Positions 1 through 48,864 of a stretch of DNA of 48,864 nt are shown piece after piece. The notes beneath the pieces were generated by a model. It was not told the DNA's origin. It searched no databases and saw only the letters and a program-made list of their open reading frames with translations. Each line of letters begins with the position of its first letter. Within the stretch, counting starts at the first letter, position 1. This DNA is from an uncultured Pelagibacteraceae bacterium (GTDB taxonomy: Bacteria; Pseudomonadota; Alphaproteobacteria; Pelagibacterales; Pelagibacteraceae): the NCBI GenBank assembly GCA_902524865.1, contig CABZEV010000003.1, forward strand, positions 1 to 48,864, read 5' to 3'. The translations under genes and the position numbers were made by a program.

Positions 1-465
1 ACTCAAAAAAAAGTTGATGAATGGTTAGAAATCGTTGGCTTAAAAGGTTTTGGTAATACCCCAACCTATCAACTTTCTGGTGGTATGCAGCAAAGAGTTG
101 CTCTTGCAAGATGTTTGATTAATGATCCCGATCTAATTTTAATGGATGAACCTTTGGGAGCCCTCGATGCTTTAACAAGAGAAAAAATGCAATCTCTAGT
201 TTTAAAAATTTGGAAAGAGACAGGGAAAACAATTATTTTAATTACCCACTCAGTTGAAGAGGCTCTGTTACTTGGTGAGAGATTATATGTTATGGCACCT
301 CGACCTGGGAGAATTCATAAAGAATACAATCTCCCATTTGCTTCAATGGGACTGAAAGAGGATCTAAGAGAGATTAAAAAGAACAAAGATTTTTCTACAA
401 AACGTGAAGAAATATTAGAAATGATTTGGAATATGGAAGAGGAAATTATGGGGAAAGATAATTAA
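1..465 (+). CDS. ABC transporter ATP-binding protein, nitrate/taurine (NrtD/TauB/SsuB) type, 5' truncated by window edge
   Basis: Frame 1 is open from base 1 (TQKKVDEWLEIVGLKGFGNTPTYQLSGGMQQRVALARCL); ABC signature LSGGMQQRVALAR, Walker B LILMDEPLGALD, H-loop ITHSVEEA. Confidence 0.9.
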   Translation, partial: TQKKVDEWLEIVGLKGFGNTPTYQLSGGMQQRVALARCLINDPDLILMDEPLGALDALTREKMQSLVLKIWKETGKTIILITHSVEEALLLGERLYVMAPRPGRIHKEYNLPFASMGLKEDLREIKKNKDFSTKREEILEMIWNMEEEIMGKDN

Positions 466-2391
466 ATGTTGACTCAAATCGTCACCTTTTTAATTTTTTT
501 TGCAGTTATTGGCTGTATTCTCTATGGAAGAAGATTAATCAAAACTGAAAAGGTTGACGCTGTTTTTGGAAATCCTGAAAGAGCAAGAGGTGGTACTCAT
601 TGGATTATAGTCGGAAGTAGCTTTCTATTATTGGTATGGCTTTACTATTCTTGGGATATTGCCAAAGGTTTTTACCCAAAATCAGCTAATGAACTTTGCC
701 AAGTAGCAAAAGTTAACGACTCTTTATTAGGTTTAAAATATCAATTTCCAATAGAGGAACGAGAATTCAAAAGTACTGCTCAAATTAAAAAAGAAAATAA
801 AAATCTTAAAGCAACCTTAAATGAAATCAAATTTTCTGAAGATCTAAACTTGCAACAAAAAACTGAGCTTACTGAGTTTATCAACAAAACTATTCAACTA
901 ATTCCTTTATTAACTAATGAAGATTTAATTGAAAATGAAACGAAATTTAAAATAAATGACATCACTGGTAAAATTAACTTATTAACTGAAAATTTTAGAA
1001 AACCTGAATATCCTTTTGAAACAGAACAAGAAGCCAATGAAAGACTTAAAGCAATAAGTGAGCAAGGAGACTGGGGAATTATAAAAGTTCAATCTGGAAC
1101 AGGGTCTATAGAAAATACTATCGAGGTACCTTTAGTGCCTGAGACTAAAAGAGGTTTAAAATTTGATGCCGCTGCTAAAGAATTACAAATTATTAGTGAT
1201 GAATTCTTTAAGTTAAGAAATCATAATCCACAATTTAAAGATAAAATAAAAAAGCTCAAAGATGAGATCAAAGCTTATCGAAAAAATTTAGACGATACTC
1301 AAGAAATAGCTTCAACTTATGCTAAAGATATTGTTAAAATTGCACGACGAATAGAATTTGCAAGTATATATCCACCCAATGCATTAAATGAAATGCAAAA
1401 TGCAATTATCAATTTTGATGTTGCCCAAAAAGAAGCTCAAGGTGGATTGAGATTTATAGATATATTTTTATTCCCAGCAGGAACAATTGTTGCAAGTGGA
1501 CCAAGCTGTTCGGAACAAGGATCTGGTAGATGGCTACCTAAACCCTCAGATACATTTGATAAGTTCATGCTTATGCTTAAACCGAGTGTGGGTTATAAAG
1601 AAATTCCTCTTCTATGGATAGAACTGGTTGACGTTAGTAAAATGATTGGTTTTATTTTACCAGATTGGATTGCTGATATTCTACCTGGTGAATACCCAGT
1701 TCACACTCAAGATGGAATTGTTAAACAAAATTTTAAAGGCCAAGTTTTTAAATTAGTTACAGGAGACTTTAATTTAATTAAAGTACCAGTACCTTATGGT
1801 CATATTTGGGATTCTTTTTTAAGAGTATTTTTAGGATTAGTGTTTGGAATATTAATTGGTGTGCCGCTTGGATTATTTATGGGACTAAATAGATTTGCCA
1901 AAGGTTTTTTTGATCCATTAATTGAGCTTTATAGACCTGTTCCCCCTCTGGCTTGGGCTCCTTTAATTATTTCAGTTTTAGGAATTGATAATACTGGAAA
2001 AGTTTTCTTATTATTTATGGTCTCATTATCAATTATGATTATTTCTGCAAGAGCTGGTGCCTCTGGCACACAGTTATCAAAAATTCACGCAGCTCACTCA
2101 CTTGGTGCATCCAAAAAACAAATTTTAAGATATGTAATTTTTCCAAATTCTTTACCAGAAATACTTACAGGGATAAGAGTTGCAGTAGGAATGTGTTGGG
2201 GAACTTTGGTTGCAGCTGAGTTTTTAGCTGGAACTACCGGCATAGGATTTGTTGAAAATGTTGCTAAAAAATATTTCCAATACGAAGTTATTTGGATCAC
2301 TATATTTATCATGGGAATGCTAGGTTTACTATTTGATGTCACTTTGAGAAAAATAATAGATAAAACAATTCCATGGCGTGGAAAAGGCTAA
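466..2391 (+). CDS. ABC transporter permease (TauC/SsuC-like) with a large N-terminal periplasmic/coiled-coil insertion
   Basis: C-terminal BPD_transp_1-type region (VFLGLVFGILIGVPLGLFMGLNR, EAA-like AAHSLGASKKQILRYVIFPNSLPEILTGIRV); starts directly after the ATPase stop. Confidence 0.88.
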   Translation: MLTQIVTFLIFFAVIGCILYGRRLIKTEKVDAVFGNPERARGGTHWIIVGSSFLLLVWLYYSWDIAKGFYPKSANELCQVAKVNDSLLGLKYQFPIEEREFKSTAQIKKENKNLKATLNEIKFSEDLNLQQKTELTEFINKTIQLIPLLTNEDLIENETKFKINDITGKINLLTENFRKPEYPFETEQEANERLKAISEQGDWGIIKVQSGTGSIENTIEVPLVPETKRGLKFDAAAKELQIISDEFFKLRNHNPQFKDKIKKLKDEIKAYRKNLDDTQEIASTYAKDIVKIARRIEFASIYPPNALNEMQNAIINFDVAQKEAQGGLRFIDIFLFPAGTIVASGPSCSEQGSGRWLPKPSDTFDKFMLMLKPSVGYKEIPLLWIELVDVSKMIGFILPDWIADILPGEYPVHTQDGIVKQNFKGQVFKLVTGDFNLIKVPVPYGHIWDSFLRVFLGLVFGILIGVPLGLFMGLNRFAKGFFDPLIELYRPVPPLAWAPLIISVLGIDNTGKVFLLFMVSLSIMIISARAGASGTQLSKIHAAHSLGASKKQILRYVIFPNSLPEILTGIRVAVGMCWGTLVAAEFLAGTTGIGFVENVAKKYFQYEVIWITIFIMGMLGLLFDVTLRKIIDKTIPWRGKG

Positions 2392-3397
2392 TTTGAAAAC
2401 AGAAAATCTTAAAAAAGAAGTTATCAAAATTTTTAAAAATCATGGATTAAGTAATCCTCATGCTGTTATTTCAGCAAATGCTTTAATTAATGCTGAGTTA
2501 GTTGGTGCTTATGGTCATGGTCTTTCTAGATTAAGAATGTATTGTGAAAGAATATATAAAAAAGTTATCAATCCAAAACCTAGAATAAGAGTAAAAAAGA
2601 TATCTCAATCGATTGCTCATATCGATGCTGATAATAGTATTGGCTTCGTTGCAGCAGATCTCGCGATTAAAAAAGCAATCGAATGCGCAAAAAAAACAGG
2701 TATCGGTTTAGTGGCAGTGAAAAATAGTGGTCACTATGGGCTATCTGGTTACTACGCTGAACAGGCAGTCAAAAAAAATTTAATCACAATGATTTATACT
2801 AATGCTCCACCTGCGATCGCTCCTTATGGCGCTAAAAAAAGTTTGTTTGGAACAAATCCTATATGTTTCGGCTCTCCAACTGGAGCAAGGGTACCTTTTA
2901 TATTGGATACAGCTATTGCAAAAATTAATAGAGGCAAAATTAGATTTGCAGCTAGAAATAACCAAAAAATACCAAAAGGTGTTGCATTAGATAAATTTGG
3001 CAAACCAACTACAGATGCAAAAAAAGCTCTTTACGGAGTTCAATTACCTATTGCAGGTTTTAGAGGTTCAGGTTTAGCATGGATGGTAGATATTCTAAGT
3101 GGTGTTTTAACCGGTGGAAATCATGCAGGTAAAGTTAAGGATCCTTTTGATGATTTTTCAGGTCCACAAAATATTGGACATTTGTTTATCACATTTAAAA
3201 CAAACTTATTTGTCAAAAACTATACCTCAAGAATTAATAATAATATTAAAACAATTAAAAGATTGCCTAAAATTAAAGGTGTAAAAGAAATAATGTATCC
3301 TGGTCAAAATAAAGATAAAAGGTTTAGAATGAATTTTAAAAAAGAAATTAAATTGTCAAAAATTATAAAAAAAGACTTAGTAGATTTAAAAAATTAG
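2378..3397 (+). CDS. Ldh_2 (malate/L-lactate/sulfolactate dehydrogenase) family oxidoreductase, possibly ComC-like
   Basis: Family motifs GHGLSRLRMY, VKNSGHYGLSGYYAEQAVKKNLITMIYTNAPPAIAPYGAKKSLFGTNPICFGSP, DIATAxxxRGKI-like segment; start overlaps permease end. Confidence 0.8.
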   Translation: MEKANLKTENLKKEVIKIFKNHGLSNPHAVISANALINAELVGAYGHGLSRLRMYCERIYKKVINPKPRIRVKKISQSIAHIDADNSIGFVAADLAIKKAIECAKKTGIGLVAVKNSGHYGLSGYYAEQAVKKNLITMIYTNAPPAIAPYGAKKSLFGTNPICFGSPTGARVPFILDTAIAKINRGKIRFAARNNQKIPKGVALDKFGKPTTDAKKALYGVQLPIAGFRGSGLAWMVDILSGVLTGGNHAGKVKDPFDDFSGPQNIGHLFITFKTNLFVKNYTSRINNNIKTIKRLPKIKGVKEIMYPGQNKDKRFRMNFKKEIKLSKIIKKDLVDLKN

Positions 3398-3399
3398 AC

Positions 3400-4311
3400 A
3401 TGCTTTCCAACAAAGAAATTATTTGTCCTGATAACTTACTTAATGTTGCTCTTAAAAAGAAAGGTATTAAAGCAGGGATTGTTAATGCTGGAAAACCTCT
3501 TCCTATGCAGTCAGTACAAGATGCTGTTAAAGAAAATTTAATTGAACCAATTTTTATTGGTGATGAAAAAAAAATTAATGAATGTGCACAGGATCTGAAA
3601 TGGAATATCTCAAATTATGAGATAATTCATGAGCCTGATGAAAATAATACAGCGACCATTGCTGCAAAACTGGCAAGCGAACAAAAGATCAAAATTATTG
3701 TTAAAGGCCATATTCATACTGACGTTTTAATGAAAGAAGTTTTGAAAAGAGAATATAATTTACTTGGAAAAACGAGATTAAGCCATATTTGGCATATGAC
3801 CTTAGGAAAAGAAGATAAACCCTTAATAATTACTGATGGAGCATTGAATGTTTTACCTAATGTAAAAACAAAATTACATATTCTTAAAAATGTTATTAAT
3901 TTTTCCAATAGAATTGGTATTGAAAGACCCAAGGTAGCAATATTATCTGCTACTGAAGAAGTTTTAGATAGCGTGCCAAGTTCTAAAGAAGCTGAAGAAT
4001 TAACTAACTTAGCCAAAAAAGAAAATTTAAATGCTGATGTTTTCGGTCCATTGGCATTTGATAATAGTATCTCAAAAAAATCTGCTGCAATCAAAGGAAT
4101 ACAAAATAGTGTAGCTGGTACGGCGGATGTATTACTAGTCCCAAGTGTTGAGACCGGGAATGGGTTAGTAAAAATGCTTATATATTTTTGTGGAGCGTGT
4201 GCAGCAGGTGTGGTTGTTGGAGGTAAAGTTCCAGTGGTAATAACCAGTCGTTCTGACGAAGCTCCTGCAAGATTGGCATCCATTGCTGCAGCTGTTGTTG
4301 CTTTAGATTAA
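3400..4311 (+). CDS. pta: Short-form phosphate acetyltransferase (PTA_PTB family)
   Basis: DGALNVLPNVKTKLHIL, GPLAFDNSISKKSAAIKGI, AGTADVLLVPSVETGNGLVKMLIYF, ITSRSDEAPARLASIAAA. Confidence 0.85.
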   Translation: MLSNKEIICPDNLLNVALKKKGIKAGIVNAGKPLPMQSVQDAVKENLIEPIFIGDEKKINECAQDLKWNISNYEIIHEPDENNTATIAAKLASEQKIKIIVKGHIHTDVLMKEVLKREYNLLGKTRLSHIWHMTLGKEDKPLIITDGALNVLPNVKTKLHILKNVINFSNRIGIERPKVAILSATEEVLDSVPSSKEAEELTNLAKKENLNADVFGPLAFDNSISKKSAAIKGIQNSVAGTADVLLVPSVETGNGLVKMLIYFCGACAAGVVVGGKVPVVITSRSDEAPARLASIAAAVVALD

Positions 4312-4363
4312 TTGTTTCGTTGAAAAAAATCTATAATGCTTTAAACGTACTATCTAAAATATT

Positions 4364-5650
4364 ATGGCTATTAAATACCTAAAAAAATCACCAAAAACCC
4401 CCTCCACTGACGATAGTAAGACAAATGAAATTGTTAAAGGGTTATTAAAAGAAATAGAAATTTCAAAAGAAGAAGCTTGCATTAATCTAACAAAAAAATT
4501 TGATAAGTATGATGGTGAAATAGTCATTTCAAAAGAAAGAATTGAGCAGATAGATAAAGAATTAGATCAAAAAACGAAGGACGATATTCAATTTTCTCAT
4601 GAAAGAGTAAAAAAATTTGCTGAAGCCCAATTAAAAAATTATGGCCAAGATTTTGAGGTTGAACTATCACCAGGTCTTTATGCAGGTCAAAAATTAATTC
4701 CTGTAAATACAGCTGGTTGTTATATACCAGGTGGAAGATATGCCCATATAGCCTCAGCTGTGATGAGTGTTACAACTGCTAAAGTTGCAGGAGTAAAAAA
4801 TATTATTGCTTGCAGTCCACCCAAGGATGGTGAGGGTGCACATCCAGCAATTATTTATACAGCTAATTTGTGTGGTGCAGACGTAATTTTAAATTTAGGG
4901 GGTGTTCCAGGAATTGCTGCAATGACAAATGGTTTATTTAAAAATCCGCCAGCGGATATTTTAGTAGGCCCAGGAAATCAATATGTAGCAGAAGCTAAAA
5001 GAATTTTATTTGGTAAAGTCGGTATTGATTTATTCGCAGGACCAACTGAAATAGCTGTGATAGCTGACAACGAGGCTGATGCAGAGATGGTAGCAGTAGA
5101 TTTAGTAGGACAAGCAGAGCATGGATATAATTCTCCCGCTTGGTTATACACGACGAGTAAAAGAGTAGCTGATGAAGTCATGAAAAGAGTTCCAGAATTA
5201 ATTGCTGAATTACCAGAATTACCTAGAAAAAGTGCTGAAGCTGCTTGGAGAGATTATGGTGAAGTAATATTATGTGATACAGACGAGGAGATGGCAAGCA
5301 TTAGTGATGAATACGCTCCTGAACATTTAGAAGTTCAAACAAAAAATTTAGATTGGTTTCATAAAAGATTAAAAAATTATGGATCATTATTTATTGGTGA
5401 AGAAACTACTGTTGCCTATGGAGACAAATGTTCTGGAACAAACCATATTTTACCAACAAAAGGAGCTGGACGTTACACTGGTGGATTATTTGTAGGTAAA
5501 TTTATTAAGACTTTGAGTTTTCAAAGAATGACTAAAGAGTCTACAAAATCTGTTGGCGCTGCATGTGCAAGAATTTCAAGATATGAGGGTATGGAGGCTC
5601 ATGCTAGGACTGGTGACGTAAGACTAAGAAAATACGGTTTTTCTAATTAA
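4364..5650 (+). CDS. Histidinol-dehydrogenase-family protein; HpsN-like sulfopropanediol dehydrogenase candidate
   Basis: HisD-fold motifs (PVNTAGCYIPGGRYAH, DLFAGPTEIAVIAD, CSGTNHILPTKGAGRYTGGLFVGKFIKT, C-terminal YEGMEAHARTGDVRLRKYGF). Neighbourhood is sulfonate-like, not a his operon. Confidence 0.8.
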   Translation: MAIKYLKKSPKTPSTDDSKTNEIVKGLLKEIEISKEEACINLTKKFDKYDGEIVISKERIEQIDKELDQKTKDDIQFSHERVKKFAEAQLKNYGQDFEVELSPGLYAGQKLIPVNTAGCYIPGGRYAHIASAVMSVTTAKVAGVKNIIACSPPKDGEGAHPAIIYTANLCGADVILNLGGVPGIAAMTNGLFKNPPADILVGPGNQYVAEAKRILFGKVGIDLFAGPTEIAVIADNEADAEMVAVDLVGQAEHGYNSPAWLYTTSKRVADEVMKRVPELIAELPELPRKSAEAAWRDYGEVILCDTDEEMASISDEYAPEHLEVQTKNLDWFHKRLKNYGSLFIGEETTVAYGDKCSGTNHILPTKGAGRYTGGLFVGKFIKTLSFQRMTKESTKSVGAACARISRYEGMEAHARTGDVRLRKYGFSN

Positions 5651-5726
5651 TTTTCCATTTTAAAAATTAAACATAATCCAATAGAGTAAAATTTATTACC
5701 CATATTAAGTTGCTATCAAAATTAAG

Positions 5727-6416
5727 TTAATTCAAAATCTCTTGAGCGTTTTTTTTTTCAGCCTTTTTTTCTTTAGCTTTATTTTTTTTGTAGGCTAGTT
5801 TAGATTTCTTAAGATTTATTAAGTCAGCAAACTTGTGATTAACATCTCTATGACCTGCTTCGTCGTCTCTTATCACTTTTACAACATCTTTAAGAGTAGC
5901 ATGAAGTGGTAAATTCCAATAATTAATAGCAATTAAAGGTGCAGGTTGATCTGGGATAGTACCTGCATTAAGTTCATTTAAATATTCTGTATAACTTATT
6001 ACTGCCTCTTCCTCAAAATAACCTACAATTCTATGCGCAGTTCTTTGAGACACTAAATATATGATTGCGTAAGTTATAATAAATATGAATTGAGCAACCA
6101 TTATTATAAATCTTTCTAGAGCAGTTGGTTTAGCAATGTGGATGAAAGTCATTAAGTGCATTCTCTCATTTTCAGCCTCATCCAATAGGGTTTTAATCCA
6201 CCCTTTATCATCTTCAATTCTTCTGAGTGATTTTAAATGTATAAGCATACCAGCAACCATACCTGGTACAGCAGCCACAGTTTCAAGAACAACCGCTCTA
6301 TGGCCGTATCTTTTTTTAAAAAAAGTATCAGCCAAAAATCTCAAAAACTTTGTGAATGACAAAGCGACCTTATCACTAAAATTTTTAGGTTCGAAATGCT
6401 TATTTAAATCGTTCAT
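5727..6416 (-). CDS. aox: Alternative oxidase (AOX, di-iron ubiquinol oxidase)
   Basis: AOX iron-ligand motifs LETVA, NERMHL, FEEEA and [12 protein letters not shown]. Confidence 0.9.
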
Positions 6417-6493
6417 ATATAATTTATCTAAACATTGTAAAAAAAATTACTATGTGCCAAATTTGTCAAGGTAAATTTAAAATCTCAATAAAA

Positions 6494-7120
6494 TTAGAGA
6501 TTTTGTTTATAAAATTCAAATATATCTCTAGAAATATAAAGTGTTATTAAAAACATAAACAAAATAATGAAAATATTTATATATTTCCAAATTTTTCTAT
6601 CGTTTAAATACCTAGAAAAATATTGAGATAAATATCCAATTGAAAAAAAAAATAAAAAAGATGCTGTAGCTGCTCCAATTCCAAAAAAATATTTCTCAAG
6701 AATTAAAAAACTCTTAGAAAAATTACCTAAGAAAAATACAGTATCTGAATAAACGTGTGCATTTAAAAAAGTAAAACCTAGTGTTTTAAATATAACATTT
6801 TTTTTTTCAATAAAGTTAAAATTTTGATCTATCGTTACTTGAGTATGAAAAGATTTTATTTTTGAATAAATAAAATTAATTAAGAAAATTACTAATAAAA
6901 TATTAAATACTAATTCAATTGTTGGAGTAAAATATTGAGTAAAATAATGAAAGAGAAATATTCCTAAAAATATTAAAATAAAATCAGATATAGAACAAAT
7001 TAAACAAACCAAAAATACGTGTTGTTTTTTTAAACCTTGTTCTATGACAAAAATATTTTGAACGCCAATTGCTAATATTAAGCTTAACCCAGTTAAAAAA
7101 CCTAATAAAGCAAATTCCAT
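6494..7120 (-). CDS. LysE/ArgO family amino-acid exporter
   Basis: N-terminal FLTGLSLILAIGVQNIFVIEQGLKKQHVF, typical LysE pattern, multiple TM segments. Confidence 0.85.
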   Translation of the reverse strand: MEFALLGFLTGLSLILAIGVQNIFVIEQGLKKQHVFLVCLICSISDFILIFLGIFLFHYFTQYFTPTIELVFNILLVIFLINFIYSKIKSFHTQVTIDQNFNFIEKKNVIFKTLGFTFLNAHVYSDTVFFLGNFSKSFLILEKYFFGIGAATASFLFFFSIGYLSQYFSRYLNDRKIWKYINIFIILFMFLITLYISRDIFEFYKQNL

Positions 7121-7175
7121 AAATTTCTTTTTAATTTCTTAAACTTACTTTAAATTTTAGAAAATAAAATTATTA

Positions 7176-7637
7176 TCAAGTTTCAGGAATAAACAATAGA
7201 CACAGCCCATTACTACAAAATCTTTTACCAGTTGAGCTTGGACCATCATCAAAAACATGCCCATGATGCACTCCACACTTAGCACAATGATATTCAATCC
7301 TTTTCATACCAAATGAATAGTCAACTTTTGTTTTAAAGGCTCCTGGTAAAGCTTCACTGAATGATGGCCAGCCTGTACCACTATCGAATTTGGCCTCTGA
7401 TGAAAATAATTTGTTTCCACAATTCGCACAATGATAAAAGCCTTTTCTTTTCTCTTGCAGTAATTCACTAGTAAATGGTCTTTCAGTGCCTTCATTAAAC
7501 ATAATTTCTTTTTGTTTACTGGTAAGGTTCTGATTGATTATTTTTTTGGTTTCTGAAAGAACAAATTTATATGGATATAAAATCCATGATAAACAGGATA
7601 CACCAATAATCTTTAATAGATTTCTTCTATTGCTCAT
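7176..7637 (-). CDS. msrB: Peptide-methionine (R)-S-oxide reductase, exported (possible Tat-like NRRNLLK leader)
   Basis: Two CxxC zinc motifs (CANCGNKLF, CAKCGVHHGH), FDSGTGWPSF, GKRFCSNGL active-site region. Confidence 0.9.
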   Translation of the reverse strand: MSNRRNLLKIIGVSCLSWILYPYKFVLSETKKIINQNLTSKQKEIMFNEGTERPFTSELLQEKRKGFYHCANCGNKLFSSEAKFDSGTGWPSFSEALPGAFKTKVDYSFGMKRIEYHCAKCGVHHGHVFDDGPSSTGKRFCSNGLCLLFIPET

Positions 7638-7668
7638 TAAAACACGCCTGAAAATAATTTAATAAATA

Positions 7669-8079
7669 TTATTCAGAATTTGCAGTTAATGTTTTAATCT
7701 CTAAAATATTTTCGTTGGGATCTTTAACAAAGAAAGTTTCTTGCTCATACTTTGTCCCTTTAAATCTTAGATATGGCTCATCGTAATATTTTGCCCCTTT
7801 TTCTTTCAATCTATTTTTTAAAGTGTCAAAATCTTTTCTTGACAAATGAACACCGAAGTGAGGGACTGAAACATTACCCATGTCGACATCATGTCGCTCA
7901 CTATCTAATTTATGCTCACTTGCATGAAGTGTTAATTCATTTCCCCAAAAATCAACATCAGCCCACTCTTGAGCAGAATTATCTAGTCTGCAGCCTAATG
8001 TTTCACTGTAAAATTTTTTTGCTGTCTCTAAATCACCGCATGGTATTGCTAAATGAAAGCAGTTAGTGTTTTTATACAT
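7669..8079 (-). CDS. VOC family (glyoxalase/bleomycin-resistance-like) protein
   Basis: FHLAIPCGDLETAKKFYSETLGCRL and FFVKDPNENILEIK motifs. Confidence 0.8.
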   Translation of the reverse strand: MYKNTNCFHLAIPCGDLETAKKFYSETLGCRLDNSAQEWADVDFWGNELTLHASEHKLDSERHDVDMGNVSVPHFGVHLSRKDFDTLKNRLKEKGAKYYDEPYLRFKGTKYEQETFFVKDPNENILEIKTLTANSE

Positions 8080-8151
8080 AATTTCTCCTTTAAATACTTA
8101 ACAAAACAACTATATAAGCATTAATTTTTTAAATCAAGTTGGCAAATATAA

Positions 8152-8718
8152 ATGAATGATTTTTTACAATCTATAATAGACAGAGACCCTGCGGCAAAAT
8201 CAAAAATAAGTTTAGTTCTCACGTATCCGGGTGTAAAAGCTATTTTTTTTCACAAAATTGCAAACTTTTTTGCAATAGCTAAATTAGATTTAGTTGCAAG
8301 AATCATATCTCAATTTTCAAGATTCTTTACTGGAATAGAAATTCATCCCAAAGCAAAAATTGGAAAAAATTTATTTATTGATCATGGTATGGGAGTTGTA
8401 ATTGGTGAAACTTCTGAAGTTGGAGATAACGTTACCATTTATCATAACGTTACATTAGGTGGTGTGGCACCAAGTATTAATTCTAATGATCAAAGAAACA
8501 CAAAAAGACATCCAACATTACAAGATAATGTTGTGGTTGGATCTGGAGCTCAGATTTTAGGACCAGTTGTTGTTGGCAGAAATTCTTTAATTGGTGCTAA
8601 CGCAGTTGTTACAAAAGATGTACCTGAAAAATCCATAATGATTGGAATTCCTGCAAAAAGAGTTGGTGATGCTACTAAAGGATTTAAACCTTATGCTGTA
8701 ACTGATAAAGAAGAGTAA
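8152..8718 (+). CDS. cysE: Serine O-acetyltransferase
   Basis: Left-handed beta-helix; [35 protein letters not shown]; next gene is a cysteine synthase. Confidence 0.92.
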
Positions 8719-9719
8719 TGTCTGATATTCGAAATAATTTTACAGATTCAATAGGTAATACCCCATTAATTAAACTTAAGGCTGCTTCTGAAATTACCGG
8801 ATGCTACATTTATGGTAAGGCAGAATTTATGAACCCTGGTGGATCAGTAAAAGATAGAGCTGCCCTAGCTTTAATTAAAGATGCTCAAGAAAAAAAATTA
8901 ATTTCTAAAGGCGGAGTAGTTGTAGAAGGAACTGCTGGTAATACTGGTATAGGTTTGGGACTTTTGGGTAATTCGTTGGGTTACAAAACAATAATAGTGA
9001 TGAATGATAATCAAACTCAAGAAAAAAAAGATACTATTAGAAACCTAGGTGCTGAATTAAGATTAGTTCCAGCTAAACCTTATAAGGATGAAAATAATTT
9101 TGTTAAAATTGCTGGACGCTTAGCAGATGAATTAAGGCCAACAAATAATAATGGAGTTGTTTGGGCTAATCAATTTGATAATGTTGCAAATGCTAAAGGT
9201 CATTATGAGGGAACTGGAGAAGAAATTTGGATTCAAACTAATGGAAAAGTGGATGGCTTTGTGTGTTCATCAGGGACTGGTGGAACAATTTCAGGAGTAA
9301 GTAATGCCCTTAAAGAAAAAAATAAAGATGTAAAAATTTATTTGTCTGATCCAAAAGGTTCAGCACTTTACAACTATATAAAAAATGGTGAACTTAAATC
9401 TGAAGGTGGATCGATTACTGAAGGCATAGGATCGAGTCGAATAACTAAGAATTTTGAAAATGCAAAAATTGATGATGCCTATTCAATTGATGACCAAGAA
9501 GCTCTTCCTATACTTTATGACTTAATACAGAATGAAGGATTAAGTTTAGGCACTAGTTGTGGGATTAATATTGCTGGTGCAATAAGACTTGGAAAAGAAC
9601 TAGGTCCTGGAAAAACTATTGTAACTATTCTTTGCGATAAGTCAGATAAATACAACTCAAAGATGTTTAACAAATCTTTTTTAAAAGAAAAAAACCTTCC
9701 AATACCTAACTGGTTATAA
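8718..9719 (+). CDS. cysK: Cysteine synthase (O-acetylserine sulfhydrylase)
   Basis: GNTPLIKL, NPGGSVKDRAAL (PLP lysine), EGTAGNTGIGLG, SSGTGGTISG; start overlaps cysE stop. Confidence 0.92.
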   Translation: MSDIRNNFTDSIGNTPLIKLKAASEITGCYIYGKAEFMNPGGSVKDRAALALIKDAQEKKLISKGGVVVEGTAGNTGIGLGLLGNSLGYKTIIVMNDNQTQEKKDTIRNLGAELRLVPAKPYKDENNFVKIAGRLADELRPTNNNGVVWANQFDNVANAKGHYEGTGEEIWIQTNGKVDGFVCSSGTGGTISGVSNALKEKNKDVKIYLSDPKGSALYNYIKNGELKSEGGSITEGIGSSRITKNFENAKIDDAYSIDDQEALPILYDLIQNEGLSLGTSCGINIAGAIRLGKELGPGKTIVTILCDKSDKYNSKMFNKSFLKEKNLPIPNWL

Positions 9720-9734
9720 TATCGCATACCAGCC

Positions 9735-9759
9735 ATGTAACAAAACAGTTACATTTTTA
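9735..9759 (+). terminator. Intrinsic terminator after cysK
   Basis: Perfect stem ATGTAAC-aaaaca-GTTACAT followed by TTTT. Confidence 0.75.
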
Positions 9760-9787
9760 GAATATTATTAATTAACATCGAGGTGGC

Positions 9788-10162
9788 GTGAATAAATTTA
9801 TACCAGTAATACTATCTTTATTAATTTTTACCTCTGCACATGCAGGTATGAGTAACGACGATAAATCAAAAGCCTGGGATTGTGTTGGGATTTATATGGC
9901 AAATTACTTTCTGCCATCAGGTGAAAAATTTGAATATGGAATGAAAGAAAAATCTATTTCAACTGTAAAGGTGCTAAAAGCATACGCTCTTGAAATAGGT
10001 ATTCCTGAAAAGGATTGGGATGAAGGAGTGAATAAGGCAGTTGATAAATATTATGGCTCAAAATATGACGAAGCCAAAACTAATAAATGTCATTCATTTG
10101 TTGAAGCGTTAGTTCCTAATGGAGCTGAAAGAGTAAAAAAAGTAGTTCAGACTTTGTATTAA
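9788..10162 (+). CDS. Small secreted hypothetical protein (GTG start)
   Basis: Signal peptide MNKFIPVILSLLIFTSAHAG; Shine-Dalgarno-like GAGGTGG upstream. Confidence 0.75.
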   Translation: MNKFIPVILSLLIFTSAHAGMSNDDKSKAWDCVGIYMANYFLPSGEKFEYGMKEKSISTVKVLKAYALEIGIPEKDWDEGVNKAVDKYYGSKYDEAKTNKCHSFVEALVPNGAERVKKVVQTLY

Positions 10163-10179
10163 TTTGAAAGGAGAAAAAA

Positions 10180-10470
10180 ATGGAAAAAGAAATGTTAGTA
10201 CATCTTAAGCTTAAAGAGGGTAAATTAGAAACTTTCATGGGTTGGATGCAATCAGATGAAGGGATGGGTGTTAGAAAAAGTGTTGCCTATCCAGAGAAAA
10301 CTATTGGCGCTATGATTCCAGATAAAAGTGGAATGTTATTTAAAGTAAATGTTCATAATGAAGCTGGAATGAAGGAATTTGTAACTGGAAATAATCCTAC
10401 TGCAAAGGCTATTTACGCAGATTGTGTAGAAAGTGCTCAGTTATTTGAATTATCTAAAGTTGATTTATAA
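10180..10470 (+). CDS. Small hypothetical protein, possible dimeric alpha/beta-barrel (ABM-like) fold
   Basis: SD AAAGGAG upstream; MEKEMLVHLKLKEGKLETFMGWM, alternating beta-alpha pattern. Confidence 0.7.
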   Translation: MEKEMLVHLKLKEGKLETFMGWMQSDEGMGVRKSVAYPEKTIGAMIPDKSGMLFKVNVHNEAGMKEFVTGNNPTAKAIYADCVESAQLFELSKVDL

Positions 10471-10480
10471 AGGAGAAAAA

Positions 10481-10687
10481 ATGAAAAAAATAATTTTAAC
10501 ACTTTGTTTGGTCTTATTTGTTAGCTCAGCATACGCGGGTTCATGTCCAATGTTAGCTAAAAATATTGAAGATAAGATTAAAAAAGCTCAAGAACTTAAA
10601 GATCAAGGTATGGATGCCCATAATAATGGTGATCATGCTAAGTCTGAAAAACTTTTAAATGAAGCACTTGCTCTTTTTAAAAGTTAA
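10481..10687 (+). CDS. Small secreted hypothetical protein (start corrected from 10433)
   Basis: SD AAAGGAGAAAA directly before ATG at 10481; signal peptide MKKIILTLCLVLFVSSAYAG; short helical C-terminal part. Confidence 0.75.
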   Translation: MKKIILTLCLVLFVSSAYAGSCPMLAKNIEDKIKKAQELKDQGMDAHNNGDHAKSEKLLNEALALFKS

Positions 10688-10702
10688 ATAGAAAGGAGAG
10701 AA

Positions 10703-10993
10703 ATGAAAAACTATATAGTGACGCACACTTTTAAGTCAAAAGAAGCAAAAGCTAAAATGATAGAAGTTACTGGTTCAATGACTATGGAAGATATGACTAA
10801 AGCAATGACAAGTGATAGTGCAAAGTGTCAAATGAGCTGGAATACACCTGGAGACAATCTAACAATGTATTGTTGGTGGAAAGGTACTGATCCAGATGCA
10901 ATTAATAAACAATTAGAGTCAATGAACGATTTCTATGAACCTCATAAATTTGTTGAGTGTACAGATGATGTAATAGATTTTAACGCTAAATAA
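10703..10993 (+). CDS. Small hypothetical protein, possible alpha/beta-barrel
   Basis: SD AAAGGAGAG before ATG; MKNYIVTHTFKSKEAKAKM..., compact fold pattern. Confidence 0.7.
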   Translation: MKNYIVTHTFKSKEAKAKMIEVTGSMTMEDMTKAMTSDSAKCQMSWNTPGDNLTMYCWWKGTDPDAINKQLESMNDFYEPHKFVECTDDVIDFNAK

Positions 10994-11027
10994 AAATTCC
11001 TAAATTTTTACCAAGTGAGGAGAATCA

Positions 11028-11345
11028 ATGAAGGTAATTTATACTAGAACAATGAGAGTAAAAGATGATGGCCTAGGAAAAGCAATGGAAATAGGAAAAG
11101 GTTTAGCAGCAGTTAGAAAAAAACATTATCCTAACCATGATGTCTATTTTTCTTTTCAAATGGGTGGAGATCCAAGAACAATAAGAGAAACTTTAATTGG
11201 AACTATGTTTGAAGGTGATAGAGAAGCTGACGCTAACATGTCTGCAGATCCTGAATATGTAAAACTTTTAGATCAATTAAAAGAAGTCGCCATTGAAGGA
11301 ACTATTAAGGACGAGATAAGACCAATATTTAGTGAAGGAGACTAA
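11028..11345 (+). CDS. Small hypothetical protein, possible alpha/beta-barrel
   Basis: SD GTGAGGAG; MKVIYTRTMRVKDDGLGKAMEIGKGLAAVRKKHYPNHDVYFSFQMGG. Confidence 0.7.
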   Translation: MKVIYTRTMRVKDDGLGKAMEIGKGLAAVRKKHYPNHDVYFSFQMGGDPRTIRETLIGTMFEGDREADANMSADPEYVKLLDQLKEVAIEGTIKDEIRPIFSEGD

Positions 11346-11348
11346 ATA

Positions 11349-11765
11349 ATGTTGGAAAAATTTAATGGAATAATTTTCTTAGTAATTTTTTTAGTACATT
11401 TTATAGGTTTTGCTTATTATGGATTTAGGTGTGTGTTTCAAACGCAATCTTTTTTAAATCAATTTGGAATGCATGAGACAGGAGCAGGTATCGTGAGATT
11501 TTTTGGTTCTGTATTTATTGGCTCGACTGCGATGGCTATTTATGTAGGATTTATAAGACCAAATGGCGTAGAAGCAACTTGGGGGTTCTTTAATCTTGTG
11601 TTTTTACAAAACTTATCAGCATTCATAGTCGGTTTTTATAGCACAAAAATAAATAAACTTGGACATACTGACAAAACTTCTAATGAAGCGATTTACGCAC
11701 CTTTATTTTTGACTATTTTAAGTGCTTTACTTTGTTACGGGTTAGCAGATAAAATCTACGTTTAA
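11349..11765 (+). CDS. Small integral membrane hypothetical protein (about 4 TM)
   Basis: Hydrophobic segments FNGIIFLVIFLVHFIGFAYYGF, IVRFFGSVFIGSTAMAIYVGF, FLTILSALLCYGLA. Confidence 0.7.
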   Translation: MLEKFNGIIFLVIFLVHFIGFAYYGFRCVFQTQSFLNQFGMHETGAGIVRFFGSVFIGSTAMAIYVGFIRPNGVEATWGFFNLVFLQNLSAFIVGFYSTKINKLGHTDKTSNEAIYAPLFLTILSALLCYGLADKIYV

Positions 11766-11852
11766 CATCAAAGGGGTGATAGTGGTAGTAGTGGAGGTAA
11801 AAAGCCAGATGTTGTTAAAGAGTTTAATGGAATGTGGGGTGGATGATCTTTA

Positions 11853-12140
11853 ATGCCAGGTTATGTTATTTTCAATATAGATATAAAAAAACCTAACGAA
11901 TATAAAGAATACGTTGAGAAGGTAACACCAATAGCTAATAAATTTGGAGGTAAGTATATTGTTAGGGGTGGTGAAGCTGAAGTAATAGAAGGAACCTGGA
12001 CATATCCTAGAACAATTATCATAAAATTTCCAAGTTACGAAAAAGCTTTAGAGTGGTATAGTTCAGAAGAGTATAAACCAATTAAAAAAATCCGTTTAGA
12101 CAATTCAGTCAGTAATGGAATGATAATTAAAGGAGTTTAA
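11853..12140 (+). CDS. DUF1330-like protein
   Basis: PGYVIFNIDIKKPNEYKEYVEKVTPIANKFGGKYIVRGGEAEVIEGTW... IIIKFPSYEKALEWYSSEEYKPI: DUF1330 pattern. Confidence 0.85.
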   Translation: MPGYVIFNIDIKKPNEYKEYVEKVTPIANKFGGKYIVRGGEAEVIEGTWTYPRTIIIKFPSYEKALEWYSSEEYKPIKKIRLDNSVSNGMIIKGV

Positions 12141-12141
12141 A

Positions 12142-12462
12142 ATGTCGATGTTAGAGAAATATACGAAGGCAATTAATAATAAAGATGAGTCAATTATGAA
12201 TGAACTTTTGCATGATGACTTTAAATTCACAATGCATAAGTCAGGAAATACCATAGGTAAAGCTGATGTTATAAAATGGGCAATGAGTGGTGATATAAAC
12301 CAAGATAAAACAAGAGTAGTGTATGAAAATGATGAAGTAGGAGTTCACCATTCAATAGTTACATTTAATGACGGGAATGTTGAGGCAGTAATGGCAGTTT
12401 ATAAATACAAAGATGGAAAGATTATAAGTTTGGAGACTGGCGCTACTCCAATGCCAAAATAG
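12142..12462 (+). CDS. NTF2-like/SnoaL-like protein
   Basis: MLEKYTKAINNKDESIMNELLHDDFKFTMHKSGNTIGKADVIKW pattern typical of NTF2-like folds. Confidence 0.72.
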   Translation: MSMLEKYTKAINNKDESIMNELLHDDFKFTMHKSGNTIGKADVIKWAMSGDINQDKTRVVYENDEVGVHHSIVTFNDGNVEAVMAVYKYKDGKIISLETGATPMPK

Positions 12463-12681
12463 GTGAGTCAATTACTTTTTCTTTGTATAGTTTTAACTGC
12501 ACTTGATATTTTTTTAATCATCTACGCTTTTACCATTCCTCTTTATCCAAAAAAATGGCGAAAAGAAGTAAATAAAAAATACAAAAATGAGACAGCGACT
12601 GGGGTAACAATAATTTTTGTAACAATGTCGAGTTGTTTTTTATGGGTAATATATTTTTATTTTTTTATTTTTGATTTATAA
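12463..12681 (+). CDS. Small two-TM membrane hypothetical protein (GTG start)
   Basis: Begins immediately after previous stop; two hydrophobic helices. Confidence 0.55.
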   Translation: MSQLLFLCIVLTALDIFLIIYAFTIPLYPKKWRKEVNKKYKNETATGVTIIFVTMSSCFLWVIYFYFFIFDL

Positions 12682-12688
12682 CTTTTCT

Positions 12689-12910
12689 ATGATTCCAAAA
12701 AAATATACTAAAATATTATTTATCTGTCTTATGAGTTTTAGCATGAGTTTAATAATGACTCTAATAATTACTTACATAAATACAGGTTTTGATGAAATGT
12801 ACTACAAAAGGTTCTTTAAAGCTTGGTCTATAAGTTTGCCTGTAGCGTTGGTTGCAATATCATTGGTTGCTCCCGTAGTACAAAAAATAGTAGATAAAGT
12901 TATCGAATAG
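12689..12910 (+). CDS. DUF2798-like small membrane protein (start corrected from 12671)
   Basis: IPKKYTKILFICLMSFSMSLIMTLIITYINTGFDEMYYKRFFKAWSISLPVALVAISLVAPVVQKIVDKVI matches DUF2798 pattern. Confidence 0.78.
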   Translation: MIPKKYTKILFICLMSFSMSLIMTLIITYINTGFDEMYYKRFFKAWSISLPVALVAISLVAPVVQKIVDKVIE

Positions 12911-12924
12911 TTTTAATAATTACT

Positions 12925-13260
12925 ATGAGTAATTTTTCAGGATACATTTTTTTATTTTTAGCAATAATTCTAGGAATAACCTCAAATGGATTTTTAAAAT
13001 CTACTAATGGATTTACAATACTCACGCCAACTATTTTTTGTGTTATCTCTATAATTACCTGTATTTTTTGTTTATCAAAAGCAATGAATATTATTCCTGT
13101 AGGTTTCACTTATGCTACGTACGGGGGGCTAACAATTACTGCAGTAACTTTATTTGGCGTATTTAAATATAATCAAATACCAAATCTCTATGGTATTATC
13201 GGGATAGCTTTAATTATTGTCGGCGTAATTCTTTTGAATACTCTTGGTAAAACTACCTAG
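12925..13260 (+). CDS. SMR (small multidrug resistance)-family-like transporter
   Basis: Four TM helices with SMR-like spacing; FLAIILGITSNGFLKSTNGFT and C-terminal LYGIIGIALIIVGVILLN. Confidence 0.75.
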   Translation: MSNFSGYIFLFLAIILGITSNGFLKSTNGFTILTPTIFCVISIITCIFCLSKAMNIIPVGFTYATYGGLTITAVTLFGVFKYNQIPNLYGIIGIALIIVGVILLNTLGKTT

Positions 13261-14059
13261 TTATAGGTCTAAGCATTTTTAAAATTTTATTATGAATATT
13301 GTTATTAACTGAAGCAACAATATTTCCACCTTTAACAGCATCAGTATTTTTCCAAGTACTAATAATTCCACCAGCTGCTTTAATAATTGGTATTAAAGGT
13401 TGAATATCCCAAATTTTATTTCCACATTGAATAACCACATCAACTTTACCTTCTGCAAAATGTGAGTAGCTAAGAGCATCTGCACAAGGAAATTGCATTA
13501 GTTTTAAAATTTTGGGTATCTTTTTTTGTTTATTTAAAGATAACATGCCATGAAAAGCTGCGGACATCTTTATATTTTTGAATAAGATTTTTTTATTAAC
13601 TTTTATTTTTCTTTTTTTTCCTTGGTTCACAACATATGCAACTTTATCTGACACATTATAATAATATTTTTTAAGAACAGGATAATTTGCAAGTCCAATT
13701 ACAGGGTTACCTTTATAATTTAAAGAAATTAAGTTACTCCAAGTAGGATTACCAATTACATAAGATCTGGTTCCATCTATTGGATCAACAACCCAAGTAA
13801 AATCACTTTTAGCTTTCTTTTTGCCAAACTCCTCTCCTATAACTTGGTGATTAGGAAACTTTTTTGCTATCTCTTTCCTAATAAATTTTTCAAAAGCTTT
13901 ATCTGAGGTTGTAACAGGATCGAATCCCTTACCTCTTAATTTGTTAGAGACTTTAAAAGTTCTATTGAGTTTAGAGTAATAAAACTGAGTAAGTTTTCTG
14001 GCTAAGCCATCAACAAACGTAGAATACCTTTTAAAATCTGATGAATTTAATTTAGACAC
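13253..14059 (-). CDS. hisN: Inositol-monophosphatase family, histidinol-phosphatase-like
   Basis: IGEEFG, WVVDPIDGTRSYVIGNPTWSNLI, IWDIQPLIPIIKAAGGIIS. Confidence 0.82.
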   Translation of the reverse strand: MSKLNSSDFKRYSTFVDGLARKLTQFYYSKLNRTFKVSNKLRGKGFDPVTTSDKAFEKFIRKEIAKKFPNHQVIGEEFGKKKAKSDFTWVVDPIDGTRSYVIGNPTWSNLISLNYKGNPVIGLANYPVLKKYYYNVSDKVAYVVNQGKKRKIKVNKKILFKNIKMSAAFHGMLSLNKQKKIPKILKLMQFPCADALSYSHFAEGKVDVVIQCGNKIWDIQPLIPIIKAAGGIISTWKNTDAVKGGNIVASVNNNIHNKILKMLRPITR

Positions 14060-14125
14060 ATGGGACTAATACTATTTAATTTATATTGATTAAAGTAAAA
14101 TTTTAAATAATTCTTTAATTATTGT

Positions 14126-15226
14126 ATGAAAATAGAATTATCTGATAACAAAGTTTTTTTTGAAAAACAGGGTGCAAAAAAAGAAATCCACCCTTTCTGG
14201 CTAAGAGAACGGGTGAATAGCGAGAACTTTTTAGACCAAAAAACTCAACAAAGATTATTTGATCCAACAATGCTTAAAGATAACTCAGAAATTTCAAAAG
14301 TGAGTATTTCAGATAAATTTCTTGAGGTAAGTTTTAAAGATGGGGCATACGCAAAACTAGTTATCGAAAATATTCTTAAAGAGTTTGAGAAAGATAATGA
14401 ATTATATTTTATCAATAAAATTTCATGGAAATCAGACTTTCAAAATAACAGTATTTATAAGTTTAATAAAAACTTTTTTGAGGAAAAAATAATGTATGAG
14501 TCTTTATTAGACTTTTACAAATATGGATTTGTTATATTTGAAAATGTTCCTACCCAAGATAACTTTATCGTCAATTTTGCTAATTCAATCGGAAGTATTA
14601 GACGAACTAATTTCGGTGAGTTTTTTAATGTAAAATCAAAACCAAATCCAAACGATCTTGCCTATACTTCATTACCTTTAGCACCACATACTGACAATCC
14701 TTATAGAAAACCAGTGCCTTGTATACAATTGCTGCATTGCATCGAAAATGAAGTTGGTGGTGGCTCATCAACATTAGTTGATGGCCTTGCTGTAACAGAA
14801 GAGTTAAAAAAAGAACATCCAAGATTTTTCCAAATTTTAACCGAAATAAAAGTCAGATTTCAATTTGTCGATGATAATGTTGTTTTAGAAGACTGGGCCG
14901 AAATGATTGAACTAGATGAAAATAAAAGACTTAAACAAGTCAGATTTAGTCCTCGATTAGATTTTGTACCCTTAATGGAAAAGGAAAAATTAGAATTATA
15001 TTACGCTGCTAGAAACAAAATTTCAGAAATGTACAACTCAAAAAAATTCAGAATTGAATTTAAATTAAAACCTGGTGATCTAATAATGATAGACAATTAC
15101 AGACTTCTTCATGGTAGAACCGAATATAATGCTAATGAGGGTAATCGGTTTTTACAAGGTTGCTATATAGATTATGATAGCACTGAGGGAAAACTCAAAC
15201 ACTTGAAAAGAAAATTCAATATATAA
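14126..15226 (+). CDS. TauD/TfdA-family dioxygenase, gamma-butyrobetaine hydroxylase-like
   Basis: N-terminal HPFWLRERV domain plus LAPHTDNPYRKPVPCIQLLHC (HxD) and LLHGRTEYN distal motifs. Confidence 0.85.
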   Translation: MKIELSDNKVFFEKQGAKKEIHPFWLRERVNSENFLDQKTQQRLFDPTMLKDNSEISKVSISDKFLEVSFKDGAYAKLVIENILKEFEKDNELYFINKISWKSDFQNNSIYKFNKNFFEEKIMYESLLDFYKYGFVIFENVPTQDNFIVNFANSIGSIRRTNFGEFFNVKSKPNPNDLAYTSLPLAPHTDNPYRKPVPCIQLLHCIENEVGGGSSTLVDGLAVTEELKKEHPRFFQILTEIKVRFQFVDDNVVLEDWAEMIELDENKRLKQVRFSPRLDFVPLMEKEKLELYYAARNKISEMYNSKKFRIEFKLKPGDLIMIDNYRLLHGRTEYNANEGNRFLQGCYIDYDSTEGKLKHLKRKFNI

Positions 15227-15227
15227 A

Positions 15228-15407
15228 TTATTTGTTAAAGCAATTGTTTACTAATATTGCCATTAATATCCAAATTACAAATGTTTCTCCATGACTAAAT
15301 ATATAATCAGCTCCAGCAAAACCTGCTGCAATATTGATAGCATAAATAATTATCGTAGAGACAATTAAGCTTACAATTAAGTTAATTAATCCTTTTACAT
15401 ATTTCAT
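15228..15407 (-). CDS. Unlisted small membrane ORF (59 aa)
   Basis: Manual translation of the reverse strand: MKYVKGLINLIVSLIVSTIIIYAINIAAGFAGADYIFSHGETFVIWILMAILVNNCFNK*; absent from the supplied ORF track. Confidence 0.5.
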   Translation of the reverse strand: MKYVKGLINLIVSLIVSTIIIYAINIAAGFAGADYIFSHGETFVIWILMAILVNNCFNK

Positions 15408-15500
15408 AATAAAACAATATAGATATTCAAGTTCAATGCAATTTTTAATTTTCTATTTTTAAGTGAAGTTTTTTTAAGATGCGGGAATACTAATAAATAG

Positions 15501-15750
15501 TTAGGTAGTATTCAAGAAATATATTTAATTAATTTGTAAATAAATATCTTGAATACAACCTTGCTGAAATTTAACTTCTAATTAAGGAGGTAGTTTTAAT
15601 GAATCAAATGCCACCTGACACTTAGCTGGGTAGCTTCATATTTCATAAAAACGAAAATAAAAAACTTAAAGTCCATTCGGACTTAAATGCCATCGAGGCG
15701 ACTTAAGGGAGCTCTTTTGGCTGGAGAGCAAAGGGGCGACCCCTTAAGTA
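15501..15750 (+). ncRNA. Candidate structured intergenic RNA (family not recognised; strand uncertain)
   Basis: Local GC rises within an AT-rich intergenic; several perfect stems: 15508-15517/15547-15556, 15669-15674/15679-15684 (AAGTCC-attc-GGACTT), 15701-15709/15741-15749 (ACTTAAGGG/CCCTTAAGT) with inner GCTCT/AGAGC. Confidence 0.5.
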
Positions 15751-15758
15751 AATTAAAT

Positions 15759-16466
15759 TTACAATTTTAAAAGTAGGCAGATTAATTTATCTTTAAAATT
15801 TATTCTTTTATTATATTTGCTCCTGATTTCACCTATCCCTTTTAAGATTTCTGTATTACTTAAATTCAATAAAGTTGAAATGTATCGTTTTTTAATCATT
15901 TCCACATATTTCTCTCTCGATATCTTTACTTTGAAAGAAAACGTTTTCGAAATACTTCCGGGATATAAACCATTTATAAATCTCAGTATTTTTTGATCTT
16001 TTTTAAGCGATTTACTCAATTTTTTTTTCATTTTTGTAAAAGTTGGAATTTCATTTTTAGATGTGGCTAACGTAAATATTGCTATCCGACCACTTGAATT
16101 AAGGCAATTCATGCATAGTAAAAGTAGTTTGTTTATATCTTTAAGTGGTAAAAAATGAATTGTTTGTTTTAGTAAAATTAAATCAAATTTTTTTCTATTC
16201 TTTTTGAAATAATTTATTGCATCTATTTTATTAAAAATAATTCTTTTATCTCGATCTTTATGTTGCTCAATATCAATACCTGTAGGCTTATTAACTAATC
16301 TAAGCTTAGATGTTAAGTTTCCTAATATCTTACCTCTACCACAACCAATATCTAAAATTTCAGAATACTTATTGAGTTTTGTCTCTTTAATTAAAAATTT
16401 GTTAAAAGATTTAATATAACTATTTGAGGAAAGCCAAGTTTCATTGTCCCAATTCTTTAATGACAC
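15759..16466 (-). CDS. Class I SAM-dependent methyltransferase
   Basis: YSEILDIGCGRGKILGNL motif I; FDLILLKQTIHFL. Confidence 0.82.
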   Translation of the reverse strand: MSLKNWDNETWLSSNSYIKSFNKFLIKETKLNKYSEILDIGCGRGKILGNLTSKLRLVNKPTGIDIEQHKDRDKRIIFNKIDAINYFKKNRKKFDLILLKQTIHFLPLKDINKLLLLCMNCLNSSGRIAIFTLATSKNEIPTFTKMKKKLSKSLKKDQKILRFINGLYPGSISKTFSFKVKISREKYVEMIKKRYISTLLNLSNTEILKGIGEIRSKYNKRINFKDKLICLLLKL

Positions 16467-16903
16467 GCAATATTAAATTTTTTTAATCGCCAATAATTAT
16501 ATGGCCATGGAGTTAAAAAACCAGCTAAGAGCATAATTGGCACAACCCACCATGTTAATATTGCACCACCGGTTAAAAAGTAATCAGTTAAGTTCATGGC
16601 AACTTCCATACTTATCATTGATATAAAACTCATTCCAATTGCAGTTTTAAAAGCTTTTGAAAAATCAAAACTTTGTCTCATTAATATAATTGTTTCCAAA
16701 ATAATACTTGTAATCAAACCATTAATAATAGCTAAAATCATAATTCCTAAAATAGGAAATGGAATTTTTGTAAGCTGAAAAAATAAAATTGTACCTAAAT
16801 CTCCGATTGCACAACCTAATAAACACCAAGCGGTATTTTTAGCACTTCTTTTCCAAGTATGTTTGCATGACCAATGAAAATTAGCCTTGGCAGTTGTGTC
16901 CAT
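16457..16903 (-). CDS. DUF4396-like membrane protein
   Basis: HWSCKHTWKRSAKNTAWCLLGCAIGDLGTILF ... EVAMNLTDYFLTGG ... PWPYNYWRLKKF. Confidence 0.75.
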   Translation of the reverse strand: MDTTAKANFHWSCKHTWKRSAKNTAWCLLGCAIGDLGTILFFQLTKIPFPILGIMILAIINGLITSIILETIILMRQSFDFSKAFKTAIGMSFISMISMEVAMNLTDYFLTGGAILTWWVVPIMLLAGFLTPWPYNYWRLKKFNIACH

Positions 16904-16907
16904 TAAG

Positions 16908-17411
16908 TTAATTTATATCAACTTTGGCAATCATTCCAACTTGATAATGGCCTGGAACATTACAAGCTACTTCAATGTTAACTGCATTATCAAATTTCCA
17001 GATGATTTCTCCCTTTTGTTTTGGTTCAAGTAAGACACTATTACTATGCGAATGGGCCATAGCTTTATCTATTTTTGCCATTTTTTTCATTTTTTCTTTA
17101 TCAATGGAATCAACTAAAAGAATTTCATTTTCAACCATTTTCATCATCTCTGGTTGATGTTTCATATGCATCATTTTATTTGCAATATTAAATTCATGAA
17201 CAAGCATACCTGCATTTTCAACTTCAAATTTTATTGTTTCGCCTGATTTAATTTGAAATGAACTTGGCTCATAATAATTGTCATACATTACAACTTTAAT
17301 TGTTCTTGAAATCTCGCTCTCTTTACCTTTTGTGCCAATTTTCATATTTTTATCTGCGTAGGCAAATGTATTGAAAAATAAAGTTATTAGTAAAATTTTA
17401 ACTAATCTCAT
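16908..17411 (-). CDS. Exported cupredoxin-like copper-binding protein
   Basis: Signal peptide; VKSGETIKFEVENAGMLVHEFNI and C-terminal VACNVPGHYQVGMIAKV (Cu ligands). Confidence 0.85.
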   Translation of the reverse strand: MRLVKILLITLFFNTFAYADKNMKIGTKGKESEISRTIKVVMYDNYYEPSSFQIKSGETIKFEVENAGMLVHEFNIANKMMHMKHQPEMMKMVENEILLVDSIDKEKMKKMAKIDKAMAHSHSNSVLLEPKQKGEIIWKFDNAVNIEVACNVPGHYQVGMIAKVDIN

Positions 17412-17480
17412 ATCGAAAAAATAATATTTTAAAATGTTTTAACAATGGGTCAATTTGTACTATTATGTTATTGTACTAAA

Positions 17481-18161
17481 ATGATTTTCAAACAATTATT
17501 CGATACAAAATCTTCGACATATACTTATTTAATATCATCCGGAGAAGGTAGAGAAGCATTGCTTATAGATCCTGTAATAGAGAATGTTGGTGAATATATA
17601 AATTTGCTCAAAAAATTAGATTTAAAATTAGTAAAAGTAATTGACACTCATATTCACGCTGATCATGTAACAGGAGCATCTAAGCTCAAAGATATTACTA
17701 AATGCTCTACCATCATGGGTGCTCATACTCCTGCGGATGCTGTTGAAATTAAAGTTAAAGATGATGAATATATTAATCTAGATAATCTTAAAATTAGAGC
17801 GATGTATACTCCTGGACATACTTCTGATAGTTATTGTTTTTTAATGAAAAATTATCTTTTTTCAGGTGACACACTGTTAATTAACGGGACTGGTCGAACA
17901 GATTTTCAAAATGGTAGTTCAAAAGATGCTTATAATTCAATATTTAATAAACTTTTAAAATTGCCAGAGGAAACTCTTCTATACCCTGCACATGATTATA
18001 AAGGTGAAAGAGTAAGCACAATTGGAAAAGAGAAAAAACAAAATCCAAGATTGCAAGTAAACAGTGTTGATGAATATATTGAAATTATGAACAATCTCAA
18101 TTTAAAAAAACCTACCCAAATTGACTACAATGTATCTAAAAATATTAATTTAGGTGTTTAA
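17481..18161 (+). CDS. MBL-fold hydrolase, ETHE1/persulfide-dioxygenase-like (start corrected from 17445)
   Basis: FKQLFDTKSSTYTYLI, ALLIDPV, DTHIHADHVTGA, TPGHTSDSYCF, FSGDTLLINGTGRTDFQ. Confidence 0.85.
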   Translation: MIFKQLFDTKSSTYTYLISSGEGREALLIDPVIENVGEYINLLKKLDLKLVKVIDTHIHADHVTGASKLKDITKCSTIMGAHTPADAVEIKVKDDEYINLDNLKIRAMYTPGHTSDSYCFLMKNYLFSGDTLLINGTGRTDFQNGSSKDAYNSIFNKLLKLPEETLLYPAHDYKGERVSTIGKEKKQNPRLQVNSVDEYIEIMNNLNLKKPTQIDYNVSKNINLGV

Positions 18162-18162
18162 A

Positions 18163-18531
18163 TTAAATAGAAGATTTTAAAGCTTTATATATTAGTGCTT
18201 TACTAGTTTCACCAAGACTTCGATAAACTTCTTTATTGTCTTTAAAAATTAAAAGAGTAGTTTGATATTGTACATTAAAAAATTTAGCAATTTCTTTGTT
18301 AGTAACATCAAATGAAAAATATTCAATATTTTCAAAATCGTTTTTTGCTTTTTTCAAAACTTTCATTTGACTAGCACAAGACATACAATACTTAATCCAA
18401 GAGCTCACTACTACAACCTTGCCCTCAGATTGTGCTTTATCAAATAATTCTTTTTTAAAAGTTGTTTCCTTTTCCATAGCATTGACATTGAGTGCAAATA
18501 AAAGAAAACAGAAAGTTAAGATTTTTTTCAT
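18163..18531 (-). CDS. Exported thioredoxin-like protein
   Basis: Signal peptide MKKILTFCFLLFALNVNA; VVVSSWIKYCMSCASQMKVL CxxC motif; YQTTLLIFKDNKEV. Confidence 0.78.
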   Translation of the reverse strand: MKKILTFCFLLFALNVNAMEKETTFKKELFDKAQSEGKVVVVSSWIKYCMSCASQMKVLKKAKNDFENIEYFSFDVTNKEIAKFFNVQYQTTLLIFKDNKEVYRSLGETSKALIYKALKSSI

Positions 18532-18537
18532 ATTTGT

Positions 18538-18852
18538 TTATACAACAAATATTAAAAACCAATAAGAAGCTAATCCGGAAAATATTGTCGCAATTATGCT
18601 TCTAGAGAAAATACCAATAATCATTGCAATTATTGCTGCTAATATCTTTGGATTATCCTCTATTTGGAACAAGCCCTTATCATTAATAAAAATGGCTGGG
18701 AAAATTATTGCAGGAAATATTGCAGATGGCACAAATGATAATATCTTTCTAATTCTATCATTGAACATTTCTTTTTTGATTAAAGCTATCATGGAAAATC
18801 TTGTTAAATAAGTAATCAACCCGCAATATAAAATTAATGCCCAGTTACTCAT
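18538..18852 (-). CDS. azlD: AzlD-family branched-chain amino-acid transport subunit
   Basis: Small 3-4 TM protein coupled to AzlC; LITYLTRFSMIALIKKEMFNDRIRKILSFVPSAIFPAIIFPAIF. Confidence 0.82.
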   Translation of the reverse strand: MSNWALILYCGLITYLTRFSMIALIKKEMFNDRIRKILSFVPSAIFPAIIFPAIFINDKGLFQIEDNPKILAAIIAMIIGIFSRSIIATIFSGLASYWFLIFVV

Positions 18853-19541
18853 ACTTTTTTATTTTTTGTTGTTAATATCATTGCAGTAAATAATCCTGCT
18901 AGAGCAGCAACAATGACGTAGGCTCTAAAAGGAATATAATTATAACCTAGTGTAGCAACTAATCCTGAAATAATTATTACAATCACATTTATAAATTTTC
19001 TAAAATCATTTACTAATAAAGCTAAAAAGGTTAAAGGAACTGCAAAACTTAGTCCAAGTTTCTCTGGAATTGCTGCTCCAAGTATAATTCCTAAAAATGT
19101 TGTTGATTGCCATATCACCCAACAGGTAGCTCCCCCACCCACTAAGTGAAAATATCTATTATTATCTTTATTCTTTTTTAAATATTCATTTGAAATTGCA
19201 AATGCCTGATCAATCAAAAAATATGAAATAATAATTTTCCAGATTAATTTTAAATCTGATAGATGTTCAGATACAACTGCACCATAAAGTAAATGTCTTG
19301 AATTAACAGCCCCAACAGAACTTATTATTACTAACGATGAGGCCCCTCCTGAAAACAATTGCAATAATACTATTTGAGAAGCGCCACCAAAAATTATTAA
19401 TGACATTGCCATTGTTTCAATTGGAGTAAATCCAATATCAATAGCTAATACGCCAAATATCAAACCAAATGGGACAACTGGTATCATAAGTGGGCTTACA
19501 TCGATAATTCCCTTTAAAAAAACTTTAAAGTTACTTTTCAT
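18849..19541 (-). CDS. azlC: AzlC-family branched-chain amino-acid exporter subunit
   Basis: GIIDVSPLMIPVVPFGLIFGVLAIDIGFTPIETMAMSLIIFGGASQIVLLQL. Confidence 0.88.
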   Translation of the reverse strand: MKSNFKVFLKGIIDVSPLMIPVVPFGLIFGVLAIDIGFTPIETMAMSLIIFGGASQIVLLQLFSGGASSLVIISSVGAVNSRHLLYGAVVSEHLSDLKLIWKIIISYFLIDQAFAISNEYLKKNKDNNRYFHLVGGGATCWVIWQSTTFLGIILGAAIPEKLGLSFAVPLTFLALLVNDFRKFINVIVIIISGLVATLGYNYIPFRAYVIVAALAGLFTAMILTTKNKKV

Positions 19542-19556
19542 TCTAAAAGGTTTTTA

Positions 19557-20618
19557 TTAGAAGCAAACTATATGATCAATATGAATTGGTCTTTTGATAC
19601 CGAATTTTTCATCAACTTCGTGTTGGTGAATATGATGTGAATGAACAAATACAGGAATTAAGGTGTTGCTAGGAGTTTTAAGAGTATAAATAAAATTAGT
19701 TCCTCTAAATTTTCGATCAACCACCTCAAGTTTTAAATTACTTGTGTCATCATGTTCTAAGTCCTCTGGCTGGAGTAATAATTGTACATCCGACCCTTCT
19801 GGATATTCTCTTATAAAGTTACCCTCAATGGTACCTAAATCCCAATTTTCTAAAGTATTTTTTCCAGTTACTTTTGCTGGAATTAAAATTCCTCTATTTA
19901 AAAAATTGACTACCTCAACAGAATTTGGGAAATGATAAACTTTATAAGGATCATCAAATTGTTTTAGTTCTTGATTTAAAATTATCCCGCATTTAGATCC
20001 TAAATAAAATGCTTCATAAGAATCATGAGTAACTATGATTGTTGTGATTTTTAATTTGTTGAGAATTTTTTTTAGTCTTACTTGAATTTCCTCTTTAAAA
20101 CTTTGGTCTACATTTGATAATGGTTCATCAAGCAGCAATAAGTCTGGTTGCATTATCAATGATCTTGCCAATGAGGCTCTCTGAGCTTCACCAGCGCTAA
20201 TTTCATGAGGATATTTACTTAGTATTTTAGAAATATCTAGTAGCTCTACTATTTCATCTAAACTAATTTTTTTATCTTTTTTTTCTTTATTTTTTTCAGA
20301 TCCAAGTAAAATATTTTTTTTAACAGTATAATGTGGAAATAAGCTATTGTCTTGAAAAGCAAGCGATATGTTTCTATCTTCTGGTTCTAAATTTATTTTT
20401 TTAGAAGATAATGTTTTTCCATTTAAAATAATCGAACCCTTTTTAATTTTTTCAAGGCCTGCAATTGTTCTTAATATTGTAGTTTTACCAATACCTGAAG
20501 GACCCAAGAGACATATTACATCACCTTGGTTTTCAATCGAGAAATTAACATCCCTAACTTTAGTTTTGCTATTTATATTAAAATCAACGTTTTTAACTTC
20601 AAAAAAATTTTTATTCAT
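19557..20618 (-). CDS. fbpC: Iron(III) ABC transporter ATP-binding protein
   Basis: LLGPSGIGKTTILRTIAGLE, EISAGEAQRASLARSLI, LLLLDEPLSNVD; adjacent to FbpB/FbpA homologues. Confidence 0.85.
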   Translation of the reverse strand: MNKNFFEVKNVDFNINSKTKVRDVNFSIENQGDVICLLGPSGIGKTTILRTIAGLEKIKKGSIILNGKTLSSKKINLEPEDRNISLAFQDNSLFPHYTVKKNILLGSEKNKEKKDKKISLDEIVELLDISKILSKYPHEISAGEAQRASLARSLIMQPDLLLLDEPLSNVDQSFKEEIQVRLKKILNKLKITTIIVTHDSYEAFYLGSKCGIILNQELKQFDDPYKVYHFPNSVEVVNFLNRGILIPAKVTGKNTLENWDLGTIEGNFIREYPEGSDVQLLLQPEDLEHDDTSNLKLEVVDRKFRGTNFIYTLKTPSNTLIPVFVHSHHIHQHEVDEKFGIKRPIHIDHIVCF

Positions 20619-22230
20619 TGTTGTCTCTCAAAATATATTTAGATGTAACAATTATGAAAAAAGTTGCAATCAAAATTAAAAATAGAGAAGGAACTGCAGC
20701 AGCCTCAAGCAAATCCTCTGATGCAGAGATATAGGCTGTAGTTGCAAAAGTTTCAAAATTAAAAGGTCTTAAAATAAGAGTTATTGGTAGTTCTCTTATT
20801 ATTTCTAAAGAGACTAATATTCCAACAAACAACAAGGAGTTTCTCAAAAAAGGAATATGAATATTCATAAAAGTTTTTCTTTTTGAGTAACCAAGAAGAT
20901 ATGAACTTTCGTCAACTGAAATGTTAATTTTTTCATAACCTGATTTAATTCCATTATATGCAAGTGAATAAAATCTAATAAAGTATACAATAACCAATCC
21001 AAGAATTGATCCTATAAAAACTTTTTTGATAGAAACAAAACCTAAATTTTTAACTAAACTATTATCAAACCACGCAATAAAAGTTATGAACGCAACAGCT
21101 AAAATTACTCCTGGTATTGCATAACCTGAAATAGATAAAGTAGATAAAAAATTTAAAGTTTTATTTTTATTTACTCTGTTTCCGTAATTCGAAATTAAAC
21201 CAAAAATTATCAACATCAGACTTGATAAAGTTACCAAATAAAGAGTATTGGCTAACAAATCTAAAGCATTCAAATCAAACAAATTTTCAGGAAATTTAAT
21301 TGTCCAATACATCATTTGACTGAGAGGAAATAAAAAACTTAAAAAGAAAACAAAAAAACAGAATGAAAATGCTAAAAAAGCCTTTTTACCTGAAAGTTGT
21401 ATTTTTTCTTTTTGTTTAAATCCTGCCTTAGTATTGAAATGATATTTGGCGTTTTTTCTTGATAAATTTTCTAAAATAAATACTGCAAAAATAAATAACA
21501 ATAAAAAAAATGATAATCGATTTGCAAATGCCAAATCATCAAAGGCAATCCAAGAATTATAGATGCCAGTTGTTAATGTATTTATTGAAAAGAAATCTAC
21601 TGCACCAAATTCAGCAAGTGTTTCCATGGCCACTAGTGATAAACCAGCAACTATTGCAGGCCTTGCTGCTGGCAGAATGATTGAATAAAGAGCCTTTAAC
21701 TTAGTTAAACCAAGATTTTTTCCTAAATCAATTATATTTTGTGATTGATATAAAAAAGATGCCCTTGCTAGAATATATACGTAGGCATAAAGTGAAAAAG
21801 AGATTGATAAGACCGCCCCTAATAAGCCATCAAACTTTGGAATACTTTGATTGTAATTGCCTTCACCAAATAAATTTTTTAAAATGGTATATGCTGTGCC
21901 ATAATTTTCAAAAAAAGCTGTTAAAGAATATGCGTAAATATAAGGTGGGACAGCGAAAGATAATATTAGAGCCCACTTAAAAAAATTACTGAATGGGAAA
22001 TTGAAAAATGAAACTAGGTAGGCAGATCCTGTCCCTATTAAAAAAGTTATAATTAAAACACTTACCAATAAAATTAAAGAGTTAAAAATATACTCCATTA
22101 AAAAAGTATCTTTTAATACTTGATAGTAATTTGATGTGCTCTCAAAAAAACTAGAAAAGACGGTTAAAATTGGAATAATTACAAATATTGAAATTATAAA
22201 AGAGGATATATACCAAAAATTTATTCTCAT
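20611..22230 (-). CDS. fbpB: Iron(III) ABC transporter permease, fused double permease
   Basis: Two permease halves, ~12 hydrophobic helices, EAA-like loops (NLGLTKLKALYSIILPAARPAIVAG; LLGYSKRKTFMNIHIPFLRNSLL). Confidence 0.87.
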   Translation of the reverse strand: MRINFWYISSFIISIFVIIPILTVFSSFFESTSNYYQVLKDTFLMEYIFNSLILLVSVLIITFLIGTGSAYLVSFFNFPFSNFFKWALILSFAVPPYIYAYSLTAFFENYGTAYTILKNLFGEGNYNQSIPKFDGLLGAVLSISFSLYAYVYILARASFLYQSQNIIDLGKNLGLTKLKALYSIILPAARPAIVAGLSLVAMETLAEFGAVDFFSINTLTTGIYNSWIAFDDLAFANRLSFFLLLFIFAVFILENLSRKNAKYHFNTKAGFKQKEKIQLSGKKAFLAFSFCFFVFFLSFLFPLSQMMYWTIKFPENLFDLNALDLLANTLYLVTLSSLMLIIFGLISNYGNRVNKNKTLNFLSTLSISGYAIPGVILAVAFITFIAWFDNSLVKNLGFVSIKKVFIGSILGLVIVYFIRFYSLAYNGIKSGYEKINISVDESSYLLGYSKRKTFMNIHIPFLRNSLLFVGILVSLEIIRELPITLILRPFNFETFATTAYISASEDLLEAAAVPSLFLILIATFFIIVTSKYILRDNNE

Positions 22231-22266
22231 AATTTATAATCCGCCTTATAAACATGAAAGTATTAT

Positions 22267-22311
22267 GTTCATGGCCTTAGTAAGGAGACAACTTAACTAA
22301 GGCGCATGAAC
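22267..22311 (-). promoter_or_regulatory. Intercistronic stem-loop between fbpA/mini-ORF and fbpB
   Basis: GTTCATG-GC-CTTAGT ... ACTAAG-GCG-CATGAAC inverted repeat, no U-tract. Confidence 0.65.
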
Positions 22312-22322
22312 ACCCAGAAAAA

Positions 22323-22493
22323 TCAAAAATCAAATACTTTAAGGATATGCGGAACCTCCTCAGTTTTAATTTCTGAAAGCTTTCTGTTATTTACCCTTTT
22401 GTTGATTTTTTCACACTCCAAACTACATGGGGAACATGCTTTGGAAGACTTATTTAAATCAACTTCAGAAATAAATTTCTTTTTTTCTTCCAT
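22323..22493 (-). CDS. Unlisted 56-aa Cys-motif (CxxCxxxC) mini-protein in the fbp operon
   Basis: Manual translation: MEEKKKFISEVDLNKSSKACSPCSLECEKINKRVNNRKLSEIKTEEVPHILKVFDF*; ATG is 3 nt after the fbpA stop. Confidence 0.55.
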   Translation of the reverse strand: MEEKKKFISEVDLNKSSKACSPCSLECEKINKRVNNRKLSEIKTEEVPHILKVFDF

Positions 22494-22496
22494 TGG

Positions 22497-23525
22497 TTAC
22501 TTCCAACCAGCGGCTGTCATTACTTCCACTGCAGCTGCTTGATTTTTTCCATAAGAGGCTAATTTAGTTTTCATATCTTGTTTGAAATCTAATCCTAAAT
22601 TATTGACTACTAATGGACTTGGTGAAACACCATCAATCATTGGAAACTCAAAAGTATTATTTGTAAAATGCTCTTGAGACTCTGGAGTTAATAAAAACTC
22701 TACAAGTTTTACAGCATTAGCTTTGTTAGGTGCACCTTTTACTAAAGCAGCACAACTAACATTCATGTGCGTTCCTCTATCATTTTGATTAGGAAAAAAA
22801 GCTTTAACTTTTTTTGCAGCTTCCTGTTGCTCTGCACCTTTTTTACCGGATAACATAAGAGCTAAGTAGTAAGTATTAGCTACAGCGATATCAGCTTCAC
22901 CAGCTGCGACTGCCATAATTTGTGCTCTATCATTACCTGTTGGTGTTCTTGCCATGTTTGCAACAACTCCCTCAGCCCATGCTGCTGTTGCAGCTTTTCC
23001 ATTATTTTTAATCAAAGACGCTACAAGAGATTTATTATAAATGTTACTAGATTTTCTAATTACCAATCTACCTTTCCATTTTGGATCAGCTAAACCTTCA
23101 TAAGTCATTCCAGATAATTCAGCACCAGTTACTCTTTCTGGTGAGTAGTAAATTATTCTTGCTCTTTTTGCGATTCCAACCCACTTGTTTGTTCTAAAGC
23201 TTTTTGGAACAGCATCTTTAATTGCTGCAGATGTTAAACCACTCTGAAGCGTGCCTTTGGTATCCATTGCACCACATCTTCCTGCATCTGCAGTGATGTA
23301 TAAGTCAGCAGCAGAGTCTGCACCTTCACTTATAATTCTTTTTTCTAAAGCACCTGATTTTCCGTTTATCAAATTAACTTTAATCCCAGTCATATTTGTA
23401 AACTTAGAATAAAGCTCAGAGTCTGCTTTATAATGTCTTGCATTGAAAACATTAACCTCGTTAGCAATTGCAAATGACGATGCAATTACTGAAAAGATTA
23501 ACGTTATAATTGATATCTTCCTCAT
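22497..23525 (-). CDS. fbpA: Iron(III) ABC transporter periplasmic binding protein
   Basis: Signal peptide; NVFNARHYKADSELYSKFTNMTGIKVNLI; GADSAADLYITADAGR; AVANTYYLALML. Confidence 0.9.
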   Translation of the reverse strand: MRKISIITLIFSVIASSFAIANEVNVFNARHYKADSELYSKFTNMTGIKVNLINGKSGALEKRIISEGADSAADLYITADAGRCGAMDTKGTLQSGLTSAAIKDAVPKSFRTNKWVGIAKRARIIYYSPERVTGAELSGMTYEGLADPKWKGRLVIRKSSNIYNKSLVASLIKNNGKAATAAWAEGVVANMARTPTGNDRAQIMAVAAGEADIAVANTYYLALMLSGKKGAEQQEAAKKVKAFFPNQNDRGTHMNVSCAALVKGAPNKANAVKLVEFLLTPESQEHFTNNTFEFPMIDGVSPSPLVVNNLGLDFKQDMKTKLASYGKNQAAAVEVMTAAGWK

Positions 23526-23562
23526 TTATTCTCCGTTATTTTAAGTTCTTCCGCATAATTTA

Positions 23563-23599
23563 ATGAGAATGAGAACTATTCTCATCGATAATGATTATC
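23563..23599 (-). promoter_or_regulatory. Tandem Fur-box-like palindromes upstream of fbpA
   Basis: ATGAGAATGAGAACTATTCTCAT (23563-23585) and GATAATGATTATC (23587-23599), resembling the GATAATGATAATCATTATC Fur consensus. Confidence 0.75.
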
Positions 23600-23619
23600 A
23601 ATCGCAATAGTGTCGCAGT

Positions 23620-24513
23620 TTACTGAGACTTCCAGTCGCCTATTTTGCTAAATAAGAAATTTCTAAAAGCTTTTACTCTAGCTGTGTTTTTTAGAGATTG
23701 AGGATACACAAAATGTGCTTCCGTGATTGGTCCCTCTGATTTTGGAAGAACTTTAATTATATTTCTTGAATTACTGACCAGATATTCTGGTAATGCAGCT
23801 AAACCAACACCAGCTTCTACTGCTAAAAGCAGTCCCATTACGCTATTAACCTTCATAATAGTCTTTCGTTTTTTTCCATCATGCATTCCTAATTTAAGCG
23901 CCCAATCTGGATTATAAACAGGTGATGGTGCACCTTTGCCAAAAGATATAAATTTATGCTTAGTTAAATCAGCTATAGTCTTAGGCATACCATGTTTCTC
24001 TAAGTACTTATTTGAACCATATATAAAGTACTTAAGATCAATCAATTTTTTTTGAATATAATTTAGTTGTTTTGGTCTTCTCATAAAAATACCAATATCA
24101 GCTTGTCTAGTGCTCAAATCTAGCTCTTTATCCTCAAAGATAAGCTCTATTTCTACTTCAGGGTTTAGACGCATAAACTCTTCAATTCTTGGTGTTAACC
24201 AGTGTGTACCGAAACTTCTAACTGTTGTAATTGTTAATTTGCCAGTAGGTTTGTTTTTTTGATCTCCTAGAGATGTTTCAACTTCTTTTAATTTGCTAAT
24301 AACTTCATGAGCTGTCTTAAAAACATACTCTCCGTTTTCTGTAAGTGTAAGCCCTCTTGCATGTCTTTCAAATAACTGAACTTTTAGATCCTGTTCTAAA
24401 GATTGAATTTGTCTACTAATTGCAGATTGACTAAGGTTTAAATTAACAGTGGCATTAGTAAAACTTCCTGCCTCCGCTACTGCATGAAAAATCTTAAGTT
24501 TATCCCAATCCAT
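23620..24513 (-). CDS. LysR-family transcriptional regulator
   Basis: MDWDKLKIFHAVAEAGSFTNATVNLNLSQSAISRQIQSLEQDLKVQLFERHARGLTLTENG HTH. Confidence 0.92.
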   Translation of the reverse strand: MDWDKLKIFHAVAEAGSFTNATVNLNLSQSAISRQIQSLEQDLKVQLFERHARGLTLTENGEYVFKTAHEVISKLKEVETSLGDQKNKPTGKLTITTVRSFGTHWLTPRIEEFMRLNPEVEIELIFEDKELDLSTRQADIGIFMRRPKQLNYIQKKLIDLKYFIYGSNKYLEKHGMPKTIADLTKHKFISFGKGAPSPVYNPDWALKLGMHDGKKRKTIMKVNSVMGLLLAVEAGVGLAALPEYLVSNSRNIIKVLPKSEGPITEAHFVYPQSLKNTARVKAFRNFLFSKIGDWKSQ

Positions 24514-25514
24514 TATTTATTTAAATCAACTAAAACTCTCCCAGAAATTTCACCCTTTAATATTTTAGGATAAGTTTCAATTAACTCCTCCAAGCTAACT
24601 GTTTGAACAGATTTTTCCAACAAATTAAAATCGATTAGTTTTGCTGCTTCACCCCAAATAAATTCTCTTCTTTTGATATTGCAATTAGCAGAGTCCATTC
24701 CCCAAAGTTTTATTCCTCGTAACATAAATGGAATAACATTAGTATTAAGTTCATTAGTGCTTGCATTACCGCAGACTGCAATTATCCCATTTGAATTAGT
24801 TTGAACAATTGCATTTGCTAAAATTTTTCCACCGACAGTATCGACTACTCCATCCCATAAACCCTTATCTATAAGCTTAGGATCTTTATTAAATTCACTA
24901 CGATTTATAACATTTTTAGCACCTAACGATTTAAGATAATCTGCTTTTGAGTCTTTGCCTGAAACAGCTGTTACTTTGTATCCTAGTTTATTTAGTATCA
25001 TTACCGCAATACTTCCTACTCCACCTGATGCTCCAGTAACTAAAACATCATTTACTTTTGCACCAAGTAATATTTCTTCTCTTGCTTTAATTGCAAATGC
25101 GGCCATTAAAGAAGTAAAACCTGCAGTGCCTAAAATCATTGCTTGCTTACTAGTTAGGTCATCCGGTTTTTTTACTAAAAAATCACCATTGACTTTAGCC
25201 ATTTGTGAATAACCACCATAAAAGATCTCTCCAACCCTAAACCCAGTTAAAATTACTTGATCACCTGACTTAAACTTTGAATTATCACTTTCAACAACAG
25301 TACCTGAAAAATCAATTCCAGGGATGTGAGGAAATTCTTTTACTAATCTTCCTCCATTTTTTAAAATCATTCCATCTTTAAAATTTAGATCTGAATAATC
25401 TACTTTAATGGTTACATCACCATGTTTTAAAAAACTTTTATCTACTGATTTTACTTCTCTAGTAAAGTTGTCACCCTCTTGATTTAAAACTAATGCTTTA
25501 AATTGATCAGACAC
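24513..25514 (-). CDS. acuI: Acrylyl-CoA reductase-like (AcuI/YhdH) zinc-independent MDR oxidoreductase
   Basis: LNFKDGMILKNGGRLVKEFPHIPGIDFSGTV; VLVTGASGGVGSIAVMILNKLGYKVTAVSGK; YhdH/AcuI family pattern. Confidence 0.85.
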   Translation of the reverse strand: MSDQFKALVLNQEGDNFTREVKSVDKSFLKHGDVTIKVDYSDLNFKDGMILKNGGRLVKEFPHIPGIDFSGTVVESDNSKFKSGDQVILTGFRVGEIFYGGYSQMAKVNGDFLVKKPDDLTSKQAMILGTAGFTSLMAAFAIKAREEILLGAKVNDVLVTGASGGVGSIAVMILNKLGYKVTAVSGKDSKADYLKSLGAKNVINRSEFNKDPKLIDKGLWDGVVDTVGGKILANAIVQTNSNGIIAVCGNASTNELNTNVIPFMLRGIKLWGMDSANCNIKRREFIWGEAAKLIDFNLLEKSVQTVSLEELIETYPKILKGEISGRVLVDLNK

Positions 25515-25516
25515 TT

Positions 25517-26131
25517 TTAATCTTTTGAATTGCTTATTAACCTTAAATATCTATTTTGATAACTTAGATCTTCTTTGAATTGACCTAAATAATAATTTGT
25601 AATAGTTGTTGCTTGTTCTTTTTTAATTCCTCTCATAGTCATGCACTGATGAGTTGAATCTATTGTCACTGCTACCCCTTTAGCATCCAATGCTCCCATT
25701 AGTGTATTCGCAATTTGCATAGTTAGTCTTTCCTGAGTTTGCAATCTTTTGGAGAAAACCTCAACAACTCTTGCTAATTTACTTAACCCTACAACCCTTT
25801 GATTAGGGATGTAAGCCACATGAGCTTTACCTATAATAGGTGCCATGTGATGCTCACAATGACTCTGAACAGAAATATTCTTTTGAATAACCATGTCATC
25901 ATATCCATCAACATCTCCAAATGTTTTATCTAAAACCTGTATAGGATCTTCTTTATAACCTTTGAAATACTCTTTGAATGCTTTAACCACTCTTTTTGGT
26001 GTTTCCAATAATCCTTCTCTACTTGGATCTTCACCCATCCAAGCTAAAATAGTTTTAAAAGCTTCTTCAGCTTCCTTATCAGAAATCTTTTTGGAATTTT
26101 GATTAATATCTACATCTTTAACTAATTTCAT
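25517..26131 (-). CDS. folE: GTP cyclohydrolase I
   Basis: LLETPKRVVKAF, SHCEHHMAPIIGKAHVAYIPN, VVGLSKLARVVEVFSKRLQTQERLT, TIDSTHQCMTMRGI. Confidence 0.95.
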   Translation of the reverse strand: MKLVKDVDINQNSKKISDKEAEEAFKTILAWMGEDPSREGLLETPKRVVKAFKEYFKGYKEDPIQVLDKTFGDVDGYDDMVIQKNISVQSHCEHHMAPIIGKAHVAYIPNQRVVGLSKLARVVEVFSKRLQTQERLTMQIANTLMGALDAKGVAVTIDSTHQCMTMRGIKKEQATTITNYYLGQFKEDLSYQNRYLRLISNSKD

Positions 26132-26207
26132 GGAAGGTTTTATACCTATAAATGTGTATTTTTAAAATATTTAATATATCTAGATATGTGCTACATAATC
26201 ACCGAAT

Positions 26208-26675
26208 ATGTTCAAAAAAAGAGAAAATGTGTTGGAAATTGAAGAAGGGAATCTACTTTCTCCAAAATTTGATAATGACGGATTAATTCCTGTTATTACA
26301 ATGTGTTCACAAACAAAAGAGATTTTAATGCATGGTTATATGAATGTTGAAGCATTAAAAAAAACTATCGAAACAAAAGAGGCTCATTATTACAGCAGAT
26401 CAAGAAAAGCTATCTGGCATAAAGGTAAAACAAGTGGTTTTGTTCAAAAAGTAACTGAAATGAAAATTGACGATGACCAAGATTCTATTTGGTTAACTGT
26501 TGATATCGGTGATGGAGCTAGCTGTCATGTTGGTTATCGATCTTGTTTTTATAGATCCATTCCACTTGGGCCAATTAAAAATGGACGACAAATAGAGATG
26601 AAATTTACTGAAAAAGAAAAAAAATTTGACCCTGAAAAAGTTTATAAAGGCCAACCCAACCCAACTAAAATTTAA
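26208..26675 (+). CDS. hisI: Phosphoribosyl-AMP cyclohydrolase
   Basis: MHGYMNVEALKKTIETKEAHYYSRSRKAIWHKGKTSG; GDGASCHVGYRSCFYR. Confidence 0.92.
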   Translation: MFKKRENVLEIEEGNLLSPKFDNDGLIPVITMCSQTKEILMHGYMNVEALKKTIETKEAHYYSRSRKAIWHKGKTSGFVQKVTEMKIDDDQDSIWLTVDIGDGASCHVGYRSCFYRSIPLGPIKNGRQIEMKFTEKEKKFDPEKVYKGQPNPTKI

Positions 26676-26682
26676 TATCACT

Positions 26683-27291
26683 ATGAGAGTATTTAATCCT
26701 TTTGGTCCTAAGATTGCTATAACTAAAATTCCAAAAAAAATAATAAATCAAATAAATAAAGAAGTTGATTTGATTGTAAATAATAAATCCAGATCAAAAA
26801 GAAGTGATTATTCAAATGAACTTGTGGGTCAAGTAAAACAAGAGATAAGATTATCAACCAAATTTGTAAATAAACATATTTTAAAGTTCATTAAATTAAA
26901 TGTGAAAAAATATATCAAGCAATGTACCAACAAGAACGTAAAAAAAATAAATTTAAAAAGTTTTTGGGTAGTAAGGCAATATAAGAATGAATATAACCCA
27001 ATTCATTTTCATAACGGTAATATCTCAGGAGTTGGTTATTTAAAGATTCCAAAAAATATTACTAAAGGAACAAAAAGACTTAAAACGAATGGGACAATAG
27101 ATTTTATACATGGTTCTAAATCTTTTTTAAGTAATAGTTTGCATAATCACAATCCAAAGGTTGGTGATATGATTATATTTCCAAATTATTTAATGCATAC
27201 TGCTTATCCTTTTAAAAGAGAGGGCGAGAGAAGATCTTTTTCGTTCAATTTAGATATTGATAAAAAAACATTTAACGTTTTCTATGGATAA
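26683..27291 (+). CDS. Putative 2OG-Fe(II) oxygenase (start corrected from 26626)
   Basis: SFWVVRQYKNEYNPIHFHNGNISGVGYLKIP (HxN/H-x) and PNYLMHTAYPFKREGERRSFSFNL distal motif. Confidence 0.75.
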   Translation: MRVFNPFGPKIAITKIPKKIINQINKEVDLIVNNKSRSKRSDYSNELVGQVKQEIRLSTKFVNKHILKFIKLNVKKYIKQCTNKNVKKINLKSFWVVRQYKNEYNPIHFHNGNISGVGYLKIPKNITKGTKRLKTNGTIDFIHGSKSFLSNSLHNHNPKVGDMIIFPNYLMHTAYPFKREGERRSFSFNLDIDKKTFNVFYG

Positions 27292-27658
27292 AATTCAAAA
27301 AAATGTTCTTGGAGAAAAGTTAGAGGAATGTTCTCTAGATCCTTTAACGGGTTGGTATCGAGATGGTTGTTGTAATACTGATGAAAATGATCATGGGTTA
27401 CACACAGTTTGTGCAAAAGTTACAACAGAATTTTTAGAATGGTGCAAAGAAGCTGGGAATGATTTAATTACCCCACACCCTGAATTTGGATTTCCCGGAT
27501 TAAAAGACGGTGATGGATGGTGTGTTTGTGCTACTTGGTATGCTCGTGCAGTGGAAGCTGGCAAAGGTTGTCCAATATTTTTAAAGAGTACTCACGAAAA
27601 CACACTTAAAATTTTACCAATTGAAACTTTAAAGAAATTTGCAATAGATCTGTCTTAA
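27284..27658 (+). CDS. DUF2237 family protein (start corrected from 27257)
   Basis: KNVLGEKLEECSLDPLTGWYRDGCCNTDENDHGLHTVCAKVT ... HPEFGFPGLKDGDGWCVCATWYARAVEAG. Confidence 0.9.
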   Translation: MDKIQKNVLGEKLEECSLDPLTGWYRDGCCNTDENDHGLHTVCAKVTTEFLEWCKEAGNDLITPHPEFGFPGLKDGDGWCVCATWYARAVEAGKGCPIFLKSTHENTLKILPIETLKKFAIDLS

Positions 27659-29284
27659 TTACATATTGCCATACTTAGGTCCACCACCGCCTTCTGGAGT
27701 AACCCAAGTAATATTTTGTGATGGCTCTTTAATATCACAAGTTTTACAATGAATACAATTTTGATAATTAATCACAAACTTTTTGACATTATTTTCATTT
27801 TGTACCTCATAAACTCCGACTGGACAATATCTTTGAGCAGGTTCATCAAATTTTTCTAAAGTATAACGTATTGGCAAATTTGGATCTTTCAATTTCAAAT
27901 GTACCGGTTGGTTATCAGCGTGATTTGTTCCAGTCAAATATACTGAGCTTGTTTTATCAAAGGTGATGATATTATCAGGTTTTGGGTATTCAATTTTAGG
28001 CATTTCATTTGCTGGCTTAAGTGTTTCGTGATCAGCATGTTTGTGTTTTAAGGTAAAAGGCATTCTACCTCTGAATAAAATTTGATCTATTCCTGTAAAA
28101 ATAATACCCAAAATAAGACCCCAGCTAAAACTTGGTTTGACATTTCTAGCTTTGTAAAGTTCTTCATAAACCCAGCTATTTTTGAACTTTTCCTCAAAGA
28201 TCGATAAATCTTTTTTCAATTTAAAGTGTTCATCAATAGTTTCAGCTGCTATCATTCCACTTTTCATGGCTGTATGAGAACCTTTTATTTTAGGCATATT
28301 AAGCGTACCCGCATCACATCCAATAAGTAATGCTCCAGGCATAAACATTTTCGGTAAACTTTGAAAACCACCTTCAATTAAAGCTCTTGCTCCATAAGAA
28401 ATTCTTTTTCCTCCTTCAATAATTTTTCTAATTGCTGGATGTGTTTTAAATCTTTGAAATTCATCAAATGGAGATAGGTGAGGATTTTTATAATCTAATC
28501 CAATGACATAACCTAAGAAAACTTGTTTGTTATCAGCGTGATATATAAAACTTCCACCATAGGTATTTTTATCTAATGGCCAACCAGCTGTATGCATGAC
28601 CATCCCCTCTTCATGATTTTTTTCTTCAATTTCCCAAATTTCTTTAAAACCAATTCCATATTGTTGAGGATCTTTTCCTTTATCTAATTCAAACTTGTTA
28701 ATTAATTGTTTACCTAAATGACCTCTACAGCCCTCTGCAAAAACAGTTACTTTACCAATAAGATCAATACCAGGCTCATAACTATCTTTTTTATTTCCTT
28801 CTTTATCTAAACCCATATCTTGAGTTGCAACGCCTTTAACAGAGCCATCATCGTTATATAGTACTTCGCTTGCCGGAAATCCTGGAAAAATTTCTACACC
28901 AAGTGCTTCAGCTTGTTCTGCAAGCCATCGGCATAAATTTGCAAGGCTTATAATATAATTTTTATGATTTTTTTGAACCGCTGGTAGTAACCAAGTTGGC
29001 CAGCTTAATGAATTATTCTTTCCTAAAAATAAAAATCTCTCTTTAGTAACCTTAGTTTTGATGGGTGAGTCTAATTCTCTCCAACCAGGAATTAATTCAT
29101 CTAAAGCTCTTGTTTCAAAAACATTTCCACTTAAAATATGTGCACCTATTTCAGATGCTTTCTCTAACAAACAAATGTTTAGTTCTGAATTTAGTTGTTT
29201 TAATCTAATGGCTGCGGCTAGTCCTGATGGACCTCCACCCACTATAACTACATCATATTCCATTGTCTCTCTGGACATAATCAA
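27659..29284 (-). CDS. Electron transfer flavoprotein-ubiquinone oxidoreductase
   Basis: FAD motif VVIVGGGPSGLAAAIRLKQL; C-terminal [4Fe-4S] CIHCKTCDIKEPSQNITWVTPEGGGGPKYGNM. Confidence 0.95.
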   Translation of the reverse strand: MIMSRETMEYDVVIVGGGPSGLAAAIRLKQLNSELNICLLEKASEIGAHILSGNVFETRALDELIPGWRELDSPIKTKVTKERFLFLGKNNSLSWPTWLLPAVQKNHKNYIISLANLCRWLAEQAEALGVEIFPGFPASEVLYNDDGSVKGVATQDMGLDKEGNKKDSYEPGIDLIGKVTVFAEGCRGHLGKQLINKFELDKGKDPQQYGIGFKEIWEIEEKNHEEGMVMHTAGWPLDKNTYGGSFIYHADNKQVFLGYVIGLDYKNPHLSPFDEFQRFKTHPAIRKIIEGGKRISYGARALIEGGFQSLPKMFMPGALLIGCDAGTLNMPKIKGSHTAMKSGMIAAETIDEHFKLKKDLSIFEEKFKNSWVYEELYKARNVKPSFSWGLILGIIFTGIDQILFRGRMPFTLKHKHADHETLKPANEMPKIEYPKPDNIITFDKTSSVYLTGTNHADNQPVHLKLKDPNLPIRYTLEKFDEPAQRYCPVGVYEVQNENNVKKFVINYQNCIHCKTCDIKEPSQNITWVTPEGGGGPKYGNM

Positions 29285-29300
29285 TTTTTTACAGATTATA

Positions 29301-30254
29301 TTATTTTTGTATAGTGTTTAATTTGTTCAATTCCTCTAAGAACTGAGGAACTGCTTCAAAAAGATCAGCTTCAAGTCCATAATCTGCGACACTAAAAATT
29401 GGCGCTTCACCATCTTTATTGATTGCTACGATCACTTTACTCTCTTTCATACCAGCTAAGTGTTGAATAGCACCTGAGATACCAACAGCGATATATAAAT
29501 CAGGGACAACAACTTTTCCAGTTTGACCAACTTGATGATCATTACTTATATATCCTGCATCAACTGCTGCTCTTGAAGCTCCAATAGCTGCATTTAATTT
29601 ATCAGCTAAAGAAGTAATTAATTTAAAATTATCGCCACTCTGCATTCCTCTTCCGCCAGAAACAACAACTCTCGCTGTACCAAGTTCAGGTCTATCAGAT
29701 TTAACTTCTTCTCTTTTGATAAATTTTGTTTTTGCGAATTCTTCACCAGGATCTGCTTTTACTATAGGAGCCGATCCACCTGAGCTTTCACATGGATCAA
29801 AAGATGTGGGTCTGATGGTTACACATTTTTTTGCATCTTTACTTTTAACTGTTGCAAAAGCATTTCCTGCATAAATTGGTCTTAAGAAAGTATCGGGCGC
29901 AATTACTTTAATAATATCACTTATTTGAGATGTATCTAAAGCAGCAGCAATTCTTGGCATTAAATTTTTGCCAAAGGTATTCGCTGAACTAATGATATGT
30001 GAATAATTTTCAGCTAATTTTACAATTACTGGCGCAAAATTTTCAGCAACAAAGTTTTCATAGTGAGTAGCTTCAACTTGAATAACCTTTTTAATTAATG
30101 GCAGCTCTGAAAGTGCTTTAGCAGCTTCATCACAATTATGTCCAATAATAATTGCATGTACATCATTATCAATTTGAGAAGCTGCTGTACTTGCATTTAG
30201 CGTAAATGGCTTTAACTGTTTATTATTGTGTTCTGCAATTAATAAAACCGACAT
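29301..30254 (-). CDS. etfA: Electron transfer flavoprotein alpha subunit
   Basis: VVSGGRGMQSGDNFKLI; GASRAAVDAGYISNDHQVGQTGKVVVPDLYIAVGISGAIQHLAGM. Confidence 0.95.
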   Translation of the reverse strand: MSVLLIAEHNNKQLKPFTLNASTAASQIDNDVHAIIIGHNCDEAAKALSELPLIKKVIQVEATHYENFVAENFAPVIVKLAENYSHIISSANTFGKNLMPRIAAALDTSQISDIIKVIAPDTFLRPIYAGNAFATVKSKDAKKCVTIRPTSFDPCESSGGSAPIVKADPGEEFAKTKFIKREEVKSDRPELGTARVVVSGGRGMQSGDNFKLITSLADKLNAAIGASRAAVDAGYISNDHQVGQTGKVVVPDLYIAVGISGAIQHLAGMKESKVIVAINKDGEAPIFSVADYGLEADLFEAVPQFLEELNKLNTIQK

Positions 30255-31003
30255 TATATTACCTTAGCTTCATTTTTCAATTTTTGAACCAACTCGGCTA
30301 CACTTGAAACTTTTATTCCAGCTTTTCTTTTTGGTGGTTCCTCAACTTTAACCTGCTCGATTCTAGGAGTTATATCTACCCCTAAATCTGACGCATTCAA
30401 TTGTTCTATGGGTTTTTTCTTTGCCTTCATTATATTTGGTAATGAGGCATATCTTGGTTCGTTTAATCTTAAGTCACAAGTTACTATTGCAGGAACATTA
30501 ATTTCTATTGTTTCTAAACCTTCATCTATTTCTCTAGTAACTTCTAATTTACCATCTTTAATTTCTATTTTAGAGGCAAAAGTTGCTTGGGGCCAATTTA
30601 AAAGCGCGCTTAACATTTGACCTGTTTGATTACAATCGTCATCAATAGCTTGTTTGCCCATAAAAACTAAATCTGGTTTTTCTTTTTCAACAATTTTCTG
30701 TAACAATTTAGAAACAGCAAGAGGTTCAATTATACCATCAGTCTTAACAAGTATTCCTCTATCTGCTCCTACTGCTAAAGCTTTACGAACAGTTTCTTGA
30801 GCTTTCTCTTCACCAATACTTACTGCAACTACTTCTGTGGCTTTACCAGCATCTTTAATTTTTACTGCTTCTTCGATTGCATTATCATCAGGTGGGTTGG
30901 TAGACATTTTAACATTATCAGTTACAACACCTGTGTTATCTTCTTTAACTCTGATTTGAACGTTGTAATCAATTACTCTTTTTACTGCAACTAAAATTTT
31001 CAT
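30254..31003 (-). CDS. etfB: Electron transfer flavoprotein beta subunit
   Basis: [50 protein letters not shown]. Confidence 0.95.
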
Positions 31004-33435
31004 TAAGCTCTCAACAATTTATTTTCAGTATCATAAGGACTTTCATCTAATATCGTAGCTTCATACATCTTGCCTAAAATATCAACCCTAAGTTTCTCCC
31101 CTACATTAGCCAAGTCTGGTTTTACCATTGCCAATGCAATTGACTTATCTAATCTAAATCCATATTCACCACCGGTTGCTCTTCCAACAACTTTATCATC
31201 TTTATAAATTGGATTGTTTCCTAATACATCTGAGTCAGTTGTATTATGAACTTCGAGAGTGACTAATTTATTATCAAAACCTTTTTCTCTCCACTTGTTT
31301 AATGCTTCAAGACCTATGAAATTTCCTTTATTTGGATGCACAAACCTATCTAACCCTGACTCGTAGGGTGAATATTCTATTGAAAGTTCTGTTCCTACTA
31401 ATTTGTAAGATTTTTCAATTCGTAAACTATTCATCGCTCTAATTCCAAAAGGCTTCAGCCCTAAATCTTTTCCAGCTTCCATTAATTTATCAAAAATATG
31501 ATTTTGATACTCAATTGGATGATGTAATTCCCAACCGAGCTCTCCAACAAAGTTTACTCGCATTGCATTTACTGGAGCATAGCCAACATTAACATTTTTA
31601 GCTGTTAACCATTTAAAATTTTCATTAGAAAAATCATCTGAGGAAACTTTTTGAATTAATTGTCTTGCCTTTGGTCCAGCTACAACAAGCACTCCTTTGC
31701 TATTAGTTAAATCCTCAAATATTACTGATCCATCAGTTGGCATCCACTTTTGTATCCAATCATGATCTAGCCTTAGATTTGCACCTGCTGAAACAAGATA
31801 ATAGCTGTTTTCAGCCTCTTTCATAATTGTAAATTCTGAATGAACTCCCCCTTTTGTATTTAATGCATGACATAAATTTATTCTGCCAATTTTTTTGGGA
31901 AGTTTATTTGCTACTAAATAATCTAAAAATTCCTCAGCTTTAGGACCTTTAATTCGACATTTTGCAAATGCTGTCATATCTAATAGACCAACATTTTCTT
32001 TTACATTCTGACACTCTTTTTTAATTGCATCAAACCATTTTGACCTTCTAAATGACCAGTCATCTTTTTGTTTCATACCATCCGTTGCAAAAAAATTAGG
32101 TCTCTCCCAACCAAACTTTTGACCAAATACTGCTCCTAAATCTTTCATTCTTTCATAACAAGGAGATGTTCTTAATGGTCTTGCAGCTGGTCTTTCCTCA
32201 TCAGGATAATGAACAATAAACACGTGACTATAAGCCTCCTCATTTTTTGCTTTTAAATAAGATTTGGTTGCATAATTTCCGTAACGTCTAGGTTCAACAC
32301 CAAGCATGTCAATTGTTGGTTCTCCATCAACAATCCATTCTGCTAATTGCCAACCTGCTCCTCCAGCAGCTGTGATACCAAAACTATGACCCTCATTAAT
32401 CCAAAAATTTTTTAATCCCCAAGCTGGCCCGACTATTGGATTGCCGTCAGGCGTATAACAAATTGCTCCATTGTAAACTTTTTTAACTCCGACTTCACCA
32501 AATGCAGGAACTCTATGAATAGCACCCTCAATATGAGGTGCCAGACGATCTAAATCTTCTTGGAATAATTCGTATTCAGAATCTTTTGAAGGTCCCTCAA
32601 CATAACAAGCTGGAGCACCATCTTCATAGGGACCTAATATTAATCCTCCTGCTTCTTCTCTCATATACCATCTGCTATCACTATCTCTTAAAACTCCCAT
32701 CTCAGGCAATCCAGCTTTTTTTCTTTTTTGAATTTCTGGGTGAGGTTCTGTCACGATATATTGATGTTCAACCGGTATAACTGGTATATCTAATCCAACC
32801 ATTTCACCTGTTTGACGTGCAAAATTTCCTGAGCAAGAAATAACATGTTCACACTCAATTGAACCTTTATCAGTTTCAACTACCCAACCACTTTTTGTTT
32901 GCCGGATTGCTGTAACAGCTGTATTTCTATAAATCTCCGCTCCCCTATTTCTTGCACCTGAGGCTAAAGCTTGTGTTAAGTCAGCTGGCTGAATATATCC
33001 ATCTTCAGGATGTTGAATAGCCCCAATTAAATCATCGGTTTGACATAAAGGCCAAATTTCTTTTACTTGTTGCGGTGATAAAAATTTTACATCAACACCA
33101 ATTGTTTTAGCAACACCAGCATACTGGTGATATTCATCCATTCTATCTTTGGTGCTCGCTAAACGAATATTTGAAACTACACTAAAGCCAACATTTTTTC
33201 CTGTCTCTTCCTCTAGTGTTTTATAAAGATTAACTGCATACTTATGTAATTGACCAACTGAGTAACTCATATTAAACAGCGGTAATAATCCCGCCGCATG
33301 CCAAGTTGATCCAGATGTAAGTTCTTTTCTCTCAACTAAGACAACATCAGACCAGCCTTTTTTTGCTAAATGATAAAGAGCACTTACTCCAACCACACCA
33401 CCACCAACAACAACCACTTTAGTTTTTGATTTCAT
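31003..33435 (-). CDS. Dimethylglycine/sarcosine dehydrogenase-like (FAD oxidoreductase + GcvT domains)
   Basis: [43 protein letters not shown]-terminal GcvT-like [23 protein letters not shown]. Confidence 0.88.
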
Positions 33436-33489
33436 TAAGCGATTCCTACTAAATTTTTATTCATAACGAAACAAAATTGTCATCTTTAA

Positions 33490-33963
33490 TCATATTGAGC
33501 TACCTAATGGGATTGGACTGGAGACCATGGTTGTTAGCCAGCAATCTTTAAGTGGACCATCTGTTTCATATTTTTCAACTTGCCAGTTAAACTTATGATA
33601 GATTTTATCTTTATCTAAAAGGATCACTTCAAATTGAGCCCACTTTTCACCACTTCCAAGCTTTGTTATAGTGTGACTTAAGTGATTGATCATCATTTGA
33701 TAAGAGTCTCCTTTGATCATTCTTTTGAATTTATCTAAAGGACCAGTTACTTTTTTGTTGTTAGGGTGAGCGAAATTCCAGGTTTGTTCAATACCGCTAT
33801 CCTTATAGATAAGGTCATTATTTTGAAGTCCTGACAATTGAATTTCTATAACTCTATCAGGTTTAATATCACTATTAGGTTTTAGTAAATCTGCTTTTGA
33901 AATTGATACTGAAGTTAAAAAAATTAAAAAAGTACTAAATATGATCTGCAGTTTTTTTAACAT
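33490..33963 (-). CDS. Exported hypothetical protein (DUF4864-like pattern)
   Basis: Signal peptide; DGPLKDCWLTTMVSSP. Confidence 0.6.
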   Translation of the reverse strand: MLKKLQIIFSTFLIFLTSVSISKADLLKPNSDIKPDRVIEIQLSGLQNNDLIYKDSGIEQTWNFAHPNNKKVTGPLDKFKRMIKGDSYQMMINHLSHTITKLGSGEKWAQFEVILLDKDKIYHKFNWQVEKYETDGPLKDCWLTTMVSSPIPLGSSI

Positions 33964-34504
33964 CTTCTAAAAATTTTTTTCTTTTTTTCTCGCCTACGAA
34001 AGGTACAGCAAAGTATCTTCGATATATAACATCCGTTATGCCGCATATATTGAATACTCCCCGTCTCAGTCTTTTTGTTGGCATATTAAGAAAAAAAGTT
34101 CGTACAGCAAATTGTGGAGATCCGTAAGTGCAAAATACAACTGCTTTTTTTCCTTTTAGATTTCCTAGAGGGTATCCATAATTTCCAAACAATTTTTTAA
34201 ATCTAAATGCCCATGGTGGTGCAAGAACTTTATCTATCCATCCTTCAACAATAGCTGGCATTCTAAAATTCCATATTGGAGCAATTAAGACTATTACATC
34301 AGAACTTTCGATTCTTTTTCTATGATTTAATACATTTTCAGTTGGTTCTTCTCCTGAATAAACTGGATCAAATTTTTCCTTATATAAGTCAACAACATCT
34401 GTAGAGTGACCATTTTTGTTAACTGTATCCACAAAAGTATTTCTTATAGATGCATTAAAAGATTTTTCATCATAATGACCATAGACAATAAAAATTTTTT
34501 TCAT
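33935..34504 (-). CDS. NAD(P)H dehydrogenase (quinone)/flavodoxin-like fold protein
   Basis: KIFIVYGHYDEKSFNASIRNTFVDTVNKNGHSTDVVDLYKEKFDPV; IWNFRMPAIVEGWIDKVLAPPWAF. Confidence 0.85.
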   Translation of the reverse strand: MKKIFIVYGHYDEKSFNASIRNTFVDTVNKNGHSTDVVDLYKEKFDPVYSGEEPTENVLNHRKRIESSDVIVLIAPIWNFRMPAIVEGWIDKVLAPPWAFRFKKLFGNYGYPLGNLKGKKAVVFCTYGSPQFAVRTFFLNMPTKRLRRGVFNICGITDVIYRRYFAVPFVGEKKRKKFLEDVKKTADHI

Positions 34505-34939
34505 TTAATCTTCAAGAACAGGAAAAGCTTGTCTAACTTTTAGAAAATGTTTTTGATACTCCATTTTAGTACATTTATTCTCTATATATTTAATTTTTTT
34601 TTCTACTACCAATTTTTTAGCTTCCAGATTTTTGATTCCAAGTTGTAACCATAAAATCTTGGCTTTAATTTTAATTGTATCTCTCGCAATATCTAAAACT
34701 TCTTTAGAAGGTCTAAAAACGTTTACTATATCAACTTTATCTTTAATATCTGTTATTTTACCACATACGTCTTCTCCTAAAATTTTTTGACCTTTGGCTT
34801 TGAGATTTACAGGGTAAACTTTAAATCCATATTTTTGCATATATTTCATGACAATGGTTGATGCTTTTGTAGGATCATTGCTCACCCCAACCATTGCAAT
34901 ATTTTTGTACTTCGAAAGAATTTTTTTAATATCATGCAT
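34505..34939 (-). CDS. CoA-binding domain protein (YccU-like)
   Basis: KNIAMVGVSNDPTKASTIVMKYMQKYGFKVYPVNLKAKGQKILGE; IVNVFRPSKEV. Confidence 0.88.
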   Translation of the reverse strand: MHDIKKILSKYKNIAMVGVSNDPTKASTIVMKYMQKYGFKVYPVNLKAKGQKILGEDVCGKITDIKDKVDIVNVFRPSKEVLDIARDTIKIKAKILWLQLGIKNLEAKKLVVEKKIKYIENKCTKMEYQKHFLKVRQAFPVLED

Positions 34940-34951
34940 TATTTTTTTTTA

Positions 34952-35725
34952 TTATCTATTTTTCCACTTAGGCTTTCTTTTTTCCAAAAAAGCCGAAATC
35001 CCTTCTTTAGCATCCATAGCCATCATATTTACTGTCATCATTTTACTTGTATGAGCATACGCTTTTCTAAGAGGCATCTCTAATTGTTTATAAAATGTTC
35101 GTTTACCAATTTTAATTGTTAAATTTGATTTAGAAGCAATCTTTTTTGCAATTTTTAAAACCTCATTATTTAATTTAGATTTTGAAAAACAATCATTTAT
35201 TAAACCAATTTCTTTTGCAAAATTTGCTTTAATTGGCTCGCCTGTAAGCAACATTTTCATCATCGGTTTTTTATTAATTTTTCTACTAACAGCAACCATA
35301 GGCGTACTACAAAATAATCCAATATTTACTCCAGGAGTTGCAAATAATGCATCTTTAGTACTATAGGCTAAATCACAACTAGCAACTAACTGACAACCAG
35401 CTGCATATGCCGCTCCATGCACTTTAGCAATTACGGGCTTATTACCCTCGACTATTTGAAGCATTAACTTAGAACACAGATTAAATAATTTTTGATATTT
35501 GTTTCCAAATTTTAAACTTTTTATTTCTTTTAGGTTATGACCTGCACTAAAACCTTTTCCACTACCTTCTATAATAATTACTTTTGTTTTTTTATTTTGA
35601 TCAAGTTTTTTTAGAACTTTAATTAAATCATTTAAAGTTTTAAAAGATAATGAATTATATGTTTTAGGATCATTGATTTGAACTATAGATATACTGCTAG
35701 ATAAGTTCTTCACTAAAATATTCAT
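34952..35725 (-). CDS. Enoyl-CoA hydratase/isomerase family
   Basis: GKGFSAGHNLKEI; KPVIAKVHGAAYAAGCQLVASCDLAYSTKDALFATPGVNIGLFCSTPMVA. Confidence 0.9.
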   Translation of the reverse strand: MNILVKNLSSSISIVQINDPKTYNSLSFKTLNDLIKVLKKLDQNKKTKVIIIEGSGKGFSAGHNLKEIKSLKFGNKYQKLFNLCSKLMLQIVEGNKPVIAKVHGAAYAAGCQLVASCDLAYSTKDALFATPGVNIGLFCSTPMVAVSRKINKKPMMKMLLTGEPIKANFAKEIGLINDCFSKSKLNNEVLKIAKKIASKSNLTIKIGKRTFYKQLEMPLRKAYAHTSKMMTVNMMAMDAKEGISAFLEKRKPKWKNR

Positions 35726-35733
35726 CAGAAATT

Positions 35734-36108
35734 CTATTTGAGTTTGCCTTTTTCTCTCATTTTGGCTCTTATTTTAGTCGCCGATATTTTTTGTATTTCT
35801 TCTGACAACACTATCTCTTCAATTTTGTAACCAACACCTCTACCGTAACAAATATTTGTAATATTAGGGACTAACATAATTTTAAAACGACCTTCAAATT
35901 CTGGATTGAGTTTATCTTCTATCTTTTTTTTAATTGTCTCAAAATCGAAAGGATTATCATCCACTCCTTGTACATCTCTTATTTGAATACTAACTTGTCC
36001 AGTTTTTTTTAAAATTTCTTTAAATAAAGTGTAATGACCATCGTGAAATGGTTGCCATCTTCCTAACATTTGTGCTGTTGGCTTTTTATTATCCCACTGA
36101 TATATCAT
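35734..36108 (-). CDS. Nucleotidyltransferase (HIGH-superfamily adenylyl/cytidylyltransferase-like)
   Basis: MLGRWQPFHDGHYTLFKEIL (HxGH) and ISATKIRAKMRE (ISSTxIR-like). Confidence 0.8.
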   Translation of the reverse strand: MIYQWDNKKPTAQMLGRWQPFHDGHYTLFKEILKKTGQVSIQIRDVQGVDDNPFDFETIKKKIEDKLNPEFEGRFKIMLVPNITNICYGRGVGYKIEEIVLSEEIQKISATKIRAKMREKGKLK

Positions 36109-36515
36109 TTTTTTATGTCCTTATATATTTTTGGTGCCCAATTTTTAGCATCTTGTGTAGTAACATGAAAGTTATACTTATCAGGTTTTACAAACATCTT
36201 GTTAGTATCGTCAAATCTCCCCTCTTTAATCGTATCTACCCAAATAATATAATCTGCGGGAAATAAACTTCTTGCCTCTGGTGTTGGACAAATAAAATCT
36301 GCTACAACATAATTACCATCCTTTATCAATTTTAAAGCAAAATCAGCCATTCTTCTTGCTTGTCTTTTTCTACCTTCTTCAGAAAAATCCCAGTCGTTAG
36401 CTTCTTTTCTTACCTCATCTGCATTCAATCTTTTTGCGTTTAATAATGGTGCAAGCTCATTTGCTAAAGTTGTTTTTCCAGATCCTGGTAAACCCATTAT
36501 TAATATTATCTTCAT
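36105..36515 (-). CDS. APS-kinase-like / zeta-toxin-like P-loop kinase (start at 36515 preferred; ORF track extends to 36542)
   Basis: IILIMGLPGSGKTTLANELAPLL Walker A; LNADEVRKEANDWDFSEEGRKRQARRMADFALKLIKDGNYVVADFICPTPEAR, APS-kinase-like spacing. Confidence 0.75.
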   Translation of the reverse strand: MKIILIMGLPGSGKTTLANELAPLLNAKRLNADEVRKEANDWDFSEEGRKRQARRMADFALKLIKDGNYVVADFICPTPEARSLFPADYIIWVDTIKEGRFDDTNKMFVKPDKYNFHVTTQDAKNWAPKIYKDIKK

Positions 36516-37141
36516 TATTTTACTTTGTATAATCCAAGCCAAGCATTTACATCTTTACTTGCAATGTAATCAGATTTAAAAAATTCAATTTCTTCCCATT
36601 TATTATTTTTTTTTAATGCTTCAATTTTTTTATCAAAGCCATACTCCTCATAAATTCCCTCGTTTATAGTAAAACAAATTAATCCATTACTTTTAGTAAT
36701 TCTTATAAATTCGTCTAAGGCTTGAGGTTTAACATGACCAAAAGTAAATGTTCCTACACACATTATAGCACCAAAAAAATTATTATTAATATTGATTGGT
36801 TTGTTTAAATCTAATTTGATTAATCTTTGATACAAATTTCTAGGTATTGTATCTAATAATTTTTGTGATAAGTCAGCACCATGGAAATATTTATAACCAA
36901 ATTTTTTAAGTTCTAATCCTACCAACCCAGATCCACAACCCGCATCAAAAATAGATATATCTTTATTTAACGCATATTTTTTAAAAACTTCTACAGTTTC
37001 TTTAGGTCCTGTATAATTCCAATCAGCCATGTCTTGATTGTATTTGTTCCCCTCACCCCACTCATCATAATATTTCATAACTTCATGAGTAGTTTTGAGT
37101 TTATAAATAGGAACTTTATTTCCAACGTCTTTTTGAGCCAT
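36515..37141 (-). CDS. Class I SAM-dependent methyltransferase
   Basis: ISIFDAGCGSGLVGLELKKFGYKYFHGADLSQKLL; MCVGTFTFGHV. Confidence 0.85.
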   Translation of the reverse strand: MAQKDVGNKVPIYKLKTTHEVMKYYDEWGEGNKYNQDMADWNYTGPKETVEVFKKYALNKDISIFDAGCGSGLVGLELKKFGYKYFHGADLSQKLLDTIPRNLYQRLIKLDLNKPININNNFFGAIMCVGTFTFGHVKPQALDEFIRITKSNGLICFTINEGIYEEYGFDKKIEALKKNNKWEEIEFFKSDYIASKDVNAWLGLYKVK

Positions 37142-37211
37142 AAATATAATGAGATTATATTACACGATTAATTTCTTTGACAGCATTTTCAAAAAATATA
37201 ATCATTATCTG

Positions 37212-37940
37212 ATGAATTTTTCTTTAGAAATTGGACCTCAGACAGATCTAGATACTGTGCCCGCTATAAAAGATATTTATATTACCTTGCTACCTGGGGG
37301 AGATTATAAAGAGACAGCTCAACAAGCAGTTGAGTTAGTAAAGAAAGGTTTTAATCCAGTCCCGCATTTTCCCGCAAGATCTATGCTGGATGAAAAACAA
37401 CTAAAAGATTATGTTTCGAGATGTAAAGATGGTGGAGTCGAACAAGTTTTAATCATAGGGGGAGGTAGGGAGCCGATGGGGAAATTCGATAGCTCTTTTC
37501 AACTTTTGGAGACTGGTTATTTTGAGAAGTTGACGATAGGAATTGCTGGACACCCAGAGGGGAGTCCTGATATATCCGATTCAGATTTAGAAAAAGCTAT
37601 GAAAGATAAAAAGCCTTATGCTGATTATATTGTAACTCAATGGTTACTAGATCCTCAGCCAATTATAGACTTTATCTCTAAACAAAGCGTACCAGTGCAT
37701 GTGGGAATTACTGGGCCTCTAAAAATATCTAGCTTAATAAAATTTGCTAATATAGTTGGTGCAAAAAATTCCATAAATTTTCTTAAATCTAATTTTACTA
37801 AGGCGTTAGATTTAATTAAACCTAAAGACCCTAATGATTTAATTGGGAAAATTAAATCGCACACTGATTTTTTTCACATTTATACATTCGGCGGCTTGAA
37901 GGAAACTAACAAGTGGTTGAAGGAGAATAGTTATGTCTAA
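37212..37940 (+). CDS. Short methylenetetrahydrofolate reductase-like protein (alternative start 37149)
   Basis: LEIGPQTDLDTVPAIKDIYITLLPGGDYKETAQQAVELVKKGFNPVPHFPARSM; VLIIGGGREPMGKFDSSFQLLETGYFEKLTIGIAGHPEGSPDI. Confidence 0.78.
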   Translation: MNFSLEIGPQTDLDTVPAIKDIYITLLPGGDYKETAQQAVELVKKGFNPVPHFPARSMLDEKQLKDYVSRCKDGGVEQVLIIGGGREPMGKFDSSFQLLETGYFEKLTIGIAGHPEGSPDISDSDLEKAMKDKKPYADYIVTQWLLDPQPIIDFISKQSVPVHVGITGPLKISSLIKFANIVGAKNSINFLKSNFTKALDLIKPKDPNDLIGKIKSHTDFFHIYTFGGLKETNKWLKENSYV

Positions 37941-39291
37941 AGAATTTGACTATACTAATTTAAAGCATGTTACTTCTGTAGATCAATCAGATCGAAAGGT
38001 ACCATATAACTTAAGACAAAGTGGACCAACAAAAGTTGAAATGTTAATTTCAACAAGAGTAAGAAAATCACCTTATTGGCATTTATCTATGCAAGCAGGT
38101 TGTTGGAGAGCAACAGTATACAATCGAATTTATCATCCAAGAGGTTATGTAAAGCCTGAAGATGGTGGAGCAATGGTTGAATATGATGCTATTGTTAATC
38201 ATGTAACTATGTGGAATGTTGCAGTTGAAAGACAAATTCAAGTTAAGGGTCCAGATGCAGAAAAATTTGTTGATTATGTGATCACAAGAGACGCGACAAA
38301 AATTTCACCGATGAGAGCAAGATACGTAATTTTATGTAATGCCTATGGTGGCGTTTTAAATGATCCAATTCTTTTAAGAATTGCTAAAGATGAATTTTGG
38401 TTTTCATTATCAGACTCTGATATTGGTATGTATTTGCAAGGTGTTAATTCAGATGGAAGATTTAATTGTACTATTGAGGAAATTGATGCTTGTCCTGTTC
38501 AAATACAAGGTCCAAAATCAAAAGCTCTAATGAGAGATTTGTTAGGTGATCAAGTTGATTTTGAAAATATGCCATTTTATGGTTTAGCTGAAGTTAAAAT
38601 TGCTGGACGAAGTTGTGTGATTTCTCAATCGGGTTTTTCTGGAGAAGCTGGTTATGAGATTTATTTAAGGAATGCAACTTTATATGCTGATGATATGTGG
38701 AATGCTGTTTTAGAGATTGGAAAAAAACACCAACTGATGGTTATTGCACCAGCTCACCACAGGAGAATCCAAGCTGGAATTTTGTCTTGGGGTCAAGATA
38801 TGGATCAACAACATAATCCTTATCAATGTAATTTAGGCTATCAAGTTTCTTTATCAGGCAAAGGTGAATGGAATAAAACCTCTGATTATGTTGGTAAAGC
38901 GGCTCTAGAAAAAATGGGAGCAGAAATTAAAGCAGGGAAAAAACCATATAGTCTACAACTAGTTGGTCTCGAATTAGGTGGAAAACCAATTGATGATTAT
39001 GCCCCAGATTTTTGGTTAATATCAAATGCAGATGGTGGAGATCCTGTAGGCTTTATAACCTCTCCTTGGTATCATCCGGAGAAAAAAACAAACATTGCAA
39101 TGGGATATGTTCCTTTTGATGGAACGTTAAATGCAAATGGATTTCCAAAAGGTAAGGTTGGAACTAAATACAAAATTCATTTACCTGAAAAATACTCTGA
39201 TACTCCAGGTAAGCCTGTAGATGCAGTAATAGTTGATATTCCATTTAAAGAGTCTTTCAACGCTAATACTAGAGAAGTTTCAAAAGGTTAA
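37933..39291 (+). CDS. GcvT/DmdA-like THF-dependent methyltransferase (demethylase), substrate unknown
   Basis: VYNRIYHPRGYVKPEDGGAMVEYDAIVNHVTMWNVAVERQIQVKGPDAEKFVDYVITRDATKI; GFSGEAGYEIYL; start overlaps upstream MTHFR-like stop. Confidence 0.82.
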   Translation: MSKEFDYTNLKHVTSVDQSDRKVPYNLRQSGPTKVEMLISTRVRKSPYWHLSMQAGCWRATVYNRIYHPRGYVKPEDGGAMVEYDAIVNHVTMWNVAVERQIQVKGPDAEKFVDYVITRDATKISPMRARYVILCNAYGGVLNDPILLRIAKDEFWFSLSDSDIGMYLQGVNSDGRFNCTIEEIDACPVQIQGPKSKALMRDLLGDQVDFENMPFYGLAEVKIAGRSCVISQSGFSGEAGYEIYLRNATLYADDMWNAVLEIGKKHQLMVIAPAHHRRIQAGILSWGQDMDQQHNPYQCNLGYQVSLSGKGEWNKTSDYVGKAALEKMGAEIKAGKKPYSLQLVGLELGGKPIDDYAPDFWLISNADGGDPVGFITSPWYHPEKKTNIAMGYVPFDGTLNANGFPKGKVGTKYKIHLPEKYSDTPGKPVDAVIVDIPFKESFNANTREVSKG

Positions 39292-39302
39292 TCTGATTTA
39301 TG

Positions 39303-39318
39303 GGGGAGTTTACTCCCC
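39303..39318 (+). terminator. Stem-loop after the DmdA-like gene
   Basis: GGGGAG-TTTA-CTCCCC, weak U content downstream. Confidence 0.55.
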
Positions 39319-39329
39319 GTTCATCTTAA

Positions 39330-39434
39330 ATGACAAAAGGCTTCTTAATAGTAATTTGCATTCCTATAGCTATTGCTTTAATAATATTTCCATTAATAGT
39401 TTCTTACAAAGAGCAAAAAAATAAAAAAAAATAA
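39330..39434 (+). CDS. Unlisted 34-aa single-TM mini-protein
   Basis: Manual translation MTKGFLIVICIPIAIALIIFPLIVSYKEQKNKKK*; stop abuts next ATG at 39435. Confidence 0.45.
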   Translation: MTKGFLIVICIPIAIALIIFPLIVSYKEQKNKKK

Positions 39435-39977
39435 ATGTTCGGTGAATTTCTAAGTATTATTTTAAAATCTATCAAACTAGATAAAACACTTTATTCTGAT
39501 AGTAAAAATTTTGGTGAAGCCTCAGTTTATTTTGCAGGCATCATTATGATTTTGGATGGCATAGCTGGTGCAGTTGCTGCAAACACAGTTTTTAAAACAG
39601 CTGTTGCAATGTCAGGAGTGACTGCAATATTGACTTGGTTTGTTTGGGCGATATTAATCTTTGTTATTGGGGTAAAACTATTTCCTGATAAAAATAGTAA
39701 AGTTTCATTTAAAAAAGTATTAACAGCAGTTGGTTTTGCCCACGCACCTGGTTTGTTAAGATTTTTTGCTGTTACACCAGAATTAATGATACCTGTAATT
39801 TTCCTTACACAATTTTGGATTTTTGCTGGATTAATTATCTCGACGCGACAAATCCTAAATCTTAAATCTAACTTAAAATCATTTGGAATTGTCTTTATGT
39901 CGTTTTTAATAATTGTCTTTTTGTCTATTTCATTTGTAATAAGTAGAATGAATGCCCTACCGATTAATCATATTTAG
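39435..39977 (+). CDS. Yip1-domain-like membrane protein
   Basis: Multi-TM; FGEASVYFAGIIMILDGIAGAVAANTVF...VSFKKVLTAVGFAHAPGLLRFFAV. Confidence 0.72.
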   Translation: MFGEFLSIILKSIKLDKTLYSDSKNFGEASVYFAGIIMILDGIAGAVAANTVFKTAVAMSGVTAILTWFVWAILIFVIGVKLFPDKNSKVSFKKVLTAVGFAHAPGLLRFFAVTPELMIPVIFLTQFWIFAGLIISTRQILNLKSNLKSFGIVFMSFLIIVFLSISFVISRMNALPINHI

Positions 39978-40132
39978 ATTGGAAAAATTGTTTTAGAAAC
40001 CCTACAAGACTTACAAATTTTAAAACCAGTTAGAATTAAGTTTTGGGTAACACTCTCGTCTTGTTCACTACATTCATCACAAATATTGTCTAAATCTTTT
40101 AAATTTTTTTCAATTTCTTTATCTTCAATCAT
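39974..40132 (-). CDS. Unlisted 52-aa mini-protein with two CxxC motifs
   Basis: Manual translation MIEDKEIEKNLKDLDNICDECSEQDESVTQNLILTGFKICKSCRVSKTIFPI*; ends convergently on the Yip1-like stop. Confidence 0.5.
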   Translation of the reverse strand: MIEDKEIEKNLKDLDNICDECSEQDESVTQNLILTGFKICKSCRVSKTIFPI

Positions 40133-40239
40133 TTAACTACGTGTCAATGAATTATACCAAGAGGTTTTTTGAAATTCTATTTATTTTATTGAAATTTTTA
40201 TTCAATTTTGAAATAAACCATATTAAGTAAATCATAAAA

Positions 40240-40725
40240 ATGAATAAAAATCTCAAAGTGGTAATTGTTATGGGTAGCCAGTCTGACTTTAAGGTTATGA
40301 AATTGTCAGAGAAAATTTTAAAAAAAATAGGTATTCGTTTTGAAACTAAAATAATATCCGCTCACCGAACTCCTAAAAGAATGTATAAGTTTGCGCAGAA
40401 TGCATCAAAAAATGATATTGGAGTAATAATTGCTGGAGCAGGTGGATCAGCACATTTACCAGGTATGATTTCAGCTATAACCTCAATTCCAGTTTTAGGA
40501 GTTCCAATAGAAAGTAAAAAACTCAAAGGACTTGATAGTTTATTATCAATTGCTCAAATGCCAAAAGGTATACCTGTCGGAACACTTGCCATTGGCGAAG
40601 ATGGTGCAATAAATGCTGCGCTATTAGCAGCTGCAATAATTGCAACATCTGACAAGGCTGTTAGAAAAAAACTGAACAATTGGAGATTATTACAAACAAG
40701 ATCAGTAAAAAATAGTCCAAAATAG
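40240..40725 (+). CDS. purE: 5-(carboxyamino)imidazole ribonucleotide mutase
   Basis: VVIVMGSQSDFKVMKLSEKILKKIGIRFETKIISAHRTPKRMY; AGAGGSAHLPGMISAITSIPVLGVP. Confidence 0.95.
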   Translation: MNKNLKVVIVMGSQSDFKVMKLSEKILKKIGIRFETKIISAHRTPKRMYKFAQNASKNDIGVIIAGAGGSAHLPGMISAITSIPVLGVPIESKKLKGLDSLLSIAQMPKGIPVGTLAIGEDGAINAALLAAAIIATSDKAVRKKLNNWRLLQTRSVKNSPK

Positions 40726-40728
40726 GGT

Positions 40729-41775
40729 ATGTCAATTAAGAGAATGGGTATTATTGGTGGCGGTCAACTAGGAAGTTTACTAGCTGTTGCTGCTAAAAAG
40801 TTGAATATTAATACAACTATCTATTGTGATGACATTGATGCTCCAGCACAAAATTTTTGTGCTAAATTTATTTATGGCAAATACGATGACAAACTTAAGA
40901 TGCAAGAATTTATAAAAGAAATAGATGTTATAACTTATGAGTTTGAAAATATACCCTATGAAACATTAAATGAATTGAATAAAGTAAAACCAGTTCTGCC
41001 AAGGCCATCCATAAATAGATTAATTCAACATCGAGTCGCAGAAAAAGATTTTATCAATAAGCTTAATATAAGAACTACTAGATATGCATCAATAGAAAGT
41101 AAATCCGATATGGAGCCTTTAGGAGATTTTTTACCTGGTATTTTAAAAACGACGACAATGGGTTATGATGGTAAAGGTCAATACCCAATTAAAAAAATTG
41201 AGGAAATCAATAACCTTAATATTGATTTTTCAAAAGGTTATATTTTAGAAAAATTAGTAAAACTGAAAAAAGAGATATCTGTTATCATTACAAGGTTTGG
41301 AAACAATAGTTATGAAATATACGAACCAATTGAAAATACTCATGAAGATCAAATATTAACACATTCAATAATACCAGCGCAAATTAATAAAAAAATATTT
41401 AACGAATCTAAAGATTGGTCAATCCGAATTGCAGAGGAATTAAAATATATAGGGACTCTTTGTATCGAATTTTTTATTGATAGAAACGAAAATCTTTATG
41501 TAAATGAAATCGCTCCTAGAGTTCATAATTCTGGTCATCTTACAATTAATGCTTTTAACATAAGTCAATTCGAAAACCATGTGAGAGCAGTCTGTTCGTT
41601 AGAAAAAATTCCGCTCAAAAAAATATCTAATGCAGAAATGGTGAACCTAATAGGAAATCAAATCAAACCATATAGAGAAAACTTTAAATTAAATGAAAAT
41701 GAATTTTTCTTTGATTATCAAAAAAAAGAAATTAAAGATAAAAGAAAAATGGGCCACATAACAACTTTAAGATAA
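40729..41775 (+). CDS. purK: 5-(carboxyamino)imidazole ribonucleotide synthase
   Basis: MGIIGGGQLGSLLAVAAKKL; ITYEFENIPYETL; MGYDGKGQYPI; VNEIAPRVHNSGHLTINA. Confidence 0.95.
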   Translation: MSIKRMGIIGGGQLGSLLAVAAKKLNINTTIYCDDIDAPAQNFCAKFIYGKYDDKLKMQEFIKEIDVITYEFENIPYETLNELNKVKPVLPRPSINRLIQHRVAEKDFINKLNIRTTRYASIESKSDMEPLGDFLPGILKTTTMGYDGKGQYPIKKIEEINNLNIDFSKGYILEKLVKLKKEISVIITRFGNNSYEIYEPIENTHEDQILTHSIIPAQINKKIFNESKDWSIRIAEELKYIGTLCIEFFIDRNENLYVNEIAPRVHNSGHLTINAFNISQFENHVRAVCSLEKIPLKKISNAEMVNLIGNQIKPYRENFKLNENEFFFDYQKKEIKDKRKMGHITTLR

Positions 41776-42243
41776 ATGCTAAAATCTATTGAGGGAAATT
41801 TTGATAACCCAGAAGTCAACAAACTTCTTACAAAACATTTTGTTGAACTTAAGGCAGCATCCCCTGGTGGAAGTGCTCATGTTCTGGATATTCCAGGGTT
41901 AAAAGTTTCATCAATTAAATTCTGGAGCCTTTGGGAAAATGATAGAATATTTGGTTGTGGAGCATTAAAGTTATTGAGTAAAGATCATGGTGAATTTAAA
42001 TCAATTAGAATTCATGATAATTTTAAAAACCAAGGCAATGGGATTAAAGTCATTAAACATCTCATTGATGAAGCTAAGAAATTAAAGATTAAAAGAATAA
42101 GTTTGGAGACTGGTGCCAGCAAATTTTTTGATCCTGCAAGAAAATTGTTTAAAAAATGTGATTTTACTCCTTGTAAACCCTTTGCTCATTATAAAGAGGA
42201 TGTCAATTCTATATATTTAACTAAGCTTATTGAGCACGAATAA
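41776..42243 (+). CDS. GNAT family N-acetyltransferase
   Basis: FKNQGNGIKVIKHLIDEAKKLKIKRISLETG; FDPARKLFKKCDFTPCKPF. Confidence 0.85.
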   Translation: MLKSIEGNFDNPEVNKLLTKHFVELKAASPGGSAHVLDIPGLKVSSIKFWSLWENDRIFGCGALKLLSKDHGEFKSIRIHDNFKNQGNGIKVIKHLIDEAKKLKIKRISLETGASKFFDPARKLFKKCDFTPCKPFAHYKEDVNSIYLTKLIEHE

Positions 42244-42364
42244 TAAAAAAAAAGCCTTATTGAACACTAAATTTGTTGACAAAACCCTAATATTTATAAA
42301 CAAAAGCTAAAATTACTTAATTATAAGTAATAAATTAATATAACAATAAGTAAGAAGAAATAAT

Positions 42365-42571
42365 ATGAGTCTACAAGGTAAAGTAAAATGGTTCAATCCG
42401 ACTAAAGGTTTTGGTTTTATTGAACGTGACGACAAAGAAAAAGATGTGTTTGTACATGTTTCAGCTGTAAGAGATGCTGGTATGAACGGTTTAGATGAGG
42501 GTCAAGCTTTGACTTTCGATGTTGAAGATGGTCCTAAAGGTCCTTCAGCAGTTAACTTAAAAACTGCATAA
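42365..42571 (+). CDS. cspA: Cold-shock-domain protein
   Basis: [34 protein letters not shown]1/RNP2 motifs. Confidence 0.95.
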
Positions 42572-42587
42572 TTTTCACATAAATTGA

Positions 42588-42642
42588 TTGGCTATAAATT
42601 TAATTAATTTTTAAATTAAAATTAATTTATTTTTATAGCCAA
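42588..42642 (+). terminator. Long AT-rich hairpin downstream of csp
   Basis: TTGGCTATAAA (42588-42598) / TTTATAGCCAA (42632-42642) with further inner pairing. Confidence 0.6.
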
Positions 42643-42678
42643 TAAACTATTCTACAAACAAAATTTAGAAAATAATTT

Positions 42679-43428
42679 ATGATTGGCATTTTAGGTGGAA
42701 TGGGTACCCAAGCAGGTCTAGATTTTTGTAATAAGCTTGCAATTTTATATAGAGGTAAAATCGATCAAGATTACCCATTATTTTTACTTTATAACAAGTC
42801 AAATATACCCGGTAGACCCGAGTCAATTGGTATTCATACTGGCAAGCTATCAAACAAAATTAGTAATAAAAAAACTAAACAAAAATATTTATCTGTTTTA
42901 AAAAGTTTAATTAATGGTTGTAAACTTTTAAAAAAAAGTAATTGTGAATTTATAGTCATACCCTGTAACACAGCTCATTATTGGTATGATGATTTAAAAA
43001 AACGAATTAATTTACCGATAGTAAATATGCCTAAAGAAGTTTTTGTGCATGCTAAAAAAAAATGTAGAAAAAATTCCTCAATTGGTTTGCTTGCTACGGA
43101 AGGAACCTTAAAAACAGGAGTTTATAATAAGTTTTTTGATAAAGATTATAATTTAGTGTTTCCAAATAATTCTATTCAAAGTAAATCAGTAAATAAAGCT
43201 ATCAGACTTGTAAAAATGGGAAAAGTGAAATTAGCAAGCAAAGTTATTAAACCAGCTATTAATTATTTAATCAAAAAAAAGTGTAAAAAAATTATTCTTG
43301 GTTGCACAGAACTCCCTATTGCTATTTTTGCCTATAAACCATTTACGACAGTTAAAACATCAAAAATATTTTTAGACCCAAATTTGATTTTAGCAAACGC
43401 TGCGATGAAGAAGTATCAAAATAGATAA
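42679..43428 (+). CDS. Aspartate/glutamate racemase family
   Basis: IGILGGMGTQAGLDFCNKL; VIPCNTAHYWYDDL; ILGCTELPI. Confidence 0.88.
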   Translation: MIGILGGMGTQAGLDFCNKLAILYRGKIDQDYPLFLLYNKSNIPGRPESIGIHTGKLSNKISNKKTKQKYLSVLKSLINGCKLLKKSNCEFIVIPCNTAHYWYDDLKKRINLPIVNMPKEVFVHAKKKCRKNSSIGLLATEGTLKTGVYNKFFDKDYNLVFPNNSIQSKSVNKAIRLVKMGKVKLASKVIKPAINYLIKKKCKKIILGCTELPIAIFAYKPFTTVKTSKIFLDPNLILANAAMKKYQNR

Positions 43429-43838
43429 TGCCATTTGAAGAAAAGCCTTATGTGTTACTGGTTGCAGAGGCAATTTACTCAAAAGTATGTGAGATCAAAA
43501 AAAAAAATCCTGAGCTAACAACAATCAATGCAATTGAAAACTTTATTGGATCGAAAACTTACAAAGAAATAAGCAGTGGAAAATTCCATGATGAATTAAT
43601 TGATATGGTATCAAAAAAAAAGGCGCCTGAAGAAACTCTAAGATTACTTCATATTCAAAAAGATTTGTCAGTTAAGCAGTTAATTCAATATCCTGAACTA
43701 TATTATACAAAAAGCCACGATCCTCTTAAAATTTCTCAAAGAGCCTTCGATCATTTGTGGAGAATGTGTGAAAGTTATGAATTATGGTGTAAAGAGACGA
43801 AACAAAACAAATTAATAATACTTAATATTATAGATTAA
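43428..43838 (+). CDS. Hypothetical protein
   Basis: ORF coupled to racemase stop (ATG at 43428); no recognised motif. Confidence 0.6.
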   Translation: MPFEEKPYVLLVAEAIYSKVCEIKKKNPELTTINAIENFIGSKTYKEISSGKFHDELIDMVSKKKAPEETLRLLHIQKDLSVKQLIQYPELYYTKSHDPLKISQRAFDHLWRMCESYELWCKETKQNKLIILNIID

Positions 43839-43857
43839 ATAATTTATAAGACGCGGA

Positions 43858-44706
43858 ATGGTCAAAATATTTCCTCTCATATTTGTTTTGCTTTGGTCTT
43901 CTGCATTTATTACTACAAAACCAATTATTGATAATAGCGATCCTTTTACAGCTTTAGCACTTAGATTTTTTTTTGTAGGTTTAGGTTTTTTATCATTTTC
44001 AATTTATCTCAAACAATCAATTTTAATTAAAAAAAGATATCTGATTGAATCAATGTTCAGTGGTATCTTATTTCATGGACTATACTTAGGAGGAGTTTTT
44101 TATTCAATCTCAATAGGAATGCCGACTAGCTTAGCTGCTTTAATTGTAACACTTCAGCCTATTTTGACCAATATTCTAAGCGGACCTTTTTTAAATGAAA
44201 AAATAACACTAAAACAATGGATTGGAGGGTTTTTAGGATTTGTTGGTGCTTTGTTAGTATTAGGATTAGATATTGGTTCAGAAATTCCTTTACTGGGTTT
44301 AGTTGCAACTTTAATTGCTCTATTGTCAATAACCTTTTCTACCATTTGGCAAAAGAAACTAAGTACAAATTTGCCTTTATCAGTGAATAACTTTTATCAA
44401 GCCATTGGTGGTTGTTTATTCCACATATTGATAATTTTCTTTTTTATTGATCCGTATATTGATTTTAATAAAACATTTTTGCTAGCAATGAGTCATCAAA
44501 TCTTTCTTGTTTCTTTTGGAGCATTTACAATATTAATGTTTTTAATAAAAAAAAATTCAGCTAGTAAGACAGTTTCAGTTTTTTTTCTAATTCCAGCTAC
44601 TTCAGCTTTAATGGCATGGTTCTTTTTAAATGAAAATTTAACAAACTTAGATATCATAGGTTTCATGATAACCTCTATAGGTGTTTATATTGCCACCAGA
44701 AATTAA
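43858..44706 (+). CDS. EamA/DMT-superfamily transporter
   Basis: Ten TM; LLWSSAFITTKPIIDNSDPFTALALRFFFVGL; SLAALIVTLQPILTNILSGPFLNEKITLKQWIGGFLGFVGALLVL. Confidence 0.9.
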   Translation: MVKIFPLIFVLLWSSAFITTKPIIDNSDPFTALALRFFFVGLGFLSFSIYLKQSILIKKRYLIESMFSGILFHGLYLGGVFYSISIGMPTSLAALIVTLQPILTNILSGPFLNEKITLKQWIGGFLGFVGALLVLGLDIGSEIPLLGLVATLIALLSITFSTIWQKKLSTNLPLSVNNFYQAIGGCLFHILIIFFFIDPYIDFNKTFLLAMSHQIFLVSFGAFTILMFLIKKNSASKTVSVFFLIPATSALMAWFFLNENLTNLDIIGFMITSIGVYIATRN

Positions 44707-44762
44707 AAATTATTATTTATTTTAAAGCTTCTAAAAAAATGTTTTAATCACAAATAAAAAAA

Positions 44763-46448
44763 ATGATTAGAATTAAATCAGATATTGAAATTGCTCGAAA
44801 AGCTAAAATGAAACCTATAAATAAAATTTTAGCTAAAATAAAAGTTCCAGATAAAAGTAGCGCGTTTAGTCCGATGGGTAGACATATTGCAAAAATTAAT
44901 TTTGAGTTCTTAGAAAAATTAAAGAAAAAAAAAGATGGTAATTTAATTTTAGTCACAGCAATAACACCCACGCCAGCTGGTGAGGGAAAAACCACTACAT
45001 CTGTTGGTTTAAGCGATGGACTAAATAAAATAGGAAAAAAATCTATTGTCTGTCTCAGAGAACCAAGTTTAGGTCCCTCATTTGGAATGAAAGGTGGTGC
45101 AGCTGGAGGTGGTTATGCGCAAGTAGTTCCGATGGAACAAATAAACTTACATTTTACTGGTGACTTTCATGCAATTACATCAGCGCATAATCTGCTGTCG
45201 GCTATAATCGATAATCATATTTATTGGGGAAATAAGCTTAATATAGATGAAAATAGAATTGTTTGGAAACGTGTAATGGATATGAATGATCGTGCACTTA
45301 GATTTATTGACATTAACACAAATGGAGTTGCCAAAAATTTCAAAAGAATTGATGGATTTGATATTACAGTGGCCTCTGAGGTAATGGCAATTTTCTGTTT
45401 GTCTAATGATATAAAAGATTTAGAAAAAAAAATTGGCAACATTACATTTGCTTATAATAAGAATGGAGAACCACTATACGCAAAGGATCTTAAAGCTCAT
45501 GGTCCCATGACAGTTTTACTTAAAGAAGCAATCAGACCAAATGTAACTCAAAGTTTAGAAAATAACCCAGCAATCATTCATGGAGGACCTTTTGCAAATA
45601 TTGCTCACGGATGCAATTCTGTTATCGCAACAAAAGCAGCTCTAAAATTATCTGATTACGTAGTGACTGAAGCTGGTTTTGGTGCTGATCTTGGAGCTGA
45701 AAAATTTTTAAATATAAAATGTAGAAAGTCAGGATTAGCTCCTAGTTGTGTGGTTATTGTTGCAACTGTGAGAGCGCTCAAAATGCATGGTGGTATCGAA
45801 AAAAAAGATTTAAAAAAAGAAGACATAAATGCCTTAAAGAAAGGATTGGTTAACTTAGAAAGACACATTGAGAACGTAAAAAAATTTGGTTTAGAACCAA
45901 TTGTTGCCATAAATCATTTTGCACTCGATACTAATAATGAAATAAAAACTGTTTTAGATTTTTGTAAAAAAGTAAAAGTTGACGTAAGTGAATGCAAACA
46001 TTGGGCGAAAGGGGGGGAAGGCACTAAAGATCTAGCAAAAAAAGTAGTTAAAGTATGTAAAAAGAGAAAAAGTAAATTTAATTTTTTATATAAAGATAAA
46101 TTAAAATTGTGGGACAAAATAGAGATAATCACAAAAAAAATTTATAGGGCGAATAAAATCATAGCTAACGATCAAGTTAAAGAACAATTAAAAAACTTTG
46201 AAAGTAATGGCCATGGACATTTACCAGTTTGTATTGCAAAAACACAATATAGTTTTTCTACAGACCCTAAACTTAAAGGTGCCCCAGTAAACCATGAAAT
46301 ACAAATTAGAGAGGTAAGGTTGTCATCGGGGGCAGAGTTTGTAGTTGTTGTTTGTGGATCAATAATGACTATGCCAGGATTACCAAAAGTCCCAGCTGCT
46401 GATAATATTAAATTAAACAAAAAAGGCCAAATTGAAGGTTTGTTTTAA
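44763..46448 (+). CDS. fhs: Formate-tetrahydrofolate ligase
   Basis: [68 protein letters not shown]. Confidence 0.96.
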
Positions 46449-47119
46449 TTTAATGAACTTAGCCAATTTTTAAGTTCAAGTGTTCTTTTTTCATCTTTAG
46501 TCAGTAGAATTTCTTTTTTTATAAATGAAATATGATTTTTGATCTCATTTTCGTTTTTAAACGCTTTTCTATACTCAATTAGTCTTTCCTTTCTAAACTC
46601 AATTAAACTTATCATTTTTTCATATGTTATTTCAGGATGGTATTGTAAACCCCAAATTTTTGTTTTACTAATTTTAAAATATAAACTCATAACTTTATTT
46701 ACTTTATTTGATGCCAAACAAACAGCATTTTCAGGTAATTTCACAACTTCATCAAAATTAAAAGCTGGAGAATTAAATTTCATATCTTTATTTTCATAAA
46801 GAGGATGATCCAATCCTTTTTTATTTATTTCAATTTCTTTTGCTATTCCAATATGTGGATTATTTGCTTTTTTAACCTGGCCACCTGCAGCTGTGACGGC
46901 TACTTGCATACCCCAACAAATTGCTAAAATATTTTTAACTTTATTTTGACAATTTTTCATAAATTCGATTTGTTTTCTAATTTCAGTAGTATCATTATAG
47001 ATATTCAAACTACTTCCTCCCCAAATCAACCCATCATATTTTTCTAAGTTATTATTGAAATTTTGAATATCTGTATCTGAAGATGGATTTACTACATCTA
47101 GTTCTAAATCGTTTGTCAA
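46445..47119 (-). CDS. Class I glutamine amidotransferase domain protein, probably 5' truncated (TTG start assigned by ORF caller)
   Basis: [19 protein letters not shown] nucleophile elbow, YHPE; in-frame coding-like residues VNNNFTNAGIQTHTESLKDSLSY continue upstream of 47119 to ~47180 with no ATG. Confidence 0.75.
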
Positions 47120-47180
47120 ATAAGATAAACTATCTTTTAAACTCTCGGTATGTGTTTGGATACCTGCATTAGTGAAGTTA

Positions 47181-47381
47181 TTATTTACCTCTTTCTGAAG
47201 CCAACATAGTTGATACAGCTTTTAGTGTGGTACTTTTACCTGCTCCATTCGCACCCAATAAAGCTACTACTTTACCTTTTGGGACTTGTAAAGAAACATC
47301 ATGTAAAGCTAAAATTACATCATCGTAAGTTACTTCTATATTTTTAATATCTAATATGTTTGGTGAATTATTACTCATCAA
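47181..47381 (-). pseudogene. livF: LivF-like ABC ATPase fragment (N-terminal 66 aa only)
   Basis: Begins like a full LivF (ILDIKNIEVTYDDVILALHDVSLQVPKGKVVALLGANGAGKSTTLKAVSTML) but stops after ASERGK, lacking signature and Walker B. Confidence 0.75.
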
Positions 47382-47407
47382 TTTTTTTACTTTAAAATTT
47401 ATTTAAA

Positions 47408-47440
47408 GGGGGAGTTTAAATTGATTATCTAAACTCCCCC
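47408..47440 (-). promoter_or_regulatory. Stem-loop between binding-protein gene and livF
   Basis: 11-bp perfect inverted repeat GGGGGAGTTTA ... TAAACTCCCCC. Confidence 0.75.
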
Positions 47441-47471
47441 TCCAACAGATATTAATTTATCTCTAAATTAA

Positions 47472-48812
47472 TTATCCGCATTTTTTCGGTGTAATGTTGT
47501 TCTCTTTAGCAAACTTAGCTGCAGATGTCTCTACTAGACCTCTAATAAATGCAGGATCACCCGGAGCTTCCCAACCAGTTACCTGATTGAATTTTGTTCC
47601 GTCCCATTGCATTACAGCAAATTTACCGGCACCTTCATGGTTTGCACATGAAATAGCAAATGGAGCTAACATTCCTCCAACTCCAAGTTCTTTAAGTTTA
47701 GCTTCAGTCATGTTTAAAGCTTCATAACCATCTCTAAACTCAGCACCAGTTACTGCCTTACCAACTTTGTTATGCATCTTTTGAGCATTTTTCAAAGCCT
47801 CAATCCACATAATTGCAGCACCTAGTCCTCTATTCCAGTAAACAGAACCAATCCTATTTGGATCAGCTAAGTTACCTTTTCCAGCACCATATACTTTATC
47901 TTTGATGTCTTTAACTAATGGATATTCGCCTGGCAAAGCATTAGCAACTGCGTAAGTTCCTTTAGCTGCATCGCCTGCTGGATACATATCCTCTTCGGCA
48001 GCACCGAATGTTACGTACATCATTCTATCTCTTGGGAAATTAATTCGAGCAGCATTAGTCATTGCTGTTGAATTCATTCCAGAACCTGCTCCCCAGAAAG
48101 TAACCCAGTCAGGATTTTCTCTTCTGATTTGCAGCCACTGAGATTGTTGTTCTAGACCTGGAGGTGGAATTGAAATTTCAACTAATTTCATTCCCCAGTC
48201 AGAAGTTATTTTTCTCATTGCTGGTAATGGCTCTCTACCGTAAGCAGAGTCAATGTGCAAGTGAACGATTTTTTTACCTTTCATCTTGTCAATTCCGCCT
48301 TCGATCTCAGCCATAAATTTTAATTTCACAGCTATTTGTGACCAGTAGTGACTTGCAGCATTAAATACCCAAGGCCATACTCTTCCATCTGCACCGTCAG
48401 TTCTTCCATAACCATATTGAGCTAAAACAACATTGTCTTTTGCCATACGGTTAATTACTGCATATGCTCCTGGTGTTCCTAAAGTATCAAACACAACTAT
48501 TCTTTGACCATCTTTTTCAAGTAGTCTTTGATAACACTCAACTGTTTTTACAGCATTATACTCGGTCTCACATTCTTGCCATGTGAGCATAACTCCATTC
48601 ACTCCACCTGTCATATTGACATAATTTAAGTAATCAATTTGTGCACCGTAATAACCAGTTCCCATCGCTGAGTAAGGTCCAACACGGCTGCTTGCTATTG
48701 GAAAGTATTGAGTTTCAGCCCCAAATACTTTCTGAGGTAAAGCGAGTGATGAAAATAAAGCTAGAGCTACTATAAAAGTTGAACTTAGCTTTTTAAACAT
48801 TCTTGCTAACAT
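47472..48812 (-). CDS. Branched-chain amino-acid/amide-type ABC transporter substrate-binding protein
   Basis: Signal peptide; YFPIASSRVGPYSAMGTGYYGAQIDYLNYVNMTGGVNGVMLTWQECETEYNAVKTVECYQRLL, Peripla_BP_6-like. Confidence 0.88.
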   Translation of the reverse strand: MLARMFKKLSSTFIVALALFSSLALPQKVFGAETQYFPIASSRVGPYSAMGTGYYGAQIDYLNYVNMTGGVNGVMLTWQECETEYNAVKTVECYQRLLEKDGQRIVVFDTLGTPGAYAVINRMAKDNVVLAQYGYGRTDGADGRVWPWVFNAASHYWSQIAVKLKFMAEIEGGIDKMKGKKIVHLHIDSAYGREPLPAMRKITSDWGMKLVEISIPPPGLEQQSQWLQIRRENPDWVTFWGAGSGMNSTAMTNAARINFPRDRMMYVTFGAAEEDMYPAGDAAKGTYAVANALPGEYPLVKDIKDKVYGAGKGNLADPNRIGSVYWNRGLGAAIMWIEALKNAQKMHNKVGKAVTGAEFRDGYEALNMTEAKLKELGVGGMLAPFAISCANHEGAGKFAVMQWDGTKFNQVTGWEAPGDPAFIRGLVETSAAKFAKENNITPKKCG

Positions 48813-48864
48813 AATTCCTCCCTCGTTTTTGCTATGTTAATCATTCTTATTTGATATGATCTAA

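Follow-up and report, generated by a model that had tools for sequence, protein, structure and literature searches.

A probable stand-alone RNA family in Pelagibacteraceae combining a very probably translated micro-ORF with a conserved three-hairpin domain

Bacteria of the SAR11 group are the most numerous marine heterotrophs and the commonest bacteria of the ocean; they have few transcription factors and few known regulatory RNAs. Arrest-peptide leaders such as TnaC, SpeFL and the Erm leaders have three features in common, namely a short ORF, conservation of its C-terminus at the stop codon, and structure in the region behind it. The element described here shares all three features with them. 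It differs in that no regulated gene follows on the same strand, and its arrest is predicted from the motif. To our knowledge, an arrest-type reading frame without a cis gene would be the first of its kind. Dual-function sRNAs (SgrS/SgrT; rnTrpL/peTrpL of Sinorhizobium, PMC7298713) resemble the element in carrying a short frame inside a structured small RNA and in the likely action in trans. Two traits of this class are present in the element, namely a sense-strand structure that is conserved and a short ORF that is predicted to be translated. In contrast to these sRNAs, the element is not homologous to any Rfam family, its peptide retains only PPDT, and no biosynthetic operon is associated with it upstream. 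The SAR11_0636 element of Meyer et al. 2009 (PMC2704228) is likewise a stand-alone candidate RNA of Pelagibacter, and its GC-rich intergenic region also has varying neighbours, but it occupies positions 622388-622552 of HTCC1062, as opposed to 762691-762859 for the present element. A short reading frame within a structured RNA is also characteristic of tmRNA, but none was detected at the element, and the tmRNA of HTCC1062 is encoded elsewhere (10302-10518, PMC2704228). Spacer DNA is nearly absent from the genome, and a stand-alone RNA with a selected micro-ORF that persists there would add a new regulator to SAR11.

Locus and secondary structure

The window, that is, the whole stretch of DNA analysed, comprises 48,864 nt of contig CABZEV010000003.1 from an uncultured Pelagibacteraceae bacterium. 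The element is located on the + strand in a spacer of about 350 nt between a 59-aa ORF (15228-15407, -) and a methyltransferase gene (15759-16466, -). The original prediction had drawn attention to the length of this spacer and to its GC-rich 3' half, and both are borne out, the GC content being 38-53% at 15650-15739 and about 20% around it. The fold of segment 15660-15752 reaches -36.9 kcal/mol (z = -4.65), which none of 200 dinucleotide shuffles matched; the 5' inverted repeat at 15500-15568 gave a fold of -20.3 with z = -6.0. The 59-aa ORF lies between a TauD-family gene and the element, is divergent from the latter, contains hydrophobic stretches (MKYVKGLINLIVSL...) and has no Pfam match.

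The 3' domain comprises three hairpins termed P_A, P_B and P_C and is preceded by an A-rich linker (15647-15668, +), which has about 60-94% A at most positions in 82 sequences. P_A (15669-15684, +) is the AAGTCC-attc-GGACTT hairpin of the original prediction; it is kept in relatives and covaries, with double changes at 6/6 pairs in the alignment A3. P_B (15689-15699, +; GCC-atcga-GGC) is short and the weakest helix, with 96.7% of cells paired and double changes at 2/3 pairs. P_C (15701-15749, +) is a two-part hairpin with an outer stem at 15701-15709/15741-15749 and an inner stem at 15711-15717/15731-15737; more than 98% of its cells are paired and 8/12 modelled pairs have double changes in A3. 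The 9-bp stem ACTTAAGGG/CCCTTAAGT that had been proposed at 15701-15709/15741-15749 is this outer stem, whereas the GCTCT/AGAGC pairing proposed inside it (with AGAGC at 15725-15729) is not that of the relatives. In the family the partner of GCTCTTT (15711-15717) is AAAGAGC, found at 15731-15737 in the window, so that the inner stem differs from the one first drawn. The GGGG-CGA-CCCC hairpin (GGGGCGACCCC) is present at 15733-15743 as claimed, but is not conserved, being confined to the genome of the window and its nearest relatives; with its absence from the other relatives, the proposed switch between it and the 9-bp stem falls away. P_B could alternatively pair with the 5' arm of P_C; this was also rejected, since in the main clade, where it is possible, it scarcely improves on chimeras (-9.6 vs -9.0), and in the HTCC1062 clade it is absent.

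Comparison of the sequences establishes that the secondary structure is conserved on the sense strand, with P_A, P_B and P_C supported by covariation. In the MAFFT alignment A1, 96% of cells pair, and changes on both sides were found in 8 pairs (51 cells vs 16 in shuffles); when the partners were slid along, pairing was at most 62%. The alignment A3 of 82 distinct sequences, which came from the model search, was fitted to the model and is therefore biased towards it, has 98.2% of cells paired and double changes in 16/21 pairs. With a tree based on the unpaired columns, parsimony counts about 33 independent double changes in the three hairpins; a single pair of P_A accounts for at least 7 of them, and two pairs of P_C for 5 and 4. 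Read on the + strand, there are 24 G-U cells vs 13 A-C cells overall and 19 vs 6 in P_C, while the short P_B leans the opposite way. The + strand folds more stably than the minus strand in 76/82 sequences. In the MLRITPPDT clade (L023 and similar loci) P_A is shifted (TCCATTTGATGGAT).

The micro-ORF and its proposed role

A micro-ORF (15599-15625, +; ATGAATCAAATGCCACCTGACACTTAG = MNQMPPDT*, followed by C) precedes the linker and was overlooked in the original prediction. It consists of 6-9 codons after a Shine-Dalgarno-type sequence and ATG; the former is AAGGAGG in the window (15584-15590, +) and is invariant in the 39-sequence alignment, where it was part of the search pattern. All 82 distinct sequences have a frame of 7-9 codons with the ending PDT* and a C as the base 3' of the stop codon, and 79 of them have PPDT*. 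The five final codons differ among relatives only at third positions or in the choice of stop codon. Conservation covers four residues only, and the peptide is free in its length and N-terminal part. The prolines lie 17-23 nt from the Shine-Dalgarno sequence, and the start codon follows it at 3-11 nt; this second spacing is the more variable and changes oppositely to the number of N-terminal codons, so that the prolines are mostly at 18-20 nt.

The search pattern for the first set of relatives fixed part of the Shine-Dalgarno sequence and ORF, so that the members found by the covariance model alone, collected without this pattern, are the fair test of the ORF. Among these, ACA TAA replaces ACT TAG in L182, L183 and L185 (as it does in L211), and CCA CCA or CCG CCA replaces CCA CCT in L184, L186 and L187; other variants are CCG CCT and GAC or GAT. 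The farthest copy reads MSPPET with the stop codon TGA, and a group of four genomes (L188-L191) has a single proline. GGAGG is retained in the model-only members, except in the decayed copy L192 (2492-2637, -), where the start codon is gone, the Shine-Dalgarno sequence has become AACGGGG and the P_C stem is broken. Such joint loss is expected if ORF and structure form one unit. The conserved frame, start and stop and the third-position changes indicate that the micro-ORF is very probably translated; with the micro-ORF conserved, the RNA is not purely non-coding.

Further pairings and frames were considered and rejected. A hairpin around the stop codon is no better in native sequences than in chimeras (-2.56 vs -2.47), and a pairing of AAGGAGG with CCACCT is weakened where CCT has changed to CCA. 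A second ORF through P_B and P_C (MPSRRLKGALL..) does not persist in relatives, where stop codons and indels of lengths other than multiples of three interrupt it. The PPDT* matches elsewhere in Pelagibacter genomes run antisense to apparently conserved coding genes; PPDT*-like matches in L228-L239 (at about 740-840), which many of these genomes share, lie antisense to a conserved YVSGG-type coding sequence and are therefore not further micro-ORFs.

In E. coli a stop codon followed by C is a weak termination context. Among the PPX sites of E. coli cells devoid of EF-P, PPD was found solely in the pausing set (PMC4140641). Strong initiation, a slow PPD and a stop codon followed by C together suggest that the frame holds a ribosome. 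The explanation considered probable here, on comparative grounds, is a stand-alone small RNA, about 165-250 nt long and encoded on the + strand, in which the micro-ORF, a short arrest-type frame, is joined to the three-hairpin 3' domain and which acts in trans. The micro-ORF part would provide a full-strength ribosome-binding site and a product ending in PPDT just before the stop codon and C, and the 3' part would provide the three hairpins behind the A-rich linker. Strong ribosome loading and a slow step at PPD/stop would leave at most one slow ribosome on each RNA. The ribosome occupancy would then govern how the structured domain folds, how stable it is or how accessible it is, and this domain would act on mRNAs or a protein in trans. 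The output of such a domain would report the translation status, for example the capacity of EF-P or release factors. Regulation in trans is probably, with moderate confidence, the likeliest use of the RNA.

In support of this small-RNA explanation are the covariation on A1 and A3, the stability of the + strand, the ORF kept in 82/82 sequences, the convergent neighbour of varying family, the single copy per genome and the joint decay in L192. Counted against it are the lack of a clear promoter and of a U-tract after P_C, the absence of the element from about half of the near-complete genomes, the single proline in L188-L191, and the tested couplings of ORF and structure (the stop-codon hairpin and the P_B/P_C pairing), which were unsupported. 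The comparison as such shows the hairpins, the + strand preference, a selected frame, a single copy, independence of the element from its neighbours and the lack of a downstream cis target.

If the PPDT-ending peptide were itself the active product, the hairpins would merely stabilise or terminate its mRNA. The conservation of the C-terminal PPDT at the amino acid level agrees with such a micro-peptide gene, but conservation extends to just four residues, with the N-terminal part and length free, and the 3' structure is stricter than an mRNA tail requires; this alternative is considered unlikely, and is the least unlikely of the rivals. A more far-reaching form of the stand-alone RNA, itself unlikely, would capture one ribosome on a built-in arrest sequence (strong Shine-Dalgarno sequence, PPDT and weak stop context), with an almost constant spacing of about 18-20 nt to the Shine-Dalgarno sequence; the ribosome would serve as sensor or anchor for a trans-acting structured domain with no gene controlled in cis.

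Gene context, upstream block and termination

The downstream gene is convergent with the element in essentially every locus and belongs to varying families, including cytochrome c', a methyltransferase, an aminotransferase-like protein and several families without Pfam match. It follows that the element lacks a cis target and is no cis leader, as the original prediction had supposed from the window. The upstream genes are found on either strand; with the downstream gene convergent, the element should thus have its own promoter, and no standard promoter was recognised for it. The neighbourhood is mostly the same chromosomal one, with gene turnover around the element. The MLRITPPDT clade has another neighbourhood, with photolyase-like and aminotransferase-like genes.

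The alignment of upstream regions revealed a block at 15483-15564 (+) that forms a 5' inverted repeat (GGGAATACTAATAAA, then AGGTAGTATTCAAG...CTTGAATACAACCT). Its 5' arm GGTTGTATTCAA is nearly invariant, and the 3' arm is missing in some clades. In nine genomes GGTTGTATTCAA was nearly limited to the element, and it was therefore rejected as a general operator. The block may be a promoter, an operator or a hairpin at the 5' end of the RNA. P_A, read on the minus strand, is a GC-containing stem with a U-rich tract behind it (the complement of the A-rich linker) and is the sole terminator-like site found in 15220-15820. This arrangement suggests a second role for P_A, absent from the original prediction, as it probably also serves as the intrinsic terminator of the convergent gene. 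No U-tract is present 3' of P_C.

These features could also be read as DNA and terminator signals only, that is, as terminators of convergent genes and a protein-binding upstream repeat without a functional + strand RNA. P_A with its minus-strand U-rich tract makes a good intrinsic terminator, the 5' repeat arm stays conserved where its partner is lost, and the neighbours are convergent, as such a reading would have it. It is nevertheless judged improbable, as it leaves the Shine-Dalgarno sequence and the selected ORF unexplained, along with the internal loop of P_C and the G-U preference on the + strand, and the same element adjoins different genes. A cis leader or attenuator, in which the micro-ORF would control a downstream gene on the same strand, has the layout of a translational attenuator in its favour (Shine-Dalgarno sequence, short ORF with pause motif, then hairpin), but is very improbable and already contradicted by the opposite strand of the next gene in essentially all loci.

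Distribution and family status

A covariance model built from 39 non-redundant elements detected the element, about 250 nt long and in one full-length copy per genome, in 148/397 Pelagibacterales genomes. Among the near-complete genomes of this order it is present in 74/151, i.e., it is lacking from about half; in 21 near-complete genomes without a model match, neither a relaxed pattern nor a permissive model search found a diverged copy. A DNA search of 101 relatives gave clear homologues in 18 genomes, the one of the window included. The core pattern of Shine-Dalgarno sequence and ORF occurs in at least 119 stretches, and the matches listed are all from Pelagibacteraceae or Pelagibacterales. 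In a class-wide sample of 289 genomes of Alphaproteobacteria the element was found only in the genome of the window and one congener, and a pattern search found none in viral contigs or phages. The upstream inverted arms and the occurrence in more than one genomic neighbourhood would suit a MITE-like mobile or repeat element bounded by terminal inverted repeats. Such an origin is very improbable: each genome has one copy instead of several dispersed ones, no phage or viral match was found, the chromosomal neighbourhood is mostly constant, and neither several recent copies nor target-site duplications were seen.

The window contains no Rfam family at gathering score, and a permissive scan gave sub-threshold matches only. 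MicroRNA families matched the 5' arm far below their gathering scores; these matches are due to a long AU-rich hairpin and were rejected. tmRNA, which the original prediction had named as a possible known RNA, was not found, the window having no tRNA or tmRNA and no tRNA-like domain with a tag reading frame. When 16 homologous loci were compared with Rfam 15, nothing reached the gathering threshold except a glycine riboswitch (RF00504), located at 2948-3034 (+) of L187 beside a distant copy of the element. No description of the element was found in the literature on SAR11 RNAs and primary transcriptomes. With no Rfam family and strong covariation, the prediction of a novel structured RNA is upheld, and the element represents a real and new RNA family in Pelagibacteraceae that probably stands alone.

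The genome of relative L182 is taken to be that of Candidatus Pelagibacter ubique HTCC1062. Its copy is located at 762691-762859 (-), within the intergenic region 762678-763012 between SAR11_0785 (+) and qacH (-), and the local ORFs agree with this position. Meyer et al. 2009 (PMC2704228, Table 1) gave 76 BLAST hits for that intergenic region and assigned no RNA to it. SAR11_0785, the convergent neighbour in HTCC1062, was reported to change 1.52-fold late in iron limitation (p = 0.051, PMC2864753).
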